A DNA stretch of 64,000 bases, from positions 496,001 through 560,000 of the forward strand of contig NZ_QGLL01000006.1 in NCBI RefSeq assembly GCF_003202695.1, in the 5' to 3' direction. Below the pieces are notes generated by a model. The model ran no database searches. It worked only from the letters and a program-made list of their open reading frames with translations, and was not told where the DNA came from. Made by a program: the position numbers and the translations under genes. Positions 1 through 64,000 of this stretch are shown piece after piece. The DNA comes from Bifidobacterium asteroides (lineage in GTDB: Bacteria; Actinomycetota; Actinomycetes; Actinomycetales; Bifidobacteriaceae). Position 1 is the stretch's first letter, and each line of letters begins with the position of its first letter.

Positions 1-356
1 TTGCGGTCGGTCTTCCTGGGCACATAGAGGGAGCAAAAATAGTCGATGTTCTCCTGCACGCTTAGTTCATTGAAGACAGCCACATTCTGTGGAACCACCC
101 CGATATGACTTTTAAGATCGTAGGAGGTCGAGGTCATCTCCTGCCCGAAAATCCGAACCGTCCCCGATTCAAAGCTGAGCAGGGCCAGTATGCAGTTGAT
201 GGCGGTTGATTTTCCTGAGCCATTGGGGCCGAGCAGTCCGAAAACCTCGCCTTGATTGACTTCCATATCGAAGTGGTCCAAGGCCACCATGTCACCGTAG
301 CGCTTCACCAGTGCGCCGACCTTCAAGGCAGGCTCTTGCTCACGTGAACTGTTCAT
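1..356 (-). CDS. ABC transporter ATP-binding protein (N-terminal part, runs off the window)
   Basis: The gene starts at an ATG on the minus strand at 356 and leaves the window at base 1, so only about 118 residues are visible. They contain a Walker A motif GPNGSGKST near residue 45 and a Q-loop region (VVPQNVAVFNELSVQEN) near residue 90, typical of DrrA/CcmA-type exporter ATPases. The signature motif and Walker B lie outside the window. It is divergent from a NarL-type sensor/regulator pair starting at 537. Such pairs often control a neighbouring exporter, so a link is likely but inferred. The substrate cannot be told. Confidence 0.9.
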   Translation of the reverse strand, partial: MNSSREQEPALKVGALVKRYGDMVALDHFDMEVNQGEVFGLLGPNGSGKSTAINCILALLSFESGTVRIFGQEMTSTSYDLKSHIGVVPQNVAVFNELSVQENIDYFCSLYVPRKTDR

Positions 357-536
357 GACTCCATCATCCCAGCTAGGACTGGCCCAACACCATGACAGTC
401 GTCATCAATATTGTGGATGCACAAATCAGAACTATGGCATTTGTCATGGGTGCCACTGCCTGCGGATAGACGCAGGAACGGGTAGTCCGCCAATTACTAT
501 TGGCAACAGTAAGAGCAGCAGGGCAAGGAGACATTC

Positions 537-1844
537 ATGGGCAGGATTGCTGGCTGGCTGGTCCTGCTTGGTCTGGGGACCTTATGCGGATCATGGTATG
601 GTTCAGGGGTTTCAGGAACCCTGATCGCCGGCCTCCTGGCCTCAGTAGCCGCAGGAGCCCTGTGCGAATGGATGCTGCCAGCGCCAGGTTCCATGTGGGG
701 TGGCGCTCTGGTGTCGCTTTTGGCAACGTTCATACCGGACTGGCTTTTCTTTTTCCCGGCCCTGGCCTTTGAGGCGGGAGTTGGATTCGGAGCCATGGTC
801 CCGGCAACCGGATCAGCCGGCATGAAAGACTCTCGGACCATGGCAGTCATTCTTCCAAGAAAGAAGAACCATGAGCCGGCCTGGCCCATGCTGCTCTTGA
901 CCCTGCTGCCGGCATTCTTTTGGCTGATACCTGCCGTCACCGACCTTGTATTGGTCAGAGGCCTCACCCGACGCTATGCCCTGCTGGCTTTGCTGACATC
1001 AGCACTGGCGCATGGCGGCGGACTCGCATGCGCCCGCCTGGCGGAGGCTAAGGAGCATGTATGGCAGATTGAAGACACCGAGCGCTACCGGATTCGCCAA
1101 CTGCACAGCCGTATCAACGACCTGGACGAGAAGAGAGCCCAGGCGACCCGGATGGCGCACTTAGCCGAGCGGACCAGGATCGCCCGAGATATTCATGACA
1201 ATGTGGGCCACCGGCTCACCCGTGCCATCATGCAGATCCAGGCTGGCCGGGTGGTTGCGCAGAGCAAAGGCGATCAGAGTACCGAGCAGATACTGGATGA
1301 TGTCGGCAAGACCTTGGACGAGGCCATGACCACAATACGTCGTTCGGTGCATGACTTGGAGGATGAGGGCACCGACTTCGCATCCCAAATGGAGGATGCC
1401 GGCTCCGAGGCTTCTATGGGGCAGCTGCAGGTCGATCTGAACAACGGCATTGAGGCAGCACCTGCACCCGTGTGTCGCTGTTTGGCCACCATTATTCGCG
1501 AGGCCCTTACCAATACGGTCCGCCATTCTTCAGCTCGGTCAGCACAGATTATTCTGCGTGACCTCCCGGCCTTCTGGCAATTGGTCGTGCAGGATGACGG
1601 CGGAATTCAGCAAGCGCAGCCCCACAGCTCGCACTTAACACCAAGCAATGAACGTAAGCATGGGTCAGAGCTCCGACGAGGCATGGGGCTGGCCGACATG
1701 GAGGCCAGGGCCAGGGCTTTGGGAGGCACAGCCAACAGCGGCCCCAACCAGCAAGGATGGAAGGTCTTCGTATCCTTGCCCAAGGAACCCTGGTCAGACC
1801 ACAGCGCAGCTGAGCATGTAAAGAATGGGCAGGTCATGGCATGA
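537..1844 (+). CDS. Sensor histidine kinase, NarL/LiaS type
   Basis: 435-residue membrane kinase. The first 165 residues hold several hydrophobic segments and no large extracellular domain, suggesting an intramembrane-sensing type. A short coiled region follows, then the HisKA_3 box RDIHDNVGHRL with the phospho-accepting histidine at residue 220. The ATPase domain has an N-box near residue 320 (REALTNTVRHS) and a G-box near 380 (GMGLADMEARA). The ATG at 537 is preceded by AAGGAG six bases upstream. The stop overlaps the start of the response regulator by four bases, so the two are translationally coupled. It probably responds to envelope stress or a compound exported by the divergent ABC system. 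The signal is unknown. Confidence 0.93.
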   Translation: MGRIAGWLVLLGLGTLCGSWYGSGVSGTLIAGLLASVAAGALCEWMLPAPGSMWGGALVSLLATFIPDWLFFFPALAFEAGVGFGAMVPATGSAGMKDSRTMAVILPRKKNHEPAWPMLLLTLLPAFFWLIPAVTDLVLVRGLTRRYALLALLTSALAHGGGLACARLAEAKEHVWQIEDTERYRIRQLHSRINDLDEKRAQATRMAHLAERTRIARDIHDNVGHRLTRAIMQIQAGRVVAQSKGDQSTEQILDDVGKTLDEAMTTIRRSVHDLEDEGTDFASQMEDAGSEASMGQLQVDLNNGIEAAPAPVCRCLATIIREALTNTVRHSSARSAQIILRDLPAFWQLVVQDDGGIQQAQPHSSHLTPSNERKHGSELRRGMGLADMEARARALGGTANSGPNQQGWKVFVSLPKEPWSDHSAAEHVKNGQVMA

Positions 1845-2494
1845 AAGTCGCTATCGCTGATGACGATCCGATCGTCTGCTCGTCCCTGTCAACGATTCTG
1901 ACCGCAACCGGCGCTGCAGACGTGCTCTGGACCGCCAATGACGGCCAGTCAGCCTTGGATTGTTTTCAGGCTCCCGGCGGGAGGCCTGACGTGCTGCTGC
2001 TCGATGTGCAGATGCCTGGCATGAATGGCCTGGAATCGGCAGAGCGCATCATCGCCATGGATTCAACTGCCCGCGTGCTTTTTCTGACGACCTTCGCGGA
2101 CAAGGACTATGTTTCCCGCGCCTTGGCCTTGGGAGCCAAGGGCTATGTGATCAAGCAGGACGTGGCTTCAGTGGTTCCGGCCCTTCAAGCCGTCATGGCA
2201 GGGCAGACGGTTCTTGGAGCTGAGGCTGTAGCTAATCTGTCAATTGTCAAGCAGGACGAGCAGACACAAAAGAACCCAGCTGAGCCTGTTCCCCGGCGCT
2301 TCCAAACTCTGACAGACCGCGAACGTGAAATCGTCACTCTGGTTGCCGACGGACTCGATAACCAGGCCATTGCCAGACGTCTCTACCTCAGCGAGGGCAC
2401 CGTTCGTAATCACATCTCCGCCATCCTGACCAAGACCAACCTGGCCAACCGCACCCAGTTGGCCGTGGAATGGCTCTCCTCGCATGAGTCGTGA
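1841..2494 (+). CDS. NarL/LuxR-family response regulator
   Basis: 217 residues: a receiver domain with the acidic pocket at residues 7-9 and phospho-acceptor Asp55 in LLLDVQMPG, then a LuxR-type helix-turn-helix from about residue 152 (LTDREREIVTLVADGLDNQ, then AIARRLYLSEGTVRNHI). It is the cognate partner of the kinase ending at 1844, with an ATGA overlap. Pairs of this kind usually activate an adjacent ABC exporter, here the divergent gene at the left edge. That target is inferred. Confidence 0.95.
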   Translation: MKVAIADDDPIVCSSLSTILTATGAADVLWTANDGQSALDCFQAPGGRPDVLLLDVQMPGMNGLESAERIIAMDSTARVLFLTTFADKDYVSRALALGAKGYVIKQDVASVVPALQAVMAGQTVLGAEAVANLSIVKQDEQTQKNPAEPVPRRFQTLTDREREIVTLVADGLDNQAIARRLYLSEGTVRNHISAILTKTNLANRTQLAVEWLSSHES

Positions 2495-2545
2495 GCATGC
2501 AGCTTCTGCGATCCGGCTTCTTGACTAGCGCCTGGTCTTGAACGT

Positions 2546-5101
2546 TCATAGCTTTTCGATTGGCGCCAAGCGCAGCATCAGCCTCTTTGTCCCCTCGGAG
2601 CCAAAGTCCACGGTCAGAACCGAATTGTGCCCCTTGTCCTGAATATCGACCACCTTGCCCAGGCCATACTGGTCATGGGCCACCCTGTCACCCAGGGAGA
2701 AGTCCTCTATGGACAGTCCGTTCGACTGAGGCTGGGCTGAGGCTTTGCCAGCGTGTGCGGATGACGACGAGCTCGCTGTGCTGCGCCTGGTCGTGACTTT
2801 TCCGTTTCTTGAGGAGAAACTGTCGGAAGACCAAGAACCGCCGCCTCTGCGGGAGCTGTAACCCGATGATCCGAACGACCGCGGCGAGGATGTCCGCGAG
2901 CGCCCATACCCATTGCGACCAGAGCTAAAGCCAAAACCGGATCCGCCGAGAGTCTGATGACCAAACGCACGGCCATCGCTTACATCCTCAAAGCCGCCGA
3001 ATTCGTCCTCGTCGTCCCCCAGGTCCCAGCCTGCGCGCATCCGCTCGCTTCCGGCCTGCCGACGTTTCCAGTCGATCAACTCGTCAGGGATGTCGTCCAG
3101 AAACTGGCTGGGCAGCATATCATTGACCTGCCCCCATTGGGAACGTACGGCCGCCCGGGTCAGGTAGAGTCGACGCTTGGCGCGGGTCACGCCCACGTAG
3201 GCCAGTCGGCGCTCCTCCTGCATCTCATCGGCATCCTCCAGGCAGCGGGAGTGAGGGAAGGTTCCTTGCTCCATGCCGGTCAGGAAGACCACCGGATACT
3301 CCAGACCCTTGGCTGTGTGCAGGGTCATCAGCGTCACCTTGCCCGAGTCGTCGCCCAGTCCTGGCAGCTGGTCCGAATCGGCCACCAGTGCCGTGGTCTC
3401 CAGGAAGCCAGCAAGCGTAGCGTCTGGCGTCTTCTGCTCGAACTCGGCGGCCACGGACTGCAACTGGCCAAGGTTCTCCAGCCGGGAGGCATCCTGGGGA
3501 TCCACCGACTTGCGAAGCTCGTCCAGCATGCCGGATTCCTCCAGCACCTTCTCAACGATCTGCGATGGCTTGGTACCGTGCTCTGCAGCAAAGTCGGTCA
3601 GGGAAGCAATCAGATCCCTGAAGGCCTTCATTCGCTTGACCATGAGCGTGGAAGCCCCGGGCACCTCCTCGATATGCTGCACCCCCTCCCAGAAGGAGAC
3701 ATGATGCAGATCCGCATAGGAGGTAGCCGCAGCCTCGGCGCGCGCGGCCAGGCCACGCTTAGGCACATTGAGTATCCTCCGCATGTTCACGTCATCCTGG
3801 GGGTTGGCGATGGCGTGCAGGTAGGCCAGGGCGTCCTTGATCTCCTTGCGCTCATAAAAGCGGGTCCCGCCCACCAGCTGATAAGGCAGGCCTGCGTTGA
3901 TCAGCCCCTCCTCCAAGGCACGGGACTGGGCGTTGGCCCGGTACATGATGGCCATGTCGGAGTATGGAATGCCCTCCTCGCTGCGCAGCCGGGCGATCTC
4001 GGTGGCGATCCAAGCAGCCTCCTGCTGTGCGTTGTCGGCGGCATAGCCCACGATGGGCTCCCCTTTGCCCAGTGCAGTCCAGAGCTTCTTGGGCTTGCGG
4101 CCCTCGTTCTTGACGATGATGGCATTGGCTGCGTCAAGAATGGTCTGGGTTGAGCGGTAGTTCTGCTCCAGGAGGATGGTCCGGGCTCCGGGGAAGTCCT
4201 TCTCGAAGTCCCTGATGTTGCTGATGTCGGCCCCTCGGAAGGCATAGATGGACTGGTCCGAATCCCCCACCACGGTGATCCAGGCCTGATCCTGCTTGTC
4301 GGCATCAGCACCGGCCAGCTCGCGCATGAGCACGTACTGGGCATGGTTGGTGTCCTGGTACTCGTCCACCAGCAGGTAGCGGAAGCGATGGTGGTAGTAC
4401 TGTGCCACCGTTGGGGACTGCTGGAGCAGCTGGACCGTGCGCACGATCAGATCGTCGAAATCGACGGCGTTGGCCTGAGCCAGCCGATGCTCGTACTCGG
4501 CGTAGACCACGGAGTAGAGCTCTTCCTCGTTGCCGAAACGGGCGGTGATCTGCTGGCCGCGCTGCCCAGGCCGGTAGTCGGGGGCGTACTCCTGCAGCTG
4601 CGTGCGCCAGTCCTGCAGGTTGTTCTTGTAATCAGATATATGGCTGAGAATGTTTCTGGGGGTGTAGCGTTTCAGATCGATGTCGAGATCCTTGCCGATC
4701 AGCTTGATCAGGCGCTCGGAATCGGCAGTGTCATAGATGGTGAAGCCTGATCCCAGCCCGATCTCCTTGCCATCCCGCCTCAGAATGCGCACGCAGGCCG
4801 AATGGAAGGTGGACACCCACATGCGGTCGGCTACGGGACCGATCAGCCTGCGCAGGCGTTCGCGCATCTCGGATGCCGCCTTATTCGTGAAGGTGATGGC
4901 CAGTATCTGGCTGGGCCAAGCGCCGAACTGGCTGAGGATCCAAGCGATCCTGCGGGTCAGCACCCTAGTCTTGCCCGAACCGGCCCCTGCCCCGATCAGC
5001 AGGGCCGGTCCCTGGTATTGAACCGCCTCGGCCTGACGATCGTTGAGCCCCTTGAGCAGCTCCTTAGCGCTGCGCTGGATCAAGTCCGGTTCCTCGTTCA
5101 C
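2546..5101 (-). CDS. pcrA: ATP-dependent DNA helicase PcrA/UvrD
   Basis: 851-residue SF1A helicase that unwinds DNA 3' to 5' in excision repair and removes proteins from DNA. Visible motifs: Walker A GAGAGSGKTR near residue 40, DEYQDT (Walker B), QNYRS, and the C-terminal motifs TAKGLEYPVVFLTG and VGVTRAKRRLYL. After the motor there is a low-complexity Ser/Gly/Arg stretch of roughly residues 700-780. It is followed by a small Tudor-like tail (GDRVAHDQYGLGKVV) that in PcrA/UvrD contacts RNA polymerase. The start is GTG at 5101 with AAGAGG upstream. No SOS box is seen before it. Confidence 0.96.
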   Translation of the reverse strand: MNEEPDLIQRSAKELLKGLNDRQAEAVQYQGPALLIGAGAGSGKTRVLTRRIAWILSQFGAWPSQILAITFTNKAASEMRERLRRLIGPVADRMWVSTFHSACVRILRRDGKEIGLGSGFTIYDTADSERLIKLIGKDLDIDLKRYTPRNILSHISDYKNNLQDWRTQLQEYAPDYRPGQRGQQITARFGNEEELYSVVYAEYEHRLAQANAVDFDDLIVRTVQLLQQSPTVAQYYHHRFRYLLVDEYQDTNHAQYVLMRELAGADADKQDQAWITVVGDSDQSIYAFRGADISNIRDFEKDFPGARTILLEQNYRSTQTILDAANAIIVKNEGRKPKKLWTALGKGEPIVGYAADNAQQEAAWIATEIARLRSEEGIPYSDMAIMYRANAQSRALEEGLINAGLPYQLVGGTRFYERKEIKDALAYLHAIANPQDDVNMRRILNVPKRGLAARAEAAATSYADLHHVSFWEGVQHIEEVPGASTLMVKRMKAFRDLIASLTDFAAEHGTKPSQIVEKVLEESGMLDELRKSVDPQDASRLENLGQLQSVAAEFEQKTPDATLAGFLETTALVADSDQLPGLGDDSGKVTLMTLHTAKGLEYPVVFLTGMEQGTFPHSRCLEDADEMQEERRLAYVGVTRAKRRLYLTRAAVRSQWGQVNDMLPSQFLDDIPDELIDWKRRQAGSERMRAGWDLGDDEDEFGGFEDVSDGRAFGHQTLGGSGFGFSSGRNGYGRSRTSSPRSFGSSGYSSRRGGGSWSSDSFSSRNGKVTTRRSTASSSSSAHAGKASAQPQSNGLSIEDFSLGDRVAHDQYGLGKVVDIQDKGHNSVLTVDFGSEGTKRLMLRLAPIEKL

Positions 5102-5235
5102 AAGCCACCTCTTGCCATCTGGTCTCGGTCACCGTCACAGGCCGGATGGCGCGCACCCGGCAAACAATTATTTCTACCACAATGCGGTGTCATCGACCCT
5201 GGCGCACAGATTTGCCGACTGACATAACGGCAGGC

Positions 5236-5277
5236 ATAAAAGACCCCGTCCGCTTTTGAGAGGGAAAGCGAACGGGG
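5236..5277 (-). terminator. Rho-independent terminator of the small repeat protein gene
   Basis: Arms CCCCGT and CGCTTT pair with AAAGCG and ACGGGG across one mismatch (5244-5277). Read on the minus strand the hairpin is followed by TCTTTTA. It lies 27 bases after the stop of the gene at 5305-5598. Confidence 0.8.
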
Positions 5278-5304
5278 ATGAGTCGGGAAGTCGAGATGAC
5301 CCAG

Positions 5305-5598
5305 TCAGTTGCGCATTTGGTCCTTGGCGTTGTTGACAGCCTCGGTGGCGCCCTGCTCAGCCTTGGCCTTGCCGACCTTGACATCGGCCTTGGCCTGGTC
5401 CATCTTGTCGGAGGCGGCGTCCTTGGCGTCGCCCATCTTGTCCTGGGCAGCGTCCTTGGCATCGCCCAGCTTGTCGGCAACGGCGTCCTTGGCATCGGAT
5501 GCCTTGTCCATAACCGTGTCCTTTACATCGCCTGCGACGTCGGAAATCTTCTCGCCGGCAGACTTCATGGCATCCTTTGCATCATCCAGAATCCCCAT
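5305..5598 (-). CDS. Small Lys/Asp/Ala-repeat protein (LEA/CsbD-like)
   Basis: 97 residues made almost entirely of a degenerate repeat around DKxxDAKDAAxDK, with no membrane segment and no cysteine. It is expected to be a highly charged amphipathic helix, like the LEA-type and CsbD/YtxH-type stress proteins. A longer open frame reaches 5718, but the ATG at 5598 has the strong ribosome site AAGGAGG just upstream and begins the typical MGILDDAKDAM, so the shorter form is preferred. It is monocistronic, with its own terminator downstream. A general-stress role is inferred from composition only. Confidence 0.85.
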   Translation of the reverse strand: MGILDDAKDAMKSAGEKISDVAGDVKDTVMDKASDAKDAVADKLGDAKDAAQDKMGDAKDAASDKMDQAKADVKVGKAKAEQGATEAVNNAKDQMRN

Positions 5599-5845
5599 AT
5601 GGTCCTCCTTAGGTCCTTTAACGCATCGCGACGATGCGTGACCATTGCGGTCGATTTTCACTGTAACAGTCAGGACCTTGAATCCTTGGATTGACGGGCT
5701 GACACGCCAGGAAGACACTCCAATCCGCTGGAGGTGAAACCTGGCGGATCAGGCCAGCCTGGCGACGGTCGCAGAACCGGGTTATGTTGGTTTCTATCCG
5801 TAGGGACCATAGGGGCCCCGCTTTCATGACGACAAGGACAATGAC

Positions 5846-6436
5846 ATGCAGGAACTTGAGGAGCGAATCCGCTGCCAGGGCACGGTCAAGCCTGGCAATG
5901 TACTCAAGGTGGACGCCTTCCTCAACCATCAGTGCGACGTGCGGCTCTTCGACCACATGGGCGCCGAATGGGCCCGCCTGTTCGCAGGTCACCGTATTGA
6001 CAAGATTCTCACCATCGAAGCATCCGGCATCGGCATCGCCTGCCTAGCCGCCCGCCACTTCGGCGACGTTCCGGTGGTCTTCGCCAAGAAGACCCAGTCC
6101 ATCAACCTTGACGGCGACCAGTACACGGCCCGGATATACTCCTTCACCAAGCAACGGGAGTATCCCGTCATCGTGGCCAAGCGCTTCCTCAATGAGGGCG
6201 AGCATGTGCTGATCCTTGACGACTTTCTAGCCAAGGGCAATGCCCTGCACGGTCTGATCGACATCTGCCATGACGCCAAGGTCATCGTAGAGGGCATCGG
6301 CATCGCCGTGGAGAAGGGCTTCCAGGAGGGCGGCCGTACCCTGCGCAAAGAGGGCTACAACCTCAAGTCCCTGGCCATCGTGGAAAGCATGGACCCGGAC
6401 CAGGGCACCATCGCCTTTGCTCAGAATCCAGCCTGA
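5846..6436 (+). CDS. xpt: Xanthine phosphoribosyltransferase
   Basis: 196 residues matching Xpt over full length. It starts MQELEERIR and has the conserved ASGIGIA loop near residue 60. The PRPP-binding motif is [14 protein letters not shown] near residue 120, and [14 protein letters not shown]-type sequence lies near 155. It converts xanthine and PRPP to XMP, which the GuaA made at 23754-25316 can turn into GMP. It stands alone between the repeat protein and the convergent dehydrogenase. No purine riboswitch could be recognised in the 240 bases before it. Confidence 0.94.
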
Positions 6437-6474
6437 GTAGGTCGGCCCCGGTTCGGGTCGCTGCAATAAGAGGG

Positions 6475-7467
6475 TCAGTCCACCTGATGCTCGCTGATGC
6501 CGCCCTCCAAGACGGTCTTCACGTCGTTCAGGGAGATATTGACCATGGCAGTCACGGCGGCATCAGTGTAGAAGCCGATATGAGGCGAAACCTCGACGTT
6601 GGGCATAGCCTTGAGGATCTCCAGGGCCTGGTTATCGACCTTGGTCCCGCTCAGATCCTTTTCGAAGATGCCGGCCTCCCCCTCGATGGTGTCGATAGCG
6701 GCACCGGCGATGGACTTGGTCTGCAGGGCCTCAATCAGAGCCGGCGTGTCCACAATGGGACCGCGGGCCGCATTGATCAGGAAGGCCGAGGACTTCATGG
6801 CATCCAGGGCCTGCGCGTTGATCAGATGATGGGTGGTCTCGTCCAGTGGCGTATGGACGGTGACGATGTCGGCCCGCTTCAGAAGAGTAGGCAGATCCAC
6901 ATAATCCAGGGTGTCTGCCAGCTCAGGGCGGTGAACAGGATCGTCGGCAATCACAGTGGAGCCCAAGGCACGGAAGATCCTGGCCACGGCCGATCCGATC
7001 TTGCCGGCTCCGATGATCCCCACAGTCAGGTTGTGGATCTCGTGGGCCTGAAGCCCGTCCCAGGTATAGTCGTCCTTGGCCTCGCGAGCGCTGGCCTCCC
7101 CCAGATGCCGAACCAGACGCATGACCTGGGCCAGGACCAATTCCGAGACCGACCGGGGCGAGTAGGCAGGCACGTTGGTGACGACCAGCCCGTTATCCCG
7201 GGCAGCCTGCAGATTGACGATGTCATACCCAGTGATCCGCAGGGTCAGCTGCTTGAGTCCATATTCCTTGAGCCGCTGGTAGAGTTCTGGTTCGGACAGA
7301 GCAGCATGCTGCTGGATGACGATGCCGTCGTATCCCTTGATCATGTCCACGGTTTTCATTCCTAGATCGCGGTCGGTGGTATCCACCTGAACGTCATTGG
7401 CTTGGGCCCAGGCCTGAATGGCCTCCTGCTCGTCGGGGCGTACTGAATACATGAGAATACTGGTCAT
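6475..7467 (-). CDS. D-2-hydroxyacid dehydrogenase (D-lactate dehydrogenase family)
   Basis: 330 residues with the NAD-binding Rossmann motif VGIIGAGKIGSAVARIF near residue 150, the catalytic Arg in LINAARGPIVDTPAL near residue 235, and the His of SPHIGFYTD near 295. The N-terminus (MTSILMYSVRPDE, then ITGYDIVNLQAARDNGL) is that of LdhD/D-hydroxyisocaproate dehydrogenases. It reduces a 2-oxo acid to the D-2-hydroxy acid with NADH. It lies 73 bases downstream of, and on the same strand as, the class I aminotransferase. This suggests an operon that turns amino acids into 2-hydroxy acids. Whether pyruvate or an aryl-pyruvate is the real substrate cannot be decided here. Confidence 0.92.
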   Translation of the reverse strand: MTSILMYSVRPDEQEAIQAWAQANDVQVDTTDRDLGMKTVDMIKGYDGIVIQQHAALSEPELYQRLKEYGLKQLTLRITGYDIVNLQAARDNGLVVTNVPAYSPRSVSELVLAQVMRLVRHLGEASAREAKDDYTWDGLQAHEIHNLTVGIIGAGKIGSAVARIFRALGSTVIADDPVHRPELADTLDYVDLPTLLKRADIVTVHTPLDETTHHLINAQALDAMKSSAFLINAARGPIVDTPALIEALQTKSIAGAAIDTIEGEAGIFEKDLSGTKVDNQALEILKAMPNVEVSPHIGFYTDAAVTAMVNISLNDVKTVLEGGISEHQVD

Positions 7468-7540
7468 TTTTGCTTTTCCTTAATAACTGTCTTCATTGAT
7501 GGTTGTCAGATGATGATTAGCGAATGGATAGCCGGAGCAA

Positions 7541-8710
7541 TCAGCCACGATTTTCGCGCATATAGTCGCCAATTCGCTCCACGGCAGTGTGTAGATCCTC
7601 CATGGAGGCCGCATAGGAGATGCGGACGTAGCCTTCTCCCCCAGGTCCGAAGCTTGCTCCGGGGATTACCGCCACCTTGGCCTTTCGAGCCAGGTCGTAG
7701 ACGAAGCTCCAGCTGTCCCGCATGCCCTCCGGCAGCCGGGCGAAGATATAGAAGGCGCCCTTGGGATCAATGACATCCAGACCGACCTCGGGCAGGGCCT
7801 TGACCAGATAGTCCCGCCGCTTGCGATAGGCCTCGCGCATCGGATCCGTGTCATTCATGCCCTTGGTCAGAGCCTCCTGGGCCGCATACTGGGCGTTGGT
7901 GGTCACTGAAGTGATAGTGAACTCATTGACCTTGCCGATCTGGTCAATGACATCTGCGGGGCCAGCGGCGATGCCGACCCGCCATCCAGTCATGGCATGG
8001 GACTTGGAAACCCCGCTAAGAACGACCGTCTGCTCGGGCAGGATGGTGCCCATGGAGACATGAGTGCCCTGATAGGTCAGCTCGGCGTAGATCTCATCAC
8101 TGAGCACGAAGAAGCCGTGTTTGCGCGCCACCTGGGCCAGAGCTTCCAGATCCTCGCGGGCATAGGTCACGCCGGTGGGATTGGTTGGATAGTTGAGCAC
8201 TAGGGCCTTGACCGGGCCTTCACTGTTTTCGACGGCAGCCTCCAGCTTGTCAGGTTTGAGAATGAAATCGTCATCAGAGGTGTCGACGAAAACGGTCTTG
8301 GCGCCGCTCAGCTGAGCAATAGGAATGTAGAGCGGGAAGATAGGCGTGGGCAGAATGACCGTGTCGCCCGGGTTGATCATGGCGGTCAGACCCGAGAAGA
8401 TGCCTCCGGTGGCCCCGGCAGTAATCACCATTTGCGTGTTAGGGTCGTAGTCCAGCTCGTACTTGGCGCGAAGATAGTCGGCTGCTGCCTTACGAAGACT
8501 GGGCATGCCACGACTTTCGGTGTAATGACTCCGGTTGTCTTGGATGGCCTGGATGCCCGCCTGCTTGACGTGCTCGGGCGTAAAGAAGTCCGGCTCCCCA
8601 AGGGTCAGCTTCACGATGCCGTCGATTCCGGCGATCTCTTTGTTGAACCCGAGAATGTCACTCGGTGCCAGAGCTTTGACCCTGGCATTCATATGATCCG
8701 CCAATGTCAT
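7541..8710 (-). CDS. Class I PLP aminotransferase, AraT/PatA-like
   Basis: 389 residues from the ATG at 8710, which has AAAGGA nine bases upstream. An alternative ATG six codons earlier lacks one. Family features: LTLGEPDFFTPEHV, the NYPTNPTG motif with the cofactor-contacting Asn, and SGVSKSHAMTGWRVG containing the PLP lysine. The C-terminal Arg is in GEGYVRISYA. The N-terminus resembles lactic-acid-bacterial aromatic (AraT) and PatA aminotransferases, so aromatic amino acids are plausible donors. Family resemblance alone does not prove this. It is followed by the D-2-hydroxyacid dehydrogenase and preceded by a 15-codon aromatic leader ORF. Confidence 0.9.
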   Translation of the reverse strand: MTLADHMNARVKALAPSDILGFNKEIAGIDGIVKLTLGEPDFFTPEHVKQAGIQAIQDNRSHYTESRGMPSLRKAAADYLRAKYELDYDPNTQMVITAGATGGIFSGLTAMINPGDTVILPTPIFPLYIPIAQLSGAKTVFVDTSDDDFILKPDKLEAAVENSEGPVKALVLNYPTNPTGVTYAREDLEALAQVARKHGFFVLSDEIYAELTYQGTHVSMGTILPEQTVVLSGVSKSHAMTGWRVGIAAGPADVIDQIGKVNEFTITSVTTNAQYAAQEALTKGMNDTDPMREAYRKRRDYLVKALPEVGLDVIDPKGAFYIFARLPEGMRDSWSFVYDLARKAKVAVIPGASFGPGGEGYVRISYAASMEDLHTAVERIGDYMRENRG

Positions 8711-8859
8711 TGGCTTGTCCTTTCCCATGCGGTTACTGCAACCATTGTCGCTGGTGCTGCCCTACCGACTATGCGGTGACGATGCACGGGAAATGCTGTC
8801 GACGACTGCAGGGCCGGTGGGTTCCGATCCATGCAACCGTTCCTACAAGGCACGCGGCG

Positions 8860-8907
8860 TCACAGATCGAATCCGTGCCACCAATAGGTAAATCGTGTGC
8901 CCTGCAT
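8860..8907 (-). CDS. Putative 15-residue aromatic leader peptide
   Basis: A short ORF encodes MQGTRFTYWWHGFDL. Five of 15 residues are aromatic (Phe, Tyr, Trp, Trp, Phe) with a His next to the Trp pair. Its ATG has a near-perfect ribosome site, AGGAGG seven bases upstream, better than most real genes here. It ends 149 bases before the aminotransferase start on the same strand. That layout fits a leader peptide sensing charged tRNA-Phe/Tyr/Trp. I could not find a clear terminator/antiterminator pair or a T-run between it and the aminotransferase, so attenuation is inferred. Confidence 0.5.
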   Translation of the reverse strand: MQGTRFTYWWHGFDL

Positions 8908-8970
8908 GCTGAAACCTCCTGCGGAATCTACAATCAGCATTGTCACCAAGCGTACAGCGAAGTTTCGGCA

Positions 8971-9000
8971 ATCCTATGAACGCGACCATTATTTGACCAA
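8971..9000 (-). promoter_or_regulatory. Candidate promoter for the leader/aminotransferase operon
   Basis: Minus strand TTGGTC, 18 bases, TAGGAT. Transcription would begin roughly 50-60 bases before the leader ORF. Both boxes are imperfect. Confidence 0.35.
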
Positions 9001-9082
9001 TCGCTTCCATGCTCCTGACGCGACAGGCATCCAAAGAGCCTATGGCAGACGGCACAATTCAGTCGACTGCATATAGGGTCGC

Positions 9083-10027
9083 TCATCCTTCAAGCAGCCG
9101 CATGGCAGCCTGCGAATCCGTGATCAGCACATTGGCATAACCGCCTAGAAGCGCCGCCCGCATGGATGCTAGCTTGGAAGGCCCTCCCGCCACCAATATG
9201 GAGTAAGGCTTCTTGCGCAGCCGATAAAGCTGTATCCCCACCGTTCTCGCATCAATGCTGTCATCCGCAATGGAGCCGTCGGCAACTATAAATCGTGAAA
9301 GCACATCGCCGACAGCCTTATGCTGCAACATAGCGATCTCCCTGCGAGAAAGATATCCTAGCTTGAAGAGCATGGTATCGTCACGAACGGTTCCGCAGGT
9401 AAACACGGCGATATCGGTCCGGTCCCCCTGACGGACGATCTCGTCTATGAAACGGTCCTTGAGCACAATGTCCCGTGTCAACGCATTGTCGAAAATGACC
9501 GGCAATGGCAGCACTGTTGTGGTGGTGCCGAAGGCCATACCGAATTTCAGGGCGATATCCGCGGCATAGTTGTTGAAGTCGGATGCGGAGACGCTCCCCT
9601 TCAGCTGAACCACCGACACATCCTTGTGCTCATTGGGCCGCAGATGATCGGCTACGGCCTTGAGAGTCCTCCCCCAGCTGATGCCCAACCGGTCGTGGTC
9701 TCCGACAATCTCGGCGAGGTAATCTGCGGTGACCGCGCCCAGTTTGCCCCTTATAACGTCTTCATCACCGGTCGAGTCATAGGCAAGCCTGACGTCGCGC
9801 AGGCCGAATGCCACTTTGAGCCTTCTGGCAAGAGACTGCAGGTCAGTCTGCGGGTCCGCGATGAGCACGCGGACAAGCCCTTCCCGTCTGGCGAAGGCCA
9901 GGAGACGCGAAACCGTAGGACGGGAAACGTTCAGTCTGCGGGCGATTGCGCTTTGGCCCAAGCCCTCTTCGTAATACCAGTGACAGACTGTGACCGCTTG
10001 ATTCCTATGCTGTTCATCGTTGATCAT
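9083..10027 (-). CDS. deoR: SorC/DeoR-type transcriptional regulator of deoxyribose use
   Basis: 314 residues from ATG 10027, which has AAGGGAAGG upstream; the open frame extends six codons further. An N-terminal helix-turn-helix (QSAIARRLNVSRPTVSRLL, about residues 25-45) is followed by the SorC sugar-phosphate-binding domain. That domain has the family's GISWGRTLKAV near residue 130 and the C-terminal VAGGPSKLASMRAAL. Bacillus subtilis DeoR belongs to this family and responds to deoxyribose 5-phosphate. Divergence from deoC and the palindrome between them make the same role likely here. It probably represses both itself and the deo operon. Confidence 0.88.
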   Translation of the reverse strand: MINDEQHRNQAVTVCHWYYEEGLGQSAIARRLNVSRPTVSRLLAFARREGLVRVLIADPQTDLQSLARRLKVAFGLRDVRLAYDSTGDEDVIRGKLGAVTADYLAEIVGDHDRLGISWGRTLKAVADHLRPNEHKDVSVVQLKGSVSASDFNNYAADIALKFGMAFGTTTTVLPLPVIFDNALTRDIVLKDRFIDEIVRQGDRTDIAVFTCGTVRDDTMLFKLGYLSRREIAMLQHKAVGDVLSRFIVADGSIADDSIDARTVGIQLYRLRKKPYSILVAGGPSKLASMRAALLGGYANVLITDSQAAMRLLEG

Positions 10028-10107
10028 GAAACCTTCCCTTCTCATAGTCGCGCAAAACCAACATGCAAAAGAGCTTCACGGCTTGCCAGCGATTGAGCAT
10101 TCATTTT

Positions 10108-10121
10108 TGAACATATGTTCA
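10108..10121. promoter_or_regulatory. Palindromic operator TGAACATATGTTCA
   Basis: A perfect 14-bp palindrome in the divergent region between deoR and deoC, about 60 bases before the deoC start. It is the only such palindrome in this intergenic region and is the best candidate DeoR operator. It also resembles a LexA box (GAAC-4-GTTC) but lacks the flanking C/G seen in the two boxes at 45465 and 53951. Confidence 0.65.
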
Positions 10122-10182
10122 TCTTAGTATTTTACTTTTGTGCATTCACTGTTAGTGTGAGGTCCACAAGGAGGTAACAACC

Positions 10183-10833
10183 ATGCAGATCAATCGCCTC
10201 ATCGATCACACACTGCTCAAACCAGACGCAACGCTTGCGCAGATTGACCAGGTCATCGACGAAGCCCTGAACAACCATTTCTATTCGGTCATGGTCAATC
10301 CCTACTGGGTTTCCCACGTCCATGAACGAGTCAAGGGGTCAGATGTCCTGACTGCCTGCGTCATCGGCTTCCCCCTGGGCGCCAACACCACGGCCAGCAA
10401 GGTAGCCGAAAGCCGGGAAGCCATCGCGAACGGAGCCGATGAGCTGGATATGGTGATTAACATCGGCGAAATGGCAGGTGGTCGGGAAGACCTGGTCGCC
10501 AAGGACGTTCGTGCGGTCGTCGAGGCCGTCCACCAGGCAGGAAAGGTCATCAAGGTCATCATCGAGACTGCTATGTTTGACGATAAGCAGATCGCGCGGG
10601 CCAGCACCCTGGTGGCTGACGCAGGCGCTGATTTCGTCAAAACATCCACCGGATTTGCCAGCCGCGGCGCCAGTGTGCACGACATCGAAGTCATCAAGCA
10701 AGCAGTCAACGGAAGAATTCACATCAAGGCCGCGGGCGGCATCCATACCCGGCAGGAGGCTGAGGCCCTAATCGACGCAGGCGCCGAACGGCTGGGCACC
10801 AGCTCCAGCATGGCCATCATCGGCAAGGCCTGA
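10183..10833 (+). CDS. deoC: Deoxyribose-phosphate aldolase
   Basis: 216 residues, class I aldolase that splits 2-deoxyribose 5-phosphate into acetaldehyde and glyceraldehyde 3-phosphate. It starts MQINRLIDHTLLKPDA, as in the DeoC family. VIKVIIETAMF carries the proton-relay Lys and ADFVKTSTGF carries the Schiff-base Lys near residue 155. IKAAGGI forms the phosphate site. AAGGAGG precedes the ATG by ten bases. It is the first gene of a plus-strand run (deoC, permease, mutarotase, kinase). It is regulated in all likelihood by the divergent SorC regulator. Confidence 0.96.
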   Translation: MQINRLIDHTLLKPDATLAQIDQVIDEALNNHFYSVMVNPYWVSHVHERVKGSDVLTACVIGFPLGANTTASKVAESREAIANGADELDMVINIGEMAGGREDLVAKDVRAVVEAVHQAGKVIKVIIETAMFDDKQIARASTLVADAGADFVKTSTGFASRGASVHDIEVIKQAVNGRIHIKAAGGIHTRQEAEALIDAGAERLGTSSSMAIIGKA

Positions 10834-10841
10834 CTTCGGCA

Positions 10842-10861
10842 TCCGGGGGTCCGCCCCCGGA
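10842..10861 (+). other. Intercistronic hairpin between deoC and the permease
   Basis: Eight bases pair perfectly (TCCGGGGG with CCCCCGGA) around a four-base loop, with no T-run after it. It may stabilise the deoC message end or partially attenuate the downstream genes. Confidence 0.5.
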
Positions 10862-10925
10862 CCGGCACTTAATACCCGGCGGACGCAGCGCGGCGGCCAC
10901 CGAATGCAAACCCAAGGAGGGGTTC

Positions 10926-12296
10926 ATGCAATCACCAACTTTACAGAAGCGTCCAACAGCTTCTTTCCATCTATTCAAGCTGCATGCTCAGGAATTGGAT
11001 GATGGATACCTGGACAGGACGCCTATGCTCCAGTACATTCTGCTCTCCTGTCTATTCCCTCTTTGGGGAGCGGCTGCCAGTCTCAATGACATACTCATAA
11101 CTCAGTTCAAAACCATTTTCACCCTTTCCAATGTCGCCAGCGCCTTTGTGCAGACGGCCTTCTATCTTGGCTACTTCCTGATTGCTATACCGGCTTCACT
11201 CATCATCAAGAAGACCTCATACAAGGTCGCTATCATGATCGGCCTTTCGCTGTATACCATTGGGTGCTCGATCTTTTTCCCAGCCTCGCGCATGGCCACC
11301 TACGGATTCTTCCTAATCGCCCTGTTCGCCTTGGCCTGCGGCTTGAGCTTCCTCGAGACCTCGGCCAACACCTTCAGTTCTCTCATGGGGCCGAAGAAGT
11401 ACGCCACCCTGCGGCTTAACATCTCTGAGACCTTTTACCCGCTCGGAGCCATCGCCGGCATACTCCTGGGCAAATACCTGATCTTCGGTGCGGGCCAGAG
11501 CCTGGAAAAGCAGATGCAGGGGCTTCATGGACAGGCCCGCATCACCTTCGGCGAGCGTGCACTTCAACACACCCTGCTGCCTTACAAATACATCATCTTC
11601 GTTCTACTGGTCGCCCTAGTGCTTTTCGCACTGACACAGTTCCCCTCAGGCAAGCCCAAGGTGGATTCGACCAAACAGCAACCTCAGGCGCGCATAGGCG
11701 AAACTCTGGTCTATCTTGCGCATAATCGCCGCTTCCTTTGGGGCATTTTCACCGAGTTCATGTATGTAGGAATGCAGACGGCCGTCTGGTCCTTCACCAT
11801 CAGATTGGCCATGGAGCTCAATTCCTCGATCAACGAACGCTCGGCATCGACTTTCATGGTCTACAGCTATGCGGCCTTCTTCGTAGGCAAGGTCATTGCC
11901 AACTTCATGATGAAATCCATGCAGCCCGCTCGTGTCCTGCAATGGTTCTCGGCGTTCGGACTGGCAGCCCTGGTCTACATCCTCCTGGTGCGCAACATGA
12001 GCGCCGTCTATGCGGCCATCATTGTCTCGGGACTGTTCGGACCCTGCTGGGCCACCATCTACTCCGAGACCTTGGATACGGTGACCGACAAACGCCACAC
12101 GGAAACAGCGGGAGCCATCATCGTCATGTCCATTGTGGGCGGTGCCTTCATCCCTGTAGTGCAGGGATTCGTCGCGGACATCTCGAACATGTCCCTGTCC
12201 TTCCTTGTCGATGTGGTCTGCTTCGCGGTCGTCTGCGTCTACTCCACAGCAAAGATGCGCGCCTTCAAAGCTGAGGGCGCTCGGCAAAACCAATGA
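10926..12296 (+). CDS. deoP: MFS permease, FucP family; probable deoxyribose transporter
   Basis: 456 residues with about twelve hydrophobic segments and the FucP-type start (YILLSCLFPLWGAAASLNDIL, with the pore Asn-Asp). GLSFLETSANTF matches helix 4-5 of fucose permeases. AAGGAGGGG lies directly before the ATG. FucP-type carriers are sugar/proton symporters of the cytoplasmic membrane. Its place between deoC and the mutarotase/kinase genes argues for 2-deoxyribose as substrate, as for DeoP of enterobacterial deo clusters. Family alone would equally allow another sugar. Its stop overlaps an ATG at 12293. Confidence 0.88.
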   Translation: MQSPTLQKRPTASFHLFKLHAQELDDGYLDRTPMLQYILLSCLFPLWGAAASLNDILITQFKTIFTLSNVASAFVQTAFYLGYFLIAIPASLIIKKTSYKVAIMIGLSLYTIGCSIFFPASRMATYGFFLIALFALACGLSFLETSANTFSSLMGPKKYATLRLNISETFYPLGAIAGILLGKYLIFGAGQSLEKQMQGLHGQARITFGERALQHTLLPYKYIIFVLLVALVLFALTQFPSGKPKVDSTKQQPQARIGETLVYLAHNRRFLWGIFTEFMYVGMQTAVWSFTIRLAMELNSSINERSASTFMVYSYAAFFVGKVIANFMMKSMQPARVLQWFSAFGLAALVYILLVRNMSAVYAAIIVSGLFGPCWATIYSETLDTVTDKRHTETAGAIIVMSIVGGAFIPVVQGFVADISNMSLSFLVDVVCFAVVCVYSTAKMRAFKAEGARQNQ

Positions 12297-12310
12297 AAGG
12301 AAAACCAATC

Positions 12311-13327
12311 ATGCAACAGCTTCACCTCAATCATGACATGTTCGGCCCAGCCGAATTCACCCTCTATCAGGACGATAATTTCAAAGCCGTCACTTTCGTC
12401 TACCCTTCAGGAGTTGAAGCGGTCCGTCTGGAGAATTCCTGCGGACAGCTCACCGTCCTGCCCTACATGGGCCTGATCATCTGGGATGCGGTCTTCGACT
12501 CCATCAGTCTGAAAATGAAAGACATGTTCTCTCAACCCCTGCCCGGCACTGGCATCGCTGATACATACGGCTGCTTCCAGTTCACATCAGGACTCCTTGG
12601 CGGCGGAACACCGGCACCGGAGGATGACTATCAGCTCCATGGCGAGGCTCCGACCAGCCGTATGGACAATGCCTGGCTGGAATTCGGAGATGGGACCATG
12701 TCAATACATGGGCAATTCGAATATGTCAAGGGGTTCGGCGACCACTACCTGAGTCGGCCATCCGTAACATTGCACACGGATTCCGGTCTCTTCGACATCG
12801 GCTTGGAGATCACCAACCTCTCCAACTGCCAAACCATGCCCCTGCAATACATGTGCCATATGAATTACGCCTACGTGCATGACGGACATATGGAGCAAAA
12901 TGTGCCTGACGGTGCTTTCCGCCTGCGCCAGACCGTTCCCGCCCATGTTCATCCTACCCCGCAATGGCTGGCCTACAATGAAGACCTCAAGGTCAGCGGC
13001 GAGCTGATCAACGACCTGAACGACGAGAGCCACTACGATCCTGAAATTGTCTTCTTCTCCCAGAATCTGGCCAAGTTTACCGATGTCGCCGAGTTCCGAC
13101 TCCACCTGGATGCCGAACACAACTTCCTGACAAGATTCAGCACTGAGCAATTCCCCATCGTCACCCGCTGGCTCCTTTATAACGCCGATCAGCAGGTAGC
13201 GGCCTTTGCTCTGCCCGGCACCAGCACGCCCGAGGGCCGCGCCGCCGCTGAGAAGGCAGGCACCCTGATCCATCTGAAGCCCCAGGAAAAGCGTTCATTC
13301 CTGGTAACCACCGGCTTGGAAAGGTAA
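12311..13327 (+). CDS. deoM: DUF4432 aldose-1-epimerase-like protein, probable deoxyribose mutarotase
   Basis: 338 residues starting at 12311, where AAAGGA sits nine bases upstream; an ATG at 12293 has no ribosome site. It has the galactose-mutarotase-like beta fold of DUF4432: VLPYMGLIIWDAVFD near residue 50 and the histidine-rich LHGEAPTSRMD near residue 110. MPLQYMCHMNYAYV lies near residue 175. Such proteins interconvert sugar anomers. Between the permease and the kinase it would supply the anomer the kinase needs. The DeoM role is inferred from context. Confidence 0.78.
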   Translation: MQQLHLNHDMFGPAEFTLYQDDNFKAVTFVYPSGVEAVRLENSCGQLTVLPYMGLIIWDAVFDSISLKMKDMFSQPLPGTGIADTYGCFQFTSGLLGGGTPAPEDDYQLHGEAPTSRMDNAWLEFGDGTMSIHGQFEYVKGFGDHYLSRPSVTLHTDSGLFDIGLEITNLSNCQTMPLQYMCHMNYAYVHDGHMEQNVPDGAFRLRQTVPAHVHPTPQWLAYNEDLKVSGELINDLNDESHYDPEIVFFSQNLAKFTDVAEFRLHLDAEHNFLTRFSTEQFPIVTRWLLYNADQQVAAFALPGTSTPEGRAAAEKAGTLIHLKPQEKRSFLVTTGLER

Positions 13328-13335
13328 AGAAGAAT

Positions 13336-14262
13336 ATGGCTGACATCACTGTCATCGGTTCCAATATGTATGAGCTGACCACCTTTGTCGATCGCATGCC
13401 GGTCGAGGGAGAGACTGTGGAAGCTCCTGAATTCGAGATGGGGTTCGGCGGCAAGGGGGCCAACCAGGCCATCGCTGCCGCCCGTCTGGGTTCAAATGTC
13501 AATTTCATCACCATGGTCGGCAAGGACGAATTCGGCAGACAGCAGCTGGAGAACTACCGCAGCAATGGCATCAGAGCCGAGGGAATCGGCATCGCCGATG
13601 GAAGCAGCGGCGTAGCGCCGATCTTTGTGGACACCAGCGGCGACAATCGTATTCTGATCGTCAAAGGCGCCAACAAGCAGCTAACGCCTGCCGCCTTAGA
13701 CGGCAAAAAAGACCTGATTAAGGGATCGAAACTGGTCGTTCTCCAACAAGAGATCGCCCTGGAGACGAACTACCATGCAATCGAACTGGCAGAGAATTAC
13801 GGCGTCCCGGTCCTGCTGAACCCTGCGCCAGCCAATGACGATCTGAACATCGACTATGTATCCAGAGTGGCCTTCTTTGCGCCGAATGAGACCGAGCTGG
13901 CAACGCTTACTGGAATGCCCACAGGGACATTGGACGAGATCAAGACCGCAGCACGGAACTTGATTAAGCGTGGGGTAGGCAACCTGATTATCACTATGGG
14001 CGGCAAGGGCGCCCTATGGGTCAGCGCCGACCAGGAGCTGCTGGTGCCTGCGGTCACGGTTGAAGCCGTGGATACCACTGGCGCCGGCGATGCCTTCATC
14101 GGCTCGTTCGCCCACTACTACACGCAGGGCGAGGATGTGCCAACCGCTCTGGGCCACGCCAACAGATATGCGGCAATCAGCGTCACGCATCGAGGCACCC
14201 AGAAAGCTTATCCAACGGCCGCCGAACTGAACAACCTCCTGCTGGAAATGGTGCAGGCATAA
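13336..14262 (+). CDS. deoK: PfkB-family sugar kinase (ribokinase/deoxyribokinase)
   Basis: 308 residues. The first PfkB signature is GGKGANQAIAAARLG near residue 40. The second is DTTGAGDAFIGSFAHY near residue 250, with the catalytic Asp in GAGD. It phosphorylates ribose-like sugars at the 5-position. Its place in an operon with deoC, whose substrate is deoxyribose 5-phosphate, makes deoxyribokinase more likely than ribokinase. No ribose transporter or rbsD is nearby. It is followed by a strong terminator, so it ends the operon. Confidence 0.88.
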   Translation: MADITVIGSNMYELTTFVDRMPVEGETVEAPEFEMGFGGKGANQAIAAARLGSNVNFITMVGKDEFGRQQLENYRSNGIRAEGIGIADGSSGVAPIFVDTSGDNRILIVKGANKQLTPAALDGKKDLIKGSKLVVLQQEIALETNYHAIELAENYGVPVLLNPAPANDDLNIDYVSRVAFFAPNETELATLTGMPTGTLDEIKTAARNLIKRGVGNLIITMGGKGALWVSADQELLVPAVTVEAVDTTGAGDAFIGSFAHYYTQGEDVPTALGHANRYAAISVTHRGTQKAYPTAAELNNLLLEMVQA

Positions 14263-14283
14263 GGTCTTCGTTATAGTCGCATC

Positions 14284-14323
14284 GCCAGACGTGGACGGGC
14301 AGACCGCCCTCGTCTGGCTTTTT
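14284..14323 (+). terminator. Terminator of the deo operon
   Basis: GCCAGACG (14284-14291) pairs with CGTCTGGC (14311-14318), followed by five Ts. Confidence 0.88.
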
Positions 14324-14416
14324 ATGTCCTCACTGCGAAATGCTGTCATATACTGTGCCTCAAAGACAGGTAAGAGACAGAGTTCTTGGAAATGTCGGTC
14401 AAAAAGGGGCGAGGAA

Positions 14417-14827
14417 ATGACCAATCGAGTGACGCTGGTCACTGGAGCCACCAGCGGCATAGGGTATGAAACCGCTCGAATGCTCGCCGATCATGGATAC
14501 CGCGTATATGCGGCCGCCACCGGGCTGGGAGAAGACATCATGAAAGGGTGCCTCTCCTATCGGATCGTCGCCCTGATGGGAAGTGGATTGACCCCTCAGG
14601 AGGCCTGCGATACTGCAGTCTGCGGATTTGACGACCTCCTGAGGAACCGCTACGGCAAGGTCGGCGAGATCTCCATGATCGCTCTCAACGCAAGAGGGGA
14701 ATGGGGAGTCGCCACCAACGTGGAATTCACCTTCTGCACAGTCAAGAAGGGCGAGCCGATACGCATACTCATGGCCAATCCGGATGGCAGGGGCGGAACA
14801 CGAATCGAACCAGTGGCCAAGAAATAG
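14417..14827 (+). pseudogene. Chimeric ORF: short-chain dehydrogenase N-terminus joined to asparaginase-family C-terminus
   Basis: 136 codons from ATG 14417, with GAGG upstream. Residues 1-34 are the cofactor-binding start of a short-chain dehydrogenase (VTLVTGATSGIGYETARML, ending YRVYAAATG). From about residue 33 on, the sequence is the distal part of a glycosylasparaginase/isoaspartyl-peptidase: ATGLGEDIMKGCLSYRIV, the later NVEFTF, and a closing RI-P. Neither half is complete. The dehydrogenase lacks its YxxxK site and the asparaginase part lacks the nucleophile Thr. Both families carry an Ala-Ala-Ala-Thr-Gly stretch at exactly this place, which suggests a deletion through short homology. 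It is most likely a relic, although the frame is open. Confidence 0.7.
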
Positions 14828-14889
14828 TTGCAGGAATACGAACGCCCGCTGAAGGCGCCCATCAAATGACCGTTTATCATTCTTGACTG

Positions 14890-14903
14890 ATTAGTCAACT
14901 AAT
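14890..14903. promoter_or_regulatory. Probable TetR operator ATTAGTCAACTAAT
   Basis: Six-base arms pair around a central CA, immediately before the TetR gene start at 14910. Overlapping it, TTGACTGATTAGTCAA gives a second symmetric arrangement. The position over the start fits autorepression. Confidence 0.55.
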
Positions 14904-14909
14904 GCTATC

Positions 14910-15344
14910 TTGATGGGCATGGGTCGCAAGAGAAGTTTCGATGATGATGAGGTACTTGCCCGTGCCCGCGGGGTTTTCCTGGAGCATGGCTATGAGGGAA
15001 CGTCGATTGATGCTCTCGTCAAAGCCACGGGTCTGCTCCGGGGCAGTCTCTACAGTGCCTTCGGCAGCAAGCGTGGCATGTTCGTGGCTGCGCTACGCGA
15101 TGCAACGGATTCAGAGTCGGGCGATTCGGGAGTGCTCAATCTGGTATTGGTGGCACTCATGGAGCTGTCAGATCATGATCTTGAAGTTCGTGGGCTGGTC
15201 TGGGATTACCTTGCGAAGCTGTCCAGCTCGGGATCTGACGATACTAATGCTGTGGCCCTTGATATCGCCACGCTCCTTGGCGAGACGCTGCTGCAGCGTG
15301 CACATATTCGGTTGCAGTCTGATGATGAAAGAAGCAAGTCATGA
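14910..15344 (+). CDS. TetR-family transcriptional regulator
   Basis: About 141-144 residues. The start is either TTG at 14910 or the ATG at 14919 (MGRKRSFDDDEVL). The N-terminal TetR helix-turn-helix is clear: ARGVFLEHGYEGTSIDALV, then TGLLRGSLYSAFGSKRGMF. The C-terminal ligand domain is short for the family, which usually reaches about 190 residues. It therefore may be a minimal or shortened member. Its stop overlaps the next gene by four bases, so that gene is its most likely partner and target. The ligand is unknown. Confidence 0.88.
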   Translation: MMGMGRKRSFDDDEVLARARGVFLEHGYEGTSIDALVKATGLLRGSLYSAFGSKRGMFVAALRDATDSESGDSGVLNLVLVALMELSDHDLEVRGLVWDYLAKLSSSGSDDTNAVALDIATLLGETLLQRAHIRLQSDDERSKS

Positions 15345-15697
15345 ACAACAAGGTGGCAATTGTCGGGCGGACGCTGGAGATTGAACCGCAGGGCTTGGAT
15401 AAGATGTGGTCGTTCAAGGGGAAACTGGCCGTGCCGCTTGAGCATGTTCTGGGTGCTAGCGAGGATCCGGGCATTCTTGATGATGCCAAAGGGCTGCGTT
15501 CACCCGGCCTTCATGTTCCCGGTAAATGGGCCGGCACATACATTGAGCACGGGGAAAAGACATTCTGGAATGTCACCAGACCGGAAAGTCCCATTGTCAT
15601 CCAACTCAAGGATGAGCGCTATGACCGACTGGTGCTCGGAGTGGAACATCCCCGTGAGCTGGTTGACCGGATCAACGCAGCCATCATCGAAAAGTAA
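15341..15697 (+). CDS. Hypothetical PH-domain-like protein
   Basis: 118 residues, no signal peptide or membrane segment. The pattern (LEIEPQGLDKMWSFKGKLAV, then VPLEHVLGASEDPG, and a C-terminal helix EHPRELVDRINAAI) resembles bacterial PH-like domains found beside TetR or PadR regulators. It is translated from an ATGA overlap with the TetR gene. A function cannot be assigned. The operon with TetR suggests a small ligand- or stress-linked role. It is the last gene before the foreign island. Confidence 0.75.
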   Translation: MNNKVAIVGRTLEIEPQGLDKMWSFKGKLAVPLEHVLGASEDPGILDDAKGLRSPGLHVPGKWAGTYIEHGEKTFWNVTRPESPIVIQLKDERYDRLVLGVEHPRELVDRINAAIIEK

Positions 15698-15766
15698 ACG
15701 ACGAGTTGCAGCTTCTGAGTTTTTCTATTAGCTATCGGCGTTCAAGTGGTTAGAAGGTTATCGAAT

Positions 15767-15811
15767 GGGCCGACAAGTTATATGACGTATCGGTATATGA
15801 CTTGTCGGCCC
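15767..15811. other. Long imperfect hairpin, probable original guaA terminator stem
   Basis: Arms GGGCCGACAAGT and ACTTGTCGGCCC are perfectly complementary, extended by ATAT/ATAT beyond one mismatch, around an 11-base loop. It lies nine bases beyond the left copy of the guaA 3'-end repeat, where a guaA terminator would have been before the island inserted. There is no T-run on either strand. Confidence 0.6.
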
Positions 15812-15819
15812 AGATGCTC

Positions 15820-15832
15820 ACTCCCACTCGAT
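15820..15832. repeat. Left attachment-like repeat (13 bp of the guaA 3' end)
   Basis: ACTCCCACTCGAT is identical to 23756-23768, the last codons of guaA. On the minus strand it encodes Ile-Glu-Trp-Glu followed directly by a TGA stop, as a guaA gene would end. Read together the two copies look like attL/attR of an integrated element. Confidence 0.75.
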
Positions 15833-16249
15833 AGCGGTGATTCTGCTGCTCCGCCATTCCAGCTACACCCAGTTTCCGCGCCATCTCGAAGCGCGTGCCG
15901 CCGAGTGACGCGACGACACGCTTCGTCGTCTTAGTGGACAAAAACTAGGACAGTTTCGAAACTCTTGTCAAGCGCAGGGCCTTAAGTTTTAGCTTTTGGA
16001 CCAAAAAGTATAGAAGATGGTCTTTCATAGCTAGAAAACACTGAAAACGCCTGTTTCGAAACTCAAACGCCATTTTGCGCGCAAGCCGGCAGCTGCGCCT
16101 GCAAGTGAGTAAATGCGAGTGGCTTGTGAGCGATTCAAAAACCGTAGGTCACGGCTCTTCGTCATCGGTGTCCGAAGTGAGTAGTCTTGGTTGACTTGCC
16201 CATAAGTTGACGCTTTGGACAAAAGCCAGCCAACTCAACGACTCCCGTA
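15833..16249. other. Island left end without a convincing gene
   Basis: Several short frames exist but none has family features. The stretch carries a 12-bp direct repeat, GTTTCGAAACTC, at 15953-15964 and again at 16053-16064, exactly 100 bp apart and each containing the palindrome GTTTCGAAAC. It also has a small hairpin (GACGAC/GTCGTC, 15912-15930). The repeats could be protein-binding sites of the mobile element. Confidence 0.5.
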
Positions 16250-16684
16250 TCATAGAAACCACTTGGAACAGAGGCCGATCTGAAACACCGAATAGACGAG
16301 TATCAAGATTCCGAAGCAGACCATCATCACACAAAGCCCGATTCCGGCCCATTTTATAAAAGAGTCTTTTCTTTGCTTGTCGGAATTAAACTCCAGCCGG
16401 TCGGGAGAATATGTCTTGCCGTACTCATCGGCCCTTGAGGCCTCTTTCGAAAGCAGCTCGAAGGCTTCGTCGAGATCTTCGGCGAGCCTGTCCACATCGA
16501 ACCTAACTTTGAAAAGATGCGTCTCGTCATGCTACTTGAGCGCCGATTTGTCCTGCAACAAATAGAACCTCTCGCCGTTCACTTCGTTTGCCAGAGCGGT
16601 CCTCTCGAGCAGCTGATGCCCACTCGTCCGCCCCACCTTGCGCAGACAGCCCTCCCGCAATGTCCATGTCTCAACGGATGGGTA
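16250..16684 (-). pseudogene. Interrupted small membrane-protein gene
   Basis: One minus-strand frame stays open from 16684 to 16250 except for a single TAG at 16532-16534. Both sides read like protein: upstream LANEVNGERFYLLQDKSALK, downstream HDETHLFKVRFDVDRLAEDL. The frame ends in one hydrophobic helix (WAGIGLCVMMVCFGILILVY) near the C-terminus. The downstream part alone could start at a GTG at 16495 (81 residues) but has no ribosome site. I do not recognise the family. A nonsense-mutated gene of the island is the simplest reading. Confidence 0.5.
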
Positions 16685-17101
16685 CTACTTGTCTGGATGC
16701 GCCTGGGGCAACATGCCAAAAGCACGCAAGGTCGCGCGCAGAACACGCAGCAGCAAATACTACAGAAAAGGCGCACGACAGATGCTGGACTTCGGACAAC
16801 AGCACTGCGGAAGACGAGCATTCTGACCACGACCGAACAACTCTGGCTACTAGACAGGCGCCCATATGGGGCGCCTTTCACTTCTCAGAGACTTAGCTGC
16901 CAGCTAAGGTATGCAGCCCATGGCTGTTTCGCGAAGGCCCGACCAGCTCGTCTTACCGCGATCCTTCTCCGCTCACGCCCGGTGCGCCGTACGCATCAAG
17001 CGGTTCAATCGTCGCGCAGACGAAAAAGCACACGGTGCCGTGGGGTGTGCTCGCGCGGTGCTGCGCAACACGTGCATTGAAAGAAAGAAGGAGGCGAACC
17101 G
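16685..17101. other. Island stretch with no supported gene
   Basis: A GC-rich hairpin, GGCGCCC/GGGCGCC followed by TTT (16857-16878), could be a plus-strand terminator. A preceding basic frame ends at 16826 but shows no family features. AAGGAGG at its right end serves the small ORF at 17102. Confidence 0.4.
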
Positions 17102-17239
17102 ATGTTGGACTATGAAGAGAAGATAAAGCGTCGTGAGCTGCCTGCCACGATGGCAGATGCTGAAAGGCTGGCGAGGGGCCTGGACCAGCTGCTCGAGTCC
17201 ATGGCGCCGGCCGATCAGCCGGTCTCGCTCGACACCTAG
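17102..17239 (+). CDS. Small hypothetical protein (45 residues), possibly frameshifted
   Basis: MLDYEEKIKRRELPATMADA opens a charged, helix-forming 45-residue ORF with a strong ribosome site (AAGGAGG eight bases upstream). Directly after its stop, a different frame continues with similar composition (PDVDKREAHRAYLGATRILE, then AQNEFYAEEQATP). This suggests that a one-base shift cut an originally longer protein. It lies upstream of the RHH/methyltransferase operon in the island. No family recognised. Confidence 0.5.
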   Translation: MLDYEEKIKRRELPATMADAERLARGLDQLLESMAPADQPVSLDT

Positions 17240-17490
17240 GGGATACTAGCCCTGATGTCGATAAGCGAGAGGCGCATCGAGCGTATCTGGGCGCCACCCG
17301 CATCCTGGAGGCCCAGAACGAGTTTTACGCCGAGGAGCAGGCAACACCAAACCCCTCGAAAACCAGGAACACGGCTCAAGCGGAAACTGCTCTCCGAATC
17401 CAAATGGAAGTTTCCTACGTCTGGTACGTTAGCATGAGGCCTGGACATCGACTGTCCCTCTATTCCCAGTGCCACGCTGTACCGCTGCGT

Positions 17491-17522
17491 TATAATAATG
17501 AAAATGCATTTGTATTGCATTT
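17491..17522 (+). promoter_or_regulatory. Promoter and inverted-repeat operator of the R-M operon
   Basis: A perfect -10 hexamer TATAAT at 17491-17496 is followed by the inverted repeat AAATGCA-7-TGCATTT (17502-17522), which would cover the transcription start. A clear -35 box is missing. The repeat sits 18 bases before the small RHH-like gene, whose product is the natural candidate to bind it. Confidence 0.6.
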
Positions 17523-17540
17523 CGAGCGACAGGGACACAA

Positions 17541-17753
17541 ATGTCTGACGGTTACAAGGACCTCGTCAAACGTAACCCCGACGAGACTGAGATCAGAAGC
17601 TTCCTGGTTGACGGCGACCAGGTCTCCGTGCCCCTGCACATCCCCGACACCTTGCGTGACGCGGCCAAGCAGGAGGCGGCCCTCCGAGGTATGGGCTTCT
17701 CGGCATTCGTACGCACGTGCATGCTCGAAGAGCTCGCGAAGAAGGGACAGTAA
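17541..17753 (+). CDS. Small ribbon-helix-helix-like regulator
   Basis: 70 residues. The C-terminal half (VSVPLHIPDTLRDAAKQEAA, then LRGMGFSAFVRTCMLEELA) has the strand-helix-helix pattern of CopG/Arc-type DNA-binding proteins. It starts MSDGYKDLVKRNPDETEIRS. Its stop is three bases before the methyltransferase start, so the genes are co-translated. RHH proteins in this position commonly repress their own operon. Here that would limit restriction before methylation is complete. The operator candidate is at 17502-17522. Confidence 0.7.
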   Translation: MSDGYKDLVKRNPDETEIRSFLVDGDQVSVPLHIPDTLRDAAKQEAALRGMGFSAFVRTCMLEELAKKGQ

Positions 17754-17756
17754 CCC

Positions 17757-19844
17757 GTGGCCGAGCCAATCTATGATATGTCGGTCAAAAGCTTCATAGA
17801 GTACTTCTACCGTCGATACCCAACCTTCATTCTTAAAACACTGCTGTGCGATCGCACGACGGGACGCAATATCATATGGGCCGACAACGAATACGAGACT
17901 TTGGGCGAAGGCTACATGGGCGACGACGAGATGACCGTCGAGAAGATCACGGGCATGAACTCCGGCATCATCAAGCCGCGCATCGCCAAGGAAGAAGAGA
18001 AACAGTCCCGGCGCACCAAGAGTCGCGCTGAAGTATTCACTCCATCGTGGTTGTGCAACGAGATGAACAACGACCTGGACGAGGCATGGTTCGGCCGACG
18101 CGACGTTTTCAACACTGAGATCATTGCAGACGATGGCGCCAATACATGGACGGCCGCTAATGAGCCAATTGAATTCCCCAAGTCGAAAGGGCACGGTTGG
18201 CATGCCTACGTGGAGGCACCGCGGCTCGAGATCACGTGCGGCGAAGCACCATTCGTGTGCTCACGTTACGACACCGTGACGGGCGACGAGCTGCCCGTGC
18301 ACGAGCGCGTGGGCTTCCTAGATCGCAAACTGCGGGTCGTGACCGAGAAGACCAAAACTCGCGAGGAATGGGTGCGTCGAGCGCTCGACGCGCTGCGGGC
18401 GACTTACGGCTTCGAGTATCAGGGTGACAATCTGCTCATCGCACGCATCAACGTGCTCGAAACGTTTGCCGAGCATTTCCGCGACCGTTGGGGGTCGGAC
18501 GCTGCGCAAGACGAACTTGAGCAAGCCGCGTGGATCGTTTCCTGGAACTTCTGGCAGATGAACGGCTTCACCGATGCCGTACCCACCAATAAGATGGGCG
18601 CTGTGACAAAGTCGACCCTGGGGACATTCGAAACGCCCAAGCCGGAACCAGTACAGTCTTCGCTGTTCGATGACGCGTTTTCCGACGCGGCAAACGAAAA
18701 GGCCAAGAAATATGAGCCAAAGGAGACGGTTCCTCTCTGTGTGATTTATGACTGGCAGAACGGTGAGCCCTTCGAGTTCGCCACATTGAAAGGCAAGGCA
18801 ACGGCCATGAAGAAGAAATTCTATGCGGTGATCGGCAACCCTCCGTATCAGGAGACCGTAGAAGGAAGCACGCGAGCAAGACCTGTTTACAATTATTTTA
18901 TGGATGCTTCTTATGGTGTAGCTGAGAAAACCGTACTTATTACCCCTGCGAGATTTCTGTTCGATTCTGGTTTGACGCCTAAAGCATTCAATCAACGAAT
19001 GCTGGAAGACGAGCACCTTAAAATTGCTAAGTACTATCCCGACGGTGCGGAGGTATTCCCTAACACCGATATCAAGGGTGGAGTTGTTATCACCTATCAC
19101 GACGAAAAGAAAACATTCAAGCCTATTCGAAGGATGTACAAAGACGAGCGTCACCGTTCCCTCGTCGAAAAGGCGCTCAAGGCTAGTGATTTTCAGCCTC
19201 TATCGACTATTGTTGGAAGCCAGGGCACTTTCAAATACACAGATGCTTTTTTTAAAGACAACCCTGCTGCGCGTAAGGTTCTGACCAAAGGTACTAAAGA
19301 TAAAATTCTATCTGCACACTTTAGCGACAGCGATTTTGCTCGCTCGTTCATGGATGTTGAGACTGATGGTTACGTAAAAGTGCTCGCCCGTGTTGAAGGA
19401 CGGCGTGTGTATCGCTGGATTCGAAGTGATTACATTGTTGAAAATGGCAACGATACACTTGCGTTTTACAAAGTTTTTGTTGCCGAGGCTCAGGGTTCTG
19501 GAGCATATGGTGAAGCTTTGAGTGATACCGTTATTGGAGAGCCCGGGACAGCGCAAACGGATACGTTTCTGGCCTTTGGCAAATTCGACAATGTTGATGA
19601 GGCACATAATCTTTCGAAATACCTTAAAACCAAGTATGCGCGTGCACTGCTAGGGGCGCTTAAGGTTACTCAGCACGCTGCCTCTGCGGTTTGGGCCTAC
19701 GTCCCTCTCCAGAACTTCACTTCCGCTTCCGACATCGATTGGTCGAAGCCCGTAGCCGACATCGATCACCAGCTCTATAAAAAGTATGGCCTTAATAATG
19801 ACGAAATCGAGTTCATCGAATCCAACGTGAAGGAGATGAATTAA
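17757..19844 (+). CDS. N6-adenine DNA methyltransferase (Eco57I-like) of an R-M-like system
   Basis: 695 residues, GTG start. Motif X is AEVFTPSWLCNEM near residue 93. A divergent SAM-binding motif I (LEITCGEAPFV) lies near 157, followed by VGFLDRKLRVVTE. The amino-methyltransferase motif IV is GNPPYQE near residue 360. NPPY marks adenine-N6 methylation. The C-terminal half is the expected target-recognition region, and bases 18880-19660 are clearly richer in A/T and in U-ending codons than the rest of the gene. This suggests an exchanged specificity module. It sits between the RHH-like gene and the GIY-YIG helicase protein, with no hsdS. It likely protects host DNA from its partner. The recognition sequence is unknown. 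Confidence 0.85.
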   Translation: MAEPIYDMSVKSFIEYFYRRYPTFILKTLLCDRTTGRNIIWADNEYETLGEGYMGDDEMTVEKITGMNSGIIKPRIAKEEEKQSRRTKSRAEVFTPSWLCNEMNNDLDEAWFGRRDVFNTEIIADDGANTWTAANEPIEFPKSKGHGWHAYVEAPRLEITCGEAPFVCSRYDTVTGDELPVHERVGFLDRKLRVVTEKTKTREEWVRRALDALRATYGFEYQGDNLLIARINVLETFAEHFRDRWGSDAAQDELEQAAWIVSWNFWQMNGFTDAVPTNKMGAVTKSTLGTFETPKPEPVQSSLFDDAFSDAANEKAKKYEPKETVPLCVIYDWQNGEPFEFATLKGKATAMKKKFYAVIGNPPYQETVEGSTRARPVYNYFMDASYGVAEKTVLITPARFLFDSGLTPKAFNQRMLEDEHLKIAKYYPDGAEVFPNTDIKGGVVITYHDEKKTFKPIRRMYKDERHRSLVEKALKASDFQPLSTIVGSQGTFKYTDAFFKDNPAARKVLTKGTKDKILSAHFSDSDFARSFMDVETDGYVKVLARVEGRRVYRWIRSDYIVENGNDTLAFYKVFVAEAQGSGAYGEALSDTVIGEPGTAQTDTFLAFGKFDNVDEAHNLSKYLKTKYARALLGALKVTQHAASAVWAYVPLQNFTSASDIDWSKPVADIDHQLYKKYGLNNDEIEFIESNVKEMN

Positions 19845-19846
19845 TC

Positions 19847-22800
19847 ATGACGGTCATCGACATCTCCCAGATAATTGCGACCACCGCGCCTGCGGTGCCG
19901 CAGATTTACGCTTATACCACGCCCGAGATCGCCCGCCATAACGGCTGGACAAAGATCGGCTACACCGAGCAGGACGTGCGCGAACGCATCAAGCAGCAGA
20001 CGCACACCGCCGACGTGCGGTGGCACCTGGAGTGGAGCGGCAACGCCACGTGGGAGCACCGCGCAGGCACGTTCCACGACACCGACTTCCATGCGTATTT
20101 GGAGAAGCAGGGCGTCGAGCGCGAACAAAAAACGGAATGGTTCAAGATCAGCGGTGAGGAGTCCCACCAGCAGTTCTATCAATTTCGCGACACCGACGGC
20201 GTGCTGGACACACCCGGCTCCGCCTCCTACACCCTGCGCGCCGAGCAGCAGCATGCCGTTGAGCAGACGGGCGCATTCGCCCGCGCCCATTGGGACAAGG
20301 ACGGCGCTCACGGTGGAGAGTTCTTGTGGAACGCCAAGCCGCGCTTCGGCAAGACCCTCACTGCCTACGACCTGTGCCTACGCATCCACGCGCAAAAGGT
20401 GCTCATCGTCACCAACCGTCCCGCCATCGCAAACTCCTGGTACGACGACTACGTGAAGTTCGTGGGCCTGGAGCACGGCTACCGCTTCATTAGCAGCGTG
20501 GACGCCTTGGCAGGCAAGCCCTACTGCCTCAGCCGCGAGGAATACCTGCGCGCTATTCGCAACAACCCGGAGGGCCCCAAGGGGTTCATCGAGTTCGTGA
20601 GCCTTCAGGACCTCAAAGGCTCCATCCGCTTCGGCGGCGTGTATAAAAAACTCAACGAGGTGGCCGATCTCACTTGGGACGTGCTCATCATCGACGAGGC
20701 TCACGAGGGCGTGGACACCTTCAAAACCGACGTGGCGTTCGACCACATCAAGCGCCACTTCACGCTGCACCTCTCCGGTACACCCTTCAAGGCCATCGCC
20801 AACGAAAAGTTCGCCGATGATGCCATCTATAACTGGACCTATGCCGATGAACAGCAGGCCAAGGGCGACTGGCCCGCCGACTCCGAGCAGCCGAACCCCT
20901 ACGCCGACCTCCCCAAGCTCAACCTGCTCACCTACCAGATGAGCGACATCGTTGAGCAGGAGGTCCGCGGCGGCATGAAGATCGATGGCGAGCAGACCGA
21001 GTTCGCCTTCGATCTCAACGAGTTCTTTTCGACCAAGCAGAACGGTGACTTTGTACACGAAGATGACGTGGACAAGTTCCTCAACGCGCTCACCACGCAG
21101 GAAAAGTTCCCGTTCTCGACGCCCGAGCTGCGCGACGAGCTGCGCCACACGTTCTGGATACTCAACCGCGTCGACTCCGCCCGCGCCCTCGCAAAGAAAC
21201 TGCAGGAGCACCCCATCTTCGGGGACTACGAGGTGGTGCTCGCAGCCGGTGACGGCAAGATCGACGCCGACGACGAAAACGAGAAGTCGCTCGACAAGGT
21301 GCGCCGCGCGATCAAGGACCACGACAAAACCATCACGCTGTCGGTGGGCCAGCTCACCACCGGCGTCACCGTGCCCGAGTGGACCGCCGTGCTCATGCTC
21401 TCGAACATGACGAGCCCCTCGTTGTACATGCAGGCGGCCTTCCGCTGCCAGAACCCGTGCCTGTTCGACCTAGGCGGAGGCAACTACGCACGCAAGGAGA
21501 ACTCCTACGTCTTCGACTTCGACCCCGCACGCACGCTCACCATCTTCGAGCAGTTCGCCAACGACCTGTACGGAGAAACCGCGCAAGGTGGCGGCGACGC
21601 GAAGACGCGCGAGCGCCACATCCGCCAGCTGCTGAACTTCTTCCCCGTCTACGGCGAGGACGACGATGGGCAGATGGTCGAGCTCGACGCCGAGCAGGTG
21701 CTCAGTGTGCCGAGGCGCATCCACGCCCGCGAGGTAGTCAAGCGCGGCTTCATGAGCAACTTTCTGTTCCAGAACATCGCGAGCGTCTTCCATGCGCCAG
21801 CAGAGGTCGTGGAGATCATCCAGCGCTTCGATCCCTACGAGCAGGGCAAGGCGCAGAACGCCGAGAAGGCCAAAGTCAAGATCGACGAGGGTACAGCCGA
21901 CGAGCTCTCGATCAACGACGAGGGCGAGGTGGAGATTCCCGACGAGCAGGTCGTTGGCAAGGCGGCGGACATCTTCGGGCCGAAGGTCTATGGCGACATC
22001 ACCGTCGAATTCTCCAGCCACGTGGACGGCATCGCGAAGGCTCACGAGGCCGATGACGATGACAGGGCGATGCTCGACAACCTCAAGAAAGCCTTCAAGA
22101 AGAGCGTAACCGAGCCCTTGGTGCAGGCCGGCAAGGAGAGCTACGGCAGCGAACTCAAGCCTCGCCAGCAGCAGCAGATCGAGCGAAAGGTTCAGGCAGA
22201 TGCCGACATCCAGCTCAACCGCCAAGTAGGCGATTATCAGATCCAGGCGCGCCGCATCAAGCAGTTGCGCAAAGACGAGCTCAAGGCGGCAACCAACGCA
22301 GCCGAGCGCGCTGAGGTGAACCAACGGTACGACGAGCAGAAGGCCGAGACGTTCCAAGCGCTCGCCCAGAAGCTCGAGGACACCCGTAAAGAGCTCGTGC
22401 AGAGCGCCGGCGAGACCGTGGTGCGCGAGATAGAGACAGCCAAGAAGGAGGACGAGAAGCAGGGCATCGAGGACAAGGTGCGCGCCCATCTGCGCGGCTT
22501 CTCGCGTACTATCCCGTCGTTCCTCATGGCGTACGGCGAAGAGGGCACGACGCTCGCGAACTTCGACACCGTGATCCCCGCCGACATTTTCCGCGACGTA
22601 ACGAGCATCACTGTGGACGAGTTCCGCTTCCTGCGCGACGGCGGCGACTACACCGACGCCGAGACCGGCGAGACGAAACATTTCGTCGGGCACATCTTCA
22701 ACGAGGTAGTGTTCAACGACTCCGTGTGCGAGTTCATCAAGCTACGCGAGTGCCTGGCCAACTACTTCGACGAGTCCCAGACAGAGGACATCTTCGACTA

Positions 22801-23224
22801 CGTGCCGCCCCAGAAGACCAACCAGATCTTCACGCCGCGCAACGTCGTAGTTGAGATGGTGGACCTTTTCGAGAAGGAGAACCCGGGCTGCTTCGACGAT
22901 CCGAACCACACCTTCGCCGACCTGTACATGAAGTCTGGCCTGTACATCACTGAGATCATCAAGCGGCTGTATCGAAGCGACGGCATGAAGGCCGCCTTCC
23001 CAGATGACCGCGAGCGACTGGACCATATCCTGGAGCGCCAGGTGTTCGGTATCGCGCCCACCAAGATCATATACGAGATCGCCACGCACTTCATCCTGGG
23101 CTTCCACGACGAAGTCGGCCATGGATGCGACTCGAACTTCGAACTCGCGGACTCCGCGGAGCTTGCCAAGGAGGGCACGCTGGATGCTTACGTTGAACGC
23201 GTTTTCGGGCCCAAGCTAAGTTAG
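19847..23224 (+). CDS. GIY-YIG (T5orf172-like) nuclease / DEAH helicase with methyltransferase-like C-terminus
   Basis: 1125 residues, starting two bases after the methyltransferase stop, with AAGGAG upstream. Residues 17-103 fit a T5orf172/Mug113-type GIY-YIG fold: IYAYTTPE, TKIGYT, and a distal H-and-EWF pattern. An SF2 motor follows: Walker A AKPRFGKT near 162, IIDEAHEG near 280, LSGTPFK near 307, QLTTGVTVPEW near 500. Residues 700-900 are charged and probably coiled. The last 140 residues look like a DNA methyltransferase start without a catalytic site: QIFTPRNVVVEMVD near 992, then DLYMKSGLYITE near 1022, with no NPPY. It is probably the ATP-driven restriction subunit. Confidence 0.82.
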   Translation: MTVIDISQIIATTAPAVPQIYAYTTPEIARHNGWTKIGYTEQDVRERIKQQTHTADVRWHLEWSGNATWEHRAGTFHDTDFHAYLEKQGVEREQKTEWFKISGEESHQQFYQFRDTDGVLDTPGSASYTLRAEQQHAVEQTGAFARAHWDKDGAHGGEFLWNAKPRFGKTLTAYDLCLRIHAQKVLIVTNRPAIANSWYDDYVKFVGLEHGYRFISSVDALAGKPYCLSREEYLRAIRNNPEGPKGFIEFVSLQDLKGSIRFGGVYKKLNEVADLTWDVLIIDEAHEGVDTFKTDVAFDHIKRHFTLHLSGTPFKAIANEKFADDAIYNWTYADEQQAKGDWPADSEQPNPYADLPKLNLLTYQMSDIVEQEVRGGMKIDGEQTEFAFDLNEFFSTKQNGDFVHEDDVDKFLNALTTQEKFPFSTPELRDELRHTFWILNRVDSARALAKKLQEHPIFGDYEVVLAAGDGKIDADDENEKSLDKVRRAIKDHDKTITLSVGQLTTGVTVPEWTAVLMLSNMTSPSLYMQAAFRCQNPCLFDLGGGNYARKENSYVFDFDPARTLTIFEQFANDLYGETAQGGGDAKTRERHIRQLLNFFPVYGEDDDGQMVELDAEQVLSVPRRIHAREVVKRGFMSNFLFQNIASVFHAPAEVVEIIQRFDPYEQGKAQNAEKAKVKIDEGTADELSINDEGEVEIPDEQVVGKAADIFGPKVYGDITVEFSSHVDGIAKAHEADDDDRAMLDNLKKAFKKSVTEPLVQAGKESYGSELKPRQQQQIERKVQADADIQLNRQVGDYQIQARRIKQLRKDELKAATNAAERAEVNQRYDEQKAETFQALAQKLEDTRKELVQSAGETVVREIETAKKEDEKQGIEDKVRAHLRGFSRTIPSFLMAYGEEGTTLANFDTVIPADIFRDVTSITVDEFRFLRDGGDYTDAETGETKHFVGHIFNEVVFNDSVCEFIKLRECLANYFDESQTEDIFDYVPPQKTNQIFTPRNVVVEMVDLFEKENPGCFDDPNHTFADLYMKSGLYITEIIKRLYRSDGMKAAFPDDRERLDHILERQVFGIAPTKIIYEIATHFILGFHDEVGHGCDSNFELADSAELAKEGTLDAYVERVFGPKLS

Positions 23225-23601
23225 GCGTAAAACGCCATGGCACATGCACTCGACAGCCTGCAGGACGGGCGTGCGGAGGCAGCGTACAGCGGCGATTTAT
23301 ACGGCGTCACTCCACGGCATTCTCCCCTGGATACTCCCGCTTTTCCTGAGTGAGGAGATTCTTTACTCCCCACTAGCCACTTGGAAAAGCACCGAATAGA
23401 CACTGCTGAGAAGTCTACTGAGTTTGTTTTGGGTTTCACAGGTCCCGATACAGCGCCGTTCCGCCCTCGTGAACAAAAACCACGCATCTACTCTCGGGGA
23501 TATAGCTTTACTCACAATCCTCCGTATACTGCCCCGCACTTTATTGTCTTGAGGTACACGGCATAAAGAATGAAATCGCAGGTGAGGGGGAATAAAACGG
23601 C
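23225..23601. other. Island right end, no supported gene
   Basis: Between the helicase stop and the guaA terminator no frame has family features or a good ribosome site. The stretch probably contains element remnants. Confidence 0.45.
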
Positions 23602-23638
23602 AAAGAAAAAGCCTCCGTTCCAACGCAGGAACGAAGGC
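23602..23638 (-). terminator. Terminator downstream of guaA
   Basis: On the minus strand an 11-base stem with one wobble (GCCTTCGTTCC/GGAACGGAGGC) is followed by TTTTTCTTT. It lies within the island's right end, 115 bases beyond the guaA stop, so guaA now appears to use a terminator brought by the island. Confidence 0.8.
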
Positions 23639-23753
23639 CTATTTATCTAGTTTATTCATCGCCGTCGCAGGCGGCTTTGCCGTGATTCACGTATGAAACG
23701 AAACTCAACGGCACTGCGCGGCATTCAAAAGCGCAAGTCAAAGCTCTATCGGT

Positions 23754-25316
23754 CTACTCCCACTCGATGGTTGCCGGAGGCTTGGAGGTGCAGTCCAGGA
23801 CCACGCGGTTGATGCCCGGGCACTCGTTGGTAATGCGTGTGGAAATAGTGGCCAGCACGTCGTAGGGCAGACGCGTCCAGTCAGCAGTCATGGCGTCCTC
23901 GGAAGAGACCGGACGCAGCACGATCGGCGAGCCATAGGTGCGCTCGTCGCCCTGCACACCTACCGAATGCACATTGGCCAGCAGCACCACCGGGCACTGC
24001 CAGATCTGCCGATCCAACCCAGCCTTGGACAGCTCTTCGCGGGCAATGGCGTCCGCCTCGCGCAAGGTCTCCAAGCGTTCACGGGTGATCTCGCCAATGA
24101 TGCGAATACCCAGACCAGGGCCCGGGAAGGGCTGACGCCAGACGATCTGGTCAGGCAGGCCCAATTCGGTGCCGATAGCCCGGACCTCATCCTTGAAGAG
24201 GGTGCGCAGGGGCTCGATCAGCTTGAACTTGACATCCTTGGGCAGACCGCCCACATTGTGGTGGGACTTGATATTGGCTGCTCCGTCTCCACCGCCCGAC
24301 TCGACCACGTCGGGGTAGAGCGTGCCCTGCACCAGGAACTTTACTTCCTTGCCGGTCTTGCCGGCCTCCTCGATCACCTGCCGCTGGGCTTTTTCAAAAG
24401 TGCGGATAAACTTCTCGCCGATGATCTTACGTTTGCGCTCGGGATCGGAAACACCCTTGAGCGCAGTCAGGAAATCCTGTGAGGCATCCACAGCTATCAG
24501 CTTGATGCCAGTGGCGGCCACGAAATCATGCTTGACCTGCTCGGCCTCCCCTTTACGCAGCAGACCATGATCCACAAAGACGCAGGTCAACTGGTCGCCG
24601 ACGGCCCTGTGGACCAGGGCAGCTGCCACTGCTGAGTCGACGCCGCCCGACAGGCCGCAGATGACCTGGTCGTCACCCACCGTGCGACGGATCTTCTCCA
24701 CCTGTTGCTCGATGATGCCTGAGGCATTCCAATCCGACGGCAGTCCAGCGCACTGATGCAGGAAGCGATCGATCAGGTCCTGCCCCAGAGGGGTATTGGT
24801 CACCTCGGGATGCCACTGGACCCCGTACAGCCCCCGGGAAGGATCCTGCATGGCCGCAACTGGAGCACCTTCGGTATGCGCCAGAACCTCAAAGCCTTCG
24901 GGCGCGCGGTTGACGGCGACGCCATGGCTCATCCACACATCCTGCCGGGCGGGCGAATCCTGCAGTATTCCTTTGGCGCTGTCGATGAAGGCCTTGGTCT
25001 TGCCGTACTCCCCCAAGGCCGCCTTGTCCACCTCGCCGCCAAGCTCATGGGCCATGACCTGGAAGCCATAGCAGATGCCCAGCACGGGCACCCCCACTTC
25101 GAAGATCCGCCTGTCAATCGTAGGCGCCCCGTTCACGTATACGGAGGCTGGACCGCCTGAGAGGATTACCGCCTTGGGATCCTTGGCTAGCATCCGGTCC
25201 AGACTCATCGAATGAGGCACCAGCTCGGAATAGACCCCCGCCTCCCTGACTCGACGAGCGATCAGCTGGGCGTACTGCGCACCGAAATCGACCACCAGCA
25301 CGGGACCCTGTGCCAT
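23754..25316 (-). CDS. guaA: GMP synthase (glutamine-hydrolysing)
   Basis: 520 residues from ATG 25316, with AAGGAG upstream; a longer frame to 25487 lacks one. It starts [20 protein letters not shown]. The amidotransferase domain has the nucleophile in VLGICYGFQ and GVQWHPEV. The ATP pyrophosphatase domain has the P-loop [10 protein letters not shown] near residue 235, and the dimerisation tail ends KPPATIEWE. It turns XMP, glutamine and ATP into GMP. The last 13 coding bases are the right repeat of the adjoining island. Integration at this site keeps the protein sequence intact. Confidence 0.97.
23756..23768. repeat. Right attachment-like repeat within guaA 3' end
   Basis: ACTCCCACTCGAT, the second copy of the 13-bp repeat at 15820-15832. 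It encodes the terminal Ile-Glu-Trp-Glu of GuaA on the minus strand. Confidence 0.75.
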
Positions 25317-25656
25317 AAGACTCCTTATATATATAAGTATGCTGTATCTGCCATGAATATCTGTGAACGACGATTCCACGCCTACAGACATGTCCAGTAT
25401 GGTTGTTGTTTTCGACAATGCTACCGTCATTGAGCCCTTATCGGCACCCCCGATAGGCAGTCGTGTCTGCAAAGCAGACAATTCCATCGCATTTTCTCAC
25501 AAGAGCGAACACACACTGCAAGAAAACGTTCAGAAAAGTCGTCTCGTTCACGTACCATGAAGCCATTGGATATGGACTCGACGGATGTCTGAATTGACAC
25601 TGTTCGGGCCCATAACCGAGGTAAATAAACAATCGCACTAAAGTGCAGGAGTACAC
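25317..25656. promoter_or_regulatory. Divergent guaA/xfp regulatory region
   Basis: Contains the perfect 14-bp palindrome CTTATATATATAAG (25324-25337), which overlaps the guaA ribosome site. A tight hairpin TGTCTGC-AAA-GCAGACA lies at 25464-25480. A consensus -35 TTGACA is at 25594-25599 about 60 bases before xfp, without a clear -10 at normal spacing. No coding frame is convincing. Confidence 0.5.
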
Positions 25657-28131
25657 ATGACGAATCCTGTTATCGGCACCCCTTGGGCGAAGCTGGAGAC
25701 CCCAATCGCCGAGGAGACCCTCGAGGCCGTCGACAAGTATTGGCGGGCGGCCAACTATCTTTCCATCGGACAGATTTACCTTCGCAGCAACCCCCTGATG
25801 AAGGAGCCCTTCACTCGGGAGGATGTCAAGCATCGTCTGGTCGGCCACTGGGGCACCACCCCAGGCCTGAACTTCCTGCTGGGCCATATCAACCGACTGA
25901 TCGCCGACCATCAGCAGAACACTGTAATCATCATGGGCCCCGGTCACGGCGGCCCCGCCGGTACCTCGCAGTCCTACCTGGATGGCACCTACAGCGAGTA
26001 CTACCCCAAGATCACCAATGATGAGGCTGGCCTGCAGAAGTTCTTCCGCCAGTTCTCTTACCCAGGCGGCATTCCCTCCCACTTCGCGCCTGAGACCCCC
26101 GGGTCCATTCACGAAGGCGGCGAACTGGGCTATGCCCTCTCCCACGCCTACGGCGCCATTATGAACAATCCCAGCCTCTTCGTGCCCTGCATCGTGGGCG
26201 ATGGCGAGGCCGAGACCGGCCCTCTGGCCACCGGCTGGCAGTCCAACAAGCTGGTCAACCCCCGCACCGACGGCATCGTCCTGCCCATCCTGCATCTGAA
26301 CGGCTACAAGATCGCCAACCCGACCATCCTCTCGCGTATCTCCGACGAGGAGCTGCATGAGTACTTCCATGGCATGGGCTATGAGCCCTTCGAGTTCGTT
26401 GCAGGATTCGACGACGAGGACCATCTGTCCATACATCGTCGTTTCGCCGACCTGCTGGAGACCGTCTTCGACAAGATCTGCAACATCAAGGCCCGGGCCG
26501 AAACCGACGACATGACCCGTCCCTTCTACCCCATGATCATCTTCCGCACCCCCAAGGGCTGGACCTGCCCCAAGTTCATCGACGGCAAGAAGACCGAGGG
26601 ATCCTGGCGCGCTCACCAGGTGCCGCTGACCTCCGCTCGCGACACCGAGGCCCACTTCCAGGTTCTCAAGAACTGGCTGGCCTCTTACAAGCCCGAGGAG
26701 CTCTTCGACAAGAAGGGAGCCCTGCGTCCCGAGGTCACCAGCTTCATGCCCAAGGGCGATCTGCGCATCGGCGAGAACCCCAACGCCAACGGCGGGCGTC
26801 TGCTCAAGCCGCTGGAGCTTCCTGACATCCACGACTACGAGATCGATATCAAGAAGCACGGCCATGGCTGGGGCGCCACCGAGGCCACCCGCGTCCTGGG
26901 CTACTACACCCGCGACGTACTGGCCAAGAACCCCACCGATTTCCGCATCTTCGGGCCTGACGAGACGGCTTCCAACCGTCTGGCTGCCGCCTACGAAGTG
27001 ACCAATAAGCAGTGGGATGCCGACTACCTGTCGGAGCTGACCGACGAGCACATGGCCCATACCGGTCAGGTTATCGAACAGCTCTCCGAGCACCAGATGG
27101 AAGGCTTCCTGGAGGGCTACCTGCTGACCGGCCGCCACGGCATCTGGAGCTCCTACGAGTCCTTCGTGCACGTCATCGACTCCATGATCAACCAGCATGC
27201 CAAGTGGCTGGAGGCCACCGTCCGCGAGATCCCGTGGCGCAAGCCCATCGCCGGCCTGAACCTCCTGGTCACCTCGCACGTCTGGCGTCAGGACCACAAC
27301 GGGTTCTCCCACCAGGATCCTGGCTTCGTCGACATCCTGCTGAACAAGAACTTCAACAACGATCACGTAGTCAACATCTACTTCCCTGCCGATGCCAACA
27401 TGCTGCTGAACGTGGGCGAGCGTTGCTACAAGTCGACCAACTGCATCAATGCCATCTTCGCCGGCAAGCAGCCCGCCGCCACCTATCAGAGCGTGGACGA
27501 GGCCGCCGCCGAGCTGGAGAAGGGGGCTGCCCGCTGGGATTGGGCCTCCAATGCCAAGGATGCTGAGGATGCTGATGTAGTCATCGCCACTGCAGGTGAC
27601 ATCCCCACCCAAGAGGCCCTGGCCGCCGACGACATGCTGCAGAAGCTGGGCGTGAAGGTTCAGTTCGTCAACGTGGTCGATCTGCTGAAGATCCAGGACA
27701 CCGAGGAGAACGATCAGGCCCTGTCCGACGAGGAGTTCACCGAGCTCTTCGGCAAGGACAAGCCGGTCCTGTTCGCCTTCCACGCCTACCCCGGCTCCAT
27801 CTACCGCCTGATTCACGGACGTCCCAACCACGACAACTTCTCCGTGCACGGCTACGAGGAGCAGGGCTCCACCACCACGCCATTCGACATGGTGCGCGTC
27901 AACAACATGGATCGCTGGTGCCTGGCCGCCTCCGCGCTGAAGCTGGTGGACGCCGGCAAGTACGCCGATCAGATCGACAAGTGGACCAAGTTCCGCGACG
28001 AGGCCTTCCAGTTCGCCGTGGACAAGGGCTACGACCACCCTGATTACACCGATTGGGTCTGGCCTGATGCCAACCGCGCCGGTCAGGAGACCATCTCCGC
28101 CACCGCCGCGACTGCCGGAGACAACGAGTGA
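25657..28131 (+). CDS. xfp: Xylulose-5-phosphate/fructose-6-phosphate phosphoketolase
   Basis: 824 residues, the usual size. This is the key enzyme of the bifid shunt: it cleaves fructose 6-phosphate and xylulose 5-phosphate with phosphate to acetyl phosphate plus erythrose 4-phosphate or glyceraldehyde 3-phosphate. Visible hallmarks are [20 protein letters not shown] near residue 90 and the thiamine-diphosphate-binding [14 protein letters not shown] near residue 180. [10 protein letters not shown] lies near 430 and [18 protein letters not shown] near 540. GCAGGAG precedes the ATG. It is divergent from guaA and is followed by a strong terminator, then pta, whose substrate it makes. Codon use looks like that of a highly expressed gene. 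Confidence 0.98.
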
Positions 28132-28150
28132 TACGCTGATCCGACTCTGG

Positions 28151-28197
28151 AACCGCCCGTCATGCAGAGCCCGCATGGCGGGCGGTTTCCCTTTTTT
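28151..28197 (+). terminator. Terminator of xfp
   Basis: A long GC-rich stem (ACCGCCCG...CGGGCGGT, extended by CATGC/GCATG) is followed by TTTTTT at 28192-28197. Confidence 0.9.
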
Positions 28198-28289
28198 ATG
28201 GCCTTTGCAATCGCCAATAGCCCTATACTGGACACGGTTGTGAACAAAGCAGTCATCGAGACAACCACGTCCGAACAGGAGAAGACACA

Positions 28290-29978
28290 GTGAGTCTTGC
28301 AAGCATCACCATCATCAGCCCAGAAGCCGCCAACGGCCGCAATGTTGTTGCCTACGGCCTGACCAAGGCCTTGAGTGCCAAAGCACAAACAGCCGTGTTC
28401 AGGCCAATCGCCTGCAGGAAGCACCCCTTGACCCCGACACTGGTTGCAGCCAGCTCATTTCCTGATACGGATCCAGAGATCTGCCGCGGCAAGTGTCCAG
28501 GGCACGCCACAGAGGATCCCATGCAGACCCGTGCAGACGCCCTCAATGCCTATGACCAGCTGGTGGAAGCCACCCACCCAGAGCGCGTCCTGATCGTGGG
28601 CAGCGACGCTTTGAAGCTCTTTGACCCCGGTCTGTTTGCCCTCAATGCACAGATCGCCGCCGACCTGAGGTCCCCGGTCATGCTGGCTGTCTGCACGATC
28701 GGCAGGGAACCCAGTCAAGTCATGAAGACCGTGGCAGCTTGCCGACGGACCATTGAGGCCCAGGGAGCCGTGCTCGCCGGAGTCTTCATCACCGGGTGCA
28801 AACCAGAGCAGAAAGCGCCTCTTGCCCAGGCTTTCCAGGAATACGACCTGCCGACCTGGACGGTGTCCAAGATGGATTTCGATACGGATCCGTCCGCTGA
28901 CCAGGCCCGCCAGGCCACCAGCCGGACATTCCAGCAGGAGGTGGATGTCGATCAGGTGCTGAAGGCCGCCGATGCTGCCAACCCTAAGGCCACCACTCCT
29001 GTAGCCTTCCAAAATGATCTGTTGGCCGAGGCCAAGGCAGACAAGAAGACCATAGTCCTGCCCGAGGGCGGCGAGGACCGCATCATCAAGGCGGCCGACT
29101 ACCTGCTGGCACGCAACATCGTCGACCTGATCATCGTGGGCGACAAAGCTTCCATCTTGGCACGCGGCAAGCAGCTTGGCCTCAGCAACCTGGATCAGGC
29201 CTCCTTCCAGCCCATGGATGACGAGCAGGTGCTGGCTCCCATGGTCGAGCGCCTCTGCCAGCTGCGTGCCAAGAAAGGTATGACCCCGGACCAGGCGCGC
29301 AAGCAGCTGGCTGATCCTTCATATTTTGGCACCATGCTGGTGGTGCTGGGCAAGGCCGACGGCCTGGTGTCCGGCTCGATCAACTCCACTGCCAACACGG
29401 TCCGTCCGGCCCTGCAGGTGATCAAGACCAAGCCAGACGCTTCGCTGGTCTCCGGAGCCTTCCTCATGTGCTTCCCCGACCATGTGGCGGTCTTCGCCGA
29501 CTGTGCCATTAACCTCAACCCATCCTCGGAGCAACTGGCTGACATCGCCATCCAGTCGGCCCAAACCGCTCGCTCCTTCGGGGTGGATCCACGCGTGGGT
29601 ATGCTCTCTTACTCCACCCTGGGCTCGGGCAAGGGCCCGGATGTCGACCTGGTTGAAGAGGCCACCCGTCTGGCTAAGGAGAAGGCACCGGACCTGCCCA
29701 TCGTGGGCCCCATCCAGTTCGATGCGGCCTGGTCGCCCACCGTGGCAGCGACCAAGGCCAAGGGCGATCCGGTCGCCGGAAAGGTCAACGTCTTCGTCTT
29801 CCCCAGCCTGAGCGCCGGCAACATCGGATACAAGGCCGTACAGCGCACCTCCGGTGCCCTGGCCATCGGACCGGTCCTGCAGGGGCTGAACAAGCCGGTC
29901 AATGACCTCTCGCGCGGCGCTCTGGTGGCCGACATCATCAACACCGTGGCCCTGACCGCCGTCGAGGCACAGGACTGA
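28290..29978 (+). CDS. pta: Phosphate acetyltransferase
   Basis: 562 residues, GTG start with AGGAG eight bases upstream. The C-terminal half is the phosphotransacetylase domain (VLPEGGEDRIIKAADYLL near residue 255, the later GPIQFDAAWSPTVA, and FVFPSLSAGNIGYK). The N-terminal part is the P-loop-like/DRTGG-type region of long Pta proteins. It interconverts acetyl phosphate and acetyl-CoA. With xfp upstream and ackA downstream it forms the acetate branch of the shunt. A -10-like TATACT lies at 28224-28229, so it may also have its own promoter. Confidence 0.96.
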   Translation: MSLASITIISPEAANGRNVVAYGLTKALSAKAQTAVFRPIACRKHPLTPTLVAASSFPDTDPEICRGKCPGHATEDPMQTRADALNAYDQLVEATHPERVLIVGSDALKLFDPGLFALNAQIAADLRSPVMLAVCTIGREPSQVMKTVAACRRTIEAQGAVLAGVFITGCKPEQKAPLAQAFQEYDLPTWTVSKMDFDTDPSADQARQATSRTFQQEVDVDQVLKAADAANPKATTPVAFQNDLLAEAKADKKTIVLPEGGEDRIIKAADYLLARNIVDLIIVGDKASILARGKQLGLSNLDQASFQPMDDEQVLAPMVERLCQLRAKKGMTPDQARKQLADPSYFGTMLVVLGKADGLVSGSINSTANTVRPALQVIKTKPDASLVSGAFLMCFPDHVAVFADCAINLNPSSEQLADIAIQSAQTARSFGVDPRVGMLSYSTLGSGKGPDVDLVEEATRLAKEKAPDLPIVGPIQFDAAWSPTVAATKAKGDPVAGKVNVFVFPSLSAGNIGYKAVQRTSGALAIGPVLQGLNKPVNDLSRGALVADIINTVALTAVEAQD

Positions 29979-30155
29979 TCGCTGTCCCTATAGCTCAGGG
30001 GCTGTTGTTGGGTCACTGCTTCAGCAAGAATTCAGCAGCAGCCCCGAAACCATTCCGGCCTGGCGATATTCCGCGCCTTGTAAGGGCCGACGAGTAATCT
30101 GGAAGACTGATTGAGGAGCGCAGGCTCTATACAAGCACATCAGGAGGATGCCCCA

Positions 30156-31382
30156 ATGGCGAAAACCGTCCTAGTCATCAATTCGGGTTCAAGCTCGATC
30201 AAGTACCAGCTGGTCGATCTGGAGACCAGTAAGAGCCTGGCCTCGGGTCTGGTCGAGAAGATCGGTGAGCCAACCGACGGCCATTACAAGCATGAGGTCA
30301 ATGGCGAGAAGCATGAGCTTGAGGAACCCATCCACGACCATGAGACCGGGCTCAAGCGCGTCCTAGGCTTCTTCAAGGAGTATGGACCGGATCTGGACAA
30401 GGCCGGCATCATCGCTGTGGGCCACCGTGTCGTCCAGGGCGGAGCCATCTTCCCCAAGCCTGCTCTCCTGACCAAGAAGACCCTGAGCCAGGTCAAGGAT
30501 CTGGCTGTGCTGGCCCCCCTGCACAACGGGCCCGAGGCTGAAGGCGCCGAGGTTATGAGCCGGCTGATGCCGCAGACCCCGCAGGTCTTCGTCTTCGACT
30601 CCTCCTTCTTCTTCGAACTGCCCAAAAAGGCCTCCACCTACGCTCTCAATAAAGACATTGCCAAGCAGTACCACATCCGTCGCTACGGCGCCCACGGAAC
30701 CAGCCATCAGTATGTGGGCCAGCTGGTTCCCGATCTGCTAGGCAAGCCTGCAGAGGGATTGCGGCAAATCGTCCTGCATATCGGCAACGGGGCTTCCGCT
30801 TCGGCGCAGGTCTCCGGACATCCCGTCGAGACCTCCATGGGTCTGACCCCCTTGGAGGGACTGGTCATGGGCGGTCGTACCGGCGATATCGACCCTGCCG
30901 TTGTCTTTCACCTGATCCGCAACGCCCACATGAGCGTGGATGAGCTGGACACCCTCTTCAATAAGCGCTCCGGCATGACCGGCCTGACCGGCCATGGCGA
31001 CATGCGTGAGGTCCACCGGCTCATCGCCGAGGGCGATGAGGATGCCAAGCTGGCCCTGGACATCTACGTTCACCGCATTGTCGGCTACATTGGCAACTAC
31101 ACTGCCCAGATGGGCGGCCTGGATGCCATTACCTTCACGGCCGGCGTGGGCGAAAACGATGAGATCGTGCGCCGTCGGGTCATCGAACAGCTGGAGCCCT
31201 TCGGTGTAAAGCTGGACCAGGAGAAGAACGACCAGCGGTCCAAGGAGGCCCGGATCATCTCTACTCCCGACAGCACAGTCGCCGTCTGTGTCATCCCCAC
31301 CAACGAGGAGCTCTCCATCGCCCGTCAGGCCGAGATCGTCGCGAGCCAAGGCGATGCCTACGGCAACAAGTTCCAGGCCTGA
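30156..31382 (+). CDS. ackA: Acetate kinase
   Basis: 408 residues from ATG 30156, with AGGAGG nearby upstream; a longer frame begins at 30111. It starts MAKTVLVINSGSSSIKYQLV, the ACETATE_KINASE_1 signature. GAHGTSHQYVG lies near residue 175, HIGNGASASA near 210, and TFTAGVGEND near 325. It makes ATP and acetate from acetyl phosphate, the main energy-yielding step after phosphoketolase. It lies 177 bases after pta and probably has its own promoter. It converges on the hisN-like gene across a shared hairpin. Confidence 0.98.
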   Translation: MAKTVLVINSGSSSIKYQLVDLETSKSLASGLVEKIGEPTDGHYKHEVNGEKHELEEPIHDHETGLKRVLGFFKEYGPDLDKAGIIAVGHRVVQGGAIFPKPALLTKKTLSQVKDLAVLAPLHNGPEAEGAEVMSRLMPQTPQVFVFDSSFFFELPKKASTYALNKDIAKQYHIRRYGAHGTSHQYVGQLVPDLLGKPAEGLRQIVLHIGNGASASAQVSGHPVETSMGLTPLEGLVMGGRTGDIDPAVVFHLIRNAHMSVDELDTLFNKRSGMTGLTGHGDMREVHRLIAEGDEDAKLALDIYVHRIVGYIGNYTAQMGGLDAITFTAGVGENDEIVRRRVIEQLEPFGVKLDQEKNDQRSKEARIISTPDSTVAVCVIPTNEELSIARQAEIVASQGDAYGNKFQA

Positions 31383-31462
31383 CCGCTGATCTGATCTGTC
31401 CTTTCAAGCTGATTGATGAGTGAATGATGAATGATTGAGATCAAGGTTTGGTGCTAACAACC

Positions 31463-31508
31463 GAGAAGGCCGACGACCACAGCAATGCATGTGACCACCG
31501 GCCTTCTC
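31463..31508. terminator. Hairpin between convergent ackA and hisN-like gene
   Basis: GAGAAGGCCG pairs perfectly with CGGCCTTCTC around a 26-base loop. There is no long T-run, but the position between two converging stops suggests a shared terminator. Confidence 0.6.
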
Positions 31509-31524
31509 CTATATGTCATTTGCG

Positions 31525-32325
31525 TCAATCCCCTAAAGCCGCCAATGCCTCCTTGTGCAGAAGGCCATTGCTGGCAAGACCATTGCCACCCCAGGGACCC
31601 GGGTTGCCTGCCAGATCCGTAAAGCTGCCTCCCGCCTCGGTCACAATGGGGACCAGCGCACCCATGTCATAGAGGTCAAGTTCCGGCTCGGCCGCAAGGT
31701 CGATGGCCCCCTGGGCCAGGAGCATATACTGCCAGAAGTCGCCGAATCCACGCAGGCGCCAGATCCGATCAGTGAGGTCGAGAAGCTGCTCTCGGCGCCC
31801 TATGGCCTTCCATCCAGTCAGCGACGAAATGGACATGGAGGCATCTTCCATCCGGTCCACTCCTGACACGTGGATATCCTTGGGTTCTTCTCCCTGGCGC
31901 GCCATGTAGGCTCCCTGGCCCTGCGCGGCATACCAGCGAGTGCCGAGCATGGGAGCCGATACCGCGCCGACCACCATCTGGCGGTCTACTTCCAAGCCGA
32001 TCAGAGTTGCCCATACAGGAACTCCGCGCACATAGTTCTTGGTTCCGTCAATCGGATCGATGATCCACCGCCTGCCGTTTGATTCCTGCTTGCCCAGCTC
32101 CTCGGCATAAACGGTATCGTCCGGCCGTGCTTGGGCCAGAACACGACGAATCACCGCCTCTGCCTCCTTGTCAGCCTGGGTAACCGGCGTATTGTCCGCC
32201 TTGCGTTCCACCTTGAGATCCGATGACATGAAGTAGCCCATCGTAACCTGATCGGCCTTATCGGCCATGGTGATGGCCAGATCCAGGTCCTCCCGCAAGG
32301 ACGGCCTTTCAGCCTCGACATTCAT
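31525..32325 (-). CDS. hisN: Inositol monophosphatase family protein, probable histidinol-phosphatase
   Basis: 266 residues from ATG 32325, which has GGAAGGAG upstream; the open frame reaches 32394. The metal site is visible: EELG near residue 80, WIIDPIDGTKNYVRGVP near 93-110, and LDLYDMGALVPIVTEAGG near 215. The sequence resembles actinobacterial HisN, which dephosphorylates histidinol phosphate. A general inositol- or sugar-phosphatase role cannot be excluded. It follows aroA by 32 bases on the same strand, so the two may be co-transcribed. Confidence 0.85.
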   Translation of the reverse strand: MNVEAERPSLREDLDLAITMADKADQVTMGYFMSSDLKVERKADNTPVTQADKEAEAVIRRVLAQARPDDTVYAEELGKQESNGRRWIIDPIDGTKNYVRGVPVWATLIGLEVDRQMVVGAVSAPMLGTRWYAAQGQGAYMARQGEEPKDIHVSGVDRMEDASMSISSLTGWKAIGRREQLLDLTDRIWRLRGFGDFWQYMLLAQGAIDLAAEPELDLYDMGALVPIVTEAGGSFTDLAGNPGPWGGNGLASNGLLHKEALAALGD

Positions 32326-32357
32326 AAGACGGCTCCTTCCGCTCGAATCGCTGTGGC

Positions 32358-33725
32358 TCAATCTTGGTCTTCGCCTGCCAGCATCCGCTTCCACATACCT
32401 GGGAAGTCAGGCATGGTCTTGGCCGTGGTGCCGATGTCGCGCACCCGGATGCCAGATATCCTAAGCCCGATCATGGCGGCAAAGGTGGCCATACGGTGGT
32501 CGGCATAGGTCTCCATGACAGCCCCGTGCATATTCTGAGTCGGCACCGGTTCGATCTCCAGGCCATCGTCCAACTCCGCCGCATGGCCGCCTACTCTGGT
32601 GATCTCCGTGGCAAGCGCCTTCAGCCTGTTCGTTTCATGACCGCGCAGGTGGGCGATCCCGTGAAGGCGACTGGGTCCGTCGGCAAAGACCAGCATGGCC
32701 GCAATAGAGGGCACAATCTCCCCTGCCGGGGACAGGTCGAAGTCGCCAAGCCCATGAATGGCTTCCCCGCCGATCACCTTGCAGCTGGCACTACCTTGCC
32801 CATCGGGAACCATGTCTACCTTCGCGCCCATAGCCTCAAGATACCTGGGCAGGAAACCACCTGGCTGGGTGGTATGTTTCGGCCAGTTGGGTACGCTGAC
32901 TCGGCCGCCTCCTATCAGAGCCGCTCCTAGGAAGGGTGCCGCATTTGACAGATCGGGCTCCACCTGGACCTGATCAGGCAGCTGTGTCCCGCCAGACCCC
33001 CGACCTTGAACGCTCCACCTGTAGCGGTCGGGATCGGCCTCGACATGGACTTCGGCCTGACGCAGGTCCTCTACAGTCATAGCGATGTGCGGAAGGCTGG
33101 GAAGATGCTGGCCAGCGTGCACGATGGTCATGATGCCATCAGCCCTGGCAGCCAGAAGCAGTAGGCCGGAAATGAACTGCGAGGATGCTGAGGAGTCTAT
33201 GGTCACCTCTCTGCCAACCAGGCGAGGCGGCGGCGTGAGCACAAAGGGCAGAAAGCCCTCCTTGCCCAGATACTCGATCCTGGCTCCCAGCTGGGTCAGC
33301 CCCTCCAGCAGGGGCCTCATGGGGCGCCGATAGGCCTGCTTGTCTCCGTCGAAGAGCGTGGGTTCATCAGCCAGCATGGCCAGACCCGGCACGAACCGCA
33401 TGACAGTCCCGGCCAGCCCGCAGTCCACCCGAGCGCCGCCATGGAAGCGCCCATCTGCCGGCGGGACAACCGTCACCTTCGTAGGACTACCCTTATCAAC
33501 AAGACAGACCACTCCGAGGGCTTCCAGGGCACGAATCATCAGGTCCGTATCACGCGATCTGAGCAGACCAGCCAGCCTGACGGGGCGACTTCCCAGGGCC
33601 GCCAGAATCAGATACCTGTTCGAGAGGGACTTGCTTCCCGGTATGGTCACCGTCGCATCCAAAGGGCCACCTGTCTGCGGCGCTGTCCATGTCTCTTCCA
33701 CTGTCATGGTCACCATGGTAACCAT
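32358..33725 (-). CDS. aroA: 3-phosphoshikimate 1-carboxyvinyltransferase (EPSP synthase)
   Basis: About 450 residues with the family motifs TIPGSKSLSNRYLILAALG near residue 30, GLAGTVMRF near residue 105, and the DHRMATFAAMIGL block near 415. It joins shikimate 3-phosphate and phosphoenolpyruvate in aromatic amino acid synthesis. The exact start is uncertain. Three in-frame ATGs lie within seven codons inside a near-palindromic stretch (33704-33723) and none has a clear ribosome site. It is upstream of the hisN-like gene. Confidence 0.94.
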   Translation of the reverse strand: MVTMVTMTVEETWTAPQTGGPLDATVTIPGSKSLSNRYLILAALGSRPVRLAGLLRSRDTDLMIRALEALGVVCLVDKGSPTKVTVVPPADGRFHGGARVDCGLAGTVMRFVPGLAMLADEPTLFDGDKQAYRRPMRPLLEGLTQLGARIEYLGKEGFLPFVLTPPPRLVGREVTIDSSASSQFISGLLLLAARADGIMTIVHAGQHLPSLPHIAMTVEDLRQAEVHVEADPDRYRWSVQGRGSGGTQLPDQVQVEPDLSNAAPFLGAALIGGGRVSVPNWPKHTTQPGGFLPRYLEAMGAKVDMVPDGQGSASCKVIGGEAIHGLGDFDLSPAGEIVPSIAAMLVFADGPSRLHGIAHLRGHETNRLKALATEITRVGGHAAELDDGLEIEPVPTQNMHGAVMETYADHRMATFAAMIGLRISGIRVRDIGTTAKTMPDFPGMWKRMLAGEDQD

Positions 33726-33831
33726 AGGCGCAGAGCTGTTCCCGCTTCTTGTTCGTCCCTACCAGGTCAGCAGAGATCCGACCCTGTGCTATATTGATAA
33801 ACTGTGCCCATACGGTGATACCGTTGGGCCC

Positions 33832-33905
33832 CGGGCTATAGCGCAGCTTGGTAGCGCGCCTGCTTTGGGTGCAGGATGTCGCCGGTTCAAATCCGGCTAG
33901 CCCGA
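33832..33905 (+). tRNA. tRNA-Pro (anticodon TGG)
   Basis: Acceptor CGGGCTA pairs with TAGCCCG. The anticodon stem-loop is CCTGC-TTTGGGT-GCAGG, giving TGG at positions 34-36. The T-arm is GCCGG-TTCAAAT-CCGGC. It has 74 bases, no encoded CCA, and is directly followed by a run of six Ts acting as terminator. Confidence 0.95.
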
Positions 33906-34244
33906 CTTTTTTCCCATGCCAGGTGTCAGGTTCTTGCGTTCATGCCAGCAATCCTGTCAAGAAGGCCAATGGAGCCAGAAGGCCTGCAAACTCTCAAGCA
34001 GGGCTCTGGTGAAAAAGATCACGCCAAGATGCGAATGGTCGGCATGGGCGGCGACCAGCTCCCATCCCAGTTTTCCAGGTTATATTCCAGCCAGCACTCT
34101 GGGATAAGGGCGGGACCATACGTTCGGTAACCGCATGGTAAATGTCGCCGCAGAAAGAAAAACAGCAGATCGCTCCCATGGTCATGCCACCAAGACAATT
34201 GGTATGTTTAGGCTTAGTTTCCATGCATCCTGCCAGCCCCGGTC
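33906..34244. other. Intergenic region after tRNA-Pro
   Basis: The T-run after the tRNA (33907-33912) is the only element seen. No frame has gene-like features. Confidence 0.4.
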
Positions 34245-34928
34245 CTAATGCTCCTTCAGACGACGAATGGCCTCGTGCTGGATGGCCACCATCGCCTTGG
34301 CATCGGTGACTCCCGCCCCGCAGAGCTCCTGCCAGGAAACCCAGGTCGACTCGATATGCTCGCCCGGATCAAAGTCGGTGGGTCCTTGATGCCAGCGACG
34401 CAGATGAAGGACCATGATGTGTCCAAGCTCGTCGCTCATTCCCAAGGAGGAGTAGACGTCGGGGGCGGCATCGATCCAGCCGTCCTCAGGATTCAAATGA
34501 CTTTCGGAGCCCCTAGCACCTTCAGGCCCGGGCACCAAACCAGTTTCCTCACGAAGTTCGCGCAGGACGGCCATGACTGGGCTCTCCCCCGAGCCAATGA
34601 AGCCTGCAGGCAGACCAAAGACATAGGCTTGGGCCCCCACCCGATACTCACGGGTCAAGAGATAGGCATCGGCAGCGCAGTCATGCACCAGCATGACCAC
34701 GCAAGGAGCGTGACGGATGAGCTGCCGGTCGATGGTTTCCTTGGAACCGTCACGCCGGAACATGGCCACCTGCTGCTGGTTAATAACAAATATCGGGCCT
34801 CGGAAGACCTCCTTGTCATCAATCAGTTCGGGAGCGCGGGTCATATCGATGCCCTTGAGCCCCTGGCCATCCTGACCGGCCAGTCTTGCAGCCAATCGTG
34901 CCTGCAGCTCCGGTGCTTCAGCGCTCAT
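34245..34928 (-). CDS. Nudix hydrolase, ADP-ribose pyrophosphatase-like
   Basis: 227 residues from ATG 34928, which has GAGGAGG upstream; the open frame reaches 34952. A complete Nudix box is present: GFIGSGE, seven residues, then RELREETGL near residues 125-145. VINQQQVAMFRRDGSKE before it resembles ADP-ribose pyrophosphatases. It would hydrolyse a nucleoside diphosphate linked to a sugar or similar group. It lies 36 bases downstream of the Nif3-family gene on the same strand. Confidence 0.88.
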   Translation of the reverse strand: MSAEAPELQARLAARLAGQDGQGLKGIDMTRAPELIDDKEVFRGPIFVINQQQVAMFRRDGSKETIDRQLIRHAPCVVMLVHDCAADAYLLTREYRVGAQAYVFGLPAGFIGSGESPVMAVLRELREETGLVPGPEGARGSESHLNPEDGWIDAAPDVYSSLGMSDELGHIMVLHLRRWHQGPTDFDPGEHIESTWVSWQELCGAGVTDAKAMVAIQHEAIRRLKEH

Positions 34929-34964
34929 GAAATCATCCTCCTCTTCATCCACAAACCGCAGTAC

Positions 34965-35882
34965 TCAGCGCACCACCATGGTCCAGGGATCGGTGACGAT
35001 GGATGAGACCTCCACTTGCGGACGAACACCTGTAGCCGTCTCCAGGACCCTGGCAATGTCTCCCTTGGCGAAGCGGAACCAGAGGCTCTCGATGGCCGAA
35101 TGCGGGGTGTTGATCAGCATGGGCCTGGGCTGATTGGCCCGACCGGCCATTCGTGCCTCGTAGAGGGCCTGCTGGTAGGCATCCGTAGCAGGATGATGGC
35201 GCAGATCGCTGGTGATGTAGACATCAGCTCCCGTGGACCGGACCAGATCAAACTCGGAGTCTCCTGAACCGGGCAGCAGAGCGACGGTTGAGACCATGGC
35301 CCGGGACGGACCGACCGCCTGAACTCCCAGAGCCGTCCTAGGCAAGAGATCAGCCACCTTATGGACCAGATCCTCAAATGGCATGGGCTCCGGAAGGCTT
35401 CCCCAACGACCCAGACCCACAAGAATCCCCTGATCGGCGTGCAAATCGCGTTTCGAGACCGGCTGAGGAGCCAGTGGTCGTGCATCCTGCAGGTTCAGGG
35501 CATCGGCCGCGGCTTGGGCCACGCCACGATAAGCAGCATCAGCATTGGTATGCCCCACCCAGAGTCCGCACCGGCCCTCGACCAGCCTGGTTATCACATC
35601 CCCACGGAAGTCCTGGCCGGAAACCTGGTGAACCGACCTGAAGAAGAGCGGATGGTGGGTAATCAGCAGGTCGGCCTTATGGTCCAGAGCCTCCTGAACC
35701 ACATCAGGCCTAGGGTCCACAGCGCACCAGATCCGCCGGACCGGCCAGGACGGGTCTCCCGCCACTAGACCCGGATAGTCCCAGTCCTCCGCATAATCCA
35801 GCGGGTAGATCCCCTCCAGCAGATCCACCACCTGGCCCAAAGGCACCGAAGGCCTCTGAACCTCATTTTGTTCATCAGGCAT
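34965..35882 (-). CDS. Nif3-like dinuclear metal centre protein
   Basis: 305 residues of the NIF3/GTP cyclohydrolase I type 2 family. Metal-binding histidines are visible in LLITHHPLFFRSV near residue 75 and WVGHTNADAAYRG near residue 110. A C-terminal DVYITSDLRHHPATDA follows, near 235. It is cytosolic and binds two metal ions. The cellular role of the family is still poorly defined. It lies just after polA and before the Nudix gene, in a probable operon. Confidence 0.9.
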   Translation of the reverse strand: MPDEQNEVQRPSVPLGQVVDLLEGIYPLDYAEDWDYPGLVAGDPSWPVRRIWCAVDPRPDVVQEALDHKADLLITHHPLFFRSVHQVSGQDFRGDVITRLVEGRCGLWVGHTNADAAYRGVAQAAADALNLQDARPLAPQPVSKRDLHADQGILVGLGRWGSLPEPMPFEDLVHKVADLLPRTALGVQAVGPSRAMVSTVALLPGSGDSEFDLVRSTGADVYITSDLRHHPATDAYQQALYEARMAGRANQPRPMLINTPHSAIESLWFRFAKGDIARVLETATGVRPQVEVSSIVTDPWTMVVR

Positions 35883-35924
35883 GACGATCCCTCCTCGGAT
35901 CTTACTGGGTCAGACCGCCGCGCA

Positions 35925-38813
35925 TCAGTGAGCGGCCAGCTCCCAGTCCTGGCCGATACCGGTGGACACGTCCAGGGGCACGGCCAATTCAACGGCATGC
36001 TCCATGGAATCCTTGACCAGCTTGGTGGCCTTGTCGGTTTCGCCGGGAGCAATTTCCACCACCAATTCATCGTGGATCTGCAGGGATATGCGACTCTTCA
36101 GCCCCTGATCCGACAAGGCGCGGCTGGCCTTGATCATGGCGATCTTCATGATGTCGGCGGCCGACCCCTGGATCGGCGCATTCAGGGCGCCCCTCTCAGC
36201 AGCCTCGCGGGTGGGACGGCGCTTGGAGCGCAATCCGGGGAAGTAGCGCCGTCGGCCAAACATGGTCTCGGTGTAGCCCTTCTCCCGGGCATCCGCCACT
36301 AGGGATTCCAGGTATTCATGGACCTTGCCGAAGGTGGCGAAGTACTTGGAGCGCAGCACATCGGCTGCTGCTGGACTGATCTTGAGCTGCTGGGCCAAGC
36401 CGTATGTGCTCAGTCCATAGGCCAGTCCGTAGCTCATGGCCTTCACGTGGGAGCGCTGATCCCCGGTGACTTCCTCCATGGGGATGTCATAGACCAGGCT
36501 GGCCACGTACCGATGAAAGTCAGCGCCGGACTTGAAAGCCTCGATCAATGCCTGGTCTCCGGAAAGATGGGCCATGATCCGCAGCTCCACCTGGGAGTAA
36601 TCCGAAGAGAGCAAGGCCTCGTATCCGCTTCCGGGAACGAAGGCCGAACGAATCTCGCGGCCCCGCGCATCCCTGTTGGGGATGTTCTGCAGGTTGGGAT
36701 CCACCGAGCTCAATCGGCCAGTGGCAGCCACGGTCTGCTCATAAGTGGTGTGCAGCCGTCCATCCCGAGGATTGACCGCCTCGCGCAAGGTCTGCACGAT
36801 CTGTTTGAGCTTGTTGGTCTCCCTGTGCTTGAGCAGCGCGCCCAAAAAGTCGTTGGCCCGCTCATTGTTGACCGACTTGATATACAGGTCCTGCAGGACC
36901 GAAACATTGGTCGAGTAGGAGCCGGTCTTGGTTTTATGGGTAGGAACCAGGCCCATGTCATCGAACAGCACCTTGCTCAGCTGCTTCGGGCTCTGCAGAT
37001 TGACCTTGCTGCCAGCCTTCTCCCAGGCGATTTCCTGAGCCTGATGGGCCTCAGCGGCGAACCGGTCATACATATCCTTCAGACGGGCATCATCCACCTT
37101 CGCGCCCTCAGTCTCCATCTGCGCCAGAACTGCGGAAGTGGGCAGCTCTATGGTGCGCAAGAGGCCATACTGGTGACGCTCGTCAATGAGCACCTGCAGC
37201 CGCTCGGAAAGCATCATAACGTACTGCGCCTGGCGAAGAGTCCGAGTCACCTGTGTTGGTTCCTCTTCATCCTCTCGCCCGTCCAAGGCCAGAGAACCCT
37301 GGGTAGCCTGAGGCTCTTCATCTACTGTGATATCCAAAAAATGAGCGACGGCGTGTTCCAAATTATCAGCATGAAAATCAGGCTGCGCCAGGTAGCCTGC
37401 CAGCTTGGTGTCAAACAACGGCAAGGGCATGCTCAGCCCCTGACTCTCAAGCAGGTGCAGGTGCTCCTTGTAGCCATGGACCACGCAGGTGCCGATCCGC
37501 TGGTCGATCAGCTCCTGGATGGCCTTGCGCATGGCTTCGTCAATATCTTCCGCCTTCAGGATCAGACCATGACCGTCCATGGATAGAATGGCAAGCTCTT
37601 CCAGGCCGTAGTCACCATGATTGGCCCAGCCCACGGCATGAAGAACCCAGTGCTCCTTCATTGCTTCGCTGCACCGCATGGCATTCTGGTCGAAGTCGCC
37701 AATGTCCTTGATTTTGTCCAGGGAAGCGGCCATGGCATTGACATGGTCCGCCGAGTGTCGGCAAAGGGCCTTATCCGGCAGATGCTTGTCGCACCAGTCC
37801 CGCAGCTGGTCGGCACTCTCCGCCTGATCACGCTTCGGCTGTATGAATTCCTCCTGCTTATTGGTGACATCAACCTGAGCGGAGGTTGGAGAGTAATCAG
37901 CAACCGTGTTGAATCCGCGCAAGATCTTCTTGCGTGTCTGCTGGCCGAACTGCAACTGTTCGAATATAGGCAGAACTTGATCCATATGAATGGTGCCGAA
38001 ACGCAGATCCCCCACTTTCACGCCCAGGTCAAGATCGCGCACTAGGGCATTGACCTTCCGGTTAAGCCTCACTTGATCAGCGTTCTCTGCCAGGGCCTGG
38101 CCCTTCTTGCCGCCGATTTCGTCGGCGTGCTCCAGAATGGAATCCAGCGATCCGTACTTGTTGATCCACTTGGCGGCATAACCGTCACCAACGCCAGGCA
38201 CGCCAGGAATGTTGTCAGCGCCCTCGCCGCGCATGGCAGCCAGATCCGGATACTGCTCCGGGGAGACCTTGTAGCGGTCCTTGATGGCCTCGGGCGTCAT
38301 GTGCTTGAGGTTCTTGAAGTGGTGGCCCGGGTAAAGCACCGTGATGTCGTCGTCCACCAGCTGGAAGGCATCCCTGTCTCCCGACAGAACCAGGGTCTTG
38401 AATCCAGCCTGCTCCCCCATAGTTGCCAGTGTGCCGATGATGTCATCACCCTCGTAGCCAGGCTTTTCGATATAGGTGATGCCCAGACCCTTGAGCAGGT
38501 CCTGGATCAGGGGCAGCTGGCTCAGCAATTCCTTGGGTGCTGCCTCACGGGTGCCCTTGTACTGAGGGAGCATATCATTGCGGAAGGTGCCACCCTTGAC
38601 GTCAAAGGCTACACCCATATGGGTGGGCTTCTCCTTGGCCATGACATCCGCAAGCATGGTGGCAAATCCCCATACTGCGTTAGTGGGCTGTCCGGTCGAG
38701 GTTGTGAAGCTCTCGACGGGTAGGGCATAGAAGGCCCGGAAGGCCAGCGAATGTCCATCGACGACCAGCAGGGTGCGGCCGTCCTTGTCCTGCTTCTTCG
38801 TCTGGTCTTCCAT
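35925..38813 (-). CDS. polA: DNA polymerase I
   Basis: 962 residues. The N-terminal 5'-3' exonuclease is intact: LLVVDGHSLAFRAFYALP near residue 20, GYEGDDIIGTLA near 115, VLSGDRDAFQLV near 140. The central 3'-5' exonuclease-like region (about 340-560) lacks the catalytic DxE of proofreading enzymes. The polymerase domain has SSDYSQVELRIMAHL near residue 750, the O-helix RSHVKAMSYGLAYGLSTYGL, and the IQIHDELVVE-type palm motif as SLQIHDELVVEI near 925. It serves repair and Okazaki processing. Lack of proofreading is usual in actinobacterial PolA. Confidence 0.96.
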   Translation of the reverse strand: MEDQTKKQDKDGRTLLVVDGHSLAFRAFYALPVESFTTSTGQPTNAVWGFATMLADVMAKEKPTHMGVAFDVKGGTFRNDMLPQYKGTREAAPKELLSQLPLIQDLLKGLGITYIEKPGYEGDDIIGTLATMGEQAGFKTLVLSGDRDAFQLVDDDITVLYPGHHFKNLKHMTPEAIKDRYKVSPEQYPDLAAMRGEGADNIPGVPGVGDGYAAKWINKYGSLDSILEHADEIGGKKGQALAENADQVRLNRKVNALVRDLDLGVKVGDLRFGTIHMDQVLPIFEQLQFGQQTRKKILRGFNTVADYSPTSAQVDVTNKQEEFIQPKRDQAESADQLRDWCDKHLPDKALCRHSADHVNAMAASLDKIKDIGDFDQNAMRCSEAMKEHWVLHAVGWANHGDYGLEELAILSMDGHGLILKAEDIDEAMRKAIQELIDQRIGTCVVHGYKEHLHLLESQGLSMPLPLFDTKLAGYLAQPDFHADNLEHAVAHFLDITVDEEPQATQGSLALDGREDEEEPTQVTRTLRQAQYVMMLSERLQVLIDERHQYGLLRTIELPTSAVLAQMETEGAKVDDARLKDMYDRFAAEAHQAQEIAWEKAGSKVNLQSPKQLSKVLFDDMGLVPTHKTKTGSYSTNVSVLQDLYIKSVNNERANDFLGALLKHRETNKLKQIVQTLREAVNPRDGRLHTTYEQTVAATGRLSSVDPNLQNIPNRDARGREIRSAFVPGSGYEALLSSDYSQVELRIMAHLSGDQALIEAFKSGADFHRYVASLVYDIPMEEVTGDQRSHVKAMSYGLAYGLSTYGLAQQLKISPAAADVLRSKYFATFGKVHEYLESLVADAREKGYTETMFGRRRYFPGLRSKRRPTREAAERGALNAPIQGSAADIMKIAMIKASRALSDQGLKSRISLQIHDELVVEIAPGETDKATKLVKDSMEHAVELAVPLDVSTGIGQDWELAAH

Positions 38814-38820
38814 AGAAGGG

Positions 38821-39468
38821 CTAACGGTCGTTCTGATTGGCCACGTTGTTGATGACGACGTCGGCCACTTCCTGCATGGTCAGTCTGCGATCCATGGAAG
38901 TCTTCTGGATCCAGCGGAAGGCCTCGGACTCGGTCATGCCCATGCTCTCCATGAGCAGGCCCTTGGCTCTATCCACCCGCTTGCGGGCTTCGAAACGGGC
39001 CTTCATGTCGGTGACCTCGTCCTTCAGGGCGTTGATCTGATCAAAGCGAGAGATGGCTACTTCAAGAGCCGGCAGCAGCTTTTCCGGGGCGAATGGCTTG
39101 ACCACATAGGCCATGGCACCGGCATCAGCCGCCTTCTCAACAAGGCTCTGCTGGGAAAATGCCGTCAGCATAACCACCGGGGCCAAGTTTTCCTTGCCTA
39201 TCTCAGTGGCGGCCGTAATGCCGTCAGTGCCGGGCATCTTCACATCCATAACCACTACGTCTGGTCTCAGCTCGCGGGTCAGATCAATGGCCTCCTGGCC
39301 GCTGGCCGCCTGACCGACCACGTCATAGCCGGCATCCTCGAGAGCTTCAACGGTATCGAGCCTGATCAAAGCCTCATCCTCCGCCACAACCACGGTCCGC
39401 CCTTCGGGGGACTCGCTGCGGTTCTTACTCTCTGAAGCCACTTTCAACCTCGTTTCCTGAAAGTCCAT
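38821..39468 (-). CDS. pdtaR: Response regulator with ANTAR RNA-binding domain
   Basis: 215 residues from ATG 39468. A longer open frame continues into the tRNA gene and is not used. The receiver domain carries TVVVAEDEALIRLD and the phospho-acceptor in VVVMDVKMPGTDG. The C-terminal ANTAR helix bundle (RKRVDRAKGLLMESMGMTES, then EAFRWIQKTSMDRRLTMQEV) binds paired RNA hairpins and acts as an antiterminator. Its kinase is not nearby. It lies seven bases before polA on the same strand. Confidence 0.92.
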   Translation of the reverse strand: MDFQETRLKVASESKNRSESPEGRTVVVAEDEALIRLDTVEALEDAGYDVVGQAASGQEAIDLTRELRPDVVVMDVKMPGTDGITAATEIGKENLAPVVMLTAFSQQSLVEKAADAGAMAYVVKPFAPEKLLPALEVAISRFDQINALKDEVTDMKARFEARKRVDRAKGLLMESMGMTESEAFRWIQKTSMDRRLTMQEVADVVINNVANQNDR

Positions 39469-39517
39469 CTGTACGTCACCGGACGACCGATGAGGACGGA
39501 TGGGGTTCGCTTTATCG

Positions 39518-39591
39518 TGCCCCCGGTGAGACTCGAACTCACACTGCACGGATTTTGAGGCCGTTTCCTCTGCCAATTGGGATACGGGGGC
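39518..39591 (-). tRNA. tRNA-Leu (anticodon CAA), short variable loop
   Basis: Minus strand: acceptor GCCCCCG/CGGGGGC, T-arm GTGAG-TTCGAGT-CTCAC. The anticodon stem ACGGC/TCCGT has one C-T mismatch next to the loop CTCAAAA, giving CAA. The variable region is only five bases, unlike the long arm normal for bacterial tRNA-Leu. The D-stem is also weak (three pairs). It is a real tRNA shape, but the identity rests on the anticodon. Confidence 0.85.
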
Positions 39592-39709
39592 TTTTCATCA
39601 CCACAGAGAATCTACCATACTTTGGCGACGACGCAAGGTTATTCGTGTTGAATCTGCCTTAGAATGAAGACAGTTATGTATACAGGCACATCAGCAGTCG
39701 AAGGAGAGC

Positions 39710-40306
39710 ATGATGACCACTCAGATCTATCGGCGGTTCGATCCTTGGCGCACCTCCCCCGTCCAGGAGAAGGCCCGCAAGCAGATCATGGACAGCCACT
39801 ATTTCAGCGTCGACAGGGTCACCTATGAATCCAGCGACAACCAGACTTTCGATCGCAGCATCGTCAGCGAAAAGCATGGGGACACCATAGCAGTCCTGGC
39901 CATCACCGACGACGGACGAATACCCCTGGTCGAGCAGTACCGTCTGCCCACCCACCGCTGGACCCTTGAGCTGCCCGCCGGCCACCCGCTCAACGATAAG
40001 GAAGCCCCCATTGATGTAGCCACCAGACGACTGCGCGAAGAGGCCGGATACAAGGCTGCCTCCTTTAACCAGTTCGCCAGATTCATCAATACTCCCAGCT
40101 TCTCCACCCAGCACACCACGCTTTTCTATGCCGAAGGCCTGACCCCGGTCCAGCCTTCCAGCCTTGCACCAGAAACCCCCCACCAGAATGTGCGCCTTTT
40201 CACCGTGGATGAGGCCTACGACATGGTGATCGCAGGAACCATACTGGATGCCAAAACCACCATCGCCATTCTGCGGGCCAAAATCGGACTGTCTGACCTG
40301 CACTGA
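39710..40306 (+). CDS. Nudix hydrolase (ADP-ribose pyrophosphatase-like)
   Basis: 198 residues, AAGGAGAG before a double ATG. The fold around ITDDGRIPLVEQYRLPTHRW and ELPAGHPLNDKEAP is that of ADP-ribose pyrophosphatases. The Nudix box is irregular: six residues instead of five between the Gly and the Glu, and RRL where REL is expected (TRRLREEAGY). It may have altered activity. It is transcribed alone, divergent from the tRNA-Leu/pdtaR side. Confidence 0.82.
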   Translation: MMTTQIYRRFDPWRTSPVQEKARKQIMDSHYFSVDRVTYESSDNQTFDRSIVSEKHGDTIAVLAITDDGRIPLVEQYRLPTHRWTLELPAGHPLNDKEAPIDVATRRLREEAGYKAASFNQFARFINTPSFSTQHTTLFYAEGLTPVQPSSLAPETPHQNVRLFTVDEAYDMVIAGTILDAKTTIAILRAKIGLSDLH

Positions 40307-40390
40307 CAACAGCACAGGAGCAACTGACTGCTGTCAATGCTTAAGCCTGGAACAAGAGCGGCAAGCTTAGCCGGGACTGGAGCCTTCATA

Positions 40391-40451
40391 CAACGAACCG
40401 GCGGCCTCAGCCCCCCGTCGTCCTGGGCGGAGAAAGACCACCGGTTCGTTG
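40391..40451. other. Hairpin downstream of the Nudix gene
   Basis: CAACGAACCGG and CCGGTTCGTTG are perfectly complementary 11-base arms around a 39-base loop. The location between convergent genes suggests termination, without a T-run. Confidence 0.5.
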
Positions 40452-40489
40452 CATTGCAATAACAGTGTCAAATGAACCTAACGGTTAAC

Positions 40490-40521
40490 CTGCCTGACTG
40501 ACGCAAACGACAGTCAGGCAG
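40490..40521 (-). terminator. Hairpin terminator of pyk
   Basis: CTGCCTGACTG pairs perfectly with CAGTCAGGCAG around a ten-base loop, 13 bases beyond the pyk stop. The following minus-strand sequence is not a pure T-run. Confidence 0.65.
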
Positions 40522-40533
40522 CAAACCGGAAAG

Positions 40534-41976
40534 TCACTCGTTGGCGCCTACAGTGTGCACATAGATGCAGTCGGTGTTTCCCGGTTCATACTCGCCTTGA
40601 GCGCTGCTGAGCACCACCAGGCAGTCGCCGTCGGAGACCTTGCCCTGCTTCTTCAAGGTGGAGTCCACGAAAGCCATGAGACCTGCACGGTTGAAATCGT
40701 GGTAGTCCTGCTCGCACATAAAGGCCTCGGTGCCCCAGCTCAGAGCCAGCCAATGATAAGTATGCTCATCGGTGGTCAGAGCATAAATAGGGGCGGCCGG
40801 ACGCTCGCGAGAGACCCGGTGCACGGTGTTGCCTGTCTGGGTGAAAGCCACAATGGCCTTGGCGTTGATCTTGTCAGCCAGGTCCACGGCGGCGGAGGAG
40901 ACGGCACCAGAGTTGGACATGTCCAGGTTGCGCATACCCGGGATACGGTCAAAACCGTGGGTGGTGGCGTATTCGGAGATCCGTGCCATAGTAGCCACCG
41001 TAGTGTCGGGGTAATCGCCGACGGCGGTCTCGTTGGAGGTCATGGTGGCGTCGGCGCCATCCAGGACGGCGTTGGCGCAGTCGGAAGCCTCTGCACGGCT
41101 GGGGATGGGCGAATGAACCATGGAGCCCAGGACCTCAGTGGCGACGATGACCGGCTTGGCATACTGGCGGGCCAGCTCAATGCAGCGCTTGGTCACCAGG
41201 GGGACCTGCTCGAAGGGCATCTCCACGGCCATATCGCCGCGGGCCACCATAATGCCGTCGAAGGCCTTGACGATCTCCTCCAGGTTCTCAACGGCCTGAG
41301 GCTTCTCGATCTTGGCGACGACGGGGATGCGGCGACCCTCCTCGTCCATGATCTCGTGGGCGCGGTCGATGTCGGTGGCGAAGCGGACGAAGGACATGGC
41401 GATGATGTCAGCGCCGGTGCGGATGCCCCAACGCAGGTCCTCCTCATCCTTGGGAGTCAGCGCCGGCAGGCTTACAGCCACACCGGGCAGGTTGATGCCC
41501 TTGTGAGAGGAGACCGGACCAGCCACGACCACCTTGGTGTAAACCTGATTGCCCTCGACCTTAGTGACCTCCAGACGGACCTTGCCGTCGTCAATCAGGA
41601 CAGGATCCCCCGGATGGCAGTCCCCGGGCAGACCCTTGAAGGTAGTGGAGGTTATGTGCTCGTCACCCTCGACATCATCGGTGGTGATGATGAACTCCTG
41701 GCCTTCCTTGAGGATGACCTTATCTTCGCCCTGCTCGTTCTTCTTGAACCATCCGCAACGAATCTTTGGACCCTGCAGATCAACCAGAGCAGCCACGTTG
41801 CGTCCGAGCTCCTTGCTGGCCTGACGCACGTTGTTGTAAACCTTGAGATGATCTTCAGGGGTGCCGTGAGACCGGTTGAGCCTTGCCACATCCATACCGG
41901 CCTTGACCAGCTTGGTGATGTTTTCCAACGACTCGGAAGCCGGCCCGATAGTATCGACGATTTTGGCTTTGCGCAT
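40534..41976 (-). CDS. pyk: Pyruvate kinase
   Basis: 480 residues. It starts MRKAKIVDTIGPASE. The catalytic stretch VVAKIEKPQAVENLEEIVKA (about residues 210-230) includes the essential Lys. It is followed by GIMVARGDMAVEMPFEQVP, which holds the metal-binding Asp. It transfers phosphate from phosphoenolpyruvate to ADP. It stands alone, with a LacI-type operator palindrome upstream (42052-42063), which suggests sugar-dependent control. Confidence 0.97.
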   Translation of the reverse strand: MRKAKIVDTIGPASESLENITKLVKAGMDVARLNRSHGTPEDHLKVYNNVRQASKELGRNVAALVDLQGPKIRCGWFKKNEQGEDKVILKEGQEFIITTDDVEGDEHITSTTFKGLPGDCHPGDPVLIDDGKVRLEVTKVEGNQVYTKVVVAGPVSSHKGINLPGVAVSLPALTPKDEEDLRWGIRTGADIIAMSFVRFATDIDRAHEIMDEEGRRIPVVAKIEKPQAVENLEEIVKAFDGIMVARGDMAVEMPFEQVPLVTKRCIELARQYAKPVIVATEVLGSMVHSPIPSRAEASDCANAVLDGADATMTSNETAVGDYPDTTVATMARISEYATTHGFDRIPGMRNLDMSNSGAVSSAAVDLADKINAKAIVAFTQTGNTVHRVSRERPAAPIYALTTDEHTYHWLALSWGTEAFMCEQDYHDFNRAGLMAFVDSTLKKQGKVSDGDCLVVLSSAQGEYEPGNTDCIYVHTVGANE

Positions 41977-42051
41977 ATGCTACCTGCCTGTTCTTTTCCA
42001 TGTTTACCGTTCTATTGTACAGACTCGGCGCGATGAGAACCAGTATTTTCC

Positions 42052-42063
42052 GTTAGCGCTAAC
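42052..42063. promoter_or_regulatory. LacI-family operator palindrome upstream of pyk
   Basis: GTTAGCGCTAAC is a perfect 12-bp palindrome with the central CG typical of LacI-family sites, 76 bases before the pyk start. A -10-like TACAAT lies between it and the gene on the minus strand (around 42016-42021). Confidence 0.6.
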
Positions 42064-42087
42064 AAACCTTGTGATCCAAGGCTTTGC

Positions 42088-43089
42088 CTATTGCTTATCT
42101 CCATGTGAATCTGTTTCAGAGGATGCCAAACGACTCTTGATCACTGAAGCCAAGGCGGCAATGCCTACAGCCAGAACGATGACCAATAGGGAGACCCCAG
42201 TCGGGATATCCGGCACGGCTGTCAGAGGCCGTCCGCCATTGATGAAGGGCAGCGTGTTGCCGTGCAAAGCTTCCAGAATCAGCTTGACCCCGATGAAGGC
42301 CAGGACCACAGCCAGCCCTAGAGGCAGATACTCCAGCTTGTCCAGTAGGGAACCCAGCAGGAAGTAGAGCTGCTGAAGGCCCAGCAGGGCGAAGACATTG
42401 GACGTGAAGACGATGAAGGGATCCTTGGTCAGCCCGAAGATGGCAGGAATGGAATCGAACGCGAACATGACATCGGTGGTGCCGATGGCCAGGAAGACCA
42501 CCAGCATAGGAGTGAAGTAGCGCTTGCCCTCAAAGGTGGTCCGCAGATGTTCACCGTCGTAGTGGCTGGTAATGGGGATGACACGGCGCAAAACTCTGAT
42601 CATCCCGTTCTCGTGGTACTCCTCCTGCTTGCCCCGGCTGGATACCATGTTCCAAGCGGTATAAAGCAGGAAGAAGCCGAAAATGAAGAAGACCCAGGTA
42701 AAGCGGGTAATCAGCGCAGTCCCGGCTAGGATGAACACCCCGCGCAGCAGCAAGGCAATGGTGATGCCGATGCTGAGCACATAGCGCTGAAGACGCAATG
42801 GCACAGCGAAATTGGTCATGATAATGACGAAGACGAAGAGGTTGTCGATGCTGAGGGAGTACTCGGTCAGCCAGCCCGAGTAGAACTCTATGGCCGGCTT
42901 GGACCCGGCCACCTTCCATATCAGCGCCCCGAAGATCAGGGCCATGACCACGAAGAAGCCGATGTGCAGCACGCATTCGCCGGTCGAAGGCACATGTGGC
43001 CGCCGCCCGATCACCAGAAGATCGACCACTAGGAAGACAGCCAGCACAACCAGGCTCACAACCATGAACGGCAGAGGTGTTTCAGACAT
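42088..43089 (-). CDS. TerC-family integral membrane protein
   Basis: 333 residues with about nine hydrophobic segments. TerC features are FYSGWLTEYSLSIDNLFVFV near residue 75 and the acidic pair in TTDVMFAFDSIPAIFGLT near residue 205. The ATG at 43089 was chosen; no ribosome site is obvious. TerC proteins are linked to tellurite resistance and metal (manganese) export. The substrate here is not known. It stands between pyk and uvrB without operon partners. Confidence 0.9.
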   Translation of the reverse strand: MSETPLPFMVVSLVVLAVFLVVDLLVIGRRPHVPSTGECVLHIGFFVVMALIFGALIWKVAGSKPAIEFYSGWLTEYSLSIDNLFVFVIIMTNFAVPLRLQRYVLSIGITIALLLRGVFILAGTALITRFTWVFFIFGFFLLYTAWNMVSSRGKQEEYHENGMIRVLRRVIPITSHYDGEHLRTTFEGKRYFTPMLVVFLAIGTTDVMFAFDSIPAIFGLTKDPFIVFTSNVFALLGLQQLYFLLGSLLDKLEYLPLGLAVVLAFIGVKLILEALHGNTLPFINGGRPLTAVPDIPTGVSLLVIVLAVGIAALASVIKSRLASSETDSHGDKQ

Positions 43090-43178
43090 ATTATCTGACT
43101 CTAGCGGCAAGATATGACGTGCTCATCTCCCCGTCTGCATGTCTGATCATCCTTTCCGACGGCGCTCTGTAGTTCAGG

Positions 43179-43209
43179 CCTGTGATGCTCTTGCCGGACA
43201 TCACAGGCT
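43179..43209 (-). terminator. Hairpin downstream of uvrB
   Basis: GCCTGTGATG pairs with CATCACAGGC around an 11-base loop, about 40 bases past the uvrB stop. No T-run follows. Confidence 0.55.
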
Positions 43210-43249
43210 CGCAATAAGGTCGAAGCTGGCCACTGACCAAGGGCCGAAC

Positions 43250-45361
43250 TTACTTTTTAGCCTCGGTCATCTGCCGAAGCTCCCTCTTCAAATCCTTGAT
43301 TTCGTCGCGCAGGCGGGCTGCAAGTTCGAACTGCAGCTGTTGCGCAGCCGTGTGCATCTGGTCGCTTAGCTGACGAATCAGGTCGGCAAGATCCTGCGCA
43401 GGCAGACCGGCCTGGAGGATCTCCTGATGCCGCTTGTCGGCCTCCTCCTTGTCGTAGAGGGGCACGCCCAGGTGAGAGTTGCCGGCCTTGTTAGCGTTGC
43501 GATAGCCGCCTGCAAGCAGGGTCTGAGTGTCCACATCCTCCTTGGCCAGCATGTCGTTGACGTCGCTGATCTTCTTGATCAGCGGCTTGGGATCCACACC
43601 GTGTTCCTTGTTGTAGGCGATCTGCTTGGCCCGACGACGGTTGGTCTCGCTGATGGCCTTCTCCATGGAGTCGGTGACCTCGTCGGCGTACATGATGACC
43701 TTGCCGGACACGTTCCTGGCCGCACGACCGATGGTCTGGATCAGGGAGCGGTAGGAGCGCAGGAAGCCCTCTTTATCCGCATCCAGGATGGCCACGAGGG
43801 AGACCTCAGGCAGGTCCAGCCCCTCGCGCAGGAGGTTGATGCCCACGATGACGTCGATCTTGCCCTCGCGAAGCTCCCGCAGGAGCTCCACACGCCGCAG
43901 GGTGTCCACGTCAGAGTGCAGGTACTCCACCTTGATGTCGCGCTCCAGCAGGTAGTCGGTCAGGTCCTCGGCCATCTTCTTGGTCAGCGTGGTCACCAGG
44001 ACCCGCTCATGGCGGTCCACCCGCGTCTTGATCTCGTCCAGGAGGTCATCCACCTGGCCCTTGACCGGCCTGACCTCCACCTCGGGATCCAGCAGACCTG
44101 TGGGCCGGATGACCTGCTCCACCACACCGTCTGACAGACCAATCTCATAGTCGCCAGGAGTAGCCGACAGATAAACGGTCTGACCGACCTTGTCCAGAAA
44201 CTCGGGCCACTTCAGCGGACGGTTGTCCATAGCCGAAGGCAGGCGGAAGCCGTGCTCCACCAGGGTCCGCTTGCGACTGGCATCACCCTCGTACATGGCA
44301 CCGATCTGGGGAACGGTCACATGGGACTCGTCGATGACCAGCAGGAAGTCGTCAGGGAAAAAGTCAAGCAAGGTGTGGGGCGGCGTTCCAGGTTCGCGTC
44401 CATCGAAATGTCTGGAGTAGTTCTCCACTCCGGAGCAGGTGCCGATCTGGGTGAGCATCTCCAGATCATAGGTGGTACGCATGGTCAGCCTCTGAGCCTC
44501 CAGCTCCTTGCCCTGCTTACGCAGCTGGCCCACACGCCAGTCCAGCTCCTCCTTGATGGTCTTCAGTGCGCGCTCCATCCGCTCGGGACCGGCCACATAG
44601 TGGGAGGCTGGGAAGATGTGCACTGAGGACTCATGGGCGATTTCGTCCCCGGTCAGCGGGTGCAGCGTGGAGATGCGGTCAATCTCGTCGCCGAAGAATT
44701 CGATGCGTACGGCCAGCTCTTCATATACGGGGATAATCTCAACCGTATCTCCTCGCACGCGGAAGGTGCCTCGAGTGAAGGCGATGTCATTGCGCTTGTA
44801 CTGCATGTCCACGAACTTGCGCAGCAGATCGTCCCGGTTGATCCGGTCCCCCTCGTGCAGGAAGAGCATGCGTCCGGCGTACTCTTCGGGCGTTCCCAGG
44901 CCGTAGATGCAGGAGACCGTGGCCACCACCACGCAGTCGCGCCTGGTCAGCAGGTTGGCTGTGGCGGCATGCCGAAGACGCTCCACATCATCGTTGATGT
45001 TGGAGTCCTTCTCGATATAGGTGTCCGTCTGGGGGATGTAGGCCTCAGGCTGGTAGTAGTCGTAGTAGGAGACGAAGTAGGAGACAGCATTGTCGGGCAT
45101 GAGCTCGCGGAACTCGGCACAGAGCTGTGCAGCCAGTGTTTTGTTGGGCTCCAAGATCAGGGTGGGCCGCTGCAGGCGCTCGATCAGCCAGGCCGTGGTC
45201 GCGGTCTTTCCGGTGCCGGTGGCTCCCATGAGCACCACATCGTTCTCGCCATTCTCAATCCGAGTGGCCAGCTCCTCGATGGCTTCTGGCTGATCGCCGG
45301 AAGGCTTATAGGGAGACTTGACCACGAAGGGCTTGTCGGTCCGCTCAATGTTGAACCCCAT
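43250..45361 (-). CDS. uvrB: Excinuclease ABC subunit B
   Basis: 703 residues. Motifs in order: Walker [14 protein letters not shown] near residue 47, the beta-hairpin [20 protein letters not shown] near residue 100, and VIDESHV. The helicase motifs [20 protein letters not shown] and QTIGRAARN follow. A C-terminal UVR domain (about 650-690) contacts UvrC. It verifies DNA damage in nucleotide excision repair. The start is preceded by GGAAGG. A perfect SOS box lies 104 bases upstream inside coaE, so it is very likely induced by DNA damage. Confidence 0.97.
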
Positions 45362-45399
45362 GAAACTCCCTTCCAGGATGCGTCGTTTGCCAAGACCCG

Positions 45400-46032
45400 T
45401 CAGTAACTGCGTGAGGATCCCTTGGCCAAGGCCTTCAACTCTTCATATATTCTATCAACAGACTCGAACATTTGTTCGATAGGCTGGGATCCGTCCACCA
45501 GCAGATCAGCCTGAGCGCGTCGGGAACTGCTGCTGGTCTGGGAACCGATGCGCTCAACAGCCTGGCTCGGCGTCATATGCCGCTGATTCACCATACGCGC
45601 AATTCTCACCTGGCTTGGAGCTTCTACCAGCAGAACCCTGTCGAAATGAAAAGGAATGGCTGAGCCTACCTCGGTCAGCAGGGGCACCTCATGGACCACC
45701 ACCTCGGAGCCGTCCAGCCATGGCTGCTCGACCTTTGCGGCCAGGTCATAGACCAGCGGGTGAATGAGGTCGTCCAGATCCTTGCGATCCCGGTCGGCCG
45801 TCGGCCCCCCAAAGACCCGTGCCGCCAGGGCTGACCTGTCCACTCCCCCCTGATCGTCCCCGCAGTCCGCTCCAAAGCGCTCCAGAACGGGCTTCACGCC
45901 CGTTCCGCCCGGAGCGATGACCTCATGGGAGAGCCGGTCGTAGTCGATGATCCTGGCCCCGTCCTGAGCCAGCCGAGCAGCCACAGTGCTCTTGCCAGCC
46001 GCTATCCCGCCGGTCAATCCCACACGTATCAT
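45400..46032 (-). CDS. coaE: Dephospho-CoA kinase
   Basis: 210 residues from ATG 46032 with GGGAGG upstream; the frame extends to 46110. It starts [20 protein letters not shown] with the P-loop, followed by [17 protein letters not shown] and [10 protein letters not shown]. It phosphorylates dephospho-CoA, the last step of CoA synthesis. Codons for GluGlnMetPheGlu near the C-terminus double as an SOS box. It lies between rpsA and uvrB. Confidence 0.94.
45465..45478. promoter_or_regulatory. SOS (LexA) box for uvrB, inside coaE
   Basis: CGAACATTTGTTCG is a perfect CGAAC-4-GTTCG site and is identical to the box before umuD at 53951. It lies 104 bases before the uvrB start. Confidence 0.8.
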
Positions 46033-46071
46033 CCCGACCTCCCACATGTAGCTGTTATGACAGCACATACA

Positions 46072-46107
46072 AATGGAGGGGCCCGACCGAGGCCGGACCC
46101 CTCCATT
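46072..46107 (-). terminator. Terminator of rpsA
   Basis: AATGGAGGGG and CCCCTCCATT pair around a GC-rich interior. On the minus strand TTTG follows. It lies 13 bases past the rpsA stop. Confidence 0.75.
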
Positions 46108-46120
46108 CACTGCTTAACGC

Positions 46121-47626
46121 TCACTTCTTTTCCTTGAGCAGCTGCTCGCGCAAGGCGGCCAGCTGGTCGTCGGAGGCCAGAGTGCCCTCGGAGCTGGACT
46201 CCGAGCTGTAGTTGGTGGTCTCCTCGGAGCTCTGACGGTGAGAGTGAGAACCAGAGGCAGGCGTCTGAGAGGACCTGCTGTCCTCCGCAGCTGAAGCCTC
46301 GGCGTTCTCCAGCTCCTTGGCCACGAAGGCCTTGTGCTGCTCCCAGAGGTCGTGGGCGGCCGCATACTGGGACTCCCACTCCTCCCGCTGCTTCTCGTAG
46401 CCGGCGATCCACTCGTTGCTCTCGGGGTCGAAGCCCTCGGGATACTTGTAGTTGCCGTCCTCGTCGTACTCGGCGGGCATGCCGTAGATGGCCGGATCGA
46501 AGTCCTCGGAGGTCGGATCGACGGAGTCGTCGGCCTGCTTGAGCGACAGGGAGATACGGCGACGATCCAGATCGACATCGATGACCTTGACGAAGATCTC
46601 CTCGCCCTGCTTGACCACGGTCTCGGGGTTCTCCACGTGGCGGTTGGCCAGCTCGGAGATGTGGACCAGGCCCTCGATGCCGTCCTCGACGGAGACGAAG
46701 ACACCGAACTGCACGATCTTGGTGACCTTGCCCTTGACGATCTGTCCGGGCACGTGGGTCCGGGCGAAGCGCTGCCAGGGGTCTTCCTGGGTGGCCTTGA
46801 GGGACAGCGAGATGCGCTCGCGGTCCATATCGACATCCAGCACCTCGACAGTGACCTTGTCGCCCACCTTGACGACCTCGCTGGGGTGATCGATGTGCTT
46901 CCAGGAGAGCTCGGAAACGTGGATCAGGCCGTCCACGCCACCCAGGTCGACAAAGGCGCCGAAGTTGACGATGGAGCTGACCGTGCCTTCGCGGATCTGG
47001 CCCTTCTTGAGCTGGGCCATGAAGGTCTCGCGCACCTCGGACTGGGTCTCCTCCAAGTACTGGCGGCGGGAGAGGACCACATTGTTGCGGTTCTTGTCCA
47101 GCTCCAGGATCTTGGCCTTGATCTTCTGCCCGATGTAGGGAGACAGGTCGCGCACGCGGCGCATCTCGACCAGTGATGCGGGCAGGAAGCCACGCAGACC
47201 GATGTCGACGATGAGTCCGCCCTTGACGGCCTCGATGACGGTGCCCTCGACGACTCCGTCAGCATCCTTGATCTTCTCGATGTCGCCCCAGGCACGCTCG
47301 TACTGAGCGCGCTTCTTGGACAGGATCAGGCGCCCTTCCTTGTCCTCCTTGGTGACGACCAGAGCCTCGATGGTGTCACCGACCTGGACCACGTCGTCGG
47401 GATCGACATCCTTCTTGATGGAAAGCTCGCGGGAGGGAATCACGCCCTCGGTCTTGTAGCCGATGTCCAGCAGAACCTCGTCATGGTCGATCTTGACGAC
47501 CGTCCCCTCGACCAGATCCCCATCGTCGAAGTTCTTGATGGTGGAATCGACTGCTTTGATGAAGTCTTCCTCGGATCCGATGTCGTTGACCGCGACCTGA
47601 GGGACTTCCTTCTTGTTCTCTGCCAT
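46121..47626 (-). CDS. rpsA: 30S ribosomal protein S1
   Basis: 501 residues with four S1 RNA-binding domains. The last three repeat GxVxxIxxFGxFVxLxGVxGLxHxSEL (VDLGGVDGLIHVSELSWKHI near 230, VSVEDGIEGLVHISEL near 315). The tail is acidic/Ser-rich and low in complexity (about 420-501). It binds mRNA on the 30S subunit. No Shine-Dalgarno sequence precedes the ATG; the leader is AT-rich (CAATTTAATTA). This fits S1-dependent, autoregulated translation as known for rpsA elsewhere. Confidence 0.96.
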   Translation of the reverse strand: MAENKKEVPQVAVNDIGSEEDFIKAVDSTIKNFDDGDLVEGTVVKIDHDEVLLDIGYKTEGVIPSRELSIKKDVDPDDVVQVGDTIEALVVTKEDKEGRLILSKKRAQYERAWGDIEKIKDADGVVEGTVIEAVKGGLIVDIGLRGFLPASLVEMRRVRDLSPYIGQKIKAKILELDKNRNNVVLSRRQYLEETQSEVRETFMAQLKKGQIREGTVSSIVNFGAFVDLGGVDGLIHVSELSWKHIDHPSEVVKVGDKVTVEVLDVDMDRERISLSLKATQEDPWQRFARTHVPGQIVKGKVTKIVQFGVFVSVEDGIEGLVHISELANRHVENPETVVKQGEEIFVKVIDVDLDRRRISLSLKQADDSVDPTSEDFDPAIYGMPAEYDEDGNYKYPEGFDPESNEWIAGYEKQREEWESQYAAAHDLWEQHKAFVAKELENAEASAAEDSRSSQTPASGSHSHRQSSEETTNYSSESSSEGTLASDDQLAALREQLLKEKK

Positions 47627-47729
47627 TAATTAAATTGTTTCTTGTATAGTTGGTGGATATTTTTACCGTATTGAGTTATGCGTTCCCGCCGGTAGGCGCG
47701 AACATCCTCCATGATAGGAGACACCACGG

Positions 47730-48650
47730 TCATTGTCGCCGGGATGCCTCGGGCGTGTCGCAGGCGAGGATTCCGGCGGCTCGCTCAGCGGAATCGACCA
47801 CGTTGGCCAGGAGCATGGCGCGGGTCATCGGTCCTACACCGCCGGGATTAGGCGTATAGGCGGATGAAGACGGCCTGGCGGCCGGATCGATGTCGCCCTT
47901 GATCCGCCAGCGCCCCTCCTGCTTGTCCCAGATTCTGGAGACGCCTACATCCACCAGTACGGCACCCGGGCGAACCTGATCCGGACCGACCAGCCCGGCT
48001 CGGCCCACGGCTGCGATGATCACGTCCGCCCTGCGCAGATGAGCATCAATGTCCCTGGTGCGGGTATGACAGAGCGTCACGGTGGCGTCCACCCCGCGAT
48101 TGGTCAGGAGCAGTCCGATGGTGCGCCCCACGGTCAATCCTCGACCCAGCACGCAGACCTCCTTGCCGGCGAGGTCGATCCCGTAATGGTCAAGCAGATG
48201 CAGAATACCCCGCGGGGTACAGGGCAGAGGGGTCCGCACCCGGCCGTCGGCATGCAGGACCAGCTGGCCCAGATTGTAGGGATGCATGCCGTCGGCGTCC
48301 TTGGCCGGATCGATGCGTTCGATGATCTCAGTGGGGTCCACACCATAAGGCAGGGGCAGCTGGACGATGTAGCCGGTGCAGTCAGGATCCTGGTTAAGCT
48401 GATCCACTGCAGCAAGAATCCGCTCCTTGCCGGTATCGGCGGGCAGGTCCACCCTGATCGACCGGATGCCTACCTGGCTGCAGTCACGATGCTTGCCCTC
48501 CACATATTTGAGCGAACCGGGGTCCTCCCCTACCAGGATGGTTCCCAGGCCAGGAGTGCGCCCCAAGGCTGTCAGCCTAGCCACGCGAGCGCGCAGGTCC
48601 TCCTTGAGTTCTGCAGCCGCCGCCTTTCCGTCTAGTTTCACTGCCGTCAA
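47730..48650 (-). CDS. folD: Methylenetetrahydrofolate dehydrogenase/cyclohydrolase
   Basis: 306 residues if it starts at the TTG at 48650, which has GGAG five bases upstream; the open frame runs on to 48824 without family similarity. It starts [20 protein letters not shown]. The active-site Lys is in [12 protein letters not shown] near residue 55. [20 protein letters not shown] follows, then the NADP site [20 protein letters not shown] and [15 protein letters not shown]. It interconverts methylene-, methenyl- and formyl-tetrahydrofolate. Confidence 0.94.
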
Positions 48651-48995
48651 TACATCTCCATCATCCAAGCGGGCGCAAACCCTCGTCGAATTCGTCTGAG
48701 CAAGCCTAGCGCAGATTCCTTCGCGACCGGAACCACATGTCCGAGGGACGGTCCGGACGGCGACCGCATCCATGTTGCATGCAGGCGCGCGAAAAACCGG
48801 ACCTTCGATTTGACTGACTGCCAAAGCGAATGCCGCATGAGGACATAGGCGGAAACCGACCGGGTTGCAGCGCGGGCCACGATGAGAGGAAGACTTGGCT
48901 GACGAGGTTGCGCGCTACCCTTTCCCTCGTCATAATGAGAATCATGCTCAATAAGAGCAGGACCACCATCTTGAATCCCTCCCGGAAAGGACGCC
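48651..48995. other. Divergent region between folD and the metal ABC genes
   Basis: Apart from the promoter and metalloregulator box at 48908-48950, no element was recognised. I looked for a ZTP-type riboswitch before folD and did not find its conserved segments. Confidence 0.45.
48908..48950 (+). promoter_or_regulatory. Promoter with Zur/Fur-type box for the metal ABC operon
   Basis: TTGCGC (48908-48913), 17 bases, CATAAT (48931-48936). The 7-1-7 inverted repeat TGAGAATCATGCTCA (48936-48950), with one mismatched pair, overlaps the -10. This is a standard position for repression by a Fur-family regulator. Confidence 0.6.
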
Positions 48996-49871
48996 ATGGT
49001 TACGGACACGGATAGAACATCCACCCAGGCCTGCATCGTCTTCGACCATGCCGCCATCCGCCGATCTGGGCGGCTGATCTGGTCTGAGGGAACCTTCGCT
49101 ATTCCCTCGGGGACCGTGACGGCCATCGTCGGCACCAACGGCACCGGCAAAACCAGCATGATGCAGGCCGAGCTCGGCCTGCTCCCCCTGGATGCAGGCA
49201 GTCTGCAGGTCCTGGGACAGCCAGCTGGGCAGGCCAACGACCGCATCGGCTACGTGCCTCAGAGCTACACTTCGGATATCGACTCCAACCTTACGGCCGA
49301 GCAATCCGTTCTGCTGGGGCTCACCGGCACCCGCTTCGGCATTCACCCCGTCACCCGGCAGGACCGCGAGCGCACCAGAAAGGCCATGCGCTTCGTCGGC
49401 GTGGAGGACAGGGCCCACCTGCGCCTGTCGCAGCTCTCCGGCGGCCTGCGCCAGCGGGTGGCCATCGCCCAGGCTCTGGTCTGCGATCCTGATCTGCTCA
49501 TGCTCGACGAACCCCTGGCCAATCTGGACCTGGCCGGGCAGCGCGCCACCGTCCACCTGCTGGCACAGCTCAACAGCCGTCTGGGGATGACCATCCAGGT
49601 GGTGGCCCATGACCTGAACATGCTGTTGCCTGTGCTGACCGGGGCGGTCTACCTCTTGGATGGACACCCCCACTACGCCCGCATGGACGACGTGCTGGAC
49701 TCGGATCTGCTCACCCACCTCTACGGCACCAAGGTGGAGGTAGTCACCACTCCCCAAGGGGACATGTTCGTGGCCCCCGACATGGACGAGCCGATCGGAC
49801 CTGTCCACAATCGCTATCAACCCAGCCAGGTGGCCCGCCTGCACGAAACGGACAAGGAAAGGACCTCATGA
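48996..49871 (+). CDS. Zinc/manganese-type ABC transporter ATP-binding protein
   Basis: 291 residues, AAAGGA before the ATG. Walker A GTNGTGKTS near residue 47, Q-loop YVPQSYT, signature LSGGLRQRVAIAQAL near 147, and Walker B LLMLDEPLANLD near 170. It resembles ZnuC/MntA-type ATPases. Its stop overlaps the permease start (ATGA). A Fur-family box covers its promoter, supporting metal uptake. No solute-binding protein gene adjoins, which is unusual for the family. Confidence 0.9.
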   Translation: MVTDTDRTSTQACIVFDHAAIRRSGRLIWSEGTFAIPSGTVTAIVGTNGTGKTSMMQAELGLLPLDAGSLQVLGQPAGQANDRIGYVPQSYTSDIDSNLTAEQSVLLGLTGTRFGIHPVTRQDRERTRKAMRFVGVEDRAHLRLSQLSGGLRQRVAIAQALVCDPDLLMLDEPLANLDLAGQRATVHLLAQLNSRLGMTIQVVAHDLNMLLPVLTGAVYLLDGHPHYARMDDVLDSDLLTHLYGTKVEVVTTPQGDMFVAPDMDEPIGPVHNRYQPSQVARLHETDKERTS

Positions 49872-50695
49872 CCACATCAGTCTTCGATTCCCATTGGACG
49901 GAGATCCTCGCCGCCCCTTTCATGCGCAACGCCATGCTGGCAGGATTATGCATCGCTGTGGCCGCCGGAGCCATGGGCTACTTCACCATTGCCAGACATT
50001 CCACCTTCGCTGCCCACGCCCTGGCCCACATCGGGCTGCCTGGCGCCACAGGGGCTGTCTTGCTGGGGCTGCCGGTCTCTGTCGGCATGGGCCTATTCGC
50101 CCTGGGAGGGGCGCTGGTCATCGGAGCCCTGGGCAAGCGGGCCTCGCAGAGGGAGATCGCCACGGGCACGGTCCTGGCCTTCGCCACCGGCCTGGGACTC
50201 TTCTTCGCCAGGATGTCCAGCTCGGCATCCCAGCAAATGCAGGCCATCCTCTTTGGTTCCATCCTGACCATCACCCGAGGCCAGGTCATCGGCTTCATAA
50301 TCTTCGACGCGATCCTGCTGATCCTGCTGGCCCTGATCTATCGGCCCCTGCTCTTCAGCTCCCTGGATGAGCAGGTGGCCCAGGCCCGAGGCGTGCCCAT
50401 CGGGCTGATGAACCTGACCTTCATGGCCATCATGGCCGGGGTCATCACCATCGCCGTACCGGCAGTAGGGACTCTGCTCATCTTCGCCTTGGTCGTCACT
50501 CCAGCGGCCACGGCCAACATTCTGGTGGCATCTCCCCTTCGGGCCATGCTTGTATCAGGACTGATCTGCCTGGCTTCCATCTGGGGGGGCCTGGTGATTT
50601 CGGCCATGGTGCCCGCTCCTCCAAGCTTCGTCATCGTGACCCTGTCCACCCTCTTCTGGGCCCTGGCTAAAGGATGGGCGGCACTGCGCGCCTGA
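49868..50695 (+). CDS. Zinc/manganese-type ABC transporter permease
   Basis: 275 residues with about eight hydrophobic segments. ABC-3 (ZnuB/TroC) family features include ARHSTFAAHALAHIGLPGAT near residue 45, LFGSILTITRGQV near residue 130, and LLIFALVVTPAATANIL near residue 205. It forms the membrane pore for the ATPase encoded just upstream, with a four-base overlap. Zinc is favoured by the box type, but manganese or iron are possible. Confidence 0.9.
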   Translation: MTTSVFDSHWTEILAAPFMRNAMLAGLCIAVAAGAMGYFTIARHSTFAAHALAHIGLPGATGAVLLGLPVSVGMGLFALGGALVIGALGKRASQREIATGTVLAFATGLGLFFARMSSSASQQMQAILFGSILTITRGQVIGFIIFDAILLILLALIYRPLLFSSLDEQVAQARGVPIGLMNLTFMAIMAGVITIAVPAVGTLLIFALVVTPAATANILVASPLRAMLVSGLICLASIWGGLVISAMVPAPPSFVIVTLSTLFWALAKGWAALRA

Positions 50696-50701
50696 TGCCG
50701 A

Positions 50702-51181
50702 TCAGTCCACCAGGGCGGCAGCCATGGCGGCGATGCCCTCGTTGTGACCGGTGAACCCCATGCCATCAGTCGTGGTGGCGGTCAGCCGGACCGGTGCCCC
50801 GACGGCCTGGCTCATGGCCTGCTGGGCCAGGTGACGACGGGAAGAAACTTTGGGACGCTGGCCGATGATGACTAGGGAGGCGTTGAGCAAACTGCGGCCG
50901 TGCCCGTGCAGGCAGTCCATGGTCCTCTCCAGCATGGCTGCCCCATGCATGCCCGCCCCAAGAGCCTGTGGGCCCAAGCCGAACAAGGTGCCGATATCAC
51001 CCAGGCCGGCAGCTGACAAGATGGCATCAATCAGGGCGTGGGCGGCCACATCGCCGTCAGAATCGCCTAGCAGGCCAGGAGTTCCGTCATTCCAGGGCAG
51101 GCAGGCCAGCCAGAGGGGACGTTCTCCAGTTGGATCGAAGCGATGAGCATCAAAGCCCAGTCCGACGCTTGGATCACCCAC
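50702..51181 (-). CDS. ispF: 2-C-methyl-D-erythritol 2,4-cyclodiphosphate synthase
   Basis: 159 residues. The metal-binding motif GLGFDAHRF near residue 8 and LLGDSDGDVAAHALIDAILS near residue 40 are characteristic, as is the C-terminal TDGMGFTGHNEGIAAMA. It makes the cyclic diphosphate of the MEP isoprenoid pathway. It is 14 bases downstream of carD on the same strand. The carD-ispF neighbourhood is typical of actinobacteria, but the usual ispD between them is absent here. Confidence 0.95.
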   Translation of the reverse strand: MGDPSVGLGFDAHRFDPTGERPLWLACLPWNDGTPGLLGDSDGDVAAHALIDAILSAAGLGDIGTLFGLGPQALGAGMHGAAMLERTMDCLHGHGRSLLNASLVIIGQRPKVSSRRHLAQQAMSQAVGAPVRLTATTTDGMGFTGHNEGIAAMAAALVD

Positions 51182-51195
51182 GACTGGTCCCGGCC

Positions 51196-51816
51196 TCAGT
51201 GCTTGGCCTTGGTCTTGCCCTTGCCCTTGGTCTTGGATGCCTCCTGAGCCACCCGTGCCAAGGTCTTGGAAGCTGGTTCCTTGGGGGATTTGGTATGGTG
51301 CTTGTCATCGCCAGGCATGGGCTCTGCATAGCCCAGATTGACGTCCAGCAGACGCTGGGCCTCGTCCTCGTCCAGCTTCTCGGACAGGGCGATCTCGGAG
51401 GTCAGAATCTTGCGGGCCTTGATCAGCATCCGCTTCTCGCCCGCCGACAGCCCGTGCTCGTCCACGTCCCGCTGAGAGAGGTCGCGCACCACTTCGGCGA
51501 TCTTGTTGACCTCGCCGGTGGCTATCTTCTCCACGTTCAGCTTATAGCGGCGGGACCAGTTCATCTCCTTCTCCTCGACCACCGGGGTGCGCAGGATTTC
51601 GAAGACCTTGGCCACTGCCTTGGCGTCGACGATGTCCCTGACGCCCACCTTGGCTGCGTTCTCGACGGGAACGTTGATGACCAGCCCGTCAGAGGAGAGC
51701 ACGGACAGCTGCAGGTATTTACGGGTGACGCCCTTGACGGTCCGTTCGGTGATGGCATCCACCCTGGCGGCCCCATGACGCGGATAGACGACCATGTCAC
51801 CGACCTTGTAACCCAT
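51196..51816 (-). CDS. carD: CarD-family RNA polymerase-binding regulator
   Basis: 206 residues from ATG 51816 with GGAGG upstream. The N-terminal RNA-polymerase-interacting domain (YKVGDMVVYPRHGAARVDAI) is followed by the helical DNA-binding part (KEMNWSRRYKLNVEKIATGE). The protein ends in a Lys-rich, probably disordered tail (KTKGKGKTKAKH) longer than in many CarD proteins. It stabilises open promoter complexes at housekeeping promoters. Confidence 0.94.
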   Translation of the reverse strand: MGYKVGDMVVYPRHGAARVDAITERTVKGVTRKYLQLSVLSSDGLVINVPVENAAKVGVRDIVDAKAVAKVFEILRTPVVEEKEMNWSRRYKLNVEKIATGEVNKIAEVVRDLSQRDVDEHGLSAGEKRMLIKARKILTSEIALSEKLDEDEAQRLLDVNLGYAEPMPGDDKHHTKSPKEPASKTLARVAQEASKTKGKGKTKAKH

Positions 51817-52039
51817 ATGTCCTCCAGAACGAGTCGATAAAATACCATATAATAATGTCATCGCGCATGGACTTGCCGACGGGCGTCAGAAGACGACGCG
51901 ATTCTCCGCGAGCACACTTCCCCTGGAGGCTCTGAAGACTATTCTGGAAGAAACGACGGTGGTGGAACGAATGCCAAAAGGCTCCACCCCGCATGACGAC
52001 CATCGTTTTGCGGATCAGTGATCGAAGACAGAGGTAGGC

Positions 52040-52771
<732 letters not shown>

Positions 52772-52779
52772 CAGCTGCA

Positions 52780-53919
52780 GTGCAGACAATGGGCAAGGAC
52801 GGCAGAAACCGGCGCAAGAGGCCTAATCTGAGTGCGCGTGTGGACCGCGAACGACCCATTGGGTCCTTCGCCTCATTGAAGGTGGAGCTGAGCGTCCTGA
52901 TCATCATCTCCACAGCCATCGCCTTCGTAATGGCCTGGTTCCTGCTGAAGATGGGCTGGAGCGGCTGGATTGCCATGCCCCTGACCCTGGTGGTGGCCCT
53001 GGGGATCACCTACTTCTTCTCGCGGGGGCTCACTGCGCCCCTGCGCCAGATGCGGGATGCAGCCGAGGCCATGGCCGACGGTGACTACACGGTTCGGGTC
53101 CACGCCACGACGACCAGCCATGACGAGGTGGGACTCCTGGCCCAGTCCTTCAACGAGATGGCCGAGGAGCTCCAGCACGCCGACCAGATGCGCCGTGACA
53201 TGGTGGCCAATGTCAGCCACGAGCTGCGCACCCCTGTCTCGGCTCTGCAGGCCATGGTGGAGAACATGGCGGACGGAGTGACCGACCCCACGCCAGCCAA
53301 CCTGGAAGGGATTCTGGAGCAGACCCACCGCCTGTCCGACCTGATCGCCTTCCTGCTGGACCTGTCGAGGATGGAGGCCGGGGCCGCCAGCCTGCAGATC
53401 GAGGACTTCGACTTCGGGGACTTCATTGACGAGACCCTTCAGCCCCTGGTCATAGCCGATGCCGGGCATGCCCACGACATCCAGGTTGATCTGGAGAAGG
53501 GCCTGAGAATGGAGGGCGACCAGGACCGGCTGCGCCAGCTCTTCACCAACGTCATCAGCAACGCCCTGAAGCACTCGGCCGACAGCACTACCGTGCTGAT
53601 CCAGGCCCACGAGGACCGGCAGCACGAGGCCATAGTCACCAACGTGGTCAACTTCGGCTCGCAGATACCTCCCGAGGCCCGCACCGACATCTTCCGGCGC
53701 TTCGTCAAGGGCAAGGCCGGACCGGGCACGGAGTCGGGAGGCACCGGGCTGGGGTTGTCCATCGCCCGGTGGGCGGCTCAGCTGCATGGAGGACAAGTGC
53801 AGGTGGTGGACGATCCGCGCGGAGCGGACTTCGAGATCACCCTGCCCAGATACCACCGCGATCCCGACGAGGACGAGGTGGACGGGGACCGCTCCGGCGG
53901 GTCCGACGCGCCGCATTGA
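52780..53919 (+). CDS. Membrane sensor histidine kinase with HAMP domain
   Basis: 379 residues (GTG 52780 or ATG 52789). There are two closely spaced membrane helices (residues 35-80) with almost nothing between them, so no extracellular sensor. Then HAMP (GLTAPLRQMRDAAEAMADGD), HisKA with the phospho-His in MVANVSHELRTPVSAL near residue 150, and the ATPase N-, G- and F-boxes (FTNVISNALKHSAD, later GGTGLGLSIARW). It acts with the preceding regulator. The near absence of an outer domain suggests it senses the membrane or a partner protein. Confidence 0.92.
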   Translation: MQTMGKDGRNRRKRPNLSARVDRERPIGSFASLKVELSVLIIISTAIAFVMAWFLLKMGWSGWIAMPLTLVVALGITYFFSRGLTAPLRQMRDAAEAMADGDYTVRVHATTTSHDEVGLLAQSFNEMAEELQHADQMRRDMVANVSHELRTPVSALQAMVENMADGVTDPTPANLEGILEQTHRLSDLIAFLLDLSRMEAGAASLQIEDFDFGDFIDETLQPLVIADAGHAHDIQVDLEKGLRMEGDQDRLRQLFTNVISNALKHSADSTTVLIQAHEDRQHEAIVTNVVNFGSQIPPEARTDIFRRFVKGKAGPGTESGGTGLGLSIARWAAQLHGGQVQVVDDPRGADFEITLPRYHRDPDEDEVDGDRSGGSDAPH

Positions 53920-53950
53920 CGGGGAGGCGAACTTCGACTCATAATGAAAT

Positions 53951-53964
53951 CGAACATTTGTTCG
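53951..53964. promoter_or_regulatory. SOS (LexA) box upstream of umuD
   Basis: CGAACATTTGTTCG is perfect and flanked by T/A to extend the palindrome to 16 bp. It lies 25 bases before the umuD start. Confidence 0.88.
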
Positions 53965-53989
53965 AATATCATCGAGTTCGAGGTGTGCC

Positions 53990-54607
53990 ATGGTAGCTGC
54001 TATCCATGGGTCGCCGGAGGCGGCCCCTGTTTCCCTGCCGGAGTGCCGGGTCGACGCCCTGAGCATCTTCCGAGGGCGCCCCAGCCCCATTCCCCAGGCC
54101 CTGGAGGCCGTCCACGCCGGTTTCCCTTCAGTAGCCCAGGACTACTTCAGTGGCGATTTCAGCTTCGATCAGAACGTCATCGTCCACCCCGATTCCACCT
54201 TCATCATTCATGTGGCCGGCGATTCCATGACCGGCGCTGGCATCTTCGATGGGGACCTGCTAGTGGTCGACCGATCCCTGGAGCCCCGCGAGGGAGACAT
54301 CGTCATCGCCATTCTGGACGACGAGCTGTTGGTCAAACGGCTGGCCAGGCGCAAGGGACGGACCATGCTGCGGGCCGAGAACCCCGCCTACCCTGACTTC
54401 CTGCCCCAGGAGGGCGAGGAACTGGTCATCTGGGGAGTCGTCATCGGCAACTACCACTGGCAGCGAGTGGATGCCAAGGGCGAACCCCGGAGCGGCTCTC
54501 CCCTGCCTCAGGTCACCTACCCCGGACACACTCCGCATAGACACAGGCCCACGGGAAGCCAGAGCCGGAAACCCGTCTACCCTTCCACGGGCTGGGGGTC
54601 GGCGTGA
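53990..54607 (+). CDS. umuD: UmuD-like S24 autopeptidase
   Basis: 205 residues. The probable self-cleavage bond is Ala43-Gly44 in [13 protein letters not shown]. The catalytic Ser is in [10 protein letters not shown] and the Lys in [10 protein letters not shown]. The protein is longer than classical UmuD because of extra residues at both ends, the C-terminal 40 being Pro/Arg-rich and probably disordered. Upon RecA-stimulated cleavage it should activate the UmuC-type polymerase encoded next (GTGA overlap). The SOS box 25 bases upstream supports damage induction. Confidence 0.92.
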
Positions 54608-55956
54608 GCGCACAGGGATCGGCCGATCCTGCAGCCGGGACCGCTCTGACGAGCCGGGTAGTCCTGGCCGATGCCAATTCTTTCTATGCCTCCTGCGAGG
54701 CGGTCTTCGATCCCTCCCTGGCTGACCGTCCGGTGGTCGTGCTGTCCAACAACGACGGCTGCGTAGTGGCCCGCAATCGCTCGGCCAAGGCCTTGGGCAT
54801 CACCAATGGCACACCCTGGTTCACCATTCGTGACCGAGCCCTGCAGGACGGGGTGGTGGCCCGTAGCTCCAACTATGAGCTCTACGCCAGCCTCTCCCGG
54901 CGCATGATGGCCATCATGGCCCATTTCCTGCCCAACCAGGAGGTCTACTCCATCGACGAGTGCTTCATGGACAGCATATGGAACGACAAGCGCACCGTCG
55001 AGATCTGCCGGAAACTGCGCGCCGCGGTCCTGCGGTCCACCGGCATTCCCGTCAGCGTAGGGGTGGCGCCTACCAAAACCTTGGCCAAGGTGGCCAACCA
55101 CTGGGCCAAGGATCATCCCTCGACCGAGGGGATCACCCTCTGGAACCAAGTGGAGGCCCAGTATGGCGACCAGATTCTGGCATCAGTGCCCATCGACCAA
55201 GTCTGGGGGGTGGGCCGACGGCTGACCGGCAGGCTTATGGGCATGGGCATCACCACTGCTTTGGATCTGCGCAATGCAGATCCCTCCCTGATCCGGCACC
55301 GGTTCTCCGTTATGCTGCAGCGCACCCTCCTCGAACTGAGGGGATGGCCCTGCATCGAGCCCGAGGCGGATGCCGCCAGAGGCGTGCGCACCGATCAGAT
55401 TCTGTGCTCACGCATGTTCTCTCACCCCATCGAGGGCTACGCCACACTGGCTCAAGCGCTGAGCATCTATGCCCAGAAGGCCTGCCGCCGTCTACGCCGG
55501 CAGCACGGCCTCTGCGGCAGGGTGCGGGTCTTCTGCTCCACCAGCCCCTATGCGCCTCAGCAGTTCTGCGCAGCCAGCCGGACCGTCGTCCTGGAGGATC
55601 CCAGCGACGACCCGCTGGTCATCGCCGGCGCAGCCAGTCGAGCGCTCAAGGGCAGGGTGGATCCGTACGCCCGCTGGATCCGGGCCGGGGTGGTTCTGTT
55701 AGATCTGACCGATGCCGACCGCTTCCACACCCTGGAAGGTCTGGACGCAGCCCGAGACACCCATGGTCTGGGAGATGTCCTAGAGGATGTCACCCGGCGT
55801 TTCGGCCCCTTCCGGGTGGGCATAGGCTATGGAGGCATCCGTGGCAAGGGTCGGAGTGACGAGGATATGGGGGCCGACTGGGCCATGAACCGGGGCATGC
55901 TCTCCCCCCGGGCCACCACCCGCTGGGATGAGATGGCCGTAGCGCAGGCCCGCTAG
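54604..55956 (+). CDS. umuC: Y-family DNA polymerase UmuC/DinP type (translesion)
   Basis: 450 residues, GTG start overlapping the umuD stop. Catalytic motifs are [20 protein letters not shown] near residue 20, [11 protein letters not shown] near 58, and YSIDECFMD near 118. The helix-hairpin-helix follows ([20 protein letters not shown]). The length and the UmuC-type SNNDGC motif separate it from DinB. It bypasses DNA lesions at the cost of fidelity. The last four bases overlap the convergent comF-like gene. Confidence 0.95.
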
Positions 55957-56708
55957 AGGTCCTCATGACCTGGAGGAACAGCCGCCAGAGCCAAGGCGGC
56001 CAGCGGCAGAGCACCTGCGTTCTCCAGGGCGCGAGCACACTGGCGAATGGTGGATCCCGTAGTGATGATGTCGTCCACCACCAGGACGGGATGGCCTGTC
56101 AGCCGTGCGGGATACGCAACCGCGATCCGCCCTGTCAGCCGATGGGAACGATTCCGGCGGCCACCCACCTGAACGGACTTGGTTCTGACGGAGTTCATGA
56201 TCAGAGCTGGTTCCACACGGGCAGTCAGGCCCTGCCGCTGCAGGGCCTGGACCAGGGACAGAAGGATCGGCTGCAGATGAACCCTCCCCCGCCTTCGTAG
56301 GGAGGCGGCCGAAGAGGGAGCAGGAACCACCAGAATTGCCTTCGCAGGCTTGGATCGAAGCAAAGGGTTGATCAGCCTGGACAGGGCTGGAGCCAGATCG
56401 GCCATGACTTGGCCCAAGGGCCCGTCCAAGGGTCGGTTGTCATGGTCCTTCCAGGCCAGAATGATCCGCCTGACAGGACCGCGATATGGAGCGCAGGCCA
56501 AGGCCAAACCTGCGGCATAGGCAGGCGCAGGCACCGAGAAAGGCCGGAAAAGCAGAGATCTGCAACTGGGGCATAGCAGAAGGTCGGGGCGGTCGCAGCC
56601 GGCGCAGGCTCGAGGAGCCAACAGGTCCATGGCTGAGGCCGCCAGGGTCGAAGTGACAACGCAAGCGGCCCGTCGGAGTCGGCCAGATGCCAATGAGAGG
56701 TTGTGCAT
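55953..56708 (-). CDS. ComF-family phosphoribosyltransferase-like protein
   Basis: About 251 residues; the start is uncertain because none of the candidate ATGs (56732, 56708) has a good ribosome site. An N-terminal Zn-ribbon ([18 protein letters not shown]) is followed by a PRTase domain with the PRPP loop [14 protein letters not shown] near the C-terminus. ComF proteins act in DNA uptake and related processes in competent bacteria. A role in this organism is not established. It converges on umuC. Confidence 0.85.
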
Positions 56709-56804
56709 ATCGCCCAGCCAACCCTCAAACATAGAGAATAGGCAAACAGAGCTGGACCATGTGCATGGACAAACCACCGTTCACAGGATCGTCTGCAGGC
56801 CGAT

Positions 56805-57617
56805 TCAGTCCAGATCAGCCTCCATGACCCGGATCAGATCCAGGGCATCGGCAGGGTCATGCACACGCAGGGCCATAGCTCCGGCCAGAGCTGCCGGATA
56901 ATCGTTGCCATCCGGATCCATCCGGTCGCCCACGAAGGCGATATCGCCTACCTCTACGCCCAGCATCCTTGCCAAGGAAGTCACGGCATAGGCCTTGTCG
57001 ATGCCCTTGGCCGAGATGTCCACGCTGGTGGAGCCGCCGGAGCGCACTTGTAGGTGGGGCAGGTCAGCGGACACGGCCCGGGCCAAGGCATCCTTGCGGC
57101 TGTTATCGGGATCCCAGGCCTCCTTGGCTTGAACAGGAGCCTGCTGACCCAAGGCGGAGAAGGTTATCTGGCTACCACGATCCTCAATGCGCGGCCCCCA
57201 GACCTGCTCCTCCCAGTCGCCCAGCTGCTTGGCCCTGCGCTCAAGACTGTCCTCGGCCGCCTGCCGATCCTGAGCGCTCAGGTCGTGGGCGTAAACGCAA
57301 TCCCAGCTTCCGTCCTGCCAGCGGTAGTAGCGGGTGCCGCTGGTGGGCATCAGATGCAGCTGGTCGAAACGAGTATCGTCAGGCAGGGCATCCAGCACCT
57401 GGTCACGAAACTGACTGAACCGCCCGCCCGATACGATAGCTACGGGCCGAAGCCGGGTCAGGGCAGCGAAATGGACGGCCATGATCTGGTCCATGCGCGT
57501 CTTGGACAGCGCCAGGGTATTGTCCAGATCAAAGGCCAGCACTCGTGTTCGTGCGCAGATGGACCTTATGTCTTGGCCGCCCCACCAGGCCACGTTCAAC
57601 GCACCATCCTCCGCCAT
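56805..57617 (-). CDS. HAD-IIB family phosphatase (phosphomannomutase-like)
   Basis: 270 residues from ATG 57617, GGGAG upstream. HAD motif I is VLAFDLDNTLA near residue 25, motif II VAIVSGG, and motif IV IAFVGDRMDPDGNDYPA near the C-terminus, with a cap domain between. The size and cap resemble eukaryotic-type phosphomannomutase/sugar phosphatases. It lies next to a cell-envelope cluster, so a sugar phosphate substrate is plausible, but none can be named. Confidence 0.85.
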   Translation of the reverse strand: MAEDGALNVAWWGGQDIRSICARTRVLAFDLDNTLALSKTRMDQIMAVHFAALTRLRPVAIVSGGRFSQFRDQVLDALPDDTRFDQLHLMPTSGTRYYRWQDGSWDCVYAHDLSAQDRQAAEDSLERRAKQLGDWEEQVWGPRIEDRGSQITFSALGQQAPVQAKEAWDPDNSRKDALARAVSADLPHLQVRSGGSTSVDISAKGIDKAYAVTSLARMLGVEVGDIAFVGDRMDPDGNDYPAALAGAMALRVHDPADALDLIRVMEADLD

Positions 57618-57697
57618 GATTGCTCCCATCCGCTTGTGAATCATCGCACCATGCTACAAGACACCCTGAATCAAAACCGACTCAGAGTTGAGGCGCT

Positions 57698-58144
57698 ATG
57701 GTGAGTGTCATGATCAGCGATCAGCCGCCTTGGTCCCGCAGCGTCTACCGGGACAGTCATGGCCGCGGGATTCGTCGGCCCACGTTCGGCACCCGCCTGC
57801 CCCGGTACCGCACCAGATGCGGGATCTTCGACGATCTGACCGCAGCGCAGATCCGGCGGCTGGGCGCCGGATGGCCCCAACTGGTCAAGCCCGTCCAATT
57901 CGCTGTTGAGGACGTGCCTCCCTCCGACCCCACCCCATGGGAGGACAGATCGGACCTTTTCTCGCGCAGTTTTCCGGCGAGCCGCGGCATTCCCGCCAGA
58001 ATCGTCCTCTACCGACTGCCCATCCAAAGCAAGACCCGAGACCGCACGGAGCTGGAGCTGATCATCCGCGACGAGCTGGTCATGCAACTGGCCGATCTCT
58101 ATGGGCGCGATCCTGAGGAGATCGACCCCATGTGGGGACGCTGA
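57698..58144 (+). CDS. Metallopeptidase-family protein lacking the HExxH site
   Basis: 148 residues (start 57698 or ATG 57710). The C-terminal pattern RIVLYRLPIQSKTRDRTELE, then LIIRDELVMQLADLYGRDPE, matches the small zincin-like family found beside whiB2 in actinobacteria. The catalytic HExxH is replaced here by RDELVMQ, so it is unlikely to be a zinc protease. It is convergent with the DUF5719 gene and belongs to the conserved envelope neighbourhood. Function unknown. Confidence 0.8.
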   Translation: MVSVMISDQPPWSRSVYRDSHGRGIRRPTFGTRLPRYRTRCGIFDDLTAAQIRRLGAGWPQLVKPVQFAVEDVPPSDPTPWEDRSDLFSRSFPASRGIPARIVLYRLPIQSKTRDRTELELIIRDELVMQLADLYGRDPEEIDPMWGR

Positions 58145-58154
58145 GCACCCGCTC

Positions 58155-59678
58155 TCAGGGCAGGACAGTGGAGTCGGGGCCTGAACGAATCAGAGTGGTT
58201 ACAGGCATGAGCCCATCAGGAGCCATGACTGCCAGACCGGCCAGGCCAGCCTGGTTGACCGCATCCACGCTCAGGCGCGCGTTCCATATCAGCCGGGAGG
58301 AGTCATGCCCAGAGTCCTCATTCAGCCGAACAGCGGCCACCTGATCGCCCAGATCGTGGGCTGAAAGCTCATGGGCACGGCCTGCCTCAACAGTCAGCGT
58401 GCGCTCCCCCAGCTTGTTGCCCTTTTCGTCGAATCCAACCAGTTCGGCCTTGATCGGATCGGCCGATGGATTGGCAAGGGTCAGCGCGGCTTGGGCAGGA
58501 TGCGATACGGTCAGAGCCGAGGAGGCGGCAGCAGTCCCCGCAGGGATCAGGGCCAGGTCGGACTGCGACCGGTCCTGACTACCCTGGCCGGTCACCTGCA
58601 GGACTGCCCGGATAGGCTGGTCGGCATGCGCATGCAGAGCCAGCTTGCCATCAGGCACCCCGCCCAGGTCCACCGCCGTGGCCCGTGAACCCTGCAGATC
58701 CAGCCGCCGCAAGGATTGCTGACCGCCTTCATCCATCCAGGACAAGTCCACCGTCGTGGCCCGTGTGCTCTGAAGAAGCAGAGTAGCCTGGTCCGCCCCG
58801 CGCAAGCCGGGAATAACCAGATCACGGCCGGGAGCCGCCAAGGCAACCACCTGATCCGACCCGCGTGGATCAAGTCCAGCCATGACATTGACAGAGACCG
58901 ACATGGCCACCGGAGCCTGGGAGCTGCGAGCCCGGACGTATATGGCCTGCTGGTCAGGAGCCGCCGCAGATAGGTCGTATGAGGCATGACTACCGGGTGC
59001 CACGGTCATGGTCTTTCCAGTCTCCAGAGACAGGTTGCCTGAGGAGTGCGAGCCCTGGGCATCAAGACTGATCACCGTGGCCTTGGATGACGGGTTGTAG
59101 ACCACCAGCCGCTGGGTGGCTCCTCGGCCGGTGGCGGGCAGCAGGAAATCCGCGTCCATGACGGCCCGCGGGCAGGCAAGCGCCTGGATCCCTCGCAGAT
59201 CACCCTTGGTGGCCCAAGAGACCATACCGATCGCAGCCCCCGTGCCCGGCTGGGATTTGAGCATCCGGGAATCGAAAGCAGCGGCCGAGGCACCGGGATC
59301 GAGCGAAGCGGCCATGGCCTTCTGCCCGTCCAAGAGATCAGGATCGGTCACCATGGTACGTCGCCCGCCCTCAAGTGGAGTCAGGCTAGAGCTGCCAATG
59401 GATCCGAAGGCGGCGGCTGTGACACGGGCACTCAAATCCCCTTCCGATGCTTTGAACTGGTCATCGCCGACCTTATCCTCGTCCGCTACCGCCATTCGAG
59501 CCGGGCAGTAGGCCGTCACATCCCGCTGGCTGACTCGGCTGGCAACCACTGTCGAACCCTGGGCCTTATCGGCCAAGGAGGCCGGAGGCGTCCAGACCAG
59601 CAGAGCGGCGATCAGGACCGCCACCAGGGGCACTGTGACCAGAGCGGCCGCCAAGGATCTCTTGCTTCGTGCACTCAT
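58155..59678 (-). CDS. DUF5719 family secreted/membrane-anchored protein
   Basis: 507 residues from ATG 59678 with GGAGGGG upstream. One N-terminal hydrophobic helix (LVTVPLVAVLIAALLVW, about residues 14-32) acts as anchor or signal. The rest is a Gly/Ala/Ser-rich beta-type extracytoplasmic domain. No catalytic motif is visible. The start overlaps the stop of the large GT2 membrane protein (ATGA), so the two are coupled and probably act together in the envelope. The family is typical of actinobacteria. Confidence 0.85.
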   Translation of the reverse strand: MSARSKRSLAAALVTVPLVAVLIAALLVWTPPASLADKAQGSTVVASRVSQRDVTAYCPARMAVADEDKVGDDQFKASEGDLSARVTAAAFGSIGSSSLTPLEGGRRTMVTDPDLLDGQKAMAASLDPGASAAAFDSRMLKSQPGTGAAIGMVSWATKGDLRGIQALACPRAVMDADFLLPATGRGATQRLVVYNPSSKATVISLDAQGSHSSGNLSLETGKTMTVAPGSHASYDLSAAAPDQQAIYVRARSSQAPVAMSVSVNVMAGLDPRGSDQVVALAAPGRDLVIPGLRGADQATLLLQSTRATTVDLSWMDEGGQQSLRRLDLQGSRATAVDLGGVPDGKLALHAHADQPIRAVLQVTGQGSQDRSQSDLALIPAGTAAASSALTVSHPAQAALTLANPSADPIKAELVGFDEKGNKLGERTLTVEAGRAHELSAHDLGDQVAAVRLNEDSGHDSSRLIWNARLSVDAVNQAGLAGLAVMAPDGLMPVTTLIRSGPDSTVLP

Positions 59679-62600
59679 AGTTGATCCCCTCCAAAATAAC
59701 CCGGTCGAGGCAGGGCAACCAGGCAGTATCCCAGCAGTACCAGTCCCAGGGTCCAAAGCCAGACCCTCCTCCAGGTGCTGGCTTCTGCCCGACGGACACC
59801 AGCCATGTCAACGCCCACGTTCTTGCCGGACTGCGAACTCAAACGGAAATAGGTTCCCTGGGCGTTGGCCATCACCTGCTGGGCACCATCGCTGGCGGTG
59901 ATGTTGGATACCAGGTCATCGTTGGGCGTGGGCCCCAGGCCCGCGGCTCCAGAACGGTCAGCGGGCACGTAGATGCCACCGAAGCCCAGGTCGGTCACAG
60001 CGGCTACGGCTTTGGAGTCGGCATTGGCCATCAGAGCCGCCGCCGAACGCGAAAGGACCTCCTCGCCTGCCATCTGCCTGCCATTCACCCTCTGAACACG
60101 AAGGGCAGGCGAGGCATCGATCAGTTCTCCTCGAGAGGTGTGCAGACCGGTGTAGGCCACGCGGCCGTGGGAGGGCGAGGTCAGCACCAGCACCCGATGG
60201 GACGGATCCTTGTCCATATAATCCACTGCTACTGCCGGAAGCTGCCGTCCATCAGCAGACAGGGGTCCTCCGACAGGCGCCACCAGACCGGCCACTGCCA
60301 CACCTGCAGTAGCCAGAGCCAGTACCAAGCCCAGCAAGAGCCTCGGAACCCGTCCGCCACCATCGACCACAGCCACCGAATTCACTGACTGCGCAGAAGG
60401 CAGAGGCGGACGATCAGCATCATCTTTAGCCTGATCATGTCCGGGAGCAAGAGGCGAGAAGGGACGGACTGCCCTGCCAGCCAAGAGGCCCAAACAAACC
60501 AGCAGCCCCATGAACGCCATCATCATGCCAGGAAGGACCGAACCGGCCACCGGACCGGTCTCATCAAGTCCGGTGCAGACCGCCTGCGAGACAATCGCCA
60601 GGACCAGGCCAAGCAAGATCGTGATCCATAGCATCCTGGCAGCCTTGAGCGCCCGAGGCACAATCAAGGCAATAAAGGCGAGCAAAGCAACCGCCAGCAG
60701 ACAGCAGGCCAGCGTGATTGGACGCCAGAGCTCAGATCGCCACCTGAAAGGCCATAGGGCCGAAACATCCAGGCCCAGCAGGCGGGTCAGCAACTCCCCC
60801 AGGCTCCCGATTCTCGGGTGGCCTGTCAGGTCTGCTGAGGGGATCATAAGGTCTGCGAAAAGCTGTCTCCAAAGCCCCTGATTTGCATGATGCAAAGAGT
60901 TGGCCAGGGTCGGCGCCAAGGCCAGCGCCGAAGGCAGCGGAATCAGCAGCAGCATGACCCGATGAGAGGGCACTAGGCAGATCGCCATGATGAAGAGCGG
61001 AATCATGGCCAGCATGAGTTGAGGTTCGGCTGCCAGGACCGGCAGGAAGCAGATGGAGGCCAGAGCCGCCTGTTGCACCGAAGCCTTGGGTTGCACAGGA
61101 GCCTCGGCCTGGTACAACCCCACGGCCTTGAAAACGAAAGCGAAAGCGGCAGGCATGAAAGCCATGACCGTCAGCATGGGCAGCTGCAGACCATCCACAA
61201 TGCCCAGGGCGAATGCCAGGCAAGCCCAGAGCAAGCCCAGCAGAACGCGGATGGGGTTGGATCTGGTCACTACGCCGGCCAGGGCCCAGAAAGACAGAGC
61301 AGTCAATCCCGTCTCAGCCAGGAGCATCAGAGCCACGGCCTGGGCCACATGACCGCCGGTCAGCAGAGCGAAAGGCAGGAGCACCAGGAGGAAGGGGGCA
61401 GGAACTGCGGGCTGCCCCACGCCGCCGGCCCAGGACCAGGAGGTTGTAGCCGCCGCAAGCAGGCGGGACCAGTCAGCTCCAGACGACGGCAGCGAGGGCG
61501 CATGGATGGCCCCTCCCGAAAAAACCGTTCGGCACAGAGGCCAGTGGGTGGCCACCAAGGCAGCCAAGACCACTAGAGTCATTCCTGATGCCCATGCCAG
61601 GCGTCGCAGAAGCTGCTGGCGCAGATGCGCCAGAGCCAGGTGGCTGAGCATAGGATGCTCCTGCTGGTCGCGGAAGGCCTTTCTGCGCTGCTGCCACTGC
61701 CGAATCTGCTGGCTGTTGGCCTGAAGAATGTCTAATCGACGGGGACCGCCATGGCAGACAGAAGTCAGACGGCGACGCATGGTCAGCAAGGCTGCAGGGC
61801 GAGCCAGGATCCGCCAGGGTGCGCATAGACGGCAGAAGGCTCGGTATGGCCGCTTGCCGATAAGATCAACAGCCATGAACCAGCAGGCAGCCAGGATCCG
61901 CCAGAGCCAGACCAACGGCCACCAGAGCAAGGCAAAATCGGTCAGCAGATAGCGTTCCCGAGCCAGCACGGGACCTATGAAGGCATCTAAGGGGCGATCA
62001 GACTGCACCGGCCGTCCATTCCGATCACGCAATCCGCTCATTCTGGCGCTGGCATGAGCCATTCGGGCGCTGGGTACCACCACCACCCGTCCGCCTGACA
62101 GGCAGATGCGGCGACAGAGATCATCGGACTGGCCAAAAGTGCCAGCCCAGGCACCAGGTCCACCCAGGTCCTTCATGGTCTGCATAGGCACCAAGGCGCC
62201 AGCCAGGCTCACTGCGAAGACATCCTGACGCGCGTCATACTGCTCTTGGTCGGGCTCGTTGTCCACCACTAGACTCACCGTTCCGTGATGGTAGGCATAC
62301 CGACCCACGTCTCGCAGCCCCTCGCCCTGCCAGTCATACTGCTTGGAGCCCAGCAGGGAGGCAGTGGGATTGCTGTGCCAGGTGTCAACCAGCTTATCCA
62401 GACAATGCCTATCCAGCGGACGGCTGTCATCATGCAGAAGCCAAAGAGCGCGAATCCGGCCAGGCAGACGGGCGTAGCCAAGCGCCTTGTCCAGGGCATC
62501 GCCGAAAGAGGATGCACCTCGCGCGCGAACCACCTGCACCTCCACCCGCGCTGGCCCATCCACCGGAAACTGCGCATAGAGAGGCTCGGCAGTGGCTCCC

Positions 62601-62809
62601 GAGCAGTCCGCGATGACCAGGATCCGAGGCAGAAGACTCTGCCGCAAAAGAGCACGCAGGGTGTCCGGCAGGTAGGTCAGATCATGCTCGACCGTGATCA
62701 CCGCAGCCACGGCATCCTCCACATGAGGACTGGCAGCAGGCGAACATTCGTTCATGACTGAAGAGAGGACCTGCCGGACATCCTGGGCTTGAGGCGCGAC
62801 GAAACTCAT
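59675..62809 (-). CDS. Large GT2 glycosyltransferase with multi-spanning membrane domain
   Basis: About 1044 residues. Residues 30-330 are a GT-A glycosyltransferase domain: VAAVITVEHDLTYLPDTLRA near 30, a metal-binding Asp pair in LWLLHDDSRPL near 125, and QSDDLCRR near 220. The region from about 400 to 860 has at least ten hydrophobic segments, and an extracytoplasmic domain with one final helix closes the protein. It probably exports or assembles an envelope polysaccharide. Followed by the DUF5719 gene with overlap. The sugar is unknown. Confidence 0.88.
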   Translation of the reverse strand: MSFVAPQAQDVRQVLSSVMNECSPAASPHVEDAVAAVITVEHDLTYLPDTLRALLRQSLLPRILVIADCSGATAEPLYAQFPVDGPARVEVQVVRARGASSFGDALDKALGYARLPGRIRALWLLHDDSRPLDRHCLDKLVDTWHSNPTASLLGSKQYDWQGEGLRDVGRYAYHHGTVSLVVDNEPDQEQYDARQDVFAVSLAGALVPMQTMKDLGGPGAWAGTFGQSDDLCRRICLSGGRVVVVPSARMAHASARMSGLRDRNGRPVQSDRPLDAFIGPVLARERYLLTDFALLWWPLVWLWRILAACWFMAVDLIGKRPYRAFCRLCAPWRILARPAALLTMRRRLTSVCHGGPRRLDILQANSQQIRQWQQRRKAFRDQQEHPMLSHLALAHLRQQLLRRLAWASGMTLVVLAALVATHWPLCRTVFSGGAIHAPSLPSSGADWSRLLAAATTSWSWAGGVGQPAVPAPFLLVLLPFALLTGGHVAQAVALMLLAETGLTALSFWALAGVVTRSNPIRVLLGLLWACLAFALGIVDGLQLPMLTVMAFMPAAFAFVFKAVGLYQAEAPVQPKASVQQAALASICFLPVLAAEPQLMLAMIPLFIMAICLVPSHRVMLLLIPLPSALALAPTLANSLHHANQGLWRQLFADLMIPSADLTGHPRIGSLGELLTRLLGLDVSALWPFRWRSELWRPITLACCLLAVALLAFIALIVPRALKAARMLWITILLGLVLAIVSQAVCTGLDETGPVAGSVLPGMMMAFMGLLVCLGLLAGRAVRPFSPLAPGHDQAKDDADRPPLPSAQSVNSVAVVDGGGRVPRLLLGLVLALATAGVAVAGLVAPVGGPLSADGRQLPAVAVDYMDKDPSHRVLVLTSPSHGRVAYTGLHTSRGELIDASPALRVQRVNGRQMAGEEVLSRSAAALMANADSKAVAAVTDLGFGGIYVPADRSGAAGLGPTPNDDLVSNITASDGAQQVMANAQGTYFRLSSQSGKNVGVDMAGVRRAEASTWRRVWLWTLGLVLLGYCLVALPRPGYFGGDQL

Positions 62810-62867
62810 GCGTTCCAGTCTACGCAAACCAGGTCACCGGATGTCCCGCTAAGACACCTGCGGCGAT

Positions 62868-63185
62868 TCAGACTTGACGCTGTGCGCGCATCATTTTCTT
62901 GTAACGGCGGCGCTCCCGTTCACTCATGCCGCCCCAGATGCCGAAGCGCTCGTCATGTTCGACGGCCCAGTCCAGGCATTGCTTACGGACGGTGCAGTCT
63001 GCGCAGACCCGTTTAGCCTCCTGAGTGGAGCCCCCCTTGCCCGGAAAGAACGCCTCCGGATCGGTCTGTGCACAGAGCGCCTCGCTCCGCCATGATGGTC
63101 CGATATTGGCTTCGAACCATTGCATCAGCGGCGTCAGCCTTTTTTTAGTTGTACTGCTGTATCGAGTGTCTATAAAACCACTCAT
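62868..63185 (-). CDS. WhiB-family iron-sulfur transcriptional regulator (WhiB2-like)
   Basis: 105 residues from ATG 63185, GGGGGG upstream. The four cluster ligands are visible: Cys in SEALCAQTDPEAFFP, then CADCTVRKQC, a pattern C-x29-C-x2-C-x5-C. These are followed by the G(I/V)WGG turn and the basic DNA-binding tail (ERERRRYKKMMRAQR). WhiB2/WhmD controls septation in actinobacteria, which fits the adjacent envelope cluster. A palindrome lies just upstream at 63204-63219. Confidence 0.93.
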   Translation of the reverse strand: MSGFIDTRYSSTTKKRLTPLMQWFEANIGPSWRSEALCAQTDPEAFFPGKGGSTQEAKRVCADCTVRKQCLDWAVEHDERFGIWGGMSERERRRYKKMMRAQRQV

Positions 63186-63203
63186 AGCGACCCCCCAGTC
63201 CCT

Positions 63204-63219
63204 AGTGTGTTTACACACT
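63204..63219. promoter_or_regulatory. Palindrome in the whiB leader
   Basis: AGTGTGT-TT-ACACACT, seven-base perfect arms, 19 bases before the whiB start. It is preceded on the minus strand by a -10-like TGTAAT (63223-63228). It could be an operator at the transcription start or an mRNA hairpin. Confidence 0.45.
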
Positions 63220-63300
63220 TTTATTACAGTCGCTGCGGGGGTCGTCTGTCAACCCATAACGCCTCTTAACGGATATGTATCGCCCAAGGAGGAGCTCCGG

Positions 63301-63372
63301 ATGGGGGTCAGACTATACTATGACTGGTTCACGCACGCGTCATCGCCATCCCGGTTCTTCCCGCCGGAATGA
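63301..63372 (+). CDS. Possible 23-residue upstream ORF overlapping the LCP start
   Basis: MGVRLYYDWFTHASSPSRFF and three more residues follow an excellent ribosome site (AAGGAGG, eight bases before ATG 63301). It is out of frame with the LCP gene that starts inside it at 63320. It may be a regulatory upstream ORF. It may equally mean that the true LCP start is misjudged. Confidence 0.3.
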   Translation: MGVRLYYDWFTHASSPSRFFPPE

Positions 63373-64000
63373 CGCTACAGCGACAGCCGATGAGGAAGGC
63401 ATACCATTGACGTCCCCAACCAGAAAGATGGGTCTGCCCAACATCAAGGCGGGCAGGAACAGCAAGCCCCGGCACAGCGGCGGGTTCCGTAGCAGCCACC
63501 GCCTTCGCACCGGCATTTGCCTGGCCCTGACTTTCGTTCTATGCTTTATGACCTCGATGGCGGCGGCCTTCTGGACAGACATCAACGGGCACATGCACGT
63601 GCTCAAGCCCGTCAATCCCCTGACCCAAGCGCACAAGGATCCGGAAGACATCTACAAGGGCAAAACCCTGAACGTCCTAGTGCTGGGTCAGGATACCCGC
63701 GAAGGCAAGGGCAATGCGGACGTGGGCGGCAGCGGGGACGGCCTGGAGGAAAACCACCAGTCGGACACGGCCATGGTGGTCCAGATCGCCGCCGATCGCT
63801 CCTATGTGAACGTGGTCTCCATTCCCAGGGATTCCATCGTAGACGCGCCAGCCTGCACCACCAGCAAGGGCAAGACCATCCCAGCCCGACGTCAGGTCAT
63901 GTTCAACTCAATTTTCGCTGAGGGCTACAACCAAGGCGGCGACGTAACTTCAGCCGCCAGCTGCTCCCTGGCTGCAGTCCGCTCCCTGACCGGCCTGGAC
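63320..64000 (+). CDS. LytR-CpsA-Psr (LCP) family protein, N-terminal part
   Basis: At least 227 residues, running off the window. An Arg/Lys-rich cytoplasmic tail (1-70) is followed by one membrane helix (ICLALTFVLCFMTSMAAAFW, about residues 72-91) and the LCP domain: TLNVLVLGQDTREG near 125 and DTAMVVQIAADRSYVNVVSI near 160. The lipid-phosphate-binding Arg is in SIPRDSIVD. LCP enzymes attach anionic or other glycopolymers to peptidoglycan. It is divergent from whiB and next to the GT2 gene. The ATG chosen has no ribosome site of its own. Confidence 0.88.
   Translation, partial: MTGSRTRHRHPGSSRRNDATATADEEGIPLTSPTRKMGLPNIKAGRNSKPRHSGGFRSSHRLRTGICLALTFVLCFMTSMAAAFWTDINGHMHVLKPVNPLTQAHKDPEDIYKGKTLNVLVLGQDTREGKGNADVGGSGDGLEENHQSDTAMVVQIAADRSYVNVVSIPRDSIVDAPACTTSKGKTIPARRQVMFNSIFAEGYNQGGDVTSAASCSLAAVRSLTGLD

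Follow-up and report, generated by a model that had tools for sequence, protein, structure and literature searches.

A probable integrated island at the 3′ end of guaA in Bifidobacterium asteroides, with conserved end-arms and a predicted restriction system

The window (the whole stretch of 64,000 nucleotides analysed) belongs to Bifidobacterium asteroides, a honeybee-gut species. It contains an intact guaA gene (GMP synthase; 23754–25367, minus strand, an upstream start at 25487 being also possible) and, on its left, a host flank gene on the plus strand (15341–15697), labelled PH-like in the earlier note and without Pfam match, which adjoins guaA in the empty sites described below. Two identical 13-bp repeats, ACTCCCACTCGAT, lie between these genes in the same orientation. 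The right copy (attR core; 23756–23768, plus strand) corresponds to the end of guaA up to the initial base of the TAG stop codon, whose other two bases fall outside the core, towards the island. The left copy (attL core; 15820–15832, plus strand) was identified by whole-genome repeat scan and empty-site comparison as the displaced original end of guaA; on the minus strand it reads ATC GAG TGG GAG TGA, i.e. the Ile-Glu-Trp-Glu-stop (IEWE-stop) already recognized in the earlier note. The left core thus retains TGA, and guaA now ends with an island-supplied TAG and a new intrinsic terminator (23609–23640, minus strand; 13-pair stem, TTTCTTT tail, −22.2 kcal/mol), oriented to stop guaA transcripts. 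The stem of this terminator was seen by eye in 16 of the 19 right ends displayed, that of the window among them. Just outside the island, a hairpin (about 15767–15811; fold of −27.0 kcal/mol) separates the PH-like gene from the displaced guaA end. Its proposed role as the displaced guaA terminator stands only in part: the stretch aligns beside guaA in 11 empty-site relatives (folding computed for the window only), but a clear U-tail is absent.

Comparison with relatives places the boundaries of the inserted segment at the cores. Among 27 same-genus genomes, 14 of which were left unclassed, 11 displayed an empty site composed of the PH-like gene, the hairpin region, one core and an uninterrupted guaA. 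When the two window flanks are joined, this empty site is recreated, with 498–528 of 579 positions identical to the 11 sites (51–55 of 60 around the join). The alignment with island-free Bifidobacterium proposed in the earlier note therefore yielded one guaA end running directly into the PH/hairpin flank. The same note had named two observations that would speak against insertion, a 13-mer common in the genome and island-free strains bearing both repeats; neither was encountered, as the 13-mer occurs exactly twice in the whole genome, where the flanking repeats are the sole pair, and each of the 11 empty loci retrieved (approx. 3 kb each) holds one copy even with up to 2 mismatches allowed. 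Among 20 further Bifidobacteriaceae loci, 8 were left unclassed, and for G054, G070 and G083 the judgement relied solely on a different shared neighbour. One genome counts against the reading of an inserted island: the site of G020 is empty despite a PH-like gene 97.2% identical to that of the window (96.9% for G009, B. asteroides VRA_9sq_n), its intergenic region being only 73.8% identical.

A repeat of 13 bp is short, and it could be asked whether it arose by chance around an ordinary strain-variable gene block, without site-specific recombination. Indeed, two matches to the 13-mer (1 mismatch allowed) were reached in 1 of 100 dinucleotide shuffles of the window, the mean being 0.08 matches versus the 2 found. 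This explanation is scarcely credible, however, as the pair is the only one in the genome, the junction is exact against the 11 empty sites, and the arms described below are common to guaA integrase elements; empty sites and shared arms together refute it. The pattern read backwards gave 0 matches in the whole-genome scan. Insertion at a tRNA gene was likewise rejected, as both tRNA genes in the window lie elsewhere, at 33832 and 39517. The GC content of the island is not sharply distinct, no RNA family reached the Rfam gathering scores between 15000 and 24500, and megablast against plasmid and phage collections returned no near match to the island.

Next to each core lies an end-arm with relatives at other guaA loci. 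The right arm (23302–23755), which adjoins guaA, has counterparts at 72–78% identity in 15 of the 47 other guaA-end loci compared, namely G009, G054, G080, G083, G045 and ten further guaA loci. The left arm (15833–17050) is 92.7% identical to the G009 island, a value close to those of the flanking intergenic region (91.8%) and guaA (92.8%), versus 75.5% for the right arm. Its first part is 72–76% alike in L056 (396 bp), L059 (394 bp), G045 (162 bp) and L049 (125 bp), and the left arm is common to L108, L061, L113 and G054 when L056 or L059 is used as query. Judged on these alignments, the two ends of the island belong, as conserved end-arms, to a family of guaA-associated elements, which is new here, and the insertion at the guaA 3′ end restores the coding end. 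The distribution of second cores counts against the reading of an inserted island: among 34 other guaA loci searched 14–18 kb downstream, an exact second core was found only in G045, and 8 more loci contained a second copy with 1–2 mismatches, mostly in chance-looking places. The left core of G009 has also drifted, with 10 of 13 bases matching, and counts in the same direction.

Between the arms, a cassette on the plus strand (17456–23284) comprises a small open reading frame, a methylase and a restriction protein. The small frame (17542–17754, plus strand), ribbon-helix-helix-like by eye, has no Pfam or NCBIfam match, and its DNA is conserved in G009, G080, G061 and G073. It is followed by a 695-aa Eco57I-type adenine methylase (17757–19844, plus strand; PF07669 at 2.2e-13, PADLOC MTase_II at 2.3e-93, NPPY motif) and by a 1125-aa restriction protein (19847–23224, plus strand) combining a T5orf172 (GIY-YIG-type) domain (PF10544) with a ResIII helicase (PF04851). 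Near full-length relatives of the latter exist in other Bifidobacteriaceae (best 93%), and neither protein has a sequence relative at E ≤ 0.001 among solved structures. With methylase and nuclease/helicase genes adjacent, the island likely carries a DNA-restriction system, as predicted from its domains; the probable role of this cargo is the restriction of phage or plasmid DNA, which may let the island persist as a defence locus. The same unit is found away from guaA in G061 and G073 (blocks at about 83% and 89.6%, respectively), guaA being about 90 kb from the cassette on the same contig in G061 and on another contig in G073. Neither a relaxase nor a transfer family was present in the 12 island frames scanned by Pfam, and no resistance gene was seen among the island frames scanned.

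The earlier note had reported no visible integrase, and our searches agree: a profile of the guaA-associated integrase family matched none of the 69 island frames of at least 60 aa, Pfam gave no recombinase in four island frames and no family at all in eight further ones, and the G009 integrase has no match in the window genome at E ≤ 1e-30 (best match, 30% over 56 residues). In B. asteroides VRA_9sq_n, by contrast with the window, a 23-kb element at the same site encodes a tyrosine integrase and an XRE-type regulator. Integrases of this type are guaA-associated across phyla: in 44 of 77 listed loci (the G009 record included) a homologue immediately follows guaA, and 18 of the 26 listed above 90% identity, that of G009 among them, are located 1380–1381 bp from guaA. 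The 22 listed loci without a guaA end and the 11 with guaA otherwise arranged count against the main reading, although some of these cases may be due to short contigs or tandem copies. As the window island has no integrase of its own about 1.38 kb from guaA, we file it as a non-autonomous derivative rather than as an autonomous member of the family.

Several guaA elements have been described. PMC5704250, PMC9376610 and PMC4701971 agree with the earlier note that the 3′ end of guaA is an established island target. ATE-1 of Trueperella pyogenes, an actinobacterial element with a tyrosine integrase, is reported at this position (PMC5704250) and carries tet(W) (PMC12904643). By this description, it resembles the window island in target and phylum, and the G009 island in its TetM/TetW-family gene; it differs from the window island, which is without integrase and without resistance gene among the frames scanned. 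GIsul2 inserts in the guaA 3′ end at GAGTGGGA, a target falling within the window core, and PMC9376610 demonstrates both that it excises and what part its integrase plays; unlike the window island, it possesses its own int and sul2, in Shigella, Acinetobacter and other Gram-negative hosts. The streptococcal guaA ICE is presented as conjugative with a Tn916-type conjugation module (PMC4701971), of which none appears in the scanned window-island frames. Finally, cis-mobilizable elements (CIMEs) are defined in PMC5704250 by loss of the integration gene with retention of attL and attR; accretion at attR is also described there. The window island likewise has no integration gene and keeps both sites (exact 13-bp cores, supported by the empty-site comparison), ancestral possession of the gene being inferred; attR accretion would fit the two tandem units of G045 and perhaps G009.

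Accordingly, segment 15820–23755 is, with a probability of about 0.88, a site-specifically integrated island of the guaA-associated tyrosine-integrase family, and by anatomy, with both arms and cores kept and integrase absent, a CIME. At the sequence level it is established exactly where the island begins and ends, that the site is empty in relatives, and that its arms are homologous to those of integrase-bearing guaA members; CIMEs and the guaA target were already known, and the window island is a new example. By analogy with its relatives, recombination between an element core and the end of guaA would have been catalysed by a family integrase. The guaA frame would have been kept and provided with a stop codon and a terminator from the element, and the old guaA end and hairpin displaced by 8 kb. 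The left arm would most likely derive from an insertion in a common ancestor with B. asteroides VRA_9sq_n, and the inner part would later have been remodelled by loss of int and gain of the restriction-modification cassette. To excise, the island would now depend on an integrase supplied in trans; the alternatives of the earlier note, decayed or dependent on another element, hold as a pair.

The chances are about even that the island is dead, its arms being relics of an ancestral insertion between which the cassette arrived separately by homologous or illegitimate recombination, the 8-kb unit having never moved whole. The identity to the G009 island, 92–93% until about 17050 and 78% thereafter, is in line with this, as are the occurrence of the cassette elsewhere without arms and the case of G080, where the small frame and right arm are present and the left copy is not recognizable. 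The window cores, however, are identical, which is not required of a long-dead remnant (coding selection on guaA keeping the right one). A fixed remnant is compatible with CIME anatomy.

We consider it rather unlikely that integrase-less, arm-bounded islands form a standing class of satellites borrowing the integrases of autonomous guaA elements. Three observations point that way: among the six Bifidobacteriaceae genomes with the right arm at guaA (right-arm matches in 7 of 189, the seventh, G085, being a 32-bp piece), only G009 has a matching integrase; the inner unit of G045, 1.9 kb long, has exact cores and the two arms; and several genera harbour near-identical autonomous elements. Yet independent decay explains integrase-less islands equally well, each species is represented by one genome, and the left arm at about 92% is restricted, among 189 genomes, to G000 (the window's genome) and G009, so that the same integrase-less island is not seen in a distant host. 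Slightly more doubtful still is the full form of this idea, in which exchangeable cargo between fixed arms would be moved by integrases of autonomous elements travelling between Coriobacteriia, Actinomycetaceae and bifidobacteria.

For the integrated island retained here, the site offers a cleanly bounded insertion point in Bifidobacteriaceae, and a close relative encodes the integrase that likely matches it, so that mobilization in trans of an integrase-less defence island becomes directly testable and a guaA-site integration tool for bifidobacteria becomes a direct experiment. The right arm of the window being only 72–78% like those of integrase-bearing relatives, its recognition by their integrase is putative, which counts against the main reading. 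The G009 element, almost identical to elements in Coriobacteriia and other Actinomycetota genomes, ties B. asteroides to these groups; its integrase and right arm gave no near match by megablast against the plasmid collection.

The arms themselves provide a lead. GAAACTCAA and GGGACAAAA recur in both arms, left and right, among family members and are candidate arm-type integrase sites; arm-shared 9-mers numbered 10 versus 0 in a reversed right-arm control, and 8-mers 20 versus 6. In the window, with 1 mismatch allowed, GGGACAAAA is located on the left arm only, and each arm holds one copy of GAAACTCAA, the two being in the same orientation, with one additional inverted copy on the right arm.

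The earlier note took the accessory segment of about 8 kb at the guaA 3' end for a foreign island, and this reading is real and correct in view of empty sites, core count and shared arms. Indeed, the 13-bp attachment core, ACTCCCACTCGAT, is no common 13-mer: its only copies in the whole 1.93-Mb genome lie at 15820-15832 and 23756-23768, and the same pattern read backwards has no match there. When the window was shuffled 100 times and one mismatch was permitted, core matches averaged 0.08 and two matches were reached in a single shuffle. The left copy, which is the displaced guaA end, reads IEWE-TGA on the minus strand, the Ile-Glu-Trp-Glu-stop described before; the right copy ends guaA itself with IEWE and the first base of the stop.

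The guaA gene was present in all 27 same-genus genomes searched, and the protein of the PH-like gene, the host gene flanking the island on the left, was detected in 19 of the 27. By match positions, the two genes directly adjoin in 11 of these genomes, which form the empty-site set, the remaining 14 besides the window's own genome (G000) and G009 (Bifidobacterium asteroides VRA_9sq_n) being unclassed. The alignment with island-free relatives proposed in the earlier note bears it out, as all 11 loci run uninterrupted from the PH-like stop through the hairpin region and one core copy into guaA, and no second core was seen in any fetched empty locus at up to two mismatches. Once joined, the window flanks are identical to the empty sites at 498-528 of 579 bases, and at 51-55 of 60 around the join. 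Because of this match to 11 sites with one core each, the island is delimited to 15820-23755 (alternatively 15833-23768, depending on the core chosen), that is 7936 bp.

Insertion has changed the end of guaA. The TGA kept at the left copy is the stop in eight of the 11 empty sites (TAA in the other three), and the occupied guaA copy stops at a TAG, the last two bases of which come from the island side of the core. The old hairpin (-27.0 kcal/mol) is now 8 kb from guaA, and the island has a U-tailed terminator of its own facing the gene (23609-23640; 13-pair stem, -22.2 kcal/mol). Its stem is visible by eye in 16 of 19 right ends compared, those of G100, L060 and L078 being without it.

At the same guaA site, G009 carries an insertion of 23.3 kb with a tyrosine integrase (PF00589, PF14659, PF14657), an XRE-type regulator, an N6/N4 methylase, a type III-type endonuclease domain, a helicase, GmrSD, DUF4238 and a TetM/TetW-family ribosomal protection gene. 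By eye, the last of these seems to lie inside a type III-type methylase gene (loci L007, G009:C4:168001-186000, and L008). The window left arm is 92.7% identical to the left 1.2 kb of the G009 island, the same level as host DNA (flanking intergenic 91.8%, guaA 92.8%), whereas identity is 77.9% in the small-ORF region and only 75.5% in the right arm. Furthermore, 12.6 kb of the guaA-side part of the G009 island is 99.6% identical to a locus of Olsenella sp. Marseille-P4559, a likeness that suggests recent transfer between distant Actinomycetota. The simplest reading of these values is that one ancestral insertion at guaA would have preceded the split of the two lines, that the inner part would later have been remodelled in both, and that guaA-side DNA may have arrived recently in G009. 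Against so simple an insertion history counts relative G020, whose site is empty, yet whose PH-like gene is 97.2% identical to that of the window (G009: 96.9%); its intergenic DNA and guaA are at 73.8% and 91.8%.

The G009 integrase was found in at least 77 loci of named genomes (80 best of 83 matches, G009's own record being one of the 77). Among those listed, 44 have it immediately after guaA, co-oriented and within 2.6 kb, 11 have guaA otherwise arranged and 22 lack a guaA end in the stretch covered; the integrase-guaA distance is 1380-1381 bp in 18 of the 26 listed loci with an integrase above 90% identity. In Gordonibacter (L054), a second integrase copy was seen in a stretch with no guaA end. 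The window right arm (approx. 460 bp) has matches of 72-78% in 15 of 47 other guaA-end loci (35 bifidobacterial, 12 chosen among the named-genome integrase loci). The left arm matches L056, L059, L049 and G045; L056 or L059 as query also retrieved L108 and, weakly (59-66%), L061, L113 and G054. In L049 (Enorma), the right arm runs through a core into a left arm, as would be seen in a circle or at a tandem junction. Going by match positions, L061 (Collinsella) has the right arm joined straight to the left arm. Cargo was surveyed over 107 ORFs of 18 chosen loci out of the 77, so closely related that counts are non-independent; among the families listed were ResIII (14), the GmrSD N-domain (10), a type III endonuclease domain (8) and GTP_EFTU (7), and among the PADLOC models listed, type III REase and type III MTase had eight matches each.

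Within Bifidobacteriaceae, six of 189 genomes carry the integrase at E<=1e-30 (G009, G084, G085, G091, G096, G100). The right arm was found in seven of the 189; leaving out G085, with a 32-bp match only, these are G000, G009, G045, G054, G080 and G083, among which only G009 has the integrase. In G045 (L149), two guaA islands stand in tandem. The outer unit measures about 7.6 kb, and its left end lies 9466 bp from guaA; the inner one, of 1876 bp, consists of two end-arms with exact 13-bp cores and, by eye, an IS3-like middle. In G080, no left core copy was recognisable. Among 34 guaA loci searched over 14-18 kb downstream, an exact second core turned up in G045 only; eight others have one with one or two mismatches, mostly chance-like. 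A shared-neighbour test of 20 further loci found the site empty in G040 and G069 and approximately 2 to 13.5 kb at guaA in G080, G045, G050, G058, G059, G067 and G100 (a different neighbour was used for G054, G070 and G083; eight are unclassed). Given these insertions in further loci, the guaA site is used by more than this element family. Integrase relatives (53-59%) lie 1.1-2.0 kb from guaA in G100 (L162), G085 (L161), G084 (L163; one internal stop) and G096 (L164), and their right arms do not match that of the family, save the 32 bp in G085.

The window island is an integrase-less guaA island resembling a cis-mobilizable element (CIME), with attL and attR kept and the integration gene presumably lost. 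Its kind is already known: PMC5704250 describes CIMEs, with accretion of incoming elements at attR, and lists the T. pyogenes element ATE-1 as inserted at the 3' end of guaA; according to PMC12904643, ATE-1 has tet(W) but no further trace of IME_Rho_tet. Likewise, it is reported that GIsul2 inserts in guaA at GAGTGGGA, with excision demonstrated (PMC9376610), that streptococcal ICEs target guaA (PMC4701971), and that a tetW cassette in another bifidobacterium comes with a serine recombinase (PMC5561799). ATE-1 apart, no description of the family in Bifidobacterium or Coriobacteriia was recognised among the papers listed in literature searches, which cover few subscription journals, and the words guaA and integrase are absent from the text of the bifidobacterial mobilome paper PMC6956390. 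What is new is this island, with its limits, family and cargo documented.

The cargo comprises a 695-aa Eco57I-type methylase, a 1125-aa protein with T5orf172 and ResIII domains and small ORFs, one of which (71 codons) looks ribbon-helix-helix-like by eye and matched no family in domain searches; eight others matched no Pfam family at E<=0.01. By eye, the C-terminus of the 1125-aa protein (22780-23200) resembles an adenine methylase start (YMKSGLY block), and no NPPY motif follows. This protein has matches in 42 of the 189 genomes, G000 included, many partial or helicase-only, and nearly full-length ones at 48-93% in 18 genomes besides G000. The block 17456-23284 also occurs in G061 and G073, away from guaA, except that a stretch of the methylase gene, beginning at about 18851 and ending at 19698 (G073) or 19846 (G061), finds no match; to judge from sequence, this segment is probably a swapped DNA-recognition region. 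The middle of the gene (18851-19698) falls in a lower-GC dip (approx. 48%), and outside the non-matching stretch the copies in G061 and G073 are 83-90% identical to the window.

What the first reader, a model, noticed from the sequence alone, without database searches (positions are those of the whole stretch)
17491..23224. Three-gene R-M or defence operon: RHH-like regulator, adenine methyltransferase, GIY-YIG/DEAH helicase with a second methyltransferase-like end
The methyltransferase has NPPY but a divergent SAM motif and no HsdS partner. The helicase protein joins a T5orf172-like GIY-YIG domain, an SF2 motor and a C-terminal segment with motif X (QIFTPRNVV) and a motif-I-like DLYMKSGLYI but no NPPY. 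This is neither a standard type I, II, III nor ISP layout. The two proteins may form one complex in which the helicase's methyltransferase-like end helps bind DNA or SAM. I know of no mechanistic description of this arrangement, though homologues are annotated piecemeal.
Basis: partly seen in the sequence, partly recalled or inferred. Interest (0 to 1): 0.78.

Follow-up and report, generated by a model that had tools for sequence, protein, structure and literature searches.

The report
Re-partitioned DrdVI-like split-methylase restriction operon
These genes encode a bacterial DNA-restriction system of a known but barely studied family (DrdVI-like split methylases), in a variant where the DNA-marking enzyme has been cut up and re-joined differently, with one left-over half carried on the tail of the DNA-cutting motor protein.

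Summary
In detail: an intact operon (17541-23224) encodes a weakly RHH-like protein, a 695-aa adenine methyltransferase (MTase), and a 1125-aa GIY-YIG/SF2 protein ending in an MTase N-half without NPPY. It is not an unknown layout. All modules match DrdVI, a REBASE 'split methylase' type IIG system whose cloned M1+M2 methylate GCAGCC. The window is a re-partitioned variant. Across 112 distinct relatives the same modules recur: A (SAM-binding N-half), E (paralogous N-half), B (NPPY half plus recognition domain), G-M (nuclease-motor), cut as A|E-B|G-M (DrdVI), A|G-M-E-B, A|B|G-M-E, A|G-M-E|B or, here, A-B|G-M-E. A keeps every SAM determinant; E has Lys for the first motif I Gly (101/104) and no motif II acid (0/104), but a conserved K-[ST]-G. 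Hence A+B is most likely the working m6A MTase, and E a SAM-dead half that couples it to an ISP-like motor-nuclease. AlphaFold folds both natural fusions, A-B and E-B, as complete TaqI/LlaGI-like MTases, so two N-halves may compete for one catalytic half; that switch is untested. B is exchanged as a specificity cassette, and the operon moved recently between Bifidobacteriales and Coriobacteriia.

The parts
17469..17533 (+). Likely promoter (-10 TATAAT) followed by an invariant GCATTTGTATTGCATTTCGAG block, a candidate operator for the RHH-like protein
   Evidence: Promoter-like hit 10/12; CGTTATAAT and GCATTTGTATTGCATTTCGAG identical in 7 loci while the flanks vary. Operator role inferred.
17541..17753 (+). 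70-aa RHH-like (CopG/YlcI-YnfO-like) protein, probable operon regulator
   Evidence: Sub-cutoff profile hits; same position in the closest relatives only, L021-L027 and L057.
17757..18791 (+). Module A (P0002 residues 1-345): SAM-binding N-half, equivalent of M1.DrdVI; motif X AEVFTP, motif I LEITCGEAPF, motif II YGFE
   Evidence: PADLOC MTase_II PDLC03390; homologous to the short M1.DrdVI-type A (hhalign E 1e-53); SAM residues invariant.
18804..19841 (+). Module B (P0002 residues 350-695): catalytic half with NPPY (18837-18848) plus recognition domain; equivalent of the C-half of M2.DrdVI
   Evidence: Pfam Eco57I, PADLOC PDLC03375; A-B model matches CamA, LlaGI, LlaBIII, M.TaqI over their length; B profile hits M2.DrdVI at E 4e-78.
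18852..19691 (+). Exchangeable specificity cassette (P0002 residues ~366-645)
   Evidence: DNA identity of 80-90% to relatives stops at ~18851 and resumes at ~19692; window vs L022: A half 85% identical, residues 456-640 18%.
19898..20161 (+). GIY-YIG (T5orf172) nuclease domain of P0003
   Evidence: Pfam T5orf172 E 4.7e-5, above cut-off; Y21, K36-G38, R47, E97 conserved.
20225..21766 (+). SF2 helicase-like ATPase motor (Walker A KPRFGKT 20336-20356; DEAH 20693-20704)
   Evidence: Pfam ResIII E 1.4e-12; motifs near-invariant.
21767..22636 (+). Linker/coupler region between motor and MTase-like end
   Evidence: Position; helical N-terminus in the E-B model; role inferred from Type ISP.
22637..23209 (+). 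Module E: MTase N-half (motif X QIFTP 22823-22837; pseudo motif I DLYMKSG 22919-22939; motif II FGIAPT) without NPPY; equivalent of the N-half of M2.DrdVI
   Evidence: E profile hits M2.DrdVI at E 3e-32; natural E-B fusions; E-B model folds as a complete MTase; K-[ST]-G conserved, SAM acids absent.

Best explanation
The operon is a DrdVI-like, ATP-dependent restriction-modification system with a split m6A MTase. The MTase core is assembled from module A, which holds SAM, and module B, which carries NPPY and the target-recognition domain; in this variant they are fused in P0002. P0003 carries a GIY-YIG nuclease, an SF2 translocase and module E, a paralogous N-half that has lost its SAM site and serves to couple the MTase/recognition part to the motor. 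Expected action: A-B marks adenine in a short asymmetric site, probably on one strand only. On an unmarked site the assembled complex starts ATP-driven translocation, as in Type ISP, and the GIY-YIG domains cut where two complexes meet. Shown here: modules, natural fusions, conservation, homology to DrdVI. Shown in the literature: M1+M2 of DrdVI and of MaeIV methylate m6A in E. coli. Inferred: which half holds SAM, E as coupler, translocation and cleavage, and all activity of the window copy.
For: All five modules of the window match the three pDrdVI proteins (A 1e-16, E 3e-32, B 4e-78, G 3e-21, M 2e-114). M1-2.DrdVI was cloned in ER2796 and methylates m6A in GCAGCC (PMC6430315). [quoted passage not shown] MaeIV (GCACY) is placed in the same 'split methylase' family (PMC10113651). 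Natural re-partitions of A/B/E/G-M among polypeptides, with A kept wherever the locus is complete enough to tell. Reverse test: 10 of 10 loci fetched with A alone have E-B next to A. SAM determinants kept in A, lost in E. Both natural fusions fold as complete MTases. GIY-YIG and SF2 active sites intact.
Against: No activity data for the window. Contiguous E-B fusions in the canonical MTase order would by themselves suggest that E, not A, pairs with B. K-[ST]-G in E is too conserved for mere decay, so E may have an active job. No complex could be predicted with these tools. Sequence profiles of A-B and E-B found no PDB relative, so the Type ISP comparison is by fold only.
Confidence: 0.68

Rival explanations
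1. Half-swap switch: A and E compete for the same face of the single catalytic half B. A+B is the modification state; E+B, tied to the motor and unable to use SAM, is the restriction/translocation state. SAM or site methylation sets the balance.
For: Both A-B and E-B occur as natural contiguous chains and both are predicted as complete M.TaqI-like folds with one B. E keeps motif X and a conserved K-[ST]-G though it lost the SAM residues. A and E are paralogous (hhalign E 4e-14). Nearly all loci have one B for two N-halves.
Against: AlphaFold models each N-half with B alone and would favour the canonical fold in both cases. Stoichiometry is unknown; a complex with two B copies would remove the competition. 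A few Selenomonadales loci carry a second B (L052, L054, L066).
Confidence: 0.15
2. E-B is the true MTase, with an unusual K-[ST]-G SAM loop, and A is an accessory subunit (specificity, stability or regulation). In the window E in P0003 would complete B in trans.
For: E-B is contiguous in canonical motif order in DrdVI M2 and in many fusions; K-[ST]-G is strongly conserved.
Against: E has no motif II acid in 104/104 and Lys for the first Gly in 101/104, while A has every SAM determinant and is kept in all sufficiently complete loci. The window variant fuses A, not E, to B.
Confidence: 0.12
3. A defence system that uses m6A marking but restricts without DNA cleavage (BREX/Pgl-like), the GIY-YIG domain acting otherwise.
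For: The MTase models also match PglX/BrxX; BREX MTases mark self and restriction appears not to need cleavage (PMC4752239).
Against: No BREX-type partner genes among the three ORFs of the operon; GIY-YIG residues are intact in 84-85 of 85 relatives; the DrdVI homologue is described as a translocase-REase fusion.
Confidence: 0.05

Closest known systems
DrdVI system (M1.DrdVI, M2.DrdVI, DrdVI) of Deinococcus wulumuqiensis plasmid pDrdVI; REBASE type IIG 'split methylase'; also MaeIV
   Same: All modules A, E, B, GIY-YIG and SF2 motor are homologous and clustered; m6A MTase made from two partial MTase pieces; translocase fused to GIY-YIG.
   Different: In DrdVI the cut is A | E-B | G-M (212, 539, 851 aa). 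Here it is A-B | G-M-E: the catalytic half sits on M1 and the N-half of M2 on the motor. The window's site and activity are unknown.
Type ISP (LlaGI, LlaBIII)
   Same: Order nuclease - SF2 motor - coupler - MTase - TRD in the G-M-E-B relatives; both MTase models match LlaGI/LlaBIII (Z 16.5-18.2).
   Different: GIY-YIG instead of Mrr nuclease, several polypeptides, and an extra SAM-binding half A; no sequence-level match found.
OspHL35III-type IIG-like systems (PMC4752239)
   Same: Separate MTase, translocase and GIY-YIG endonuclease components with a single TRD.
   Different: MTase is MmeI-like and whole; nuclease and translocase are separate proteins; no split N-halves are described.
Single-chain gamma m6A MTases: CamA, M.TaqI, M.BseCI
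   Same: Fold of the A-B and E-B units.
   Different: Single-chain MTases without a motor and without a second N-half.

Membership tests
DrdVI-like split-methylase R-M (REBASE type IIG) | M1: partial MTase with SAM motifs X, I, II (module A) | tested here: met
   Module A is of the M1 type by profile (E 1e-53; M1.DrdVI hit); SAM residues present. In the window it is fused to B rather than separate.
DrdVI-like split-methylase R-M (REBASE type IIG) | M2: N-half E contiguous with the NPPY half B in one protein | tested here: not met
   E and B are both present and homologous to M2.DrdVI but sit on different proteins in the window: E on P0003, B on P0002. Hence a variant related to DrdVI, not a member of that exact layout.
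DrdVI-like split-methylase R-M (REBASE type IIG) | SF2 translocase fused to a GIY-YIG REase | tested here: met
   P0003 G and M modules; the same profiles hit DrdVI at 3e-21 and 2e-114.
DrdVI-like split-methylase R-M (REBASE type IIG) | m6A methylation of a short asymmetric site by M1+M2 | not testable with these tools
   Shown for DrdVI and MaeIV in the literature; no methylome for the window genome.
Type ISP | Single polypeptide nuclease-motor-coupler-MTase-TRD | tested here: not met
   Split over P0002 and P0003.
Type ISP | Mrr-family (PD-(D/E)XK) nuclease | tested here: not met
   T5orf172/GIY-YIG domain at the N-terminus instead.
Type ISP | MTase-TRD fold as in LlaGI/LlaBIII | tested here: met
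   A-B: 5ffj_B Z 16.8, rmsd 5.6, 409 aligned; E-B: 5ffj_B Z 18.2, rmsd 9.3, 444 aligned. The fold is shared with other gamma MTases, so it does not single out ISP.
Type I R-M | HsdS specificity subunit | tested here: not met
   No HsdS in the operon; its only genes are P0001-P0003.
Type III R-M | Res with PD-(D/E)XK nuclease and Mod of beta-class motif order | tested here: not met
   MTase has gamma order (X-I-II-IV-TRD) and the nuclease domain is GIY-YIG.

The most novel reading that the evidence does not exclude
The family works by half-exchange: one catalytic/recognition half (B) can be completed by either a SAM-loaded half (A, modification) or a SAM-dead half tied to the motor (E, restriction). 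Methylation and restriction would then be alternative assemblies of one MTase fold, and the gene order is free because only the halves matter.
Probability: 0.15. Interest if true: 0.85.

Novelty: new variant of a known kind. Interest (0 to 1): 0.55.

Why it matters
The family is widespread (Actinomycetota, Bacillota, Bacteroidota, Pseudomonadota, Spirochaetota and others, conjugative plasmids, some phages) and is annotated piecemeal as 'Eco57I methylase', 'N-6 DNA methylase' and 'DEAD/DEAH helicase'. Recognising the A/E/B/G-M rule lets such genes be annotated as one R-M system. It raises a testable question of how two MTase N-halves share one catalytic half. The swappable B cassette and the poly-G tracts mark a source of changing methylation specificity in gut bacteria, relevant to phage defence and to transforming these strains.

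Tried and rejected
PDB sequence searches with P0002, P0003 and the A-B and E-B profiles gave nothing. NCBIfam gave no hit for P0002/P0003. A natural A-E-B single chain was sought as a way to model all three halves together; long open frames at G287 and G288 turned out to be an upstream GC-rich extension and an M-E-B chain, and a scan of 396 genomes of the phylum with A gave no fusion. BanLIII of B. animalis (helicase remnant + 191-aa MTase) was considered as a relative but not tested. Csp12AI M1/M2 are FokI-like and were set aside. Att-like repeats of the guaA 3' end were sought in the window and not found. A literature search for the window's A-B|G-M-E layout found no description in the held library; subscription papers and REBASE itself could not be searched.
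Full report
WHAT IS THERE. The window lies in a Bifidobacterium-like genome (G000; nearest named relatives of its flanks and family are Bifidobacteriaceae). Three co-directional ORFs, 17541-17753, 17757-19844 and 19847-23224, are separated by 3 bp and 2 bp. P0002 matches Pfam Eco57I over residues 341-434, and two separate PADLOC 'MTase_II' models match its halves: PDLC03390 over 19-295 and PDLC03375 over 354-694. P0003 matches T5orf172 (20-105) and ResIII (128-314). The first gene has only sub-threshold RHH-type hits.

MODULES. Relatives were gathered by protein search in genomes and viral contigs. Profiles were built for five modules: A (P0002 1-345), B (P0002 350-695), G (GIY-YIG), M (motor) and E (P0003 931-1125). 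The same modules recur in different cuts (redundant loci included): A-B|G-M-E 35, A|E-B|G-M 22, A|G-M-E-B 16, A|B|G-M-E 11, A|G-M-E|B 6, G-M-E|A-B 2; the rest are truncated, frameshifted or duplicated. Of 112 loci distinct by motor sequence, 96 have A, B, E, G and M by profile. Of the 16 others, most run off the end of a contig or of the stretch held; L082 and L124/L134 look fragmentary. Because A and E profiles cross-hit, the E count may include a few cross-hits; in L103 and L146 E is too diverged for the profile but visible by eye as SKSAEF and SKTGLY. Reverse test: 10 of 10 loci fetched with A alone have E-B beside A. Sampling started from P0003, so the frequencies of the layouts are not population frequencies.

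WHICH HALF HOLDS SAM. A carries motif X (EVFTP), motif I (EITCGEAPF in the window, EPACGSGNF in M1.DrdVI) and motif II. Over 99 A sequences the motif I acid and first Gly are 95/95 (gaps aside) and the motif II acid 99/99. Over 104 E sequences the first Gly is Lys in 101, the next Gly is 104/104, and the motif II position is Ala/Gly/Ser with no acid. In one phage the E motif reads DPACKTG, the canonical DPACGTG with a single G-to-K change. A and E are homologous (hhalign E 4e-14) and the long and short A types are one family (E 1e-53). The simplest history is duplication of an MTase followed by complementary loss: A lost its catalytic half, E lost its SAM site. This history is inference.

STRUCTURE. 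AlphaFold on the natural A-B protein (window P0002, 38 sequences) gave pLDDT 85.3, pTM 0.82. On a natural E-B fusion (L070, residues 833-1412, 23 sequences) it gave pLDDT 84.4, pTM 0.75. Both match m6A MTases over N-half, catalytic half and TRD: CamA (Z 18.4 and 21.6), LlaGI (16.8 and 18.2), LlaBIII (16.5 and 17.7), M.TaqI (13.1 with 327 aligned; 16.3 with 323 aligned) (Foldseek). In M.TaqI numbering both A and E start at about residue 21, i.e. they take the same place beside B. With one B per system in nearly all loci this is a puzzle: it means a swap, or a complex with two B copies, or that one of the two models does not show the working pair. No multimer prediction was available, so this is open.

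CATALYTIC PARTS OF P0003. In 85 aligned relatives GIY-YIG residues Y21, K36-G38, R47 and E97, Walker A KPRFGKT, the D-E-x-[HQ]-E box, SGTP and QAAFRxQN are near-invariant, as is K-S-G in E.

KNOWN RELATIVES. The plasmid search led to pDrdVI of Deinococcus wulumuqiensis NEB 479, whose three genes hit the window's A, E, B, G and M profiles. Fomenkov et al. 2019 list M1-2.DrdVI, GCAGCC, 6mA, type IIG, cloned and expressed in ER2796 (PMC6430315). [quoted passage not shown] The window is therefore a re-partitioned relative of DrdVI, not a new kind of system. GCAGCC has adenine on one strand only, so modification is one-stranded there. By analogy with Type ISP, where cleavage needs two head-to-head translocating enzymes (PMC7049714), I infer collision-triggered cleavage.

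SPECIFICITY CASSETTE AND MOBILITY. DNA identity to relatives in Collinsella, Paraeggerthella, Arcanobacterium and Bifidobacterium pseudolongum is about 80-90% over 17456-18851 and 19692-23284 and breaks off in between. At protein level L023 and L022 share 94% of A but 16% of the variable half; L084 and L056 share 42% of A but 65% of the variable half. So the part after NPPY is exchanged as a cassette. Near-identical operons in Bifidobacteriales and Coriobacteriia (P0003 about 92%) indicate recent horizontal transfer. Relatives lie on conjugative Enterococcus plasmids and in phage or viral contigs.

CONFIDENCE. Module anatomy and relation to DrdVI: high. A+B as the MTase with SAM in A: fairly likely. 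E as a coupler, ISP-like translocation and GIY-YIG cleavage: plausible, untested. Activity and recognition site of the window copy: unknown.

Noticed in passing
L033:7192-7275, L096:7189-7270, L112:8000-8075 (-): Poly-G tracts of 7, 9 and 10 lie in the conserved [KR]-G-G region of module B and coincide with a frameshift of the gene: likely phase variation by slippage. The window has AAGGGTGGAG and no tract.
   Followed up: partly
L040:1510-2278, L054:1551-2262, L066:7295-7994, L062:6139-6811, L060:7211-7612, L064:745-1323, L096:4961-6946, L110:8288-9295, L090:6925-7992, L043:3146-3844: Genes resembling toxin-antitoxin or other defence modules (MNT/HEPN-like, AbrB-PIN-like, PIN, RelE-like, DUF262/DUF1524-like, RhuM-like, DUF1016-like, an extra GIY-YIG) sit inside relatives of the operon, between A, B and the helicase gene. 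Names are by eye, not by profile search.
   Followed up: partly
L021:2150-2200, L025, L057: In two Collinsella and one Olsenella genome the A-B gene is frameshifted at the NPPY codons (GGTAATCCCCATATCAG in L021), so A and B fall in different frames; L057 also has a broken helicase gene.
   Followed up: partly
window 23284-25487; L024:8001-17704: The operon lies on the 3' side of guaA in the window and, 4.8 kb away, in Arcanobacterium L024. From memory, guaA 3' ends are island insertion sites; no att-like repeat was found in the window.
   Followed up: partly
L105, L106, L107:3447-4377 and 16024-17857, L134: Fragmented remnants of B, E and motor modules in Bifidobacteriaceae genomes, some beside an intact copy: the system is often lost.
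   Followed up: no
L052, L054, L066: Selenomonadales loci carry a second B module beside the operon, possibly an alternative specificity cassette.
   Followed up: no
G000:C9:318883-319218: A second weak Eco57I-type hit (521-aa frame) elsewhere in the same genome, below the Pfam cut-off.
   Followed up: no
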